From an uncultured Clostridia bacterium (GTDB lineage: Bacteria > Bacillota > Clostridia > Oscillospirales > Oscillospiraceae): a DNA stretch of 44,746 bases. This document shows positions 1 through 44,746 of this stretch, piece after piece; positions within the stretch are counted from its first letter, which is position 1; the number at the start of each line of letters is the position of its first letter. The stretch covers positions 1 to 44,746 of the forward strand of contig CAMONN010000003.1 of the NCBI GenBank assembly GCA_946620645.1, read 5' to 3'. The notes under the pieces are model-generated. The model was not told the origin of the DNA. It did no database searches and worked only from the letters and a program-made list of their open reading frames with translations. The position numbers were made by a program, and so were the translations under genes.

Positions 1-41
1 GGGGAGCATTCTATTCAGAAAGAGATCAGCGCTGTCAAAAG

Positions 42-75
42 AAACAGGACTCTGATTTAAATCAGAGTCCTGTTT
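42..75 (-). terminator. Intrinsic terminator after tRNA-Leu
   Basis: A perfect 17-base inverted repeat with no loop beyond the AT-rich centre (arms 42-58 and 59-75). It directly follows the CCA end of the minus-strand tRNA, and on that strand the stem ends in a T-rich stretch (TTTCTTTTG). It very likely ends tRNA transcription. Confidence 0.8.
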
Positions 76-76
76 G

Positions 77-161
77 TGGTGCGAGAGATGAGACTTGAAC
101 TCACACGTCGGTTGACACACGCACCTCAAACGTGCCTGTCTACCTATTCCAGCACTCTCGC
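77..161 (-). tRNA. tRNA-Leu (anticodon GAG)
   Basis: Read on the minus strand this is a class II tRNA with a seven-pair acceptor stem (GCGAGAG with CTCTCGC, 81-87 and 155-161), discriminator A and an encoded CCA end at 77-79. The five-pair anticodon stem CACGT/GCGTG closes a seven-base loop TTGAGGT, so the anticodon is GAG, reading CUC/CUU leucine codons. The T arm carries GTTCAAGT-like loop bases and a five-pair stem, and there is a long variable arm as expected for leucine tRNA. It lies 46 bases downstream of the GT-C glycosyltransferase on the same strand and may be co-transcribed with it. Confidence 0.95.
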
Positions 162-207
162 ATCCCCCGAAGGGCAAGAGCCATTATACACAGCGGGGAA
201 CACCTTG

Positions 208-1440
208 TCAAGATGGAATTTTACGTCTTCGGCGGCGGGGTTTTCCTTCCCGCAGGGCGCTGAGCAGGCAGATCAGCACAATGGCAAAGGCGATGATCAG
301 TGCGGCGGCTCCATAGTTCATCAGCAGCAGGTAGCGCATTTTCAGATAGGCGTGGTAACCCAGCAGGGAGGCAAACTGTACCAGCAGTGCGGCCGGAAAG
401 GTCCACGGAACCGCAAAGGCGAGAATCAGCGAGAGAATATCCGCACCGTAAAAGTAGCGCTCGTGCATATGAGGCAAAAAGAAGGGAATCCCGATGGCAA
501 ACAGCAGAGAGAGTGCCAGAATGGCCTTGTCATTGAGACGGTCCCGGTTCCGGAACGCTACAGCCAGAAGGTTCAGCATGTAAAAGAAAGCCAGTACAAT
601 GCCGGCGGTTGCGGCGGCCTTTTCATTAGTGAACTGATAGAAGACGGAGTAGATGGAGGGTGAGTTATAGTTCAGGCCGTTCCCGATGCTGCCGGTCTGG
701 TTCCAGTACAGGGTGATGGTTTCCCAAAAGGGCCGCCCGAAGCAGACCGCGGGAAGAACCAGCAGGAGATAGGTGCCGGGGAAGGCCAGCAGGTGCTTCC
801 AGGAAATGCGTCCGGTCATCAGAAAAACGGCGTAAACCGGAAGAATAAAGACAGCCTGGAGTTTAAAGCCGAAGGAAACGGCGGCCAAAACCACCGAGAG
901 CCACGGGCGGTCTTCCAGCGCGCACCAGATTCCCAACAGCAGAGGCGCGACATAAAGGCTGTCGCACTGCCCCCAGACGGCGCTGTTGAGAAAGACGGTG
1001 GGGAGAAAAAGGGTGACGTAAAACGCGGCGAGCAGGCGGGGACGGCTTTTGGTGAAGCGGCCGCAAAGCAGCATAACCCCCCAGGCCAGCAGGATATCCG
1101 AGAGGGTGCTGAGCAGCTTGATCAGATAGAGATCGTCAAAGGGCAGCACCGAGTACAGGGCCAGAAAATAAAGATAAGGGATGTTGTAGTTGCCAATGGA
1201 ATAACGCAGCGCGAGGAAGTTCCCGTTCTGCCGGAAAAACTCCACCCAGCGGGACAGAAAATTAATATAATCCAGCGTTTTATAGTCCAGGACAGCTGCG
1301 CGAAGCCCCAGGGCAAGCATCATCAGCAGGGCGGCAATGACGAAACTCAGCCGTTTTTTCAGCAGGCCGTACCGCGAAAGCAGGTACAGCCCCAGCACAC
1401 CCTCTGCCAGAAGAACAACGATTAAGAAGACAAGATCCAT
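208..1440 (-). CDS. GT-C fold polytopic glycosyltransferase (PIG-M/Gpi18-like mannosyltransferase family)
   Basis: A 410-residue, strongly hydrophobic protein with roughly ten or more membrane helices. It resembles GT-C enzymes that move a sugar from a polyprenyl-phosphate donor on the outer face of the membrane. Supporting motifs are the acidic loop after an early helix (D52/D57 region), WGQCDSLY at about 156-163, FKLQ at about 192-195, and HERYFYGAD at about 326-334, which is typical of this group. The C-terminus is a short arginine-rich cytoplasmic tail. The start is chosen at 1440, where GAGGTG sits 3 bases upstream of ATG. The frame stays open upstream to 1662 (74 more codons, partly hydrophobic), so a longer form from a TTG codon cannot be excluded, but that stretch contains the leader hairpin and the rpoB promoter. 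The sugar and acceptor are unknown. Confidence 0.8.
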   Translation of the reverse strand: MDLVFLIVVLLAEGVLGLYLLSRYGLLKKRLSFVIAALLMMLALGLRAAVLDYKTLDYINFLSRWVEFFRQNGNFLALRYSIGNYNIPYLYFLALYSVLPFDDLYLIKLLSTLSDILLAWGVMLLCGRFTKSRPRLLAAFYVTLFLPTVFLNSAVWGQCDSLYVAPLLLGIWCALEDRPWLSVVLAAVSFGFKLQAVFILPVYAVFLMTGRISWKHLLAFPGTYLLLVLPAVCFGRPFWETITLYWNQTGSIGNGLNYNSPSIYSVFYQFTNEKAAATAGIVLAFFYMLNLLAVAFRNRDRLNDKAILALSLLFAIGIPFFLPHMHERYFYGADILSLILAFAVPWTFPAALLVQFASLLGYHAYLKMRYLLLMNYGAAALIIAFAIVLICLLSALREGKPRRRRRKIPS

Positions 1441-1502
1441 GGGCACCTCAAACAAAAAAGCGGATAAAAGCGCATAAACACACAGAGCGTGTGTCAGCGC
1501 GG

Positions 1503-1534
1503 CAATAAAAAAGGCGAGAGCAGAAACTCCCGCC
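1503..1534 (-). terminator. Attenuator-like hairpin with U-tract in the GT-C leader
   Basis: On the minus strand an eight-pair stem (arms 1527-1534 and 1513-1520, one G-U pair, six-base loop) is followed at once by TTTTTTATTG. This has the form of an intrinsic terminator, yet it lies between a minus-strand promoter (1634-1662) and the GT-C start at 1440. It could stop leader transcripts before the gene. If translation begins further upstream, the same bases are coding. Confidence 0.5.
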
Positions 1535-1551
1535 GTAAAATCAAAAAAAGC

Positions 1552-1581
1552 TTGACAACAGCAAGGCTGAAATGCTACAAT
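1552..1581 (+). promoter_or_regulatory. rpoBC promoter
   Basis: A perfect -35 TTGACA (1552-1557), an 18-base spacer and -10 TACAAT (1576-1581). The predicted start is near 1588, giving a leader of about 130 bases before rpoB. The leader holds a GGGCAG/CTGCCC hairpin at about 1600-1621. No rplJ or rplL lies upstream, so rpoBC is driven from here rather than from a ribosomal protein operon. Confidence 0.75.
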
Positions 1582-1633
1582 ACCTTGCTCATTATGCAAA
1601 GGGCAGAAGACCCTCCTGCCCCAATCTAAGAAC

Positions 1634-1662
1634 AGTATAGCATGATCAGCAAGTAAAATCAA
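1634..1662 (-). promoter_or_regulatory. Minus-strand promoter facing the rpoB promoter
   Basis: On the minus strand: TTGATT (1657-1662), 17-base spacer, TATACT (1634-1639) preceded by TGC, an extended -10. The predicted start is near 1627. The transcript would run through the rpoB promoter toward the GT-C gene, meeting the hairpin at 1503-1534. The box match is good, but activity is inferred. Confidence 0.5.
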
Positions 1663-1720
1663 CGCGGCGGGAGAGTTTTTTACAACCTACCCGGGCGTTC
1701 GTGATAAGGAGAGTGTGCCA

Positions 1721-4700
1721 ATGCCAACTGATGTTCTCTACGGGAAAACGCTTCGCAAGAGTTTTGCCCGCACACCGGAGATCATGGACATGCCGAACCT
1801 TCTGGAGATTCAGAAGAGCTCTTATGAGTGGTTTCTGAATACCGGCCTGAAGGAGGTTTTCCAGGATGTGGACGCGGTGACGGACTACTCCGGCAACCTG
1901 GAACTGAGTTTCATTGATTATTCCATGAATGACGAGCCGAAGTATTCCGAAGAGGAATGCAAGGCCCGCGATGCCACCTATGCACGCCCCCTGAAGGTTC
2001 GGGTCCGGCTGCGCAACAAGGAGACGGAAGAAATCAAGGAACAGGAAATCTTTATGGGAGATTTCCCTGTTATGACAAAGGGCGGCACGTTTATCATCAA
2101 TGGTGCCGAGCGCGTCATTGTCTCTCAGATTGTCCGTTCCCCCGGCGTCTACTTCGGCCGCGACGTGGACAAATCCATGCTCAGCGTCTACTCGACTACG
2201 GTCATTCCGTATCACGGCGCCTGGCTGGAGTATGAGACGGACGGCAACGACATGTTCAATGTCCGTATTGACAAAAACCGCAAGCTTCCGATTACCTGGT
2301 TCCTGCGGGCGATGGGCGCCTATGACGAAAACAAACCGTCCACATGGCTCAGCTGTGTGGCGGAGAAGACCGTTGGCGCCGTCACCAATGAGCGCCTGCG
2401 TGAGATTTACGGAGAGGATGAGCGCATCCTGTCCACCATCGATAAGGACACCGCCCGGGACCGGGATGAATGCCTTATTGAGATTTACCGCAAACTGCGC
2501 CCCGGTGATCCCCCGACGGTTGAATCGGCGGAAACCCTGCTGGAAGGGCTGTTCTACGACCGCCGGCGGTATGAGCTGTCCAACGTCGGCCGTTATAAGT
2601 TCAACAAGAAGCTGGCGCTCTATCCGCGCATTGTCGGCTATGAGCTGGCCTGCATGGTTTCGGATCCCGCTACCGGTGAAATCATCGCCGAAGAGGGTGA
2701 GGTTCTGACCCGGGAGAAGGCCCGGCAGATCGACGAGGCCGGCGTGGTCATGCTGGATATCATGGCCGACGGGAAAAAGGTTCGGATTTTCTCCAACGGC
2801 ATGGTGAACATGGAGCACTTTGTGTCCTTTGACCCGAAGGAGCTCGGTGTGAAGGAAAAGGTTCGCGGCATTCTGCTGCGGGAGCTCATGGACCAGTACG
2901 AAGGGGAGGCGCTGAAGGATGCCATCCGCCTTCATATGGACGAGCTGGTTCCGAAGCACATCATTGCCGACGACATCTTCGCTTCTGTAAACTATCTCAA
3001 CTGCCTGGCCCACGGCATCGGCGAGCCGGATGACATTGACCATCTTGGCAACCGCCGTGTCCGCTGCGTGGGTGAGCTGCTGCAGAACCAGTTCCGCATC
3101 GGCTTTGCCCGTATGGAGCGCGTCATCCGCGAGCGCATGACGCTGCAGGATCTGGATATTGTTACGCCCCAGAGCCTCATCAACATCCGCCCGGTGACGG
3201 CGGCCATCAAGGAATTCTTCGGTTCTTCCCCGCTGAGCCAGTTTATGGACCAGACGAATCCGCTTTCGGAACTGACCCATAAGCGCCGTATGTCCGCCCT
3301 GGGCCCCGGCGGTCTTTCCCGTGAGCGTGCCAGCTTCGATGTCCGTGACGTACATTACAGTCACTATGGCCGTCTCTGCCCCATTGAGACGCCTGAAGGA
3401 CCGAACATCGGTCTGATCAACTACCTGGCCTCCTATGCCCGTGCCAATGAGTACGGGTTCCTGGTAACGCCCTACCGCCGTGTGGAGAAGGGCACCTGCC
3501 GCCTGACCGACGAAATCACCTATATGACGGCGGATCAGGAAGACCAGTATATTGTTGCCCAGGCATCAGAACCGGTGGATGAGAACGGCTGCCTGAAGAA
3601 TGCGCGTATTACCTGCCGCCATCGCAACGATACAATCGAGGTCAACCGCGAAGACGTGGACTATATCGACGTCAGTCCGAAGATGATGGTCTCCATCGCA
3701 ACGGCCATGATTCCCTTCCTGGAGAACGATGACGCGAACCGTGCACTGATGGGCGCCAACATGCAGCGTCAGGCGGTTCCCCTTCTGACCACTCAGGCCC
3801 CCATCGTGGCCACCGGTATCGAGCACAAGTGCGCCATCGACTCCGGCGTCTGCGTGCTGGCGGAAGATGACGGCACGGTGACCCGCGTGGATGCCACCCA
3901 TATCGGTGTCCGTTATGACGGGCTCGGGTCCCGGGAATACAAACTGATTAAATTCGCCCGTTCCAACCAGGGCACCTGCATCAACCAGAGGCCGATCGTC
4001 TCTGCGGGTGATCGGGTCCTGAAGGGCGATGTTCTGGCTGACGGCCCCAGTACCTCAGAGGGTGAAATTTCCCTTGGCAAAAACATCCTGGTCGGGTATA
4101 TGAACTGGGAAGGCTACAACTACGAAGACGCTATTCTTCTGAATGAACGCCTGGTCATGGAGGATGTGTTCACCTCCATCCATGTGGAGGAATACGAGTG
4201 TGACAGCCGTGACACCAAGCTCGGGCCCGAGGAGATTACCAGGGACATTCCGGGTGTCGGCGACGATGCGCTGAAGTATCTGGATGAGCGCGGAATTATC
4301 ATGGTTGGCGCAGAGGTTACCGCCGGTGACATCCTGGTCGGTAAAGTCACACCCAAGGGCGAGACGGACCTGACGGCGGAGGAGCGGCTGCTTCGCGCCA
4401 TATTCGGAGAAAAGGCCCGTGAAGTCCGCGACACTTCACTGAAGGTTCCCCATGGCGAGAGCGGTATCATCGTGGACGTCAAGGTGTTTACCCGGGAAGC
4501 CGGAGATGAGATGAACCCGGGAGTCAACCAGGTTGTCCGTGTGTATATTGCGCAGAAGCGCAAGATCTCTGTCGGCGACAAGATGGCCGGCCGCCACGGC
4601 AACAAGGGTGTTGTTTCCCGTATTCTCCCGCGTGAGGACATGCCCTATCTTCCGGACGGCACTCCTCTGGATATCGTTCTGAACCCCCTGGGCGTTCCCT

Positions 4701-5476
4701 CCCGTATGAATATCGGACAGGTACTGGAAGTTCACCTCGGCTATGCGGCTCAGGCGCTGGGCTGGAAGGTCGCTACCCCCATTTTCAACGGGGCCAATGA
4801 GGTTACCATCCGTGATACGCTGCGCCAGGCCGGCCTGCGCGAGGACGGAAAGAGTGTCATGTATGACGGCCGCACCGGTGAGCGCTTTGACAATGACGTC
4901 ACTGTCGGCTGGGTCTACTTCCTGAAGCTGCACCACCTGGTGGACGATAAGATTCATGCCCGTTCCACCGGACCCTACAGCCTGGTAACTCAGCAGCCTC
5001 TGGGCGGCAAGGCCCAGTTCGGCGGCCAGCGCTTCGGCGAAATGGAAGTCTGGGCTCTGGAAGCCTACGGCGCTGCCTATACCCTGCAGGAGATCCTGAC
5101 GGTCAAGTCGGACGATGTGACGGGCCGTGTGAAGACCTATGAAGCGATCGTTAAGGGCAACAACATTCCGACTCCCGGTGTGCCTGAGAGCTTTAAGGTT
5201 CTCATCAAGGAACTGCAGAGTCTTTGCCTGGATGTTCGCGTGCTGGATGAAGACGGAAACGAAATCGAATTGAAAGACGATGACGATGACGACTACATCC
5301 CGGCGCCGGAAACCGGCGATCTCTACCGTGACGAGGCGTACCGCCCGGCCGATGGAGAGGGTGACGAGGAGTTTACTTCGGAGGGATATGAGATTGACGA
5401 TGTTCCTGCGGATGAACTCGGTGCCGACATGGATTACGAAGAAACTTATGATGACGAAGCAGAGGAGGATGAGTGA
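1721..5476 (+). CDS. rpoB: DNA-directed RNA polymerase subunit beta
   Basis: The beta subunit of RNA polymerase, 1251 residues, forming the catalytic cleft with RpoC. The rifampicin-binding region lies around residues 499-545 ([13 protein letters not shown], then [13 protein letters not shown]) and carries the ordinary sensitive-type residues at the usual resistance positions. The C-terminal part includes the conserved [10 protein letters not shown] and [20 protein letters not shown] blocks. After the conserved end at about residue 1180 there is a roughly 70-residue very acidic tail rich in Asp and Glu, longer than in Bacillus RpoB. An in-frame GTG at 1715 is only one base from the AAGGAGAG ribosome binding site, so ATG at 1721 is preferred. 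The stop overlaps the rpoC start by one base. Confidence 0.98.
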
Positions 5477-8400
5477 TGAGTTATACACCGTTTGATGCCA
5501 TTCAGATTGGCATTGCCTCTCCTGAAAAAATACTGGAATGGTCCTACGGCGAGGTTAAAAAACCCGAGACCATCAACTACCGCACTCTCAAGCCGGAGCG
5601 TGACGGCCTCTTCTGTGAGCGTATTTTCGGACCTACCAAGGACTGGGAATGCCACTGCGGCAAGTACAAGAAAATCCGCTATAAGGGTAAAATCTGCGAC
5701 CGCTGCGGTGTCGAAGTAACCAAGAGCAAAGTCAGAAGAGAGCGCATGGGGCATATTGAACTGGCGACGCCGGTCAGCCATATCTGGTACTTTAAGGGTA
5801 TTCCCAGCCGTATCGGCCTGATGCTGGATCTGACCCCGCGCATGCTGGAAAAGGTACTGTACTTTGCCAGCTACATCGTCATTGATCCGGGCTTTACCCC
5901 GCTGCAGCGCTGCCAGATTCTTTCCGAGCGCGAATATCGCGACATGCGCGAAAAGTATGAGGACGACTTTGAAGCCGGGATCGGCGCCGAAGCCATTCAG
6001 AAACTTCTTGCGCAGATTGACTGCGATGAGCTGGCAACGGAGCTTCGCGAGGAGCTGAAGAATGCCAACGGCCAGAAAAAGGCGAAGCTCGTTAAGCGCC
6101 TGGAAGTGGTCGAAGCTTTCCGGCAGAGCGGTAACCGCCCCGAGTGGATGGTCATGACCATTCTTCCGGTTATCCCGCCCGAGATCCGCCCCATGGTTCA
6201 GCTGGACGGCGGCCGTTTTGCCACCTCCGACCTGAATGACCTGTACCGCCGCGTGATCAACCGCAACAACCGTCTGAAGCGGCTTCAGCAGCTGAATGCG
6301 CCGGACATCATTGTCCGCAATGAAAAGCGCATGCTTCAGGAAGCAGTCGATGCGCTTATCGATAACGGCCGCCGCGGCCGCGCCGTCACCGGCGCCAACT
6401 CCCGCGCGCTGAAGTCACTCAGTGACATGCTGAAGGGCAAGCAGGGCCGTTTCCGCCAGAACCTGCTGGGCAAACGTGTGGATTACTCCGGTCGAAGCGT
6501 TATTGTTGTCGGTCCCGACCTGAAGATCTATCAGTGCGGTGTGCCGAAGGAAATGGCGATCGAGCTGTTCAGACCCTTCGTAATGAAAAAGCTGGTGGAA
6601 GACGGAGTCGCCAACAATATTAAGTCCGCCAAAAAGATGGTCGACAAGCAGAAGACCGAGGTTTGGGATGCGCTGGAGTATGTCATCAAGGAGCATCCGG
6701 TGCTGTTGAACCGTGCGCCGACACTGCACCGGCTGGGCATCCAGGCCTTTGAGCCGATTCTGGTGGAAGGCCGCGCCCTGCGTCTGCACCCCCTGGTCTG
6801 CACCGCCTATAACGCGGACTTTGACGGAGACCAGATGGCCATCCACGTGCCGCTCTCTGCTGAAGCGCAGGCTGAGGCCAGGGTGCTGATGCTCTCGGCC
6901 AATAACCTTCTCCGTCCGCAGGACGGCCACCCGGTTACCGTTCCGACGCAGGATATGATTCTGGGTTCCTACTATCTGACCATGGTGCGGATCGGCAAGG
7001 AAGAAAAAGGCGCCGAGCAGATGCTCGTTACCGATCCCGGCGATACCGGCCTGGAGGCCAACGCCGTTGCGGACGGCGATGAGATTTACGCCGCAAACCA
7101 GAAGGCGCAGGCTGAAAAGAAGCGTGAAGCCCGGTACCTGCCGCTGCGGATGTACCGCGACGCCAACGAGGCGATTATGGCCTACCAGGAAGGCTCCATC
7201 GGCCTGCACGCGCCGATCCGTCTGCGGGTTACCAAGACCGTTGATGGTGAAGAGGTCCGGCATATCATTACCACAACCGTCGGGCGCATCATCTTCAATG
7301 AGGCGATTCCTCAGGATCTGGGCTATGTGGACCGCAGCGACCCCGAGCAGGCTTTTGACTATGAAATCAGCTTCCAGGTGGGCAAGAAGCAGCTGGGCGA
7401 TATCATTGACCGCTGCATCCAGAAGTACGGCTTCACGATTTCGGCCGAGGTGCTGGACAGCATCAAGGCCATGGGCTATAAGTATTCCACCAAGGGCGCC
7501 ATCACCATCTCCGTTGCCGACATGACGGTGCCCAGCGAAAAGAACCAGCTGATTGCCGAGACAGAGCAAGAGGTCGTGAACATTGAACGCCAGTACAAGC
7601 GCGGCTTCATTACCGAGGACGAGCGCTACCGTCTGGTTGTTTCCGAGTGGGAGGAGACCACCAAAAAGGTGACCAACGCCCTGCAGGGGACGCTGGATGA
7701 ATACAACCCCATTTATATGATGGCCAACTCCGGTGCCCGTGGCTCCATGAACCAGATCCGTCAGCTCGCCGGTATGCGCGGACTGATGGCCAACACAGCG
7801 GGTAAAACCATCGAAATCCCCATCAAGTCCAACTTCCGTGAGGGCCTTTCGGTCCTGGAGTACTTTATCTCCACCCGTGGTGCCCGAAAGGGTATGGCGG
7901 ATACCGCCCTTCGTACTGCGGACTCCGGTTATCTGACCCGCCGTATGGTCGATGTCTGCCAGGATGTCATCATCCGTGAGGAAGACTGCGGGACCACCGA
8001 GGGTGTCTGGGCTCAGGCCGAGTACGACCGCGGCCAGCTTGTAAAGGATTTCGCCACGGCCATCCATGGCCGCTTCCCGGCAAAGCCTGTCATCGACCCG
8101 AATACCGGTGAGGTGCTCTTTGACACCGACCATATGCTGATGCCGCAGGATGCGGCTGTCCTGGAAGCTCACGGACTGAACAGGGTCTATATCCGCAGTG
8201 TCATGACCTGCGAGGCCCGTACCGGAATCTGCGCCCGCTGCTATGGCATTAACCTTGCCATCGGCCGGCCGGTGAACATGGGTGAGGCTGTCGGTGTCAT
8301 CGCGGCCCAGTCCATTGGCGAACCCGGTACACAGCTGACCATGCGTACCTTCCATACCGGCGGTGTCGCCGGTGATGATATCACCCAGGGTCTTCCGCGT

Positions 8401-9216
8401 GTTGAAGAGCTGTTTGAAGCCCGCAAACCCAAGAAGATGGCGGTCCTTTCGGAAATCTCCGGCACGGTTACCGTGGAGGAGGCCAAGAAGGGCGTCATGT
8501 ATCAGCTCACGGTGATGAACGAGGACGAGGGAGATACCAAGGTCTACATGGTGCCTCACAACTCCGGCGTTCAGGTACATAACGGGGACCATGTTGACCG
8601 CGGCCAGGCGCTGACCGCAGGTGCCCTGAACCCGCATGATGTGCTCCGTATCCGCGGCATCAATGACGACGAGTTCGGCCGCCAGGGTGTCCGCAGCTAC
8701 ATTACTTCCGAGGTCCAGAAGGTCTACCGGCAGCAGGGTGTTGACATCAACGACAAACATATTGAGGTCATTGTCCGCCAGATGATGCGGAAGGTCCGTG
8801 TGGAAGATCCGGGCAGCACCGATCTGCTGTCGGGCGCCACCATTGACATTGCCGTCCTGAAGGATGCAAACCGCAAGGTTCAGGAGCGTATTTCCGCCGG
8901 CGAGGAAGGCCTTACCCAGGCCACCTATACCCAGCTGCTGATGGGTATTACAAAGGCCTCGCTTGCAACGGACAGCTTCCTGTCGGCGGCCTCCTTCCAG
9001 GAGACGACCCGCGTGCTGACGGATGCCGCTATCAAGGGCAAGGTTGACCGGCTGGTGGGCCTGAAGGAGAACGTCATCATCGGTAAGCTGATTCCCGCCG
9101 GCTCAGGCCTTGCGGTGTACCGCGACTTTGAGGAGCAGACAGATGATACCATCGCGTCTGCGGTAGAGGAATATGTGGATCTCAGCAAGCTCGTCACCAA
9201 GACGAACGCGCTGTAA
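5476..9216 (+). CDS. rpoC: DNA-directed RNA polymerase subunit beta'
   Basis: The catalytic beta' subunit, 1246 residues. The N-terminal zinc ribbon has C59, C61, C74 and C77. The magnesium-binding motif NADFDGDQ sits at about residues 446-453. The second zinc site is formed by the Cys of EEDCGTTEG and the [11 protein letters not shown] cluster near residue 920, and the bridge-helix and trigger-loop region follows ([19 protein letters not shown]). The gene is translationally coupled to rpoB through TGATG (stop 5474-5476, ATG 5476-5478), with AGAGGAGG seven bases upstream. Length is normal for Firmicutes and nothing is missing. No terminator with a U-tract follows; a palindromic repeat lies 24 bases after the stop. 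Confidence 0.98.
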
Positions 9217-9240
9217 AAGAAGCATGATTTCATAACGATT

Positions 9241-9286
9241 CTGTCATTGCGAACCGTTGACGTCGGTCACTGGTTCGCAATGACAG
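9241..9286. repeat. Palindromic intergenic repeat (REP-like)
   Basis: Perfect 15-base arms (9241-9255 CTGTCATTGCGAACC and 9272-9286) around a 16-base centre that itself contains TGAC/GTCA. No T-run follows on either strand, so it is a poor intrinsic terminator. The GTCATTGCGA...TCGCAATGAC form resembles dispersed palindromic repeats known between genes in many bacteria. Only one copy is in this window, so repeat status is inferred. Confidence 0.55.
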
Positions 9287-9307
9287 TTCCGGGCCAGGGA
9301 GCGGCTT

Positions 9308-10078
9308 ATGAGCATACTCAAAACAGTACTGAATATTGCGGCGCCTCTGCCGGATCTGACCGGGAAGGAACGTTTCCTGTTCATCGGCCCGCATCCGGAT
9401 GATATAGAAATCGGCGCCGGTGCGACAGCCGCAAGGCTGGCCGCAGAGGGAAAGAAAGTTTGTTTTCTAATCTGCATTGACGGCCGCTACGGAACGGATG
9501 AAATCGAAAATCCTCCGGAGCCTGAAGAGCTGGCAAAAATCCGCCGCCGGGAAGCGGCGGATTCAGCTGCCCGGCTGGGTGTTGAGGAGCTTCGTTTTCT
9601 TGAACTCTGTGACGGCGGTTTTTACCGCAGAGAAGAGCTGATGACGGCGATGGCCCGGGCAATCGGAGATTTCCAGCCGGATGTTATTTTCGCACCCGAC
9701 CCGGATGTTCGCAGTGAATGCCATCCGGACCACCGGGCGGTGGGTTCGGCCGCCAAGGAACTTGCCCTGTTCTCGGAAAATCCGGGTATTATGGCGCGGT
9801 ACGGAGCCGAAACCGCCCGGGTACAGGCATTGGCACTGTATATGACTGCCAGGGCCAATCGCTTTGTGGGGACGGACGGATATCTGGAACGCCAGTTTTC
9901 GGCGATTTTTGACTGCCACAGGAGCCAGTTCCCGGAGGGGTGTGCGTCGGCAAAGGCCGTTCGGCTGTATCTTCGTCTCCGTGCGGTGGACTTCGGCCTG
10001 CGCAGTTTTCACCGGACGGCGGAAGGGTTTCGGGTTCTTGGGCGCATCCAGATGCACTGCCTTCCGGAGGCCGACTGA
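9308..10078 (+). CDS. PIG-L/LmbE family deacetylase
   Basis: A 256-residue zinc-dependent N-deacetylase of the PIG-L/LmbE family, whose members remove acetyl groups from GlcNAc-type sugars in glycolipids, bacillithiol or similar compounds. The metal-binding signature PHPDD is at residues 28-32 and the second motif HPDH at 139-142, both intact. There is no signal peptide, so it is probably cytoplasmic. AGGGAG lies about seven bases before ATG. It heads a plus-strand run with a PlsC-like acyltransferase and a PAP2-like phosphatase, which suggests glycolipid work, but the substrate cannot be told from sequence. It may be partly transcribed by read-through from rpoC, since no terminator is evident. 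Confidence 0.9.
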   Translation: MSILKTVLNIAAPLPDLTGKERFLFIGPHPDDIEIGAGATAARLAAEGKKVCFLICIDGRYGTDEIENPPEPEELAKIRRREAADSAARLGVEELRFLELCDGGFYRREELMTAMARAIGDFQPDVIFAPDPDVRSECHPDHRAVGSAAKELALFSENPGIMARYGAETARVQALALYMTARANRFVGTDGYLERQFSAIFDCHRSQFPEGCASAKAVRLYLRLRAVDFGLRSFHRTAEGFRVLGRIQMHCLPEAD

Positions 10079-10118
10079 GAAGACGATATTATTTTTTTGA
10101 AGGGAAGCTGAGCGGGAC

Positions 10119-10907
10119 GTGTATTCTGTTCCGAATGATAAAAAAACAACCTGGTATTATCGGGTGATCCGCTGGCTGGTATGGGTGTTTTCGCCCAAAT
10201 ACCGTCTGGAGGGCACCGAGAATCTGCCCCAGGAGCCCTGCGTCATCGTGGGAAATCACAGCCATATGTACGGCCCTATTGCGGGAGAGCTCTACATTCC
10301 CGGGAAACATTATGTCTGGTGCGCGGGGGAAATGATGAACTGGAAGGAAGTTCATGCCTACGCCTACCGGGACTTCTGGTCCGGGAAGCCGAAGGCCGTA
10401 CGCTGGTTCTTCAAGCTTCTGAGCTACCTGATTACGCCGCTGGCCGTATGCGTTTTCAACAATGCCCATACAGTTGCCGTTTACCATGATACCCGGCTGA
10501 TCAGCACCTTCCGTGACGCTATGGCAAAGCTCCAAGAGGGAAACAGCATGGTGATTTTCCCGGAGCACTATGATGAGCATAATAATATCGTGCACGACTT
10601 CCAGGACAAGTTTGTGGATCTCGCACGCTTCTATTACAAGAAGACGGGGACGGAGCTTTCATTTGTGCCCCTGTATGTCTGCCCGGCGCTGAAAACCCTG
10701 ACCTTCGGAAAACCCATCCGCTTCCGGGCCTCGGCTCCAATTGCGGAAGAGCGGCGTCGTATTTGCGGCGGACTGATGGATGCGATCACGGAAATTGCGA
10801 CATCGCTTCCCGAGCATACGGTCGTGCCCTATCCCAATGTTTCCAAGCGCTTTTATCCCAGAAATATTCCACTCGAGGTATGGACGAATGAAGAAAAAAC
10901 CGGTTGA
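10119..10907 (+). CDS. PlsC-like acyltransferase with altered HX4D motif
   Basis: A 262-residue protein of the glycerol-phosphate/lysophospholipid acyltransferase family, normally acting at the inner membrane to acylate lysolipids. The N-terminal part has a hydrophobic stretch at about 16-25. The first catalytic block reads GNHSHMYGP: His47 is present, but the Asp expected four residues later is Gly52. The third block is FPEHYDEHNN (from residue 147) instead of the common FPEGTRS. The fold assignment is fair, but activity or acceptor is likely unusual. The start is GTG at 10119 with AAGGGAAG about 12 bases upstream; no better in-frame ATG is close. Its end overlaps the next gene by 20 bases, so the two are coupled. 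Confidence 0.75.
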   Translation: MYSVPNDKKTTWYYRVIRWLVWVFSPKYRLEGTENLPQEPCVIVGNHSHMYGPIAGELYIPGKHYVWCAGEMMNWKEVHAYAYRDFWSGKPKAVRWFFKLLSYLITPLAVCVFNNAHTVAVYHDTRLISTFRDAMAKLQEGNSMVIFPEHYDEHNNIVHDFQDKFVDLARFYYKKTGTELSFVPLYVCPALKTLTFGKPIRFRASAPIAEERRRICGGLMDAITEIATSLPEHTVVPYPNVSKRFYPRNIPLEVWTNEEKTG

Positions 10908-11574
10908 CTACAGCGGGTTCTCTCTGCGGAGGCTGAATGAACCGCGCTTTGCCCATGTAAAGTTGCTGGGCGGCTGGATTTTCTATTTTGTGATGTACTT
11001 TATTACCGAGAACCTCATCCCGGCGGAACAATGCCACCCCATTCACTGCGCGCTGGATGATCTGATTCCTTTCAATGAATTCTTTGTCATCTTTTACGTC
11101 GGCTGGTATTTTCTGGTTTTCGGCACGCTGCTCTACACCTTCTTTTATAACACGGAGAACTTTAAAAAAGTTCAGACTTTTATCATTGTCACTCAGGTTA
11201 TTGCCATGACCTGCTATGTGCTCTACCCCAGCCGGCAGGATCTTCGTCCCCAGGTGTTTGAACGGAACAACATTCTGACAGCCCTGATGGCTTTTATCTA
11301 TTCCTTTGATACCAGCACAGGCGTCTGTCCCTCCCTTCATGTGGGATACTCTCTGGGCATTCTTTCGGTTGCGTGGAAGGATCCCGAGCTGAAACGTACC
11401 TGGAAAGTTCTGCTGACCTTTGTGGTGATTATGATTTGTCTGTCCGTCTGCTTTGTCAAACAGCATTCGGTACTGGATGTGCTGTGGGCACTGCCCATGT
11501 GTCTGGTGGCGGAGTGCGTCACCTTTGGGAAGGATTACTGGCTTCCGCGGCTGCGGGGAGAGAAACTGAGATAA
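10888..11574 (+). CDS. PAP2/inositol-phosphorylceramide-synthase-like membrane phosphatase
   Basis: A 228-residue membrane protein with about six helices. The PAP2 signatures are recognisable: YPSRQDLRP (113-121) as motif 1, CPSLH with His151 as motif 2, and KQHSVLDV with His193 and Asp197 as motif 3. This arrangement is closer to the PAP2_3/AUR1-like branch than to classical PgpB. Such enzymes remove or transfer phosphate or phospho-head groups on lipids outside the membrane. ATG at 10888 is preferred, with GAGG nine bases upstream; a longer frame from 10780 would lie inside the acyltransferase gene. Tight overlap with the acyltransferase and nearness to the PIG-L gene support a shared lipid role. 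Confidence 0.78.
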   Translation: MKKKPVDYSGFSLRRLNEPRFAHVKLLGGWIFYFVMYFITENLIPAEQCHPIHCALDDLIPFNEFFVIFYVGWYFLVFGTLLYTFFYNTENFKKVQTFIIVTQVIAMTCYVLYPSRQDLRPQVFERNNILTALMAFIYSFDTSTGVCPSLHVGYSLGILSVAWKDPELKRTWKVLLTFVVIMICLSVCFVKQHSVLDVLWALPMCLVAECVTFGKDYWLPRLRGEKLR

Positions 11575-11617
11575 ACCGAACAGACTGACGGCAGGGAGAC
11601 TGCAGAGGAGCTGAAGA

Positions 11618-12538
11618 ATGGCAAGGGAACTGACAAAGGCGCAGCTGGTGGAGCAGAGCATAAACAAAAAATTTCACAAGACCCTCTGGCGGCCCTTTGT
11701 AAACGCCCTGAAGCAGTATGAACTGATTCAGCCCGGGGACCGGATTGCGGCCTGCATTTCCGGCGGGAAAGACTCGTTCCTGAACGCAAAGCTCCTGCAG
11801 ATGCTCCAGCGCCACAGCGATGTGCCTTTTGAGCTGATCTATCTGATGATGGATCCCGGATACAGTCCCGAGACCCGCCGGCAGGTGGAGGCGATGGGTA
11901 AACTTCTGGAGATCCCCCTTACGGTGTTTGAAACGGATATTTTTGCGGTAACGGAAGCCGTCGGAAAAGACGGGGACGCCTGTTACCTCTGCGCCAGGAT
12001 GCGCCGGGGCAGCCTCTACAGCAAGGCCAGGGAGCTGGGCTGCAACAAAATCGCTTTGGGCCATCACTTCAGCGACGTGATAGAAACAACCCTGATGGGT
12101 ATGTTCTACGGCTCCCAGCTGCAGGCCATGCTGCCCATGCTCCACAGCACCAACTTTGAGGGGATGACGCTGATTCGCCCTCTTTACTGTGTCCATGAGG
12201 ACAGCATCCTTGCCTGGTGCCGCTATAACGAACTGGATTTCATCCGCTGTGCCTGCCGTTTTACACAGAACTGTGACAGTGAGGAGACCGGCAGCAAGCG
12301 GAAAGAGATCAAGGAACTCATTGCCCGTCTCCGGGAGACCAATCCCAACATTGAGCAAAGCATTTTCCACAGCATTCACAAGGTACACCTGGACACCTTC
12401 CCTGGCTATAAGACGGATGGGGAGGAGTACAGCTTTCTGGAGAAATTCCGGGAAGAGGAAGAGCGCCGTGTCGGTACGGGCGCAAGGCTGCCCGGCTGTG
12501 CGATGTCGTGCGCTGCGAACAAGGAAAGAAACAGCTGA
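11618..12538 (+). CDS. TtcA-like PP-loop ATPase (tRNA thiolation family)
   Basis: A 306-residue N-type ATP pyrophosphatase of the TtcA/TilS superfamily, which adenylates a tRNA base before sulfur transfer. The PP-loop SGGKDS is at residues 48-53. Conserved cysteines typical of the iron-sulfur TtcA group are present: CYLC (C122, C125) and CAC (C211, C213). GHHFSD near residue 149 is the second conserved family block. A cysteine pair near the C-terminus (GCAMSC) is additional. The likely product is 2-thiocytidine at tRNA position 32, but firmicute paralogs are not all characterised. GAGGAG lies ahead of ATG. The stop overlaps the next start in TGATG, so it is coupled to the radical SAM gene. 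Confidence 0.82.
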   Translation: MARELTKAQLVEQSINKKFHKTLWRPFVNALKQYELIQPGDRIAACISGGKDSFLNAKLLQMLQRHSDVPFELIYLMMDPGYSPETRRQVEAMGKLLEIPLTVFETDIFAVTEAVGKDGDACYLCARMRRGSLYSKARELGCNKIALGHHFSDVIETTLMGMFYGSQLQAMLPMLHSTNFEGMTLIRPLYCVHEDSILAWCRYNELDFIRCACRFTQNCDSEETGSKRKEIKELIARLRETNPNIEQSIFHSIHKVHLDTFPGYKTDGEEYSFLEKFREEEERRVGTGARLPGCAMSCAANKERNS

Positions 12539-14373
12539 TGGACAAACGGTTAAAACGAATTCTGCCGCGGGTGCAGAAACCGGCTCGCTATACCGGCGGG
12601 GAATATAATCAGGTTATAAAGGATCCGGAGTCCGTAGACATCCGGCTGGCTTTCTGTTTCCCGGATACCTATGAAATTGGCATGTCAAACCTGGGGATGA
12701 GCATCCTCTATCACACCATGAACAGTCTCCCCTTTGTCTGGTGCGAGAGGGTTTTCGCTCCCTGGGGAGACATGTATGCGGAAATGAAGCAGGCGGGAAT
12801 CCCGCTGTATGCGCTGGAGAGCGGGGATCCGCTCTCTGAGTTTGATTCCCTTGCCTTCTCCATCGGCTATGAGATGGCCTATACCACCGTTCTGGATATG
12901 CTGGACATGGCGGGGCTCCCTCTGCGCACCGAAGACCGTCCGGACCTGCTGCCGCTGGTATGGGCGGGCGGAACAGCGGGCGTCAACGCCGAGCCCATGG
13001 CCCCCTTTATCGATCTTTTCGTGATTGGCGAAGGGGAGGAGATGAACAATGAACTTCTGACCCTGCTGCGGCAGGCCAAGCTGGAGGGCTGGAGCAAGCA
13101 CGATTTTCTCTGCCGGGCAGCTCAGATCGGCGGTGTTTATGTGCCCTCACTGTATGAGGTGCGCTATCTCCCGGACGGGAGCATCGCCTCTGTGACGCCG
13201 AAGGACGGGGCGCCTGCAAAGGTGCAGAAGCGCATCATCCAGAATCTGGATTCGGTCCCGTTCCCAACGCACCCTGTTGTTCCCTCCACCGAGGTGGTGC
13301 ATGACCGGGTGAGCCTGGAGCTTTTCCGGGGTTGTGTGCGGGGCTGCCGCTTCTGCCAGGCGGGGCATGTTTACCGGCCGATTCGCGCGAAAAAGAAAGA
13401 AACGCTGGTACGGCAGGGAATCGAGTCCCTGAAGAACACCGGGTATCAGGAACTGACCCTGCTGAGCCTCTCCACCAGCGACTACCGGGAGCTGCCCGCG
13501 CTCTGTGACGGGCTTTTAGATTACTGCGAGGAGCGCAGTATCGGATTGTCGCTGCCCTCCCTGCGGGCGGACAACTTCTCCATGGAGCTGATGCAGCGCC
13601 TGCAGAAGGTACGCAAAAGCGGGCTTACTTTTGCTGTGGAGGGCGGCAGCCAGCGGCTGAGGGACGCCATCAACAAGAACGTGACGGAAGAAGACCTGCT
13701 GAACACCTGCAGGATCGCCTTCGCCGGCGGATGGAATAACGTGAAGCTCTACTATATGCTGGGTCTGCCTACTGAGACGGATGAGGACATTCTGGGTATC
13801 GCCGAAATGGCCAACAAGGTGCTGCACTGCTGGCGGGAAAACGCCAAGAACAAGAACCGCGGTGTGCGGATTACCGTTTCCACCTCCTGTTTTATTCCCA
13901 AACCCCACTGCCCATTCCAGTGGGAGGCGCAGATCAAACCGGAAGAGTATATGCGCCGGGTAAACCTCCTGAGAGGGGCGATAACGGCGAAAAATGTGGT
14001 ATATAACTGGCACGATGCCGAGACCAGTCTCATTGAGGCGGTACTCTCCAGAGGTGACCGGCGGGTGGCGGATGCCATCGAGCTGGTGTTTCGCAGGGGC
14101 GGGCGTCTGGATGCCTGGAGCGACTGGTTCTCCTTTCAGCGGTGGGTGGATGCTTTCCGGGACTGCGGCATTGACCCGGCCTTTTATGCCAACCGGGAAA
14201 TCCCGGCGGATGCAGTTCTGCCCTGGGACCATATTGTCGTCGGGGTAAGAAAGGCCCACCTGCTTCGGGAGCGGGAGCGTGCCTACCGCGCGGAGCTTTC
14301 CCCGGACTGCCGGATGCAATGCTCCGCCTGCGGCGCAGCGGGACTCCTGACGGAGGGAAAGTGCGATGGATAA
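12538..14373 (+). CDS. B12-binding-domain radical SAM protein (TIGR03960-type)
   Basis: A 611-residue radical SAM enzyme. Residues 30-180 form a Rossmann-like region resembling B12-binding domains (MSNLGMSILYH, then WAGGTAGVNAEP and IGEGEE). The radical SAM cluster motif is C266-x3-C270-x2-C273. A C-terminal segment ends in CSACG, a possible extra metal site. The family is conserved in Clostridia and always, as here, sits beside a DUF2344 protein; its reaction is not established as far as I know. ATG at 12538 overlaps the previous stop by one base and has AAGGAAAG upstream, so the extra ten codons that could be read upstream are rejected. It overlaps the next gene by eight bases. Confidence 0.88.
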   Translation: MDKRLKRILPRVQKPARYTGGEYNQVIKDPESVDIRLAFCFPDTYEIGMSNLGMSILYHTMNSLPFVWCERVFAPWGDMYAEMKQAGIPLYALESGDPLSEFDSLAFSIGYEMAYTTVLDMLDMAGLPLRTEDRPDLLPLVWAGGTAGVNAEPMAPFIDLFVIGEGEEMNNELLTLLRQAKLEGWSKHDFLCRAAQIGGVYVPSLYEVRYLPDGSIASVTPKDGAPAKVQKRIIQNLDSVPFPTHPVVPSTEVVHDRVSLELFRGCVRGCRFCQAGHVYRPIRAKKKETLVRQGIESLKNTGYQELTLLSLSTSDYRELPALCDGLLDYCEERSIGLSLPSLRADNFSMELMQRLQKVRKSGLTFAVEGGSQRLRDAINKNVTEEDLLNTCRIAFAGGWNNVKLYYMLGLPTETDEDILGIAEMANKVLHCWRENAKNKNRGVRITVSTSCFIPKPHCPFQWEAQIKPEEYMRRVNLLRGAITAKNVVYNWHDAETSLIEAVLSRGDRRVADAIELVFRRGGRLDAWSDWFSFQRWVDAFRDCGIDPAFYANREIPADAVLPWDHIVVGVRKAHLLRERERAYRAELSPDCRMQCSACGAAGLLTEGKCDG

Positions 14374-15049
14374 GCTGAGACTGCGCTTTGAAAAGACCGG
14401 GCGGGCAGTTTACATTTCCCATCTGGACCTGATGGCCACCATGCAGAGGGCTTTTTCCCGGGCGGGACTGGAATTGAAGTATTCAGAGGGCTTTAATCCG
14501 CATCCTCTGATTTCAATCCTGCTGCCGCTTTCCGTCGGTACGGCCAGCATCTGTGAACTGATGGACTTCCGTCTGAGGGAGTCGTCTGATTTCCAGGTGA
14601 CACGGGAATTGCTCCAGACCCTCCCGGAACGCCTGACTGCTGCCCTGCCGGAAGGAATCCGCGTCCTTGAAGCCTATCCTGCTGAGAAGAAAAGCGCCCT
14701 GCTGAAGTGGCTGGACGTGAAGGGCAGACTGGAGTATGACGGCGGAGCACCGGCGCCGGAGGACCTGGCGGCGTTTTTCGCCCAGCCTGAAATTGTCATT
14801 GAGAAGAAAACAAAACGCGGTATGGGCATGTCCGACATCCGGCCCGCAATTCAGAACATCTCTTTTGAAAGAGACGGTACGACCGGGGACGCCATTCTCC
14901 TTGATGCCCGGATCTCTGCCCAGGAACCGACGCTGAATCCGGACCATATGGTGGCGGCCCTGCGGCAGCTTCGGCCGGAGCTTGCGCCGGATTTTGCGGA
15001 GTTCACCCGCCTGGAAACCTGGGACGCGGAAGAGAATCTTTATCGGTAG
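14366..15049 (+). CDS. DUF2344/TIGR03936 family protein, partner of the radical SAM enzyme
   Basis: A 227-residue cytoplasmic protein beginning LRLRFEKTGRAVYISHLDLM, with SEGFNPHP at about 39-46, the hallmarks of the DUF2344 family. In many Clostridia this domain is either fused to, or encoded right after, the radical SAM protein, as here with an eight-base overlap, so a joint role is likely. In related genomes the pair is often followed by ribonuclease G and rplU/rpmA; here a glycosyltransferase follows instead. Function is unknown. Confidence 0.87.
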   Translation: MDKLRLRFEKTGRAVYISHLDLMATMQRAFSRAGLELKYSEGFNPHPLISILLPLSVGTASICELMDFRLRESSDFQVTRELLQTLPERLTAALPEGIRVLEAYPAEKKSALLKWLDVKGRLEYDGGAPAPEDLAAFFAQPEIVIEKKTKRGMGMSDIRPAIQNISFERDGTTGDAILLDARISAQEPTLNPDHMVAALRQLRPELAPDFAEFTRLETWDAEENLYR

Positions 15050-15123
15050 AGGCCTTTGCGCTCTGCCGCAAATATGGTGATCCTCCCTGATCATTTCGTG
15101 AATGTGCATGGAAAGGATGCGGC

Positions 15124-16200
15124 ATGGGAAAGAAACGAATCGCCTTTTTTCAGGAAGATCTGGGCCCCGGCGGCATCCAGAAGAGCCTTTTTAACCTGCT
15201 GAGAAACCTGGACTACAGCCGGGTGGATGCCGAGCTCTTTCTGTTTGAAAAGGGCTGCTTCTATGAGGGCGGGCTCCCCCGGGAGCTGACGGTCCATGTA
15301 GTGGAAAAGCCGCCGCGGTTTCTGAGCTTTCTGCCCTTTGAGACGGCTGAAAAGCTTTGGCACCGGGACTGGGACCAGTTCGGCGAGTACGATCTGGCGG
15401 CGGATTTTAACAGCTATCAGTTTGGCTGCGCTGCCGGCACCCTGGGAGTCAGAGCCAAAAAGCGGGTCATGTGGATCCATAATAATGTGGAGATCAAGCA
15501 GCGGAATGAATGGAAGTACCGGGTGCTCTGGTATTTTTTCAAAGGCAAATTCCGTCGCTATGACGGCTTCATTCCCTGCTCGCCTGCCCTTACAGAACCG
15601 TTCCGGAGACTGTCCGGTCAGACGGATGCGGAATACAGGGTGATTGCAAACTATATCGACGTGCCCGAAATCCGCCGGAAACAGCGGGAGCCTTTGTCAG
15701 AAGAGCTTACTGCGGAGATTGACGAGGATAAAGTCAATTTTGTGGCGCTTGGCCGGCTCTCCCATCAGAAGGGTTATGATATCATGATTCCACTCTTCGC
15801 CTCCTGCTGCCGCAGCCGGGAGGATTTACAGCTCTATATCATCGGGGAAGGACCGGAACATGAGGCGCTGTTAAGGATGGCGGAGCAGGAAGCACCGGGA
15901 TACATCCATTTTCTCGGGCAGCAGGCAAACCCCTATGCGGTCATGAACCGCATGGACGCTTTTCTTTCCACCTCCCGCTATGAGGGTCAGCCCCTGAATA
16001 TAGAGGAGGCCAGAGTCATCGGCCTGCCCCTTTACTGTTCCAAAAATCTGGAGGCCTACTCGGAAGGCCTGGAAGGTTATGAAGAGGACGCCCTTGCCCG
16101 CGCCATTTGTGATGCCCGGAAAACCCCGAAGCGTCCGGATGATCTGGAGGAGTACAACCGAAAGATTTTGGAAAGCATTTACGCACTGGCGGAAGCATAG
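15124..16200 (+). CDS. GT4-type glycosyltransferase
   Basis: A 358-residue retaining glycosyltransferase with the GT-B fold. The N-terminal glycine-rich loop is GPGGIQKS (residues 14-21), the C-terminal donor domain opens with VALGRLSHQKGYD, and the nucleotide-sugar-binding helix region reads YEGQPLNIEEA, matching the EX7E-type element. There is no signal peptide or membrane helix, so it acts at the cytoplasmic face, probably on a capsule, teichoic acid or glycolipid precursor. The sugar is not predictable. It starts 74 bases after the DUF2344 gene with AAAGGA seven bases before ATG and is followed by a shared terminator with the convergent phosphatase gene. Confidence 0.85.
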   Translation: MGKKRIAFFQEDLGPGGIQKSLFNLLRNLDYSRVDAELFLFEKGCFYEGGLPRELTVHVVEKPPRFLSFLPFETAEKLWHRDWDQFGEYDLAADFNSYQFGCAAGTLGVRAKKRVMWIHNNVEIKQRNEWKYRVLWYFFKGKFRRYDGFIPCSPALTEPFRRLSGQTDAEYRVIANYIDVPEIRRKQREPLSEELTAEIDEDKVNFVALGRLSHQKGYDIMIPLFASCCRSREDLQLYIIGEGPEHEALLRMAEQEAPGYIHFLGQQANPYAVMNRMDAFLSTSRYEGQPLNIEEARVIGLPLYCSKNLEAYSEGLEGYEEDALARAICDARKTPKRPDDLEEYNRKILESIYALAEA

Positions 16201-16254
16201 GCTGCCGCAAAGGATAAAAAGCTGCCCGTCGTGACCGCAGTTTAATCAGAGAGA

Positions 16255-16283
16255 AAGCTCCCCGGCGTTTAGCCGAGGAGCTT
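16255..16283. terminator. Bidirectional hairpin terminator between convergent genes
   Basis: Arms AAGCTCC and GGAGCTT plus an inner CGGC/GCCG pair set, with one mismatch and a five-base loop. A short T-run (CTTTTCACTT) follows on the plus strand and TTTCTCTC on the minus strand. The stop codon of the minus-strand phosphatase lies in the loop. Confidence 0.65.
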
Positions 16284-16919
16284 TTCACTTAATTCTGCGG
16301 GGCTGCGGACAATCGTCGTTGCTCCGGCTTCTGTCAGCTGCTTCTCTGTGCGGAATCCCCAGGTAACCGAAATGCAGTCCATCCCGGCATTGCGGGCGGT
16401 TTCAATGTCTACTTCCGTGTCGCCGATGTAGACACAGTCCGTGACTTCAAGCCCCATCTGACGGGCTGCGGAGAGCACGGTGTCGGGCGCGGGCTTGCGG
16501 CGCACAGCCGGGCTCTCTCCGATGACCACATCCATCAGATTCGGAAAGAAAACCTCAGCCAGCTCCTGCACGGCGGAATCCGGCTTGTTGGAGATGATAG
16601 CCTGCCGGATCCCCGAAGCCCTGAGCGCTTCCGTCAGCGGAAGAATACCGGAGTAGGGAGCGGTTTTGATACGGCAGTGGGCGTCGTACCAGGGCTTGTA
16701 AAAGGCGAGAATCTGTTCATAGAGTTCGTCGGAACAACCCTCCGGAACACAGTGGCGGATGAGATAGGCGGCGCCGTTGCCCAGGGATTGCGCAACGTGC
16801 TCCAGGCTGACTTCCGGCAGCTTGTATTCCCGGAGACTGCGGTTTACAGAGTCGGCGAGATCGCCCAGCGTATCCAGGACGGTGCCGTCCATGTCAAATA
16901 ATACAGCCTGATAACGCAT
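16269..16919 (-). CDS. gph: HAD-family phosphatase, phosphoglycolate phosphatase type
   Basis: A 216-residue HAD superfamily hydrolase of the Gph/PpaX group. Motif I is DMDGT with nucleophile Asp9 and general acid Asp11, followed by an alpha-helical cap (residues about 15-80). Motif II is ISNKP near residue 109, the motif III lysine is in RKPAPD, and motif IV is GDTEVD. All catalytic residues are present. It probably dephosphorylates phosphoglycolate or a similar small phosphoester; pyrophosphatase activity is possible. It starts seven bases after the CoA-transferase stop and is probably co-transcribed with it. Its stop is inside the shared terminator. Confidence 0.85.
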   Translation of the reverse strand: MRYQAVLFDMDGTVLDTLGDLADSVNRSLREYKLPEVSLEHVAQSLGNGAAYLIRHCVPEGCSDELYEQILAFYKPWYDAHCRIKTAPYSGILPLTEALRASGIRQAIISNKPDSAVQELAEVFFPNLMDVVIGESPAVRRKPAPDTVLSAARQMGLEVTDCVYIGDTEVDIETARNAGMDCISVTWGFRTEKQLTEAGATTIVRSPAELSEKLLG

Positions 16920-16926
16920 ATTCTGT

Positions 16927-18234
16927 TCAGATCAGGATCCCGCGCTTTTTCGCATCGAAGGTCAGCTCGTCGCGGAAATCCGGGTGCGCGATGGCAATCA
17001 GCTGTTTGACCCGGGAGGACAGGGTTTCACCCCGCAGGTGGGCAAGACCGTATTCCGTTACAATATAATCCACGTCGTTTTTGCTGGTGGTAACGACCGC
17101 ACCGGGGGTAAGGCTGGTCTTGATTTTGCTGATGGTGCCGCCCTTGGCCGTGGAGGTAAAGGCAATGAAACTCTTTCCGCCCCTGGACTGGCAGGCGCCG
17201 CGGACATAATCCACCTGGCCCCCGGAGCCGGACATAATCTTCGTCCCGATGCTCTCGGCACAGACCTGCCCGAAGAGATCTACTTCCAGGGCGGCATTGA
17301 TGGAAATCATATTGTCATTCCGGCAGATGACCTCCGGATTGTTGACATAGTCCACCGGCATGATGGCGATGGAGGGATTGTCGTCAATAAAGTCGTTGAT
17401 GGCTTTGGAGCCGAAGGCGAAGGTTGTGACGGTAATCCCGCGATGGATCTGCTTTCTGCTGTTGTTTACGGCGCCGCACTTGATCAGGTCCACCATGGAG
17501 CTTGTAAACATTTCGGTATGAATGCCGAGATCATGTTTAGACTGCAGTGCGAGACCCACAGCATCGGGGATGGCCCCGATACCCAGCTGGATGCAGGCAC
17601 CGTCCGGGATCTGTTCCGCAATGAGATTTCCAATGATGCTGCTGGTCTCATCCAGTTTGGCGGGGGGCAGGGTCGGTAGTTCAAAGGTGTTCTCCACAAG
17701 GCCGGTAATCTGGCTGATGTGCAGCTGTTCACCGCGAACGGCGCGGGGGGTATTTTCATTGACTTCGACAAAAATACGCTTGGCTTTATCGATCATGGCG
17801 GGGGAGTAGGAACTGACGGAGCCGAGGCTGAAATAACCGTGCTTGTCCATGGGGGAGACCGAAACACAGAAAGCGTCATAGTCATAGTTTTCGCGGATAT
17901 GCCGGGGGCAGTCGCGGTAGTAGTTGGGGATGTAGTCCGCCCAGCCTTCTGCAAGAGCCTTCCGGGCACCGCCGCTTGCGAACCAGGATTCACCCATGAC
18001 TTTACCGAACAAATGACCGTCGGCGTAAAAGGGATAGGGGAAACTGTCCAGCAGCATCTGGACCCGTACACCCTTCAGGCCGCTGTTTTCCGCCCGCCGG
18101 CAGAGCGCGTCGATGATGGCGGGGGTCTGTGCAATGGCGGCATCCATGCCGATCAGCCAGTTGTCGCCCACCTGAGCGGCCACCTCATCGGCCGTCATTT
18201 TCTTTTGCTTGTATTGTGCCTGATAATCTGACAT
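16927..18234 (-). CDS. Acyl-CoA:acetate CoA-transferase (butyryl-/4-hydroxybutyrate-type)
   Basis: A 435-residue enzyme of the acetyl-CoA hydrolase/CoA-transferase family I that moves CoA between short-chain acids. The catalytic glutamate is in GIHTEMF (about residue 241), with the oxyanion-forming QLGIGAIPD block about 20 residues before. The C-terminal domain has GSGGQVDYVRGA and VTEYGLAHLRG, typical of the butyryl-CoA/4-hydroxybutyrate/propionyl-CoA transferase branch. Whether the substrate is butyrate, propionate or another acid cannot be settled by eye. ATG at 18234 is preferred because GAGG is eight bases away; the ATG at 18240 is too close. It lies downstream of the decarboxylase genes but after a terminator, so it may depend on read-through. 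Confidence 0.85.
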   Translation of the reverse strand: MSDYQAQYKQKKMTADEVAAQVGDNWLIGMDAAIAQTPAIIDALCRRAENSGLKGVRVQMLLDSFPYPFYADGHLFGKVMGESWFASGGARKALAEGWADYIPNYYRDCPRHIRENYDYDAFCVSVSPMDKHGYFSLGSVSSYSPAMIDKAKRIFVEVNENTPRAVRGEQLHISQITGLVENTFELPTLPPAKLDETSSIIGNLIAEQIPDGACIQLGIGAIPDAVGLALQSKHDLGIHTEMFTSSMVDLIKCGAVNNSRKQIHRGITVTTFAFGSKAINDFIDDNPSIAIMPVDYVNNPEVICRNDNMISINAALEVDLFGQVCAESIGTKIMSGSGGQVDYVRGACQSRGGKSFIAFTSTAKGGTISKIKTSLTPGAVVTTSKNDVDYIVTEYGLAHLRGETLSSRVKQLIAIAHPDFRDELTFDAKKRGILI

Positions 18235-18260
18235 ATTCATTACCTCTTTACCTGTTTACA

Positions 18261-18289
18261 CAAACAAAAAGCCCGCAGTACACGGGCTT
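18261..18289 (-). terminator. Intrinsic terminator between oadB and the CoA-transferase gene
   Basis: On the minus strand a GCCCG/CGGGC stem (arms 18283-18289 and 18269-18275, seven-base loop) runs into TTTTTGTTTG. It lies 17 bases after the oadB stop. No convincing promoter is seen between it and the CoA-transferase, so partial read-through may set the ratio of the two units. Confidence 0.7.
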
Positions 18290-18305
18290 CTTGTTGTTCT
18301 CTTGA

Positions 18306-19526
18306 TCAGCCGAAAACACTCAGCAGGAATCCTGCTGCGATGGCCGAGCCAATGACGCCGGCTACGTTCGGGCCCATGGCGTGCATCAGCAGATAGTTGC
18401 TTTTGTTGTACTTTCTTCCGACATCCTGGGAAACGCGTGCGGCCATCGGAACGGCGGAAACGCCTGCGGAACCAATCAACGGATTAATGGTGCCGCCGGA
18501 GGTTTTGTACATGATGATGCCGCCGATCAGACCGCCCACCGTGGAAATTGAGAAAGCGATCAGACCGAGAATGATGATCTTGATCGTGCTAAAGTTCAGG
18601 AAGTTCTGCGCAACCATCGTTGCACCCACCGAAGTGGCCAGGAAGATTGTGACAATGTTCATCAGTGCATTCTGCGCCGTGTCGCTCAGGCGGTCTGTCA
18701 CGCCGCATTCACGAAACAGGTTGCCCAGCATCAGGCAGCCGATCAGCGGGGCGGTGGAAGGAAGAAGCAGGATGACGAAGGTGGCGACAACGATCGGGAA
18801 GATGATCTTTTCGGTCTTCGACACTTCGCGGCTCTGCACCATTTTGACCTTGCGCATCTTGTCGGTGGTCATCAGCTTCATAATCGGCGGCTGGATCAGC
18901 GGGATCAGCGCCATATATGAATATGCCGCAATGGCAATGGGACCGAGGAGTTCAGGCGCAAGCTTGGTGGTCAGGTAAATGGCCGTAGGGCCGTCCGCAC
19001 CGCCGATGATGCCGATGGATGCGGCCTGCGGTCCGGTGAAGCCCAGCAGCACGGCACCGAAGAAGGCAACAAACACGCCCAGCTGCGCGGCGGCGCCGAG
19101 CAGGAGGCTTTTGGGGTTGGCAAGCAGCGGGCCGAAGTCCGTCATTGCGCCGACGCCCATAAAGATCAGCGAAGGGTAAATACCCGCCTTTACGCCGATA
19201 TAGAAGAAGTCCAGCAGACCGCAGTTCGACATAATGTGGCCGTAGCTGTGATAATACGGGCTGGTGGAATCAAGGAACGCCTCCCACAGTTCGGGGTGGT
19301 ACAGTGCGTTGCTGCCCATCCCGATAAAGTAACTCAGGTTCGACAGGAGACAGCCGAATGCGATGCCGCAGAGCAGCAGAGGCTCAAACTTTTTGACGAT
19401 ACCGAGATAGAGCAGCACGAAGGCGATGATGATCATGACAAGGTTCTTCCACCCGCCGTCCGTGGTAAAGAAAGCCGCAAAACCGGATTCAAGAGCCAGC
19501 TTTTGCAGGACACCCATTATATTCAT
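18306..19526 (-). CDS. oadB: Sodium-pumping decarboxylase beta subunit
   Basis: A 406-residue polytopic membrane protein of the OadB/GcdB/MmdB family. It decarboxylates carboxybiotin and couples that to sodium export. The hallmark GGADGPT is at residues 175-181, with Asp178 in the position of the essential sodium-linked aspartate, and the C-terminal GNLFRECGV and [10 protein letters not shown] blocks are conserved. About ten membrane segments are visible. AAAGGAGG lies five bases before ATG. It is the last gene of the oadA-oadG-biotin carrier-oadB unit and is followed by a terminator. Confidence 0.93.
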
Positions 19527-19538
19527 GCGGGCCTCCTT

Positions 19539-19946
19539 TTAACCAAGCACGACGAGCGGAGCACCCGTTTCCACGACGGCGCCCTTCTGGGCGACAACCT
19601 GTTTGACCGTGCCGTCGCAGGGTGCGGCAACTTCGTTTTCCATCTTCATGGCTTCAATAATCACCAGCACATCGCCGGCTTTGACAGCCTGACCGACCGC
19701 GACCTTCACCATCAGCACGTTGCCGGGCAGAGGAGCGTCGACACGGGTTCCGGCGGCAAGCGCCTCGCCGGCGGGTGCGGCGGAAACTGCTGCAGGGGCT
19801 GCGGCCACGGGCGCGGCAGCGGGCGCGGTGTAAGCCGGTGCGGGGGCAGCGGGAGCGGCCAGTTCATACTCGTCTACGAGCATGGCCTCGCCTTCTTCGA
19901 CCTCAACCTCATAAACGCGGTTATTCAGCGTAACTTTATACTTCAT
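19539..19946 (-). CDS. Biotin carrier protein of the sodium-pumping decarboxylase
   Basis: A 135-residue biotinyl protein. A short N-terminal region is followed by an Ala/Pro-rich flexible linker (about 29-60) and a biotinyl domain with EAMKMENE, where Lys101 is the expected biotin attachment site. It shuttles carboxyl groups between the OadA carboxyltransferase and membrane OadB. In classical Klebsiella OadA this domain is fused to the alpha subunit; here it is separate. ATG at 19944-19946 overlaps the oadG end by 11 bases, with GGGAGG nine bases upstream; the longer frame from 20015 is inside oadG and rejected. Confidence 0.93.
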   Translation of the reverse strand: MKYKVTLNNRVYEVEVEEGEAMLVDEYELAAPAAPAPAYTAPAAAPVAAAPAAVSAAPAGEALAAGTRVDAPLPGNVLMVKVAVGQAVKAGDVLVIIEAMKMENEVAAPCDGTVKQVVAQKGAVVETGAPLVVLG

Positions 19947-20286
19947 TTTCTGTGACCTCCCTGATGGAAATAAAGCGAAGTTCGTTGATGGGCTTTCCGA
20001 GCGTATCGGCCACAATGGCCATTACCATCGCAGCGTCACGGGGTTCAGTATTGTAGAGTTTAAACTCGCCTGCGGTGCCGGGTGCGGGGTCTGCCTTAAC
20101 GGCAGGCGTGGGTTCCGCTTCCGCTGCGGCCTTTTCAGCAGCGGGCACGGCCTTTTTGCTGGTCATGATCTTGCCCATGACCAGCAGCACGCACATCAGC
20201 AGCACCAGCCCGAAGAACACTACGCAGTAGCCGAGCAGGGCGTAGCCGCTTGCCGTGGGGATCGAGATGTTGATTAAATCGTTCAC
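19936..20286 (-). CDS. oadG: Sodium-pumping decarboxylase gamma subunit
   Basis: A 116-residue OadG-type subunit with one N-terminal membrane helix (about residues 15-38), a variable Ala/Pro/Glu-rich linker and a short conserved C-terminal segment (DAAMVMAIVADTLGKP) typical of the family's cytoplasmic end. It holds alpha and beta subunits together. The start is GTG at 20284-20286 with GGGAGG eight bases upstream. Divergence is usual for gamma subunits; the assignment rests on size, topology, C-terminal block and position between oadA and the biotin carrier. Confidence 0.85.
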   Translation of the reverse strand: MNDLINISIPTASGYALLGYCVVFFGLVLLMCVLLVMGKIMTSKKAVPAAEKAAAEAEPTPAVKADPAPGTAGEFKLYNTEPRDAAMVMAIVADTLGKPINELRFISIREVTENEV

Positions 20287-20301
20287 ACTGGTTCCTCCCG
20301 C

Positions 20302-21684
20302 TTACAGCTGCTCAATGGAGTAACGGACCTTCTTTTCCTCAGCCTCCTGGCGCTGCTGGAAGAACTTCTCCGCCACCTGCGGGAAAGCGATGTAGCTCAG
20401 CACATCCTCTTCGCAGCGGGCGGTATCACCGAGCTGTTCCGCGGTTTTTTCATAAATGTCCGACGGCAGCGTGTCAGCGTAGCGGCCCTTCAGAGGCTCT
20501 TCACCATTGAGGATTTTGGCCCGGATCTCCGGGTTGATAGGTGCAGGGGTCTTGCCGTACTCACCGCGGCAGTAAGCCTTGATCTCCGCACCGACGTTCT
20601 TGTAGCGCTCGCCGGCCAGAACATTCTGTACGGCCTGGGTGCCGACCAGCTGGCTCGTCGGGGTTACCAGCGGGGGATAGCCCATGTCTTCGCGGACCCG
20701 CGGAGTCTCCAGCAGGGCTTCATCAAACTTGTCCAGGGCGTTCAGGCTCTTCAGCTGGCTCAGCAGATTCGAGAGCATGCCGCCCGGAATCTGGTAGGTG
20801 AGGCACTGGGTATCGGTGGCCATGGAAATCGGATTGAGGGTGCCTTTTTCCAGGAACTCGGCCCGGATGGGCTTAAAGTAGTTTGCCATCTTGAACAGTT
20901 TGTTGTCGTCAAGATCCACTTCATAACCCAGCTCACGCAGTGCATAGGCCAGCGTCTCGGTGGCAGGCTGGCTGGTACCGCCGGAGAAGGGGGAGATTGC
21001 GGTGTCGATGACATCGGCACCGGCTTCTACGGACTTGAGATAAGTCATGAAAGCCATGCCCGTGGTGCAGTGGGTGTGCATGACAATCGGCAGGTCCACA
21101 GCATCCTTGATGGCGGAAACCAGGTCATAGGCGGCCTTCGGGGTGAGAATACCGGCCATGTCCTTGATGCAGATGGTGGAAACGCCCATCTGCTTCAGTT
21201 CCTTCACGATTTCCACGTATTTCTCCAGCGTATGAACGGGGCTGGTAGTGTAGGAAATGGCACCGGAGGCGATGGCACCCTGTGAGACCGTCTCCTCGAT
21301 AGCCACCTTCAGGTTATCCACATCGTTCAGCGCGTCAAAAATGCGGATGATATCAATACCGTTGCGGACCGCCGCCCGGACAAAGCGCCGTACGATATCA
21401 TCGCTGTAGTGCTTGTAGCCCAGAATGTTCTGCCCGCGCAGCAGCATCTGCAGCTTGGTGTTGGGCATCTTGGCCCGGATTTTTCTCAGGCGTTCCCAGG
21501 GGTCTTCGTTCAGAAAACGAAGGCAGACATCAAAGGTTGCACCGCCCCAGCATTCCGCGGAATAATAACCCGCCTGATCAATCGTTTCCAGGATACCCTC
21601 AAACTGGTCATAGCTCATACGGGTTGCTACCAGGGACTGGCTGGCATCACGAAGAACGGTTTCGGTGAACTGTACTTTCTTCAT
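20302..21684 (-). CDS. oadA: Oxaloacetate decarboxylase alpha subunit / carboxyltransferase
   Basis: A 460-residue carboxyltransferase with the HMGL-like TIM barrel and conserved C-terminal domain shared by OadA and pyruvate carboxylase subunit B. The metal and catalytic residues are visible: Asp13 in ETVLRDASQS, Lys174 in CIKDMAG, and His203/His205 in MHTHC. The protein stops before the biotinyl domain, which is encoded separately two genes later. It transfers carboxylate from oxaloacetate (or, in pyruvate-carboxylase-B-like relatives, a related keto acid) to biotin. AGGAGG lies seven bases before ATG. It is the first gene after the strong promoter at 21790-21818. Confidence 0.93.
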   Translation of the reverse strand: MKKVQFTETVLRDASQSLVATRMSYDQFEGILETIDQAGYYSAECWGGATFDVCLRFLNEDPWERLRKIRAKMPNTKLQMLLRGQNILGYKHYSDDIVRRFVRAAVRNGIDIIRIFDALNDVDNLKVAIEETVSQGAIASGAISYTTSPVHTLEKYVEIVKELKQMGVSTICIKDMAGILTPKAAYDLVSAIKDAVDLPIVMHTHCTTGMAFMTYLKSVEAGADVIDTAISPFSGGTSQPATETLAYALRELGYEVDLDDNKLFKMANYFKPIRAEFLEKGTLNPISMATDTQCLTYQIPGGMLSNLLSQLKSLNALDKFDEALLETPRVREDMGYPPLVTPTSQLVGTQAVQNVLAGERYKNVGAEIKAYCRGEYGKTPAPINPEIRAKILNGEEPLKGRYADTLPSDIYEKTAEQLGDTARCEEDVLSYIAFPQVAEKFFQQRQEAEEKKVRYSIEQL

Positions 21685-21789
21685 CCGTTATCCTCCTGCA
21701 GATATTTTGATTAAAGGTACAAAGAAATAACAAGAATGTGTAGGGGGAAGTTATTCTCCGATGAAACAGGACATTCCCCAATCTGGTAT

Positions 21790-21818
21790 ATAATACCCTG
21801 TTCCCCGGCATCTGTCAA
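21790..21818 (-). promoter_or_regulatory. oad operon promoter with -10 palindrome
   Basis: On the minus strand: perfect TTGACA (21813-21818), 17-base spacer and TATTAT (21790-21795). The -10 lies in GGTAT-N3-ATACC (21785-21797), a small inverted repeat that could bind a regulator. The leader to oadA is about 100 bases and can pair GGGGAA with TTCCCC around a 25-base loop. Confidence 0.8.
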
Positions 21819-21860
21819 ATGAAACATTGTAGAGAAATTGACAAAATCCTGGAGACGGAC

Positions 21861-22598
21861 TCATTTTCCATGGGCTGCTCTAGAGGCCTCTTTCCGGTAT
21901 TCTGTCGGCAGCATACCGAAGTTGCTTTTGAAGGCTGCGGTGAACTTGCTCTGACTGTCATATCCCACCCTGTGAGAAATATCGGAAACCGGAAGTCCCG
22001 TCTCACTCAGCAGTTTTGCGGCCATCTCCATCCGGTGTTCCTTCATATGCGATGCAAGGGAGTTTCCATAGACAGACTTGAATACGGCCTTGAGGGTCGT
22101 GGCGTTTAAATGAAAGCGGTGTGAAAGCGCCTCAATGGTAATTCGCTCATCCATATGCTGAAGGAGGTATTCATGCACGTCATGAACTAATGCAATCTGG
22201 TCGGCACGGGTGTCGGAGAGACGCTCGGCTTCTTCCGGGCAGGTGATGCACATGGTCTGTTCAATCATATGATGCAGCAGCTGCGCAGCTTCGTTTCCGG
22301 ACGCACGGTAATAGACCTCCTTTCCTTCCCGGCTGCCGGTGATGAGATCTGTTTCCCGCAGGGAGCGCAGATGGTGCGAAACGGCCGGGCTGGACATGTC
22401 CATCAAACCTGCAATTTCCGAAACACAGGCCTCAACATGACACAGCATCCAGAAGATGCGCAGCCGGGTCGGGTCACTGAGCTGGGAAAACAGATCGGCA
22501 ACGATGCCGAACTCCCGGGTCCCGGCCAGCGCCTGCTCCAGAAATACCCGGTTGCGGAGACTGCCGTAACGGGTCAGGGGGGCATGATTATCATCCAT
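21861..22598 (-). CDS. ArsR-AraC fusion transcriptional regulator
   Basis: A 245-residue two-DNA-binding-domain regulator. Residues 30-105 are an ArsR/SmtB winged helix (LSDPTRLRIFWML, recognition helix SSPAVSHHLRSL, wing GSREGKEVYY). Residues about 148-240 are an AraC-type double helix-turn-helix (ITIEALSHRFHLNATTLKAVF and VSDISHRVGYDSQSKFTAAFK). Candidate metal ligands are Cys53, His54 and Cys58 in the ArsR helix, and the Cys117/Cys120 pair in the linker. It is divergent from the HMA protein and metal ATPase genes and is the obvious sensor for them. GGAGG lies eight bases before ATG at 22598. Whether it represses, activates or does both is open. Confidence 0.88.
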   Translation of the reverse strand: MDDNHAPLTRYGSLRNRVFLEQALAGTREFGIVADLFSQLSDPTRLRIFWMLCHVEACVSEIAGLMDMSSPAVSHHLRSLRETDLITGSREGKEVYYRASGNEAAQLLHHMIEQTMCITCPEEAERLSDTRADQIALVHDVHEYLLQHMDERITIEALSHRFHLNATTLKAVFKSVYGNSLASHMKEHRMEMAAKLLSETGLPVSDISHRVGYDSQSKFTAAFKSNFGMLPTEYRKEASRAAHGK

Positions 22599-22619
22599 GT
22601 TGGAAACCTCCGTAATATC

Positions 22620-22648
22620 CCGTTTGGAAGTATTTTTCTCCCAAACGG
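22620..22648. promoter_or_regulatory. Inverted repeat in the leader of the ArsR-AraC gene
   Basis: Perfect eight-base arms CCGTTTGG (22620-22627) and CCAAACGG (22641-22648), centres 21 bases apart, 22 bases upstream of the regulator start. The spacing suits a dimer on two successive helical turns or an RNA hairpin. A second repeat, GGCGGA/TCCGCC (22659-22664, 22676-22681), lies next to it. Confidence 0.45.
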
Positions 22649-22668
22649 AAGAGAGCGTGGCGGAGGGC

Positions 22669-22697
22669 TTGCACTTCCGCCCGGAGAGCAGTATACT
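22669..22697 (+). promoter_or_regulatory. Promoter of the HMA protein-metal ATPase operon
   Basis: TTGCAC (22669-22674), 17-base spacer, TATACT (22692-22697). The -10 lies in the perfect palindrome GCAGTATACTGC (22688-22699). The predicted start at about 22704 lies just before the ArsR-like operator at 22706-22731. Confidence 0.7.
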
Positions 22698-22718
22698 GCG
22701 CGCAGAACAAATAAACAA
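22690..22718 (-). promoter_or_regulatory. Divergent promoter of the ArsR-AraC regulator
   Basis: On the minus strand TTGTTT (22713-22718), 17-base spacer, TATACT (22690-22695). The -10 is the same palindrome used by the opposite promoter, overlapping it by four bases, and the -35 lies inside the ArsR-like operator. Binding there should affect both directions. Confidence 0.55.
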
Positions 22719-22731
22719 GTATTTAATTGTT
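22706..22731. promoter_or_regulatory. ArsR/SmtB-like operator
   Basis: A 26-base imperfect inverted repeat, AACAAATAAACAA against GTATTTAATTGTT, with 10 of 13 positions matching. The AT-rich form and length resemble operators of ArsR/SmtB metal sensors. It covers about +3 to +28 of the HMA transcript and the -35 of the regulator promoter. Confidence 0.55.
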
Positions 22732-22746
22732 GAAAGGAGAAGCGGC

Positions 22747-22965
22747 ATGAAGAATACTTACAAAATCGAAGTGGACTGCGCCAACTGCGCGAACCTGATG
22801 GAGAATACGGCCCGGAAAGTAAATGGCGTTGCTTCGGCAGTTGTGAACTTCATGGCACAGAAAATGACCGTAGAGTTTGAGGACGGAGCAGATCCCAAAA
22901 CGGTAATAAGAGATGTGCTGAAGGCCTGTAAAAAGGTGGAACCGGACTGCGAGATTGAGTTCTGA
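22747..22965 (+). CDS. Small HMA-domain metal-binding protein
   Basis: A 72-residue protein made of a single heavy-metal-associated domain with a ferredoxin-like fold. The metal site is DCANCAN (Cys11 and Cys14), an aspartate-preceded CxxC that in P1B ATPases is associated with zinc, cadmium or lead. Two further cysteines are near the C-terminus (KACKK, DCEIEF). The neighbouring ATPase lacks any N-terminal HMA domain, so this is probably its detached metal-delivery or regulatory domain. ATG at 22747 has AAGGAG seven bases upstream; the upstream in-frame extension spans the promoter and operator and is rejected. Confidence 0.9.
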   Translation: MKNTYKIEVDCANCANLMENTARKVNGVASAVVNFMAQKMTVEFEDGADPKTVIRDVLKACKKVEPDCEIEF

Positions 22966-23027
22966 GCCCTGAGAACAGATCCGTGCGCTTCTGAACGACG
23001 GAAAGCCCCTGAAAGAGGAAAGGAAGG

Positions 23028-24944
23028 ATGACAGGCATGACAGGGAAGCAGAAAAAGATGCTGAGGAGCATCGCGCTTTCAGCACTGCTGTTCATACTGG
23101 CAAATGCGGCGCGGAGGATGCTTCCTGCCGGATATGTTCGGGAGGTCATTTCCACCGTTTTATACATGGCATCCTACCTCGTTGTCGGCTACAGTGTTTT
23201 ACGCAAAGCCTGGAAGGGAATCCTGAACAGGAGACCGTTTGATGAATGCTTTCTGATGACGGTGGCAACCCTGGGGGCCATCGCCCTTGCAGTTTACGAA
23301 AAGAGCGGTGACTACAATGAGGCTGTCGCTGTTATGCTGTTTTACCAGATCGGCGAATTCTTTCAATCATACGCCGTGGGGAAGAGCCGGCGAAACATTA
23401 CGGAGCTCATGGATATCCGCCCGGACTATGCCAATATTGAGGCGGACGGAACACTGAAGCGTGTTGACCCGGACGAAGTGGAGATCGGTACGGTAATCGT
23501 GGTGCAGCCGGGTGAGAAAGTCCCTCTGGACGGGGTGATCACGGAAGGCAGTTCTACTCTGGATACCGCTGCGCTGACCGGGGAGAGTGTTCCCCGGGAC
23601 TGCAAGGCCGGAGATGAGGTGCTCAGCGGGTGTATTAATCTCACCGGAGTGCTGAAAATACAGACAACGAAAGAGTTCGGGGAGTCCACAGTCTCAAAAA
23701 TACTGGAACTGGTCGAGAATGCCGGCTCCAGGAAATCCAGATCTGAGGAGTTTATTTCCCGCTTTGCCCGGATCTATACGCCTGCCGTTGTGATCAGCGC
23801 TCTGGCGCTGGCAGTCCTTCCGCCGCTGGTACGGATTCTGTTTCTGGGCCTGCCGGGAGGGTGGCATGTGTGGATCTACCGGGCCCTGACCTTTCTGGTG
23901 ATCAGCTGCCCCTGCGCGTTGGTCATCAGCATTCCGCTGAGCTTTTTCGCCGGCATCGGCGGCGCCAGCCATGAGGGGATCCTCATTAAGGGCTCGATTT
24001 ATCTGGAAGCGCTTTCACAGGTGAAAACGGTTGTGTTTGACAAAACCGGGACCCTGACAAAAGGAGTTTTTGAAGTCAGCGATATCCATCACAGCCCGAT
24101 GGAGGATTCCGAGCTGCTGGAGCTTGCGGCCCTGGCAGAGGCCGCGTCTTCTCATCCCATCAGCAAAAGCCTGCAGCGCGCCCATGGAAGAGAACCGGAC
24201 CGCAGCCGCGTAAGTGAAATTGAAGAGATCGGCGGACACGGTGTTACGGCACTGGTGGATGGTAAACGGGTTGCCGTCGGGAATGACAAACTGATGCGGA
24301 GGCTGGATATTCCTTTTCTGAACTGCCACAGTTCGGGCACGATTGTTCATGTGGCCAGAGACGGAGCCTATGAGGGGCATATTGTCATTTCGGACCTTGA
24401 AAAGCCCGGTGCCCGGGAGGCAGTTACACAGCTGCGCCGGGCGGGAATTGAGAAAATTGTCATGCTGACCGGCGACGGAAACGCGGTGGCCGCCGATGTG
24501 ACGAAGAAACTCGGCCTGGATGGCTACCACGCGGAGCTGCTGCCGGGTGACAAGGTCCGGATCGTGGAGCAGATGATGGCAGAGGAAGGATCCCGGGGCG
24601 GGAAACTCGCCTTTGTCGGTGACGGTATTAATGACGCGCCGGTTCTTGCCCGTGCCGATGTGGGCATCGCCATGGGCGCGCTGGGGTCCGATGCCGCAAT
24701 CGAGGCTGCGGATATTGTCCTGATGGACGATGATCCGGCCAAAATTGCAAAGGGCGTTCGCCTGTCGAGAAAGTGTATCCGCATTGTTTATGAAAATATT
24801 GTTTTCGCTCTCGCGGTGAAGTTCGGCTGCCTGATTCTGGGGGCGCTCGGCATCACAAATATGTGGGCGGCCATCTTCGCGGATGTAGGTGTGATGGTAC
24901 TTGCGGTACTGAATGCCATCCGAGCGCTTCGGGTCCGGGACTGA
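23028..24944 (+). CDS. cadA: Zinc/cadmium/lead-exporting P1B-type ATPase
   Basis: A 638-residue heavy-metal P-type ATPase. It pumps divalent metal outward using ATP. All catalytic motifs are intact: actuator TGES (184-187), membrane CPC (294-296), phosphorylation site DKTGT with Asp338, nucleotide-binding HP dipeptide (376-377), TGDG (from 481) and GDGINDAP (531-538). Lys598 in helix 7 and Asp619 in helix 8 fit the P1B-2 class for Zn, Cd or Pb rather than copper. It lacks an N-terminal metal-binding domain; the separate HMA protein 62 bases upstream fills that role. Two in-frame ATGs (23028 and 23037) share the same purine-rich ribosome binding region. A terminator follows at 25012. Confidence 0.95.
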   Translation: MTGMTGKQKKMLRSIALSALLFILANAARRMLPAGYVREVISTVLYMASYLVVGYSVLRKAWKGILNRRPFDECFLMTVATLGAIALAVYEKSGDYNEAVAVMLFYQIGEFFQSYAVGKSRRNITELMDIRPDYANIEADGTLKRVDPDEVEIGTVIVVQPGEKVPLDGVITEGSSTLDTAALTGESVPRDCKAGDEVLSGCINLTGVLKIQTTKEFGESTVSKILELVENAGSRKSRSEEFISRFARIYTPAVVISALALAVLPPLVRILFLGLPGGWHVWIYRALTFLVISCPCALVISIPLSFFAGIGGASHEGILIKGSIYLEALSQVKTVVFDKTGTLTKGVFEVSDIHHSPMEDSELLELAALAEAASSHPISKSLQRAHGREPDRSRVSEIEEIGGHGVTALVDGKRVAVGNDKLMRRLDIPFLNCHSSGTIVHVARDGAYEGHIVISDLEKPGAREAVTQLRRAGIEKIVMLTGDGNAVAADVTKKLGLDGYHAELLPGDKVRIVEQMMAEEGSRGGKLAFVGDGINDAPVLARADVGIAMGALGSDAAIEAADIVLMDDDPAKIAKGVRLSRKCIRIVYENIVFALAVKFGCLILGALGITNMWAAIFADVGVMVLAVLNAIRALRVRD

Positions 24945-25011
24945 TCTGAGTTGAGAGAAATCGTCCGTTAATCAGGAAACATAATACCCTTCACGTTGCA
25001 GGGAATAGTTC

Positions 25012-25045
25012 GGAACGGAGCTGCCTTTTTCGGCAGCTCCGTTCC
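25012..25045 (+). terminator. Hairpin terminator after the metal ATPase gene
   Basis: A perfect 14-base stem (GGAACGGAGCTGCC and its complement) around a six-base loop, 68 bases after the stop codon. The following CTCTGTTTCC is only weakly T-rich, but the stem is very stable. Confidence 0.7.
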
Positions 25046-25068
25046 CTCTGTTTCCTGCCGGACGGGGA

Positions 25069-25097
25069 TTGAAGAGGTTGGGGATTTGTGCTAAGAT
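25069..25097 (+). promoter_or_regulatory. Promoter of the AEC transporter gene
   Basis: TTGAAG (25069-25074), 17-base spacer, TAAGAT (25092-25097) preceded by TGC, an extended -10. The predicted start is near 25104, upstream of the GGAGG used by the transporter gene. Confidence 0.6.
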
Positions 25098-25136
25098 CAC
25101 GCCGTAAAGAAGATGCCCGGTCCGGAGGAATGTGAA

Positions 25137-26078
25137 TTGGAGAATCTTGTACTGTCGCTCAACGCGGTCCTGCCGATGCTTCTGGTCATGATTACCGGAT
25201 ACGCGGCAAGGCGTTTCGGGGTCATAAGCGGGGAGGATGTTCCGCGGGTCAACAGGGCTGCATTTCGGATTTTTCTGCCGTGTATGCTGTTCTACAACAT
25301 CTACTGTGCAGACCTCAGTCAGTCCGTACAGCCCGGGCTGATCGCCTACAGCGTTGTCTGTGTGCTGCTGGTGTTTGCGGCGTCAGTTTACGGTGCCGCC
25401 CGCTTTGTTCCGCAGCAGGACCATAAGGGTGTGGTTGCTCAGGGCATTTTCCGCAGCAATTTTGTGATCATGGGTCTTCCCATTGCCGGAGCCCTGGCAG
25501 GGGAAGACAATCTGAGCTCGGTTGCGGTGCTGATCGCGGTGATTGTGCCGCTGTTCAATTTTCTGGCGGTGGTCGCCCTGGAAAAATTCCGGGGCCGCCG
25601 GGTAAAAACCGGAGAGGTTTTGCTGCAGATTGTAAGGAATCCCCTGATCGTCGGCTCTTTTTTGGGCATCCTTTTCCAGCTGCTGAATATTCGGCTTCCC
25701 GCCGTGGCGGAAAAAGCGGTCTCGAACCTGGGAAGCATTGCTACACCGCTTCAGATTTTCCTCCTGGGAGCTTTTTTCCGATTTGGCGGGCTGGGACGCT
25801 TCAGAAGGACCCTTGCGGCGGTAACGGGAATCAAGCTTTTCCTGATTCCGGCCCTGGTCCTGGGTGTCGGGGCTGCCCTGGGGTTCCGGGGCGTGGATTT
25901 TTTGGGGCTTCTGGGCGCTTTCGGTGCGCCGACCGCTGTGAATTCCTTTACGATGGTGCAGCAGATGCAATGCGGTGATGCGGAGCTGGCGGGTGATATT
26001 GTTGTGATTACAACCCTGGTCAGTATTTTCAGTTTCTTTATATGGATTCTTGTCTTTAAGACCCTGGGGATGTTCTGA
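25137..26078 (+). CDS. AEC family (auxin efflux carrier-like) transporter
   Basis: About 313 residues with ten predicted membrane helices in two five-helix halves, typical of bacterial AEC permeases that export or exchange small organic acids such as malate or malonate. The N-terminal half starts NAVLPMLLVMITGYAARRFG, and the C-terminal half has GAPTAVNSFTMVQQM, a conserved AEC block. I prefer TTG at 25137 as start, because GGAGG (25124-25128) is eight bases ahead and the protein then begins at the normal family N-terminus. ATG at 25113 is in frame but has no ribosome binding site and is only about nine bases after the predicted transcript start. The substrate is unknown. Confidence 0.85.
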   Translation: MENLVLSLNAVLPMLLVMITGYAARRFGVISGEDVPRVNRAAFRIFLPCMLFYNIYCADLSQSVQPGLIAYSVVCVLLVFAASVYGAARFVPQQDHKGVVAQGIFRSNFVIMGLPIAGALAGEDNLSSVAVLIAVIVPLFNFLAVVALEKFRGRRVKTGEVLLQIVRNPLIVGSFLGILFQLLNIRLPAVAEKAVSNLGSIATPLQIFLLGAFFRFGGLGRFRRTLAAVTGIKLFLIPALVLGVGAALGFRGVDFLGLLGAFGAPTAVNSFTMVQQMQCGDAELAGDIVVITTLVSIFSFFIWILVFKTLGMF

Positions 26079-26118
26079 CCACCGCTGACGGACTGAATCA
26101 AGGACGGGAGGGAAGAGA

Positions 26119-28338
26119 ATGGAACGGCTGCGGTGCGCAGTGGAACGTATTACATTTCAAAGTGAAGAGACCGGCTTTACCGTCCTGCGCTGCCGTGCCG
26201 GAGGCTTTCAGGATCTGATCACCGTAGTCGGCAATATGCCGGAAATCCATGCCGGCAGCATTCTGCAGCTGGAAGGTGAATGGCGGATGGATTCAAAGTA
26301 CGGACGCCAGTTTTCGGTATCCGCCTTTGAGGAAACCCTGCCGGCGACGGTTTACGGCATCGAAAAATATCTCGGCAGCGGTTTGGTAAAGGGAATCGGT
26401 CCAAAGTATGCGCATCGGATTGTACAGGCCTTTGGTGCGGAAACACTGGATGTAATTGAAGAGAACCCGGAACGCCTGCTGGAGGTTCCGGGGATTGGCA
26501 AACTGCGGGTGGAACGCATCCGGAAGAGCTGGGCGGAACAGAAGGAAATCAGAAACATCATGCTGTTTCTCCAGAGCCATGATGTCAGTACCGGCCATGC
26601 CACCAAAATATATAAAACCTACGGTGCAGAGAGCATCCGCGTGGTGACAGATAATCCCTACCGCCTTGCAGATGAAATCTGGGGGATCGGCTTTCGGACA
26701 GCGGATACCATCGCCCAAAAGCTGGGGTTCGAGCGGACGAGGAAGGAACGGCTTCAAAGCGGCATAAAGTATACCCTCAACCGCCTTGCGGATGAGGGCC
26801 ACTGCTTCGCCACCGAAGAGCAGCTGCTCCGGACGGGGGAGGAAATGCTGGAGGTCGAACCGGCGATGCTGGAGTCCGTGCTCCGCGGCATGACCGAATC
26901 CGGGGACTTGATTACCGAGGAGTTCAACGCAGACAATGGAATACCGGAGAGGGCAATCTACCTGCCGCCTTTCTACCACGCTGAAATGGGAACGGCAAAA
27001 CGGCTGAGGGAACTTTTTCAGGGCAGACCATCGGTTGCAGTCCGTCCGGAGGGGCTGGAAATGCGCATACAGAGGAGGACCGGCATCCAGTACGATGAGG
27101 TTCAGCTTCAGGCGATCCGGACTGCTGCGGACAGTAAGGTTTTGGTGCTGACGGGCGGGCCGGGTACCGGAAAGACCACGACTACGCAGGGCATCATTGC
27201 CGCTTTTCGGGAGAGCGGGGCGCGGATCCTGCTGGCTGCTCCGACCGGCCGCGCTGCCAAGCGGCTGTCGGAGGCAACCGGGATGGAGGCCAAAACCATT
27301 CACCGTCTTCTGGAGATGAAACCGCCGGAAGGCTATCAGCGCAATGCTGAAAACCCGCTGGAGGGGGATGTGCTGATCGTGGATGAATGCAGCATGATCG
27401 ACATTATGCTGATGTACAGCCTCCTCAGGGCGCTGCCGGACAGTATGACACTGATCCTGGTGGGCGATGTGGACCAGCTGCCCAGTGTAGGCGCCGGAAA
27501 TGTTCTGAGCGATGTGATCCTGTCGGGCGCCTTTCCGGTTATTCGCCTGACACGGATTTTCCGTCAGGCGCAGACCAGCCGTATTATCATGAATGCCCAT
27601 CGAATCAATGCGGGCGAAATGCCGGATCTTTCCAATGGCAGGGACACGGACTTCTTTTTTATCGACGTAGAGAAAGAAATGAAGGGAAAGGGCCTGGACA
27701 CCTCTGAAGCGGGCGGGGTTGCAGAAGAAGCCGCCCGTACGGTGCTGGAACTGGTTCAGCAGAGGCTGCCTCGGCACTTTCGGGTCCCTCCCGGAGAAAT
27801 ACAGGTGCTGACGCCCATGCAGCGGGGACCCGCCGGGGCGGCGAATCTGAACCTGCTTCTGCAGGAAGCGGTGAACCCGGGGGAGGATGGACTGCGGCGC
27901 GGAGGTATCCGGTACGGGAAGAACGACAAAGTGATGCAGATTCGTAATAACTATGAGAAGGAAGTATTTAACGGAGATATCGGTTTTGTGCAGGCCGTTA
28001 ATCAGGAAGACCGCAGCCTGACCGTGAACTTTGACGGTCGGGAGGTCTCCTATGACGTGACAGAGCTGGACGAGCTGGTGCTGGCGTATGCCACAACCAT
28101 CCATAAGGCGCAGGGTTCAGAGTATCCGGTTGTGGTGATGCCTGTTCTGATGAGTCATTACATGATGCTGCAGCGAAATCTGATCTATACCGGTGTTACC
28201 CGTGCCAAACGGGGTGCGGTGGTAGTGGGTACCAGAAAGGCGCTGGCAGTTGCCATCCGAAATGTCAACATCCGCAGGCGCAATACGCGGCTGGCCTTTA
28301 GACTGGGCACCGCCGGGAAAGAAGAGGCCGGCGGATGA
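26119..28338 (+). CDS. recD2: ATP-dependent DNA helicase RecD2
   Basis: A 739-residue SF1B 5'-3' helicase of the RecD2 type, used in DNA repair and replication-fork upkeep in bacteria without RecBC partners. An N-terminal OB-like region (1-70) precedes helix-hairpin-helix segments (GSGLVKGIGPKYAHRI, LLEVPGIGKLRVERI) and the RecA-like core. Walker A GGPGTGKTTT has Lys352; Walker B is VDECSMID near 421; motif III is GDVDQLPSVGAG; the C-terminal motifs are YATTIHKAQGSEYP and TGVTRAKRG. It has GGGAGGG ahead of ATG. Its end overlaps the nuclease gene by four bases (ATGA), so the two are translationally coupled. Confidence 0.95.
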   Translation: MERLRCAVERITFQSEETGFTVLRCRAGGFQDLITVVGNMPEIHAGSILQLEGEWRMDSKYGRQFSVSAFEETLPATVYGIEKYLGSGLVKGIGPKYAHRIVQAFGAETLDVIEENPERLLEVPGIGKLRVERIRKSWAEQKEIRNIMLFLQSHDVSTGHATKIYKTYGAESIRVVTDNPYRLADEIWGIGFRTADTIAQKLGFERTRKERLQSGIKYTLNRLADEGHCFATEEQLLRTGEEMLEVEPAMLESVLRGMTESGDLITEEFNADNGIPERAIYLPPFYHAEMGTAKRLRELFQGRPSVAVRPEGLEMRIQRRTGIQYDEVQLQAIRTAADSKVLVLTGGPGTGKTTTTQGIIAAFRESGARILLAAPTGRAAKRLSEATGMEAKTIHRLLEMKPPEGYQRNAENPLEGDVLIVDECSMIDIMLMYSLLRALPDSMTLILVGDVDQLPSVGAGNVLSDVILSGAFPVIRLTRIFRQAQTSRIIMNAHRINAGEMPDLSNGRDTDFFFIDVEKEMKGKGLDTSEAGGVAEEAARTVLELVQQRLPRHFRVPPGEIQVLTPMQRGPAGAANLNLLLQEAVNPGEDGLRRGGIRYGKNDKVMQIRNNYEKEVFNGDIGFVQAVNQEDRSLTVNFDGREVSYDVTELDELVLAYATTIHKAQGSEYPVVVMPVLMSHYMMLQRNLIYTGVTRAKRGAVVVGTRKALAVAIRNVNIRRRNTRLAFRLGTAGKEEAGG

Positions 28339-28904
28339 AGCGGCTTCTTTGCATCCTCTTAGCCGCTGCCCTGCTCGTGGGGTGTGTCCTGCTCCTGCTC
28401 CCGGACGACTGCCTGCCGGAAACGCTGCGGCGGGAGGCGGAGAAGTTACAGAGCCTCCTGAAACCGGAGCCCCGGCCCGAAACGGACAGCCGCCCCTGTG
28501 AAGTCCTTTATGCGATTGACGGAGATACGCTGCTCCTGCTGGTGGATGGGGAAAAGACCACGGTGCGCCTGATCGGAATTGATGCTCCGGAGAGTGTGCA
28601 CCCGGAAACGGAGAACAACAGTCCAGAAGGTGTTCTGGCTGCGCAGCGAATGCGGGAACTTGTATCAGGCCGGAAAGTAACACTGGAATATGATGCGGAA
28701 AGGACTGACCGGTTCGGACGGACTCTGGCCTATGTGTATGCCGACGGGGTTTTACTGGAGGACTATATGCTTTCCGAGGGTCTGGCGCGGGCCATGTCCC
28801 TGGAACCCAACACCAGGTATGAGCACCACTTTGCAAAGCTTGAGCGGGAAGCGGAAAAGGCGGGCGCGGGCTTCTGGGGAACCGGCTTCTATGCGCTGCC
28901 GTAA
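28335..28904 (+). CDS. Exported thermonuclease-like (SNase) protein
   Basis: A 189-residue staphylococcal-nuclease-family protein. The N-terminus is a signal sequence with a lipobox-like LVGC (Cys17), but a hydrophobic run follows the cysteine, so a plain membrane anchor is equally possible. The SNase domain (about 52-185) holds AIDGDT, RLIGIDAPE and DRFGRTLAYV, giving the calcium-binding aspartates and both catalytic arginines and glutamate of the family. It would cut DNA or RNA outside the cell membrane. The start overlaps the recD2 stop by four bases, odd for an exported enzyme and a cytoplasmic helicase. A strong terminator follows at once. Confidence 0.88.
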   Translation: MKRLLCILLAAALLVGCVLLLLPDDCLPETLRREAEKLQSLLKPEPRPETDSRPCEVLYAIDGDTLLLLVDGEKTTVRLIGIDAPESVHPETENNSPEGVLAAQRMRELVSGRKVTLEYDAERTDRFGRTLAYVYADGVLLEDYMLSEGLARAMSLEPNTRYEHHFAKLEREAEKAGAGFWGTGFYALP

Positions 28905-28910
28905 TCGCGC

Positions 28911-28950
28911 AAAACGGCTGTCCCAACATACTTCCGGGGACAGCCGTTTT
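28911..28950 (+). terminator. Intrinsic terminator after recD2-nuclease
   Basis: Fourteen-base perfect arms AAAACGGCTGTCCC and complement (28911-28924, 28937-28950) around a 12-base loop, ending in GTTTT. It separates the helicase operon from the serine hydrolase gene. Confidence 0.8.
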
Positions 28951-28960
28951 ATGAAAAACC

Positions 28961-28988
28961 TTGCAATTCCGGCAGAGAATGGTAGAAT
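28961..28988 (+). promoter_or_regulatory. Promoter of the serine hydrolase fusion gene
   Basis: TTGCAA (28961-28966), 16-base spacer, TAGAAT (28983-28988), 39 bases before the ATG at 29028. Spacing is one base short of ideal. Confidence 0.55.
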
Positions 28989-29027
28989 AGGCCGGTAATT
29001 TGAAGAACATCTTTCGGAGATCGTGAT

Positions 29028-30854
29028 ATGAACCGAAGAGACCGTATAAAACTGATCGTCACTCTGCCGCTCAGCTTTTTGCTGCTGCTGACGGTCCTTC
29101 TTCCGACAGGCGTGAGCCCTTTGGCTTTTGCTGAAGAGGAAGGATCTGAGGCGGAGCTTCTTCCGGACGCACCCGAGACTGCGGAAGAAGCAGGTGAGGC
29201 GGAGAATGCCGAGGAGACGGACGACTGGGAGACCCGGCTTTTGCTGATGCTTCAGAAGCGGAATGCAAATCCCGACACCATTGCCGCCGGTTACTACAAT
29301 TTTGCGACCGGGGAGGAGCATTATTACAACGGGGATGAATACCGGGTCAGCGGCAGCATGTACAAAGTCCCGCTGAATATGCTGTTTATGGACTGGATTT
29401 CCGAGGGCAAGCTCACCATGGATGAGTTGATCTCCGGTTATCGGTACTCGGAGCTGCTGGAAGGCACGATCGTTAACTCCGACAATAATTACGCCAAAAT
29501 ACTCTGGGACTATGCGGGAGCGACGATTGAGACGGATCCGCCCTCGACGCTGTATCACCGCTACCGGATCCTGATCGCGCCCCTTATGGGTGAGGATCCG
29601 GAAAATGTGGACGACAAGTATTATGAGAACAATTTCTTCACGCCCCGGCAGATGATTACCTGCCTGCGCCGCTTGTATGACGGAGGCAGCAGATACGACC
29701 GGCTGATCGAGACCATGCAGCGGGCGGAACCGGAAAAATACTTCAAACTGCATGAGCGGCGCTATGATATAGCCCATAAATACGGCTGGTTTGCCGAGGA
29801 CCCGATTCTCTATCTGAATGACTGCGCGCTCTGCTTTACCGATGATCCGATTGCCATCGTGCTTTTTACCACGGGAACGGAGAATGCCTACGGCGTGCTG
29901 GCGGACTACTGCACCCTGATGTGCGAGTACGCTCAGGAAACTCATGAAAAACGCCTCCGTCAGGAACAGGCGGAGGCGGAAGCGATTGCTGCTGCTGAGG
30001 AGCGGGATCGCCTGGAGGCGGAGCGAAAAGCGAAGGAAGAGGAGATTGCCTCTCCGGATGACTCCGCAAGCCCCGGGCCCGAAGTGAACGGCGAAAACCG
30101 CCCGGCTTCAAAACCGGCCGCGGAACAGGTTAAGAGGGGACTCAGTGCCGGACCGGCGTTGGCGCTGGCACTGGTAATGGGCTTCTCTCTGGTGGGGATT
30201 ATCTGGTTTTCACTCCGCCACAGAACGACGAACCTCGCTCTCCAGTACGCCATTGCCGCGGTTGTTTTAACGGCTTTCACCTGTATGCTCTGTCTCCCGG
30301 GCGTCAGCGGCAACAGCTACATTGTATCTTCCGGAGAGGATCCGGCGGATACGGTTGAGGCTTTTTTCCGGGCATTGACAGAAGGAGACTATGCTGCGGC
30401 GGACGGATATCTGGCAAACGGGGCATCCCTCGGCCTGAGCGGAAGTCTCCCGTCGGACACAGTCCGCGGGGCTGCCATGGAGGCGCTGGAGCGCAGCTGG
30501 AGCTACCGGCTGCTGGGAAACAGCAGTGTGGAGAAAACTTCAGCCTGGCAGGAGCTGCAGCTGCAGGTACTGGATTTCGATGCCATGACACCGGATCTGG
30601 AACGGGAGACGAGAGAACAGCTTCTCGCAATGGGAAGGACGATGGCCAGAAGTCAGATTTATGATGAGAACGGGAACTGCCTTCCGGAGGCGGCCGCTCT
30701 GGCTTATGACCGGGCAATGGAGAAGCTGCTGGAAACGCCGCAGAATTACTACAGTTCTGTGGGGCTGCGAATTCAACTGGTACAGACCCGCGACGGCTGG
30801 AAAATTGTTCCAACCGAGGCGCTGCTCAGGGCCCTCAGCGGGAATCCGGACTGA
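29028..30854 (+). CDS. Secreted class A beta-lactamase-like serine hydrolase fused to membrane and NTF2-like domains
   Basis: A 608-residue protein of unusual make-up. A signal peptide (1-35) is followed by an acidic linker, then a penicillin-binding-type domain (about 67-300). This carries SMYK (Ser110, Lys113), SDN (151-153) and KYG (251-253) in place of KTG, the class A beta-lactamase-like triad. Next come a charged coiled-coil (about 304-340), a Pro/Ser-rich linker, two membrane helices (about 374-395 and 403-424), and a C-terminal region (about 438-600) with an EAFFRALTEGDYAAADGYL start like DUF4878/NTF2-type domains. Both soluble domains should be outside the cell, joined by a helical hairpin. 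A role on peptidoglycan is plausible; resistance to antibiotics is not implied. It ends six bases from a convergent gene. Confidence 0.75.
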   Translation: MNRRDRIKLIVTLPLSFLLLLTVLLPTGVSPLAFAEEEGSEAELLPDAPETAEEAGEAENAEETDDWETRLLLMLQKRNANPDTIAAGYYNFATGEEHYYNGDEYRVSGSMYKVPLNMLFMDWISEGKLTMDELISGYRYSELLEGTIVNSDNNYAKILWDYAGATIETDPPSTLYHRYRILIAPLMGEDPENVDDKYYENNFFTPRQMITCLRRLYDGGSRYDRLIETMQRAEPEKYFKLHERRYDIAHKYGWFAEDPILYLNDCALCFTDDPIAIVLFTTGTENAYGVLADYCTLMCEYAQETHEKRLRQEQAEAEAIAAAEERDRLEAERKAKEEEIASPDDSASPGPEVNGENRPASKPAAEQVKRGLSAGPALALALVMGFSLVGIIWFSLRHRTTNLALQYAIAAVVLTAFTCMLCLPGVSGNSYIVSSGEDPADTVEAFFRALTEGDYAAADGYLANGASLGLSGSLPSDTVRGAAMEALERSWSYRLLGNSSVEKTSAWQELQLQVLDFDAMTPDLERETREQLLAMGRTMARSQIYDENGNCLPEAAALAYDRAMEKLLETPQNYYSSVGLRIQLVQTRDGWKIVPTEALLRALSGNPD

Positions 30855-30860
30855 GGCCGC

Positions 30861-31904
30861 TCACTTCCGGTGCTTCAGCTTCATAAACAGGTCCGGCGCC
30901 TGATCACCGACCAGCGCAACCGCGCGGAAGGTGTTCAGGATTGTCCTTGGCCTGCTGTGACGCAGAATATAACACAGGGTATTTACAGGGACACCGCCCG
31001 AGGTGTCCCTGCATCTTTGCTGCACCCGGGGGTTTGAACGGATTTCCCGGATATAAATCATCCGGCCTTCGTCCGAAAGAGTGCAGGATGGAGAGAACAG
31101 AGTAGTGATGCAGGAGAAGACCGACTTGGCGAACATGTACCGCAGGTCGGCATCGTCCGCAACGCCGTAACGGTGGCAGAGTTCCTGTGCACGGATATCC
31201 GCCTCAATGCAGACGCTGAATTTTTTGGGGTAAAACTTCGATATAAGACTCTCACCGGCGTGCATGATATAGCGGTATTTGCATTCACTGCGAACCGCGA
31301 TCAGACTGCAGCATTCAAGATAGTCAAAGACGAAGAGGCGGTCCTCACCCCAAAGATAATCCTTGAAGCGTATCCCCTTCTCTCTGAGAATACGGGCGGA
31401 GTAAAGCTTTCCCCATACCTGGTTGAGGAGATTTGCCTTGTACAGGCGGGGGAAGGCGGTGCGCATGTCCTGACTGCGGACCAGACAGTCAAATTCCTGA
31501 TAGTCCCGCTCCTTCCCGTCCGCTTCGATAATCGAAAACCCGAAAAGGATCAGGTCGGCCCCCGAAGCTGCGGGTTCCAGCGCGTACTCGAGAGCGTCAG
31601 GCATCAGCTCGTCATCCGCGTCGATAAAGGTTACATAGTCGGTGTCCTCGGCGATCATCTTCAGGGCGGCGTTGCGTGCTTCGGCCGGGCCGTGGTTGTC
31701 CGTACGGATGAACCGGAGCCGGCTGTCTGCTGCGGCAAGACGGTGGAGAATGGCGGAAGTCCGGTCGGTGGAACCATCGTCCACAGCAATGAGCTCCAGC
31801 TCGGGCCAGGTCTGACTCAGCACGCTTTTGACAGAACGTTCAATGTACTTTTCAGAGTTGTAAGCCGGCATGATAACTGAGATTTTCGGTCTCTTTATCT
31901 CCAT
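30861..31904 (-). CDS. GT2 family glycosyltransferase
   Basis: A 347-residue inverting glycosyltransferase with the GT-A fold. The nucleotide-sugar part is clear: SVIMPAYNSEKYI at the start, VDDGSTD (41-47), and the metal-binding DADD around residue 95-98. The WGEDRLF block near the middle is the usual catalytic-base region of this family. It has no membrane helices and probably builds a cell-surface polysaccharide. ATG at 31904 has GGAGGAG five bases upstream; an ATG seven codons earlier lacks this spacing. It overlaps the DUF2461 gene by 53 bases, so it belongs to the holB-ricT unit. A perfect ten-base inverted repeat (30986-31011) lies in its 3' coding part. Confidence 0.85.
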   Translation of the reverse strand: MEIKRPKISVIMPAYNSEKYIERSVKSVLSQTWPELELIAVDDGSTDRTSAILHRLAAADSRLRFIRTDNHGPAEARNAALKMIAEDTDYVTFIDADDELMPDALEYALEPAASGADLILFGFSIIEADGKERDYQEFDCLVRSQDMRTAFPRLYKANLLNQVWGKLYSARILREKGIRFKDYLWGEDRLFVFDYLECCSLIAVRSECKYRYIMHAGESLISKFYPKKFSVCIEADIRAQELCHRYGVADDADLRYMFAKSVFSCITTLFSPSCTLSDEGRMIYIREIRSNPRVQQRCRDTSGGVPVNTLCYILRHSRPRTILNTFRAVALVGDQAPDLFMKLKHRK

Positions 31905-32634
31905 GGTCTCTCCTCCTGAGTTCATCGGAATCCTGTGCGGCGGCAGCGCGGCAGCAGGTCAGAAAATAACGGTAAAGCGGCATCAGGCTTTGAAATGTCT
32001 CGCAAAGCGTATCGGACAGCTCCGGACCCAGTGCGTTGGGGTCGAAATCTTCCACGTGCTCCAGACCTACCTGCTTGCGGTTGTACCAGGGGTTCAAAAC
32101 CGGACCGAGGTCCTTCTTCAGGCGTTTATATTCCGGCCCGGTAACCTGAAAACCGGGCAGCCTCATCGCATCCCGTACAAGACGTTCAAACCGGGCGGGG
32201 TTGGCGTCGATGCTGCTGCGGAAGGCCGCCATCTCTGCGGGGGTGACGTCGAAGAATCCAAGACCGTAGCTGAAGGTTGCCGCCGACAGCTCAAACCAGA
32301 ACATGGGACCTTCAGTGTGCCGGTTTTCTCCGTTGAAGACGGTAAACCACAGATGATCCTTGTAGGGGCCGCGGCCGAACAGCCGCCGTGCATCCCGGTA
32401 GATCCGGGAAACGTGAAGGTCGAAGGGTTCCTCCGGAAAACTCAGGCACATCCTTGCGGCAACGGTCTCCGCCAGCGCGTGGAAGGGCGCATGAAGAACC
32501 CTCTGATAGGTCTCTTTGTGTTCCTGAAACCAGGGACGTTCATTATGAAAGCTCAGTTCCCAGAGGAAATCCGCGGTTTCCCGTGTGAAGCCCTGAAAGA
32601 CCGGATCCTGAGCCTTGGCTGAGTTTTGCTTCAT
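31852..32634 (-). CDS. DUF2461 family protein
   Basis: A 260-residue protein with the DUF2461 (TIGR02453) pattern: FHNERPWFQEHKETYQ near the N-terminus, DLHVSRIYRDARRLFGRGPYK, and GFQVTGPEYKRLKKD. The family is widespread in bacteria and some fungi; its biochemical activity is not established as far as I know. There is no signal peptide or membrane segment. It starts 30 bases after the ricT stop with GGAGG about 13 bases from ATG, a wide spacing that suggests weak translation, and overlaps the GT2 gene. Confidence 0.85.
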   Translation of the reverse strand: MKQNSAKAQDPVFQGFTRETADFLWELSFHNERPWFQEHKETYQRVLHAPFHALAETVAARMCLSFPEEPFDLHVSRIYRDARRLFGRGPYKDHLWFTVFNGENRHTEGPMFWFELSAATFSYGLGFFDVTPAEMAAFRSSIDANPARFERLVRDAMRLPGFQVTGPEYKRLKKDLGPVLNPWYNRKQVGLEHVEDFDPNALGPELSDTLCETFQSLMPLYRYFLTCCRAAAAQDSDELRRRDHGDKETENLSYHAGLQL

Positions 32635-32664
32635 CAGTAGATAAAAACCTCCGGCAGGGGAAGC

Positions 32665-34068
32665 TCAGGAGTTTTGAGCAGGGGGATTTTGCTTCGGCTT
32701 GCTGCGGAAGGGGCGGCGGGAGCGGCTTCGCTTCCCGGCGGGAGCGCCTCCCTGGCCGGCGTCGCCCTGACGTACCTGAACCTTCTGAATCTTTGGCTGG
32801 GCGGCAGCTTCCTTGCGGGCCTCTGCCTGCCCGGGATTCCCGTTCGGAGAAGGGCTTTTTTTGCCGCGGCTGCGGTTCTTCCTTTTTCCGGGAGCCTTCC
32901 CTGCATCGTCCTTTTCCGCAGATGCGTCCTGCGCCTTCTGCACACCGGGATCCGGATCAACGCGGACTTTCGTGCGGTGCTCGGGGCGCCCCTTGACGGG
33001 CTCCGCGGATACTTCTTTCTGGGCTTTTTCTGCCGGCGTATTGCCGGCTTTTCTTCTGCCCCGTGAGCGGCGGCTTTTCCGGACGCTGCTTTCTTCAGCC
33101 GCAGCTGTGGAAGGTGCGGCCGGCACCTCTTCGGAGGGAGTTTCCGGGATCTCTTCCGGGATGACCCACTCGTCTGCCGGTTCTTCCCCATCGGAGGATG
33201 GATCGGGTTCTACATATTCCAGCACATGCGGGGGCGCTGAACCGTCCTTTGGCCGGCCGCCGGGGACGGCGGTAAGCTCATAGTCCTTATATTCGTGCAG
33301 TACGTCCTCCCGTTCGTCATCCAGGCGGACCTTGACCGTAGAGCGCAGCAGATTCACCGAAACGGCGGTTCCGTAACCATCTTTGGTTTCCACAAAGGCG
33401 CCCTGCTTCGGAACCTTCTTGACCAGGTCCTCATAGGCTTCCTGCTCGTAACGCAGGCAGCACATCAGCCGGCCGCAGCTGCCGGAAATCTTCGCCGGAT
33501 TCAGGGAGAGAGACTGAATCTTTGCCATCTTGGTAGACACGGGACGAAAATCGTCCATGTAGAGATTGCAGCAGTACGGCCTGCCGCAGATCCCGAGCCC
33601 GCCCAGCATCTTGGCCTCATCCCGGACGCCGATCTGCCGGAGTTCTATACGGTTATGCAGAATACCCGCAAGGTCCTTTACCAGTGCGCGAAAGTCAACG
33701 CGTTCGTCGGAAGTAAAGAAAAACGTTGTCTTGCTTCCTTCAAAATTACACTCCACGTCCACCAGCTTCATGTCGAGACCGTGCTCGGCAATCTTCTCCC
33801 GGCAGACGGCCATTGCGTTCTTCTCTTTCTGCCTGGCCAGCTCTTCAGCCCTCAGGTCCATCTGGGTGGCTTTTCTCAGAACGCGGCGCAGGGGCTGAAC
33901 AACGGCAGTGTCTTCCACAGAGTGATTTTCGCGGCTGCACACGGCAAGTTCCATCCCGTTGGCAGTATCGACAATGACGGACTCTCCCACCTGCAAATCC
34001 AGACCGGCAGGGTCAAAAAAGTAGGCCTTGCCCCGGTTTTTAAATTTAATGCTTACTACTTCGGTCAT
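32665..34068 (-). CDS. ricT: PSP1 domain regulator RicT with long basic C-terminal tail
   Basis: A 467-residue homologue of Bacillus RicT (YaaT), part of the RicAFT (YmcA-YlbF-YaaT) complex that aids RNase Y-dependent mRNA processing and development. The PSP1 region spans about 1-260 and has the iron-sulfur-linked cysteines CGRPYCC (C161, C166, C167) and CGRLMCC (C198, C203, C204). The Bacillus protein ends near 275 residues; here about 190 more follow, first acidic and Pro/Glu-rich (285-325), then repeated Arg/Lys/Ser stretches such as RKSRRSRGRRK. This looks disordered and RNA-binding. It lies 48 bases after holB, the gene order seen in many Firmicutes. GGAG lies seven bases before ATG. Confidence 0.9.
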   Translation of the reverse strand: MTEVVSIKFKNRGKAYFFDPAGLDLQVGESVIVDTANGMELAVCSRENHSVEDTAVVQPLRRVLRKATQMDLRAEELARQKEKNAMAVCREKIAEHGLDMKLVDVECNFEGSKTTFFFTSDERVDFRALVKDLAGILHNRIELRQIGVRDEAKMLGGLGICGRPYCCNLYMDDFRPVSTKMAKIQSLSLNPAKISGSCGRLMCCLRYEQEAYEDLVKKVPKQGAFVETKDGYGTAVSVNLLRSTVKVRLDDEREDVLHEYKDYELTAVPGGRPKDGSAPPHVLEYVEPDPSSDGEEPADEWVIPEEIPETPSEEVPAAPSTAAAEESSVRKSRRSRGRRKAGNTPAEKAQKEVSAEPVKGRPEHRTKVRVDPDPGVQKAQDASAEKDDAGKAPGKRKNRSRGKKSPSPNGNPGQAEARKEAAAQPKIQKVQVRQGDAGQGGAPAGKRSRSRRPFRSKPKQNPPAQNS

Positions 34069-34116
34069 TCAGATTCTCCAGTTCATCAGAAATCGTCAGT
34101 CTGCTCTGCAGCGGGC

Positions 34117-34911
34117 TTATTCCGGTATTCCGGAAGCCAGCAGACTGAATATGTGCTTCGGGTTTACATTGGCCTTCAGGTAATCCGAGCATTGCAGCAA
34201 CAGTCGGTGAAGCTGCATTTGCTGCTCCGGAGTCAGTTTTCCAGGAGAAGCGCGCCCGCAGAGCATATCGACGGTGCGGTCGAGCGCGGCGTCGATGAAT
34301 GCTGCAGTCTGATCCGTCTTGCTCAGTTCGTTTTTCGAAAGCCACCGGTAAAGCCGGATCCGGTCCCCGCTGCGCAGGGCTGTGAGAAACCCGTCTGCCA
34401 GCTTCAGGCTTTCCTCGTCTGCGGCTTCATTTCCGCCGGCAACCGTCATCATCAGGCAGCGTGAACGCACAGTTTCAAGCAGGAGGCCGGGGTTTACCGC
34501 GCAGAGAAGGAAAACCACCGTGGCGGGGGGCTCCTCCAGCAGCTTCAGGGCGGCGTTTTGGGCGTTAAGATTCATGAGCTCGGCTTCTTCGATAATATAA
34601 ACCTTGCGTTCGGCTTCGTTGGGCAGTACCTGTGCATCGGCTGCGAGTTCCCGCACCTGGTCTACCGTAAGTTCCCGCCGGGGGTTTCCGTTTTTGTCTG
34701 TCGGGCGGACCACCGGGATGATGTCGGGATGAGACCCTGAGGCAGCCTTGCGGCAGCCGCGGCAGACCCCGCAGGGTACGTCATGTCCCCGCAGACATAC
34801 AGCGGCCATGGCCAGACTCCGGGCAGTATGGAGGGCGGCCTCACGGGAGGAAGAGGAGATGATGACCGCATGGCCGATGGCCGCAGGGGATTCAAAGCGC
34901 GGTTCTTCCAT
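34117..34911 (-). CDS. holB: DNA polymerase III delta' subunit
   Basis: A 264-residue clamp-loader delta' subunit. The zinc module has C39, C47, C50 and C53. The SRC motif that supplies the arginine finger to neighbouring ATPase subunits is intact (S150, R151, C152). There is no usable Walker A loop at the N-terminus, as expected for delta', and ALKLLEEPP (121-129) is the typical sensor-region block. It is shorter than Bacillus HolB (about 329) mainly in the C-terminal collar. It heads a unit with ricT, DUF2461 and GT2, with a promoter at 34956-34984. Confidence 0.9.
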   Translation of the reverse strand: MEEPRFESPAAIGHAVIISSSSREAALHTARSLAMAAVCLRGHDVPCGVCRGCRKAASGSHPDIIPVVRPTDKNGNPRRELTVDQVRELAADAQVLPNEAERKVYIIEEAELMNLNAQNAALKLLEEPPATVVFLLCAVNPGLLLETVRSRCLMMTVAGGNEAADEESLKLADGFLTALRSGDRIRLYRWLSKNELSKTDQTAAFIDAALDRTVDMLCGRASPGKLTPEQQMQLHRLLLQCSDYLKANVNPKHIFSLLASGIPE

Positions 34912-34955
34912 GGTCGGGGATCTCCTTCCTGAAGTTTTTGATTCTTAACTGTACT

Positions 34956-34984
34956 ATCTTACGCGTTTTTGCCGGTCCAGTCAA
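34956..34984 (-). promoter_or_regulatory. holB-ricT operon promoter
   Basis: On the minus strand TTGACT (34979-34984), 17-base spacer, TAAGAT (34956-34961), about 45 bases from the holB start. It is back to back with the radical SAM promoter at 35040. Confidence 0.7.
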
Positions 34985-35039
34985 TCAAAAAATCATGAAC
35001 ATTGAGCTTCTTCGCCAGTTCACACCTGGGCCCTCTCAC

Positions 35040-35068
35040 TTGCCTCACGTGGGGGCTTATGATATGAT
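35040..35068 (+). promoter_or_regulatory. Promoter of the radical SAM gene
   Basis: TTGCCT (35040-35045), 17-base spacer, TATGAT (35063-35068). Just downstream, GGTACCGGGTACCGGT (about 35077-35092) forms a tandem and partly palindromic element near the predicted start, a possible operator. Confidence 0.65.
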
Positions 35069-35127
35069 GATGTACTGGTACCGGGTACCGGTGCCGAAAC
35101 GGTATTTTAAGAAAGGGAGGCGCCGAG

Positions 35128-36426
35128 ATGGGTGAGCAAATCAGAGGGACACGTTCGGTCTGCCCCGTCTGTCTGGACAATATTCCGGCATCTCTGGTTC
35201 GGGAGGCGGACGGGCGTGTTTTTCTGGAAAAGTCCTGCCCGGAGCACGGATCATGGAGAGTGCTGGTCTGGGAGGGTAAGACGGACTTTGACCGGTGGCT
35301 GTCAGGGGCGGAACCCCTTTCCCCGGAAGCGGGCCTTTCCTGCCCCGGAGCCTGCGGCATCTGCCCCGAACATGAAATTGGCACCTGCTGTGCGCTGCTG
35401 GAAGTGACGGAGCGCTGTAATCTCCGCTGCCGGTACTGTTTTGCCGATGGAGGTAAAAACGCGGCCGATCCGCCCCGTGAGGAATGTGAAGCGGCCATCC
35501 GGGATATCGTCAGGCAGTGCGGACAGCCGCTTCTTCAGTTTTCCGGAGGAGAGCCGACCCTGCGGGAGGACCTGCCGGAGCTCATCCGTTTTGCACGGGA
35601 GTCCGGCTGCAGCAGTACCCAGGTGAATACCAACGGCATTCGGCTTGCGGAGGATCCGGACTACGCAAAGCGTCTCAGGGATGCAGGGCTGGATATTGTT
35701 TTCCTGCAGTTTGACGGCACCCGAAACGACATTTACGAGACGCTGAGAGGCCGGCCCCTGCTGGAAACCAAACTGGAGGCGGTCCGGGTCTGCACGCAGA
35801 TGAATCTCGGCGTCACGCTGGTGCCGACAGTCGTCCGGGGGGTAAATGACGGGAATCTCGGGGAACTGGTCCGGCTGGCGTCTTCCCTTGCTCCTGCGGT
35901 GCGGGGAATTCATTTTCAGCCGGTCTCGTATTTTGGCCGTTATCCCGGTCTGCCCGGGGAAGAGGACCGGTATACCCTCGACAGGCTGATGAGAGATCTT
36001 TGCGAACAGGCAGGGATCCCCATGGAGAGCTTTCTCCCCTCCCGGTGCGACCATCCTCTCTGCGGATTTCACGCGAGCTTTCTGATTCGTCCGGAGGGCG
36101 GGCTGAAGCCGCTGAATGCCATTACCCATGCTTCCCGCAGTCGGGGATGTGAAAAAGACAACCGGGATTATGTGATTCGGCACTGGAAACGCCCTTTGGA
36201 GGAGCCGAATCCCCGGAGCGGGAGCTCCGGGGACTTTTCGGAAGAAATGGATTTTGACACTTTTCTTTACCGGCTTCAGTACCACAGCCTGACGCTTTCG
36301 GCCATGGCCTTTCAGGATGCCATGAACCTCAATGTCGAGCGTCTGCACCGCTGCAGTCTGCACGTATATGACCGGGGCAGAATCAAGCCCTTCTGCGCAA
36401 AGTACCTCTCACCCGTCAAACCGTAA
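35128..36426 (+). CDS. Radical SAM protein of the TrsS/MJ0619-like group
   Basis: A 432-residue radical SAM enzyme. An N-terminal zinc-ribbon-like part (CPVC at 12-15, CPEHG from 37) precedes a cysteine-rich segment (C72, C76, C79, C87, C88) and then the cluster motif C97-x3-C101-x2-C104. SGGEPTLR (about 139-146) and VNTNG follow, as in the radical SAM core. The N-terminal plan matches a group that includes MJ0619-like (tetraether-synthase-related) proteins and the TrsS (seleno)protein family. All relevant sites here are cysteine and there is no in-frame TGA. A cysteine-bearing C-terminal domain could bind a second cluster. AAAGGGAGG lies seven bases before ATG. The substrate is unknown; no TrsM-like methyltransferase is next to it. 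Confidence 0.8.
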   Translation: MGEQIRGTRSVCPVCLDNIPASLVREADGRVFLEKSCPEHGSWRVLVWEGKTDFDRWLSGAEPLSPEAGLSCPGACGICPEHEIGTCCALLEVTERCNLRCRYCFADGGKNAADPPREECEAAIRDIVRQCGQPLLQFSGGEPTLREDLPELIRFARESGCSSTQVNTNGIRLAEDPDYAKRLRDAGLDIVFLQFDGTRNDIYETLRGRPLLETKLEAVRVCTQMNLGVTLVPTVVRGVNDGNLGELVRLASSLAPAVRGIHFQPVSYFGRYPGLPGEEDRYTLDRLMRDLCEQAGIPMESFLPSRCDHPLCGFHASFLIRPEGGLKPLNAITHASRSRGCEKDNRDYVIRHWKRPLEEPNPRSGSSGDFSEEMDFDTFLYRLQYHSLTLSAMAFQDAMNLNVERLHRCSLHVYDRGRIKPFCAKYLSPVKP

Positions 36427-37060
36427 CGGGCGGCGGATCCTGCTGCATTCGGGAAAGAATGACCAGCAGTACGCCCTCCCGCACCGACACAACCGCCTCC
36501 GCGTCTGCCCACTGGTTGCTGACGCCCAGCGGAAAAGACGGCTGCAGCTCCGCGTCCTGGAGCGGGTATTTGGCCCCGGCGATACTGACGCCGCGGCAGG
36601 GACCGTCTGCGGCGAAAACCGACAGGGACCAGCCTTCTCTCCTGGGGAAGGCCCGGCTTTCTCCGGACAGGGCGTAGACCTCTGTGTCCTCGGTGAGAAG
36701 TGAGGCGGCAAGACCCTGCCGGCGGGCGAAAACCAGAGATTGAAGGTTTGCGTAAAGGTGGTCCAGCCGACCGCCCAGGGCACAGGTCAGGACCAGCTCC
36801 TGAAACCCATGCTCCGCGGCATAGCGTATCGCCAGCATGGTGTCGGTGTCATCCTTTTCAGGGGGGAATTTCTCCAGCGGCACGGAGGAACTTACCGGGC
36901 CGTCATAGGAGTCAAAGTCTGAGATCAGAAGATCCGGGACACAGCCCAGACGTTCGCAGTAGGAATAACCCCGGTCACAGGCAACAACATAATCTCTGTC
37001 ATCCGGACGGGGGACCGGGCTGAAACTCCCGCCGGAAACGATGAAACAGCGTGTCTTCAT
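36416..37060 (-). CDS. thiN: Thiamine pyrophosphokinase
   Basis: A 214-residue enzyme that turns thiamine plus ATP into thiamine diphosphate. Family blocks are clear: ACDRGYSYCERLGCVPDLLISDFDS, with the acidic metal site; PPEKDDTDT, the substrate aspartates; and GGRLDHLYANLQSL, the dimer and thiamine-binding block. The start is ATG at 37060, seven bases after the dipeptidase stop; a longer frame from 37213 lies inside the dipeptidase gene. There is no clear ribosome binding site, so translation is probably coupled to the dipeptidase. Its 3' end overlaps the convergent radical SAM gene by 11 bases. Confidence 0.92.
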   Translation of the reverse strand: MKTRCFIVSGGSFSPVPRPDDRDYVVACDRGYSYCERLGCVPDLLISDFDSYDGPVSSSVPLEKFPPEKDDTDTMLAIRYAAEHGFQELVLTCALGGRLDHLYANLQSLVFARRQGLAASLLTEDTEVYALSGESRAFPRREGWSLSVFAADGPCRGVSIAGAKYPLQDAELQPSFPLGVSNQWADAEAVVSVREGVLLVILSRMQQDPPPVTV

Positions 37061-37067
37061 CACAGGC

Positions 37068-38498
37068 TCAGTAGTCCAGTGTTTCGAGGCGCAGCAGTGT
37101 GAGAATATATATCTGCAGCGCTTCCGTGAACCAGGCCTGGCTTGCCGCTTCGTTGACACCGTGGATGGGCCCGCAGAAGTCCGGCATGGGCCGTTCCGGG
37201 TGTTCCGGACCAAAGGCTACGGCGTGGGGGAAGTGCCTGGCATAGGTGCCGCCGCCGATGGTGAAGGGGCTGGCCTCCTCGCCGGTGACCTGATTGTAAC
37301 TTTCCATGCAGGCGTGGACGGCGGGGCTCTCCGGGTTCATCAGGAAGGGGGCGCTGTCCGAATCTGTAAGGACATCGGCGGCCTCACCGGCGGCCTCTCT
37401 GAGCAGGGCGGTAATCCGCTCACCGGTCAGGCTGATACCGTAGCGGCAGTCAACTGTCTGGGAGATGCGCCCGTCATGCAGGGTGGAAATCTTCCCTCCG
37501 ACGGCCGTGAGAGGCGTGAAGAACTCATCAGAGCTTTCAAGCCCCAGCAGGCTTCCGTCTGTGACCCGGAGCAGTTTCGCCAGCAGCTCAAAGTAGGGGC
37601 GTTCCGGCTCGGCGGGAATGTCCCGGGAGAGCAGGTAGTCCACCAGGAGACCGATGGCGTTGACAGTGCCTTCCGGCATGGAGGCATGGCCGCTGACACC
37701 GCTGGCGCTGAGTGTCCAGACCCCGGGCTCGGTTTCCGTTGCCGTGACGGTATCACTGCTTTCCAGCCGGGAGGCCAGTACCCGGGCCGTTGCACCCGCA
37801 GGCACGGCGTTTGCAGCGACGCCGCCGCTGATGTCCAGTACATTCAGCGGAGTGTGCCGGGATATCAGCCGCCCGTGGTAGATGCCCTTTTCACCGTAAA
37901 TCAGCGGAAAGTCCGCATCCGGGCTGAAGCAGAACAGCGGGTTGGGTTCCCGCTCCTGATAATACGCCAGGTCCAGCATGTCGGACTCCTCGTTGCTGCC
38001 CAGCAGCGCCCGAACGGGATAGCGCAGGGGCACTCCCCGGTCCTTCAGATACTTCAGCGCATAGAGGCAGAGGACGGAAGGACCTTTGTCATCCATGACG
38101 CCTCTTCCGATCAGCCATCCGTCCTGTACACGCAGTGTGAAGGCATCGGCCGGCCATCCGTCCCCGGCGGGAACAACATCCACGTGGGTGATAGTGGCAA
38201 GGTACCCCTGCCCCAGGTCTTCCCCGACGGCGGCGTAGCCGATACGGTTATCGCAGTTGACGGTTTCCAGGCCAAGCTCACGGCCGATTTCCAGTGCGCA
38301 CATCAGAGCGCGCTTCGGCTCCTTGCCGTAAGGTGCGTCAGGTTCCGCCGGCCCTGCAATGCTGGGGATATGGACAAGGCGTCCGATGTCCCGGACGATG
38401 GCGTCTTCGTTTTCCAGAACAAAACGCTTAATATCCTGCAGAAGCGCGGGATCGTCGAAAGATGAAAAAATCAGGGGGGATTTGTTTTCATTGCGCAT
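37068..38498 (-). CDS. pepV: M20 family dipeptidase (PepV/Sapep type)
   Basis: A 476-residue cytoplasmic zinc metallopeptidase of the M20A PepV/Sapep group, which releases amino acids from dipeptides. Zinc-site and catalytic residues are visible: THVDVVPAGDGW with His105 and Asp107, GRGVMDDKGP with Asp136, the SNEESD pair (Glu170, Glu171), and the C-terminal GPIHG histidine. The lid domain lies between about 185 and 380. GGAGG is 12 bases ahead of ATG. The gene is the middle member of a minus-strand unit with the rhomboid-like gene 60 bases upstream and thiN seven bases downstream. Confidence 0.93.
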   Translation of the reverse strand: MRNENKSPLIFSSFDDPALLQDIKRFVLENEDAIVRDIGRLVHIPSIAGPAEPDAPYGKEPKRALMCALEIGRELGLETVNCDNRIGYAAVGEDLGQGYLATITHVDVVPAGDGWPADAFTLRVQDGWLIGRGVMDDKGPSVLCLYALKYLKDRGVPLRYPVRALLGSNEESDMLDLAYYQEREPNPLFCFSPDADFPLIYGEKGIYHGRLISRHTPLNVLDISGGVAANAVPAGATARVLASRLESSDTVTATETEPGVWTLSASGVSGHASMPEGTVNAIGLLVDYLLSRDIPAEPERPYFELLAKLLRVTDGSLLGLESSDEFFTPLTAVGGKISTLHDGRISQTVDCRYGISLTGERITALLREAAGEAADVLTDSDSAPFLMNPESPAVHACMESYNQVTGEEASPFTIGGGTYARHFPHAVAFGPEHPERPMPDFCGPIHGVNEAASQAWFTEALQIYILTLLRLETLDY

Positions 38499-38558
38499 GG
38501 ATGGATAAAACCTCCGTAGCAGATGGAATCGAAAGCTGGGGGACCGGCTGGCCGTCGG

Positions 38559-39389
38559 TTATTCTGTAAAGTGAATGTGGTTGTTGATATGATCAATGCA
38601 GAAGCAGTGATAGCCCGCACAGCGGGAGCAGTAGCGGAATTCAAGGCCGGGGTACTCGGTGTCGGTACGGCCGCAGACGGCGCATTTGTGCCGGTAGAGA
38701 CGGCTTCGATCCTCCTGCCGGATTTTGCGGGAGGCCTTCCGGAAGTTCACTGTAGAGCTGGAGGGTTTCCTCGGCAGATAGCGGAGCAGGGCTGATCCGA
38801 AGAACAGGAAGAAGTTCAGTACGGCGACTATGGGCGCGAGATTCGCCGGGAAGGGGCTGGACAGAACGGCCAGAACAAAGTATGCCGCATCGATGAGCGC
38901 CAGCCACTTGATTTTGATAGGGATGAAGAAAAACAGAAGTACCTGCTGGTCCGGGAAGAGTGCGGCATAGGAAAAGAACATTGAAAGGTAAAGATACTGC
39001 GCGTTGATACGGATCCTGTACCCTCCGAGGAGGTAAGCCAGCATGCCGTAGATCACGGTCAGAGCCCATCCGATGAGTATGTAGATATTAAACTGCGGTG
39101 TTCCCCAGACCTGCTCCAGCGTGCTGCCCATCCAGTAGTAAAAGTAGAAAACCAGGAAGGCAAGCATGCCGGTACTGGGAGGATAGAGCATGAAGGTAAA
39201 GAGACGCCAGACCTGTCCCTTGAGGATCAGGGCGGCGTCAAAACTCAGATAGGACAGCAGAACGCTGTTGGCCGTGCCAAGAATCCAAAACACAACATTG
39301 GCGATGGTCAGGTAGCGCATGAGGTTAGGAATGCCGAAGTTTGGGTGTTTGTAGCAGAAACGGTCGATCAGACGCATTGGATCTTTCAC
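38559..39389 (-). CDS. Rhomboid-like inactive membrane protein with C-terminal zinc ribbon
   Basis: A 276-residue protein with about six membrane helices in residues 25-203. Rhomboid landmarks are present: GQVWRLFTFMLYP (58-70) for the L1 entry and GSTLEQVWGTPQF (88-100). The catalytic GxSG serine motif is absent; the expected place reads NAQYLYLSMFF, and no partner histidine is evident, so it is likely a non-proteolytic rhomboid or derlin-like protein. The cytoplasmic tail carries a zinc ribbon with C236, C239, C254 and C257, plus a Cys/His-rich end (C262, C264, H267, H271, H273). Similar proteins occur across Clostridia without known function. It is first in the unit with pepV and thiN. Confidence 0.78.
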   Translation of the reverse strand: MKDPMRLIDRFCYKHPNFGIPNLMRYLTIANVVFWILGTANSVLLSYLSFDAALILKGQVWRLFTFMLYPPSTGMLAFLVFYFYYWMGSTLEQVWGTPQFNIYILIGWALTVIYGMLAYLLGGYRIRINAQYLYLSMFFSYAALFPDQQVLLFFFIPIKIKWLALIDAAYFVLAVLSSPFPANLAPIVAVLNFFLFFGSALLRYLPRKPSSSTVNFRKASRKIRQEDRSRLYRHKCAVCGRTDTEYPGLEFRYCSRCAGYHCFCIDHINNHIHFTE

Positions 39390-39425
39390 TGGGGGTTCCT
39401 CCGGTCACATCGTTTTCATGGCCAC

Positions 39426-39454
39426 ACTATAAAGGTTTTGCAGCGGAATGTCTA
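39426..39454 (-). promoter_or_regulatory. Promoter of the rhomboid-like-pepV-thiN unit
   Basis: On the minus strand TAGACA (39449-39454), 17-base spacer, TATAGT (39426-39431), about 37 bases from the start codon. Confidence 0.65.
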
Positions 39455-39498
39455 CAGGAAATTGTAAAGTTTTTGAAGGAACTTTGAAAAGAAGTCTT

Positions 39499-39530
39499 TC
39501 CATTTTCTGCATCTTGTGTTATATTGAAAT
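39499..39530 (+). promoter_or_regulatory. Probable rlmB operon promoter
   Basis: TATATT preceded by TGT (extended -10, near 39521-39526), with a weak TTTCCA 17 bases upstream. It lies about 80 bases ahead of rlmB in an AT-rich interval. Confidence 0.4.
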
Positions 39531-39606
39531 TTGATTTGGAACATTTTGTATTTTTTGAGAAAACTTCATCTTCCCGGGCCTGTTCCGGGAGATAACGGGA
39601 GATGTG

Positions 39607-40416
39607 ATGGAACTGAAAACGGAACTGAAGACCGGTATTGAGAATGAACAGATCGAGGGCCGGAACGCCGTTACCGAAGCCCTTCGGGCCAATCGGCCGC
39701 TGGACAAGCTTTATGTTGCCGCCGGTGACACCGACCGCACCCTTGGTTTCATCACCACAGTTGCCCGGAATAAAGGCATTCCGGTGACCGAGTGCGACCG
39801 GCGGAAGCTTGACGCCATGAGTGTGACCCATGCGCATCAGGGCGTGATTGCCGTGTGTGCCGTTCAGGAAACCGTGACGGTACAGGACATTCTGGAGTGC
39901 GCGCGTGCCCGGGGTGAGGATCCCTTTGTGGTGGTCTGCGATGAGATCACCGACAGTCACAATCTCGGGGCCATTATCCGCTCGGCGGAATGCGCTGGCG
40001 CCCACGGCGTCGTGATTCCGAAGCGCCGCAGTGCGGGCCTCACTGCTGTTGTGAATAAGGCCTCGGCCGGCGCGGCGGAGCATCTGCCGGTAGCGCGGGT
40101 TTCAAATCTCAGGGCCGCTCTGGACGAACTGAAAAAAGCCGGTGTGTGGATCTACGGCACGGCGGCGGACGGAGCGAAGAATCTTTGGCAGACGGATATG
40201 ACGGGTCCTGTTGCACTGGTCATCGGTTCCGAAGGCGGCGGTATGGGAAGGCTGGTGCGTGAATCCTGTGATTTCATCGTATCTCTTCCTATGAAGGGGA
40301 AGATTTCTTCCCTGAACGCGTCGGTAGCCGGAGCAATCGTCATGTATGAGATTCTGCATCAGCGGGAAGCATCAGGGGCCGAAAGCCCTGTGGACGCCGG
40401 AACGGGGGATCTATGA
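39607..40416 (+). CDS. rlmB: 23S rRNA 2'-O-methyltransferase RlmB (SpoU family)
   Basis: A 269-residue SPOUT methyltransferase, probably methylating the ribose of a 23S rRNA guanosine. The N-terminal L30e-like substrate-binding domain (about 15-90) starts IEGRNAVTEAL. The three SpoU motifs follow: DSHNLGAIIRSAECAGAHGV, VALVIGSEGGGMGRL and the knotted end LPMKGKISSLNASVAGAI. ATG at 39607 is preferred over GTG at 39604, since GGGAG is six bases ahead. Its stop overlaps the next start (ATGA), so it is coupled to the large pseudo-ATPase gene. Confidence 0.94.
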   Translation: MELKTELKTGIENEQIEGRNAVTEALRANRPLDKLYVAAGDTDRTLGFITTVARNKGIPVTECDRRKLDAMSVTHAHQGVIAVCAVQETVTVQDILECARARGEDPFVVVCDEITDSHNLGAIIRSAECAGAHGVVIPKRRSAGLTAVVNKASAGAAEHLPVARVSNLRAALDELKKAGVWIYGTAADGAKNLWQTDMTGPVALVIGSEGGGMGRLVRESCDFIVSLPMKGKISSLNASVAGAIVMYEILHQREASGAESPVDAGTGDL

Positions 40417-43400
40417 AGCGGAGAAGAGGAAAGAAAAACACCGGAGAACCCCGGCTGCAGGTTCCCCAGGCGGAAGAGTATACCGTTGATGAGATCCTGT
40501 CCGAGTTCCGTGAGAAGTATGATGATCCGGAGGCGTTGGACAGTGCGGCTCCGGATATGGTGCCGGCCGGGTCAGAGGTAGTCTCTGCCGCCGCCGGGCC
40601 CGAAGCGGCTCCGGAGGAAGCGCCGGACCTGAACGACGACATCAGTTTCGAGGATCTGTGGGCGGATCTGTCTGTTCGCGATGCCGATGATGCAGCTGCG
40701 GGGAAAACAGAGGAGGCCGCTCCTGATGCGCAGCCCGCTCCTGATGAGGTGTCCGTTCCCGATGAGGTGCCCGCCCGGGAAGAAACTGCTCCGGAAAAGA
40801 CCGATGAAAAGGACACTCTGAACTTCGATCTGCCCTATTCCCTCCGGGACATTATGCGGGATTTCAGGAGCGACGGCGAGGCCTCTCCGTCCGAGACGTC
40901 GGTGGACTGGAGTCAGTATGACCTGAAGGAAAACTCCGCCCCTGGGGAGTCCGCACCGGCGGAGGAACCGGCGGATGATCGTCTGGACTTTTCCGCCGGA
41001 GCGCTCCGCTGGGACGGGGAGAATCAGCCGGACGAAAAGCCTGTGCCGGAGGCCGATGCGCCGGCAGACAGCAACCCTGCCCTGAACGAGGCGCCTCCCT
41101 CAGGAAGAAAAGTCGGAAAAGTCTGGGAAGACTTTCCCGATGAGCCGTCACCTTCAGAGGAGCCTTTTGTCGACAACCTGGACTATTCGGCGCTGTTTAA
41201 GATGTTTGCCAGTGAGCCGGGTACCGGTCATCAGAGTCCTCCGGGAGAAGCGCTCCCGGGCGGAGCGGATGAGCCGGATGCCGCAGGCTTGAATTCTGAT
41301 GAGATACTGGACTCCATTGAAAGCCGCGCAGCCGAGCCGGCTGAAGCGGTGCAGACGGACCGGAAGGAAAAGGCCCCGCTTCTCGCAGACCGAAATGATG
41401 AAATGGACTTCCGGGATATTCTGCGGGAGTTCATGCTTGGGGACCAGCACCCCATTTACTCCGGAACCCCGGGTATTGACGGAAAAACTGCGGAAGATGC
41501 CCGCACAGGGGAGGAGTCCCCGGCCGGGGACTCCGCAGGAGAGTATACCGTGCCCGCTGTAAGGCCCCGCCGCCGGCGGGAATACAACGTGAAAGAGGAG
41601 TTCCCCCCGGAGCCGGAGGATTCGGTTTCTGACGTCAGCGGGAATGCCGATGCGCCTTCTGAAGATCGCGCGGCTGACCGGGCGCCGGATGCTTCCCAGC
41701 CTCCGGAATCCGTTGGCCAGAATGAGCCTGCAGCGGATGAAGCGGAGCAGGAGGCGGAAGAGAGCGGTTTTCGCAGCCGCCTGAAGAACATCCTTGCCGG
41801 ACGGAGCCTGCGCACCGGACATACCCGGAGGCGGGAGAAGGCGCTGAATGAGCCTGCGGGCTATGTAGGATACGAGGACTATCTGCCCAGCGAGGAGCAG
41901 GCGAAGGCTGCGCAGGCTGCTGCGGATTCCCGGGAAGGTGCCCATTCCGCACCCGATGAGGGTGAGCCCTCCGGCAGCCTCAGCGAAACCGAGGGCGGCG
42001 TCCCCCGGCCGGAGCCGGAGGAGGATTCCCGCCTGAGTGCGGAAGACGGACCTTCCGACGACGAGCTTCTGGACTATGAGGCCGATTTCCCGAGCTTTGG
42101 CCAGTGGATTCTCAATGAGCTGATGAATCTCTGGATTCGCCTGAACGGAGTAGGAGACCGTCAGAGCACCGCCACGATGGAGGATGAGCGGGAAGACCCC
42201 GGTCCGGAAATGAATGTGGCGGCGGCCTCCCGTTATTACGGTTCTCAGGTTACCATGCTGCGGATGAGGTTCCAGCTGGGGCTTGCGCTTCTGGCGGTCC
42301 TGGCCTACATCACACTGGGCTTCCCGGTCAGCGGCATGCTGAAGACCGCGAAGGTCGCATCTGCTGTCTGCCTTGGCCTGCAGATGACGATTTTACTGCT
42401 TTGCCTGGACGTGGTGACCAATGCGCTGATGAACATCTTCCGCGGCCGCTTCGGTGCGGATGGCCTGGCGCTGCTGGCCTGTGTGATTACCAGCTTCGAT
42501 GCCCTGGTGGTGGCGGTAGGCGGTTTTGGGACCCCCCATATCCCTCTGTGCCTGTTTTCAAGCCTTGCCATGATGGGTATTCTCTTCTCTTCGCTGCTTT
42601 CAGCCCGGGCTCTGCGTAAATCCACCCGGGTTCCGGCCATCGGCAAACGCGCCTACTGCGTGACGGCTGAGGAGGGGGTGCGCGGCGGCAAGGATATTAC
42701 CCTGCTCAAGTCCATCCGGCCGGTGACGGGATTTGTGCGCCGTTCGGAGGAAGCTCCGCCGGATGAGATATTCTATAACCGTTTCGCTGCTCTGGCACTG
42801 CTGGCAGTGCTGCTGCTGTCACTGCTGACCGGTATTGTCAAGCACAGCATGTCCGATTTCCTGTACATTCTTTCGGCCATGCTGACCTGCACCGTCCCGG
42901 TGACGGCGCTCTCCGCCTTTGCGCTGCCCTTCTTTGTAGGCTCCCAGCGTATTTTCTCCAGCGGTGCCGCTGTTGCCGGCTGGTCCGGCATTCATGATAT
43001 CGGCGCCAGCCGGAATCTGATTGTTACCGACCGTGATCTTTTCCCGGAGGATACCATCAGTATTGAGACCGTCCGCGTCTTCGCAGACGAGAGTGCCGAG
43101 CGGGTGATTGCCTATGCGGGTACCATGATTGCCGCCTCCGGCTCCGGTCTCGGCCCCTGCTTTTCCGAGCTGATGGAGCGCAACGGCTGCCGTATGCGTC
43201 AGGTGGAGGACTTCCAGTGGCTCTCAGGCGGCGGACTTCAGGGACATATTGAAGGGCACACGGTGCTCTGCGGCAGCTCGGATCTGATGCAGCTGATGAA
43301 TGTGAAAATCCCCTACCGTCTGGTGGACCGCACCACGGTGCTGCTGTCTATCGACGGCGTGCTGTACGGCATTTTCAAAGTGGTGTACACGGCGCAGCCT

Positions 43401-43829
43401 GAGATTCGAAGCGCTCTCCAGGAGCTGATCGCCTCCAACCGCCATCCTATTTTCGCCGTGCGGGACTTCAATATTACGCCGGACATGCTCCATGAGGTTT
43501 TTGATGTGGCGACAGACGGGTACGACTTTCCGCCCTACGGGGACCGCTTCCGCATTTCGGAAGCGCAGCCGTCGGAGACCAGTAAAGTTTCCGCTGTAAT
43601 CTGCCGGGAGGGCCTGGGACCGCTGACACATCTGGCCGATACCGGACGCAGTATGTATGTGGCTGTGCGTCTGAATCTTCTGGTCACCATTCTTACCGCT
43701 GTACTTGGGACGCTTCTGGTTTTCTTCCGGCTGATCGGGCCGGGGCTGCTGAATGCCTGGCTGCCCTTTGTGCTGATGCTGTTGGACCTGATTATTGTGA
43801 CGATGATCACGGTGTTTATGCGTTTCTGA
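40413..43829 (+). CDS. Pseudo-P-type ATPase with long disordered acidic N-terminal arm
   Basis: A 1138-residue protein. Residues 1-600 are low-complexity, rich in Asp, Glu, Pro, Ala and Ser, and hold at least three copies of a short amphipathic motif: YTVDEILSEF (23-32), YSLRDIMRDF (142-151) and MDFRDILREF (331-340), with looser copies near 78 and 259. Residues 601-1138 have about eight membrane helices (617-640, 648-672, 684-705, 710-735, 788-808, 815-845, 1085-1106, 1112-1135) and a cytoplasmic region placed as in P-type ATPases. The DKTGT site is replaced by TDRDLFPED (872-880), TGD by AVRDFN (1015-1020), GDGxND by CREGLG (1064-1069), and CPC by CTVP (826-829). DGY...P.GD..RI.E (1035-1050) still matches CadA of this window. 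I infer a catalytically dead ATPase acting as scaffold or sensor. Coupled to rlmB by ATGA. Confidence 0.8.
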   Translation: MKRRRGKKNTGEPRLQVPQAEEYTVDEILSEFREKYDDPEALDSAAPDMVPAGSEVVSAAAGPEAAPEEAPDLNDDISFEDLWADLSVRDADDAAAGKTEEAAPDAQPAPDEVSVPDEVPAREETAPEKTDEKDTLNFDLPYSLRDIMRDFRSDGEASPSETSVDWSQYDLKENSAPGESAPAEEPADDRLDFSAGALRWDGENQPDEKPVPEADAPADSNPALNEAPPSGRKVGKVWEDFPDEPSPSEEPFVDNLDYSALFKMFASEPGTGHQSPPGEALPGGADEPDAAGLNSDEILDSIESRAAEPAEAVQTDRKEKAPLLADRNDEMDFRDILREFMLGDQHPIYSGTPGIDGKTAEDARTGEESPAGDSAGEYTVPAVRPRRRREYNVKEEFPPEPEDSVSDVSGNADAPSEDRAADRAPDASQPPESVGQNEPAADEAEQEAEESGFRSRLKNILAGRSLRTGHTRRREKALNEPAGYVGYEDYLPSEEQAKAAQAAADSREGAHSAPDEGEPSGSLSETEGGVPRPEPEEDSRLSAEDGPSDDELLDYEADFPSFGQWILNELMNLWIRLNGVGDRQSTATMEDEREDPGPEMNVAAASRYYGSQVTMLRMRFQLGLALLAVLAYITLGFPVSGMLKTAKVASAVCLGLQMTILLLCLDVVTNALMNIFRGRFGADGLALLACVITSFDALVVAVGGFGTPHIPLCLFSSLAMMGILFSSLLSARALRKSTRVPAIGKRAYCVTAEEGVRGGKDITLLKSIRPVTGFVRRSEEAPPDEIFYNRFAALALLAVLLLSLLTGIVKHSMSDFLYILSAMLTCTVPVTALSAFALPFFVGSQRIFSSGAAVAGWSGIHDIGASRNLIVTDRDLFPEDTISIETVRVFADESAERVIAYAGTMIAASGSGLGPCFSELMERNGCRMRQVEDFQWLSGGGLQGHIEGHTVLCGSSDLMQLMNVKIPYRLVDRTTVLLSIDGVLYGIFKVVYTAQPEIRSALQELIASNRHPIFAVRDFNITPDMLHEVFDVATDGYDFPPYGDRFRISEAQPSETSKVSAVICREGLGPLTHLADTGRSMYVAVRLNLLVTILTAVLGTLLVFFRLIGPGLLNAWLPFVLMLLDLIIVTMITVFMRF

Positions 43830-43846
43830 CCCTGAGAAATTTTCTG

Positions 43847-43875
43847 TTGCCAAACGCCCGGTGATCGTGTAAAAT
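43847..43875 (+). promoter_or_regulatory. Promoter of the EF-G-like gene
   Basis: TTGCCA (43847-43852), 17-base spacer, TAAAAT (43870-43875), leaving a leader of about 75 bases before ATG at 43957. Confidence 0.65.
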
Positions 43876-43956
43876 GCGTAGGATAGTGTTTTTTTAACGG
43901 TTTCGCGTTCAAACGCGGTGAATCTACTATTTCGACGAACAGAGAGGAAGCAAAAC

Positions 43957-44746
43957 ATGGAAAGTAAGAACATTCGCAACATTGCCCTCCTCGGGCACGG
44001 AAACAGCGGCAAGACCAGTCTGGCAGAGAGTATGCTTTATGTCACCGGTGCGACGGACCGTCTCGGCAAAGTGACGGATGGCAACACGGTGTGCGACTAT
44101 GACGCGGAAGAGATCAAACGGCAGATTACAATCTCGTCGTCCCTGGCACCGGTCAGCTTTGCCGGAAACAAAATTAACGTGATTGACTGCCCGGGTTATT
44201 TTGACTTTGTCGGCGAAGTGCTGTGCGCTCTGCGCGCCGTGGAAGCCGGTGTGATTCTCTGCTCCGCCAAGGACGGGATCTCCGTCGGTGCTGAACGCAG
44301 CTGGAAGTATTTGAAGGCGGCCGGCCTGCCGACGGCTTTTGTGATTTCCAAATGCGATGAGGAGCATGGTGATTACTTTGCGGTTGTGGAAGCCCTTCGC
44401 GCAAAGTACGGCAGCATCGTGGCGCCTGTGACGATTCCCACATCGGACGGCAAGGGTGTTATTGACCTGGTGCATAATGTCTGCTATATGACCAGCGGCG
44501 CCAAGAGCACCAAGGGTGCCGTTCCGGCCGCCGATGCCGGCCATGTCGAGGATCTCCGTATGGAGCTTATGGAAACCGCCGCCGGCGCCACCGAAGAGCT
44601 GATGGAGAAGTTCTTTGACACCATGGAGCTGGACGAGGCTGACATGGTCGCCGGAATCCGTGCCGGAATGAAGGACCGCAGCGTGATTCCCGTGTTTGCC
44701 AGCTCCGCCATGCAGAACATCGGCACCGAAGCCTTCCTGCAGGGCA
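43957..44746 (+). CDS. EF-G-like translation GTPase, EF-G-2 type (partial, cut by window end)
   Basis: The first 263 residues of a translation-factor GTPase are visible. The G domain has P-loop GHGNSGKT (from residue 14), a switch I region TDGNTVCDYDAEEIKRQIT like EF-G, and G3 DCPGYFDFVGEV. The G4 element reads SKCDEE instead of NKxD, and the histidine that normally follows PG in G3 (DTPGHVDF) is Tyr. The PGY form is known from EF-G-2/FusA2-type paralogs, so this is probably not the main elongation factor. GAGGAAG lies six bases before ATG. The rest of the gene lies outside the window. Confidence 0.85.
   Translation, partial: MESKNIRNIALLGHGNSGKTSLAESMLYVTGATDRLGKVTDGNTVCDYDAEEIKRQITISSSLAPVSFAGNKINVIDCPGYFDFVGEVLCALRAVEAGVILCSAKDGISVGAERSWKYLKAAGLPTAFVISKCDEEHGDYFAVVEALRAKYGSIVAPVTIPTSDGKGVIDLVHNVCYMTSGAKSTKGAVPAADAGHVEDLRMELMETAAGATEELMEKFFDTMELDEADMVAGIRAGMKDRSVIPVFASSAMQNIGTEAFLQG

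Follow-up and report, generated by a model that had tools for sequence, protein, structure and literature searches.

P1B-type heavy-metal ATPases such as CopA, ZntA and CadA (NCBIfam TIGR01525) share with the protein described here a predicted core of eight transmembrane (TM) helices, the arrangement of the P and N domains and the fold of the N domain, and the sequence match between them is weak but significant. Our protein differs from these pumps in having none of the DKTGT, TGE, GDGxND and CPx motifs, with the GDGxND loop deleted, in keeping only a remnant of the A domain, and in carrying a long arm where the pumps have HMA domains. A second point of comparison is provided by bacterial pseudoenzyme families, for example pseudokinases, in which members across a broad group keep their fold after losing the catalytic residues (PMC12599244); the catalytic loss and wide conservation are the same, whereas the fold is different. 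No pseudoenzyme with a P-type ATPase fold was found among the portion of literature-search matches considered, nor any paper on such a protein among their titles and abstract openings.

We describe this protein from a window of 44,746 nucleotides, the whole stretch of DNA analysed, of an uncultured Clostridia bacterium. Sequence comparison and structural modelling give good support to its descent from a P1B ATPase as a pseudoenzyme kept by selection across one order, presumably Oscillospirales. We propose, with a probability of roughly 0.6, that this pseudo-P1B-ATPase (hereafter pseudo-pump) has been kept across the order as a membrane-anchored scaffold or receptor with docking peptides. The study of P-type ATPases has been a study of pumps. 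Here, a dead member that matches no Pfam family occurs almost throughout an order of gut bacteria and keeps a single gene as its neighbour, a pattern that suggests a core membrane function not yet recognised.

Predicted fold and catalytic motifs

The pseudo-pump is encoded on the forward strand (40413..43829, 1138 aa, ATG start), and its ATG overlaps by 4 nt the frame of the upstream neighbour rlmB (39604..40416, forward strand), a SpoU-family 23S rRNA 2'-O-methyltransferase (Pfam SpoU_methylase, E 3.2e-43). Downstream on the same strand, an EF-G-like GTPase frame (43918..44746) continues past the window end. The protein divides into an N-terminal arm (residues 1-601; 40413..42215, forward) and a head with eight TM helices and a predicted P1B-ATPase fold (residues 602-1138; 42216..43826, forward). 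A Pfam search of the full 1138-aa protein returned zero matches at E<=1, and the arm model contains no folded domain, leaving no sign of an HMA metal-binding domain at the N-terminus; a PHROGs search also found nothing. TIGR01525 matches head residues 782-1008 at E 6.7e-8, with 31.8 bits against a model cut-off of 346, and a PDB sequence search gave five weak matches, every one a copper ATPase (best E 0.0017).

The initial annotation had recognised a P-type ATPase-like topology in the C-terminal half, and structure prediction agrees: the modelled head adopts a P-type ATPase fold with the eight-TM P1B topology rather than some other fold. Its predicted N domain (residues ~881-992; 43053..43388, forward) matches that of CopB (3skx) at 2.1 Å over 111 residues. 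The A domain has shrunk, in the model, to a two-strand remnant within ~40 residues between M2 and M3, located by predicted structure and row alignment at residues ~749-767 (42657..42713, forward) and lacking TGE. The block DGY..P.GD..RI.E, which had been taken as common ground with the CadA of the window (23028-24944), does sit at the equivalent place in that pump; its GD is by eye mostly V-E in genus orthologs, so the block is weaker evidence for kinship than first held.

The joint loss of catalytic elements, also claimed at the outset, is borne out. DKTGT, TGE, GDGxND and CPC are all absent from the window protein by sequence and alignment, and the segment LIVTDRDLFPE (residues 869-879; 43017..43049, forward) replaces the DKTGT phosphorylation loop in sequence comparison. 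The CadA of the window has CPC, DKTGT, TGD and GDGIND, and the cell therefore also has a likely working P1B pump. Nor is the window protein simply the decayed copy of a gene that is intact in the relatives checked, as DKTGT stands at its place in 0 of 35 loci (18 from the genus and 17 from other families). We aligned 69 rows, comprising the window and 68 loci (six loci repeat a genome, so that 62 genomes besides the window's are covered; rows L057 and L205 are incomplete). The phosphorylation motif DKTG, the A-domain phosphatase motif TGE[ST] and the Mg/hinge motif GDGxND, whose loop is deleted in the alignment, occur in 0/69 rows each, as does the M4 ion-binding motif CP[CHS] (CPC/CPH/SPC criterion), with SPC in 1/69 (L199). 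Looser strings, counted without placing each one individually, comprise DKT in 6 rows, TGD in 5, [ST]xHP in 5, GDG in 1 (L067) and the single SPC. At the TGD position, D-F-N-[IV]-T-P or D-P-N-[IV]-T is common by eye. Judged from these alignments, the catalytic loss is old. Taken together, alignments and predicted models show a protein that retains the membrane core and the N-domain fold and has lost the motifs for phosphorylation, dephosphorylation and ion binding as well as the Mg/hinge motif.

The replacement segment raises the question of whether a divergent ATPase remains active through the Asp of TDxDLFP. An Asp lies at or beside the phosphorylation site in most sequences, by eye and in an alignment that is ambiguous by one residue at the phosphorylated Asp, and the loose pattern D-x-x-[LIVMFY]-[FYL]-P is present in 39/69 rows (searched anywhere, with most at the phosphorylation loop by eye). 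However, this Asp is shifted by one or missing in some sequences, for example L062, and KTGT, TGE and GDGxND, the last with its whole loop, are lacking; we consider residual catalysis of this kind very improbable.

Distribution, selection and linkage to rlmB

A profile search carried the comparison across the relatives. The pseudo-pump profile matched 152 of 157 genomes of the order with a best E <1e-50, and all 24 sampled families were represented; the remaining five genomes had best E values of 1e-20 to 1e-34, and we assume these to be ordinary P1B pumps. The 157 genomes are at least 85% complete, except for the window's own at 57.5%. Samples of the class (196 genomes, 9 matches) and of the phylum (249 genomes, 3 matches) yielded matches all within the same order; scoring in both was confined to the top 5-7 first-look candidates of each genome, so that single misses are possible. 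An ortholog was found in 28 of the 36 genus genomes; the listed completeness would predict ~6 without a match, close to the 8 observed.

The head evolves at dN/dS 0.045-0.147 across 8 pairs. Divergence is faster in the arm, with partial saturation. With dS at 0.7-1.6 in the head pairs and infinite in 3/8 arm pairs, these ratios are rough. The spread over 24 families and the low dN/dS lend support to the proposal, made from the window alone, that selection maintains a non-pumping role. A pump in decay, on its way to a functionless pseudogene, would likewise have lost its catalytic motifs, and two damaged copies exist: in G016 (G016:C167:3313-4762) the frame is split in two with an internal TGA in the second piece, through either mutation or assembly error, and the matched frame of G057 contains one TGA. 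Against decay stand the mostly intact frames in the 152 matched genomes, a head dN/dS of 0.05-0.15 rather than near 1, and replacement segments common across families. Distribution, shared replacement segments and purifying selection on the head lead us to reject decay, to which we assign a negligible chance.

Coupling to rlmB extends far beyond the window. Among 150 listed places in the order, 140 have rlmB upstream on the same contig and strand, at a median of 760 nt from the head with the arm in between; the test required the rlmB end to lie <4.5 kb before the head, and intervening genes were not excluded singly. The 150 places omit G047 (E 5.8e-58) and G187 (E 2.9e-57), both counted among the 152 matched genomes. 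In the 10 unlinked places, some of them at contig ends, rlmB is on another contig (7) or has no listed place (3). A genuine exception is G037, where the pseudo-pump follows an Obg-like frame. Of 80 named loci in close relatives, 75 have an rlmB-like frame in the same orientation, recognised by sequence motifs and not by family search, and in the other five the ORF begins within 139 nt of a contig end. An EF-G-like gene lies downstream at 13/35 loci, at one of these on the other strand.

This conservation bears on the hint in the initial annotation that the pseudo-pump is expressed with translation genes, and on a fuller version in which the protein anchors ribosome biogenesis or translation to the membrane together with RlmB and the EF-G-like GTPase. 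Besides the two neighbours, this reading can draw on G095, G159 (genus g50), G120 and G134, which have a match for neither rlmB (at 1e-25) nor the pseudo-pump. The double absence reflects either joint loss or a shared assembly gap, and neighbouring genes are expected to go missing together from incomplete assemblies. Moreover, gene linkage need not mean co-function, the two genes are separable in G037 and in G062, where rlmB is present without the pseudo-pump, and the arm motif described below is also found on LspA and NAGPA-like proteins. We therefore keep the linkage itself and regard a translational anchor as distinctly unlikely; the rlmB link is only genomic, and demonstrates neither that the two proteins act together nor that the pseudo-pump takes part in translation.

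The N-terminal arm and its repeated motif

The arm was originally described as disordered, and pLDDT values in its AF2 model fall below 50 at residues 1-22, 40-459, 461-491, 508-559 and 579-605. The mean pLDDT is 46.8 on an alignment of only 14 rows, and disorder is thus suggested and probable, not proven. Short helices are predicted at residues 25-36, 79-84, 259-265 and 333-343, among others. The claim of at least three motif copies is upheld: YTVDEILSEF (residues 23-32; 40479..40508, forward) coincides with the first of these helices and MDFRDILREF (residues 331-340; 41403..41432, forward) with the last, and YSLRDIMRDF (residues 142-151; 40836..40865, forward) has no predicted helix. These three strict copies score 24.5-27.1 against a PSSM built from the genus arms, the window arm included, compared with a maximum of 14.1 in 1000 shuffles of the arm.

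A recognisable arm is present in 78 of 81 genus proteins. The originally proposed motif, searched as a regular expression, occurs 67 times in these 78 arms as against 0.25 times in shuffled arms; at least one strict copy is found in 48/78, and none in 30/78. Outside the genus, five of 60 arms shorter than 30 aa were left out. Of the remaining 55, 26 have their best PSSM site among residues 1-80 at p<0.05, where ~3 are expected, with examples such as FSIDDILAEF, FSLEDILAEF and YSVDDILAEL; the other 29 lack any site reaching this threshold in that stretch, at least L056 being clipped at a wrong start. Recurrence near the N-terminus in other families makes one N-terminal copy look ancestral, and parts of the genus appear to have multiplied it. 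The shuffle comparisons and this recurrence together reject a chance origin of the motif.

The arm is not kept everywhere. In family f10, frames are only 541-564 aa in 12/12 genomes (G045, G068, G085, G099, G113, G126, G138, G151, G161, G171, G181 and G191), with hardly any arm; the arm is thus dispensable in f10, and these head-only versions suggest that in this family the head serves some function by itself. This observation also fits a ligand or metal sensor, channel or regulator, in which the old membrane pathway and N domain would bind a ligand, the head would signal and the arm would be secondary. The well-preserved membrane core and N domain favour such a protein, as does the M4 proline, mostly retained by eye in multi-locus alignments. 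Yet CP[CHS] is absent throughout the alignment, no signalling part is seen downstream, and the N-terminal motif recurs over many families, all of which make a sensor or channel rather unlikely in our assessment.

Motif-bearing ends of LspA and NAGPA-like proteins

We return to the preferred reading, a membrane-anchored scaffold or receptor with docking peptides. A DNA pattern for the motif matches three places in the window's genome: the pseudo-pump, the last codons of LspA (signal peptidase II) and a probable chance site. Genus LspA proteins carry a tail of an estimated ~145-250 residues, low-complexity and rich in Ala, Pro, Lys and Glu, that ends in [FY][SD]L[DE]DILxEF[KR] in 15/17 closed frames (loci L161:430-1524 and L238-L256); two more genus frames are cut by contig ends and stand outside the 17. 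In other families the C-terminal motif is found in 0/9 LspA frames. The tail thus ends in F[SD]L[DE]DILxEF as in the pseudo-pump arm, whereas LspA is an enzyme of unrelated fold and its motif is single and C-terminal. A NAGPA-like membrane protein (L186, L187, L190 and L266-L288), phosphodiester-glycosidase-like by eye, has the motif ahead of its N-terminal hydrophobic segment in 12/30 loci, and in the window's own genome this protein (L284) bears YDLEDILAEF. The names LspA, NAGPA-like, Obg-like and EF-G-like, and those of the proteins set aside below, were read from sequence and not from family searches. LspA and N-terminally anchored proteins usually have a topology by which the LspA C-terminus and the NAGPA-like N-terminus would be cytosolic.

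The same motif at the ends of two further membrane proteins adds support to the original suggestion that short linear motifs dock a repeated partner, and it is from motif sharing that we infer the docking part of our explanation. The cytosolic head would offer a binding platform, and the arm would present amphipathic [FYML]-S-[VLI]-[DE]-[DE]-I-L-x-E-[FY] peptides. These might dock in cis on their own head, where P1B pumps carry metal-binding domains, or alternatively onto a shared cytosolic partner; in the genus, LspA and the NAGPA-like protein with the same peptide may be drawn to the same dock. An extended history, which we put forward tentatively and hold to be somewhat doubtful, is that the pump fold became a non-catalytic membrane hub in the ancestor of the order, and that the head or a fixed partner became the receptor for a DDIL-type docking code that began on its own arm and in one genus was subsequently acquired by LspA and the NAGPA-like protein. 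Such a hub, if real, would bring unrelated membrane proteins to one site. Two genomes, G009 (G009:C38; 65% complete) and G014 (G014:C22; 71% complete), have a motif-bearing LspA (L184, L185) and no pseudo-pump match, which speaks against the head as receptor if the gene is truly absent. The shared motif provides a direct handle on a putative partner linking LspA, the NAGPA-like protein and the dead pump.

In 38 other genomes of the order, a strict pattern matched the pseudo-pump N-terminus eight times (assigned by coordinates, with two read). It also hit five other sites, of which four lie in folded proteins and one in an unlikely frame; with so strict a pattern, the majority of these genomes gave no match. 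Matches set aside as probably due to chance lie in folded proteins, namely GyrA/ParC-like (L178, L195), EF-Ts (L168, L169), ABC1-kinase-like (L170), NTP-pyrophosphohydrolase-like (L175), DprA-like (L197) and SGNH-like (L162), and in the unlikely frames L177, L181, L183 and L196.

Elsewhere in the window, a 608-aa frame (29028-30854), the remainder of which has no confident match, begins with a Beta-lactamase2 domain (Pfam E 8.5e-15).
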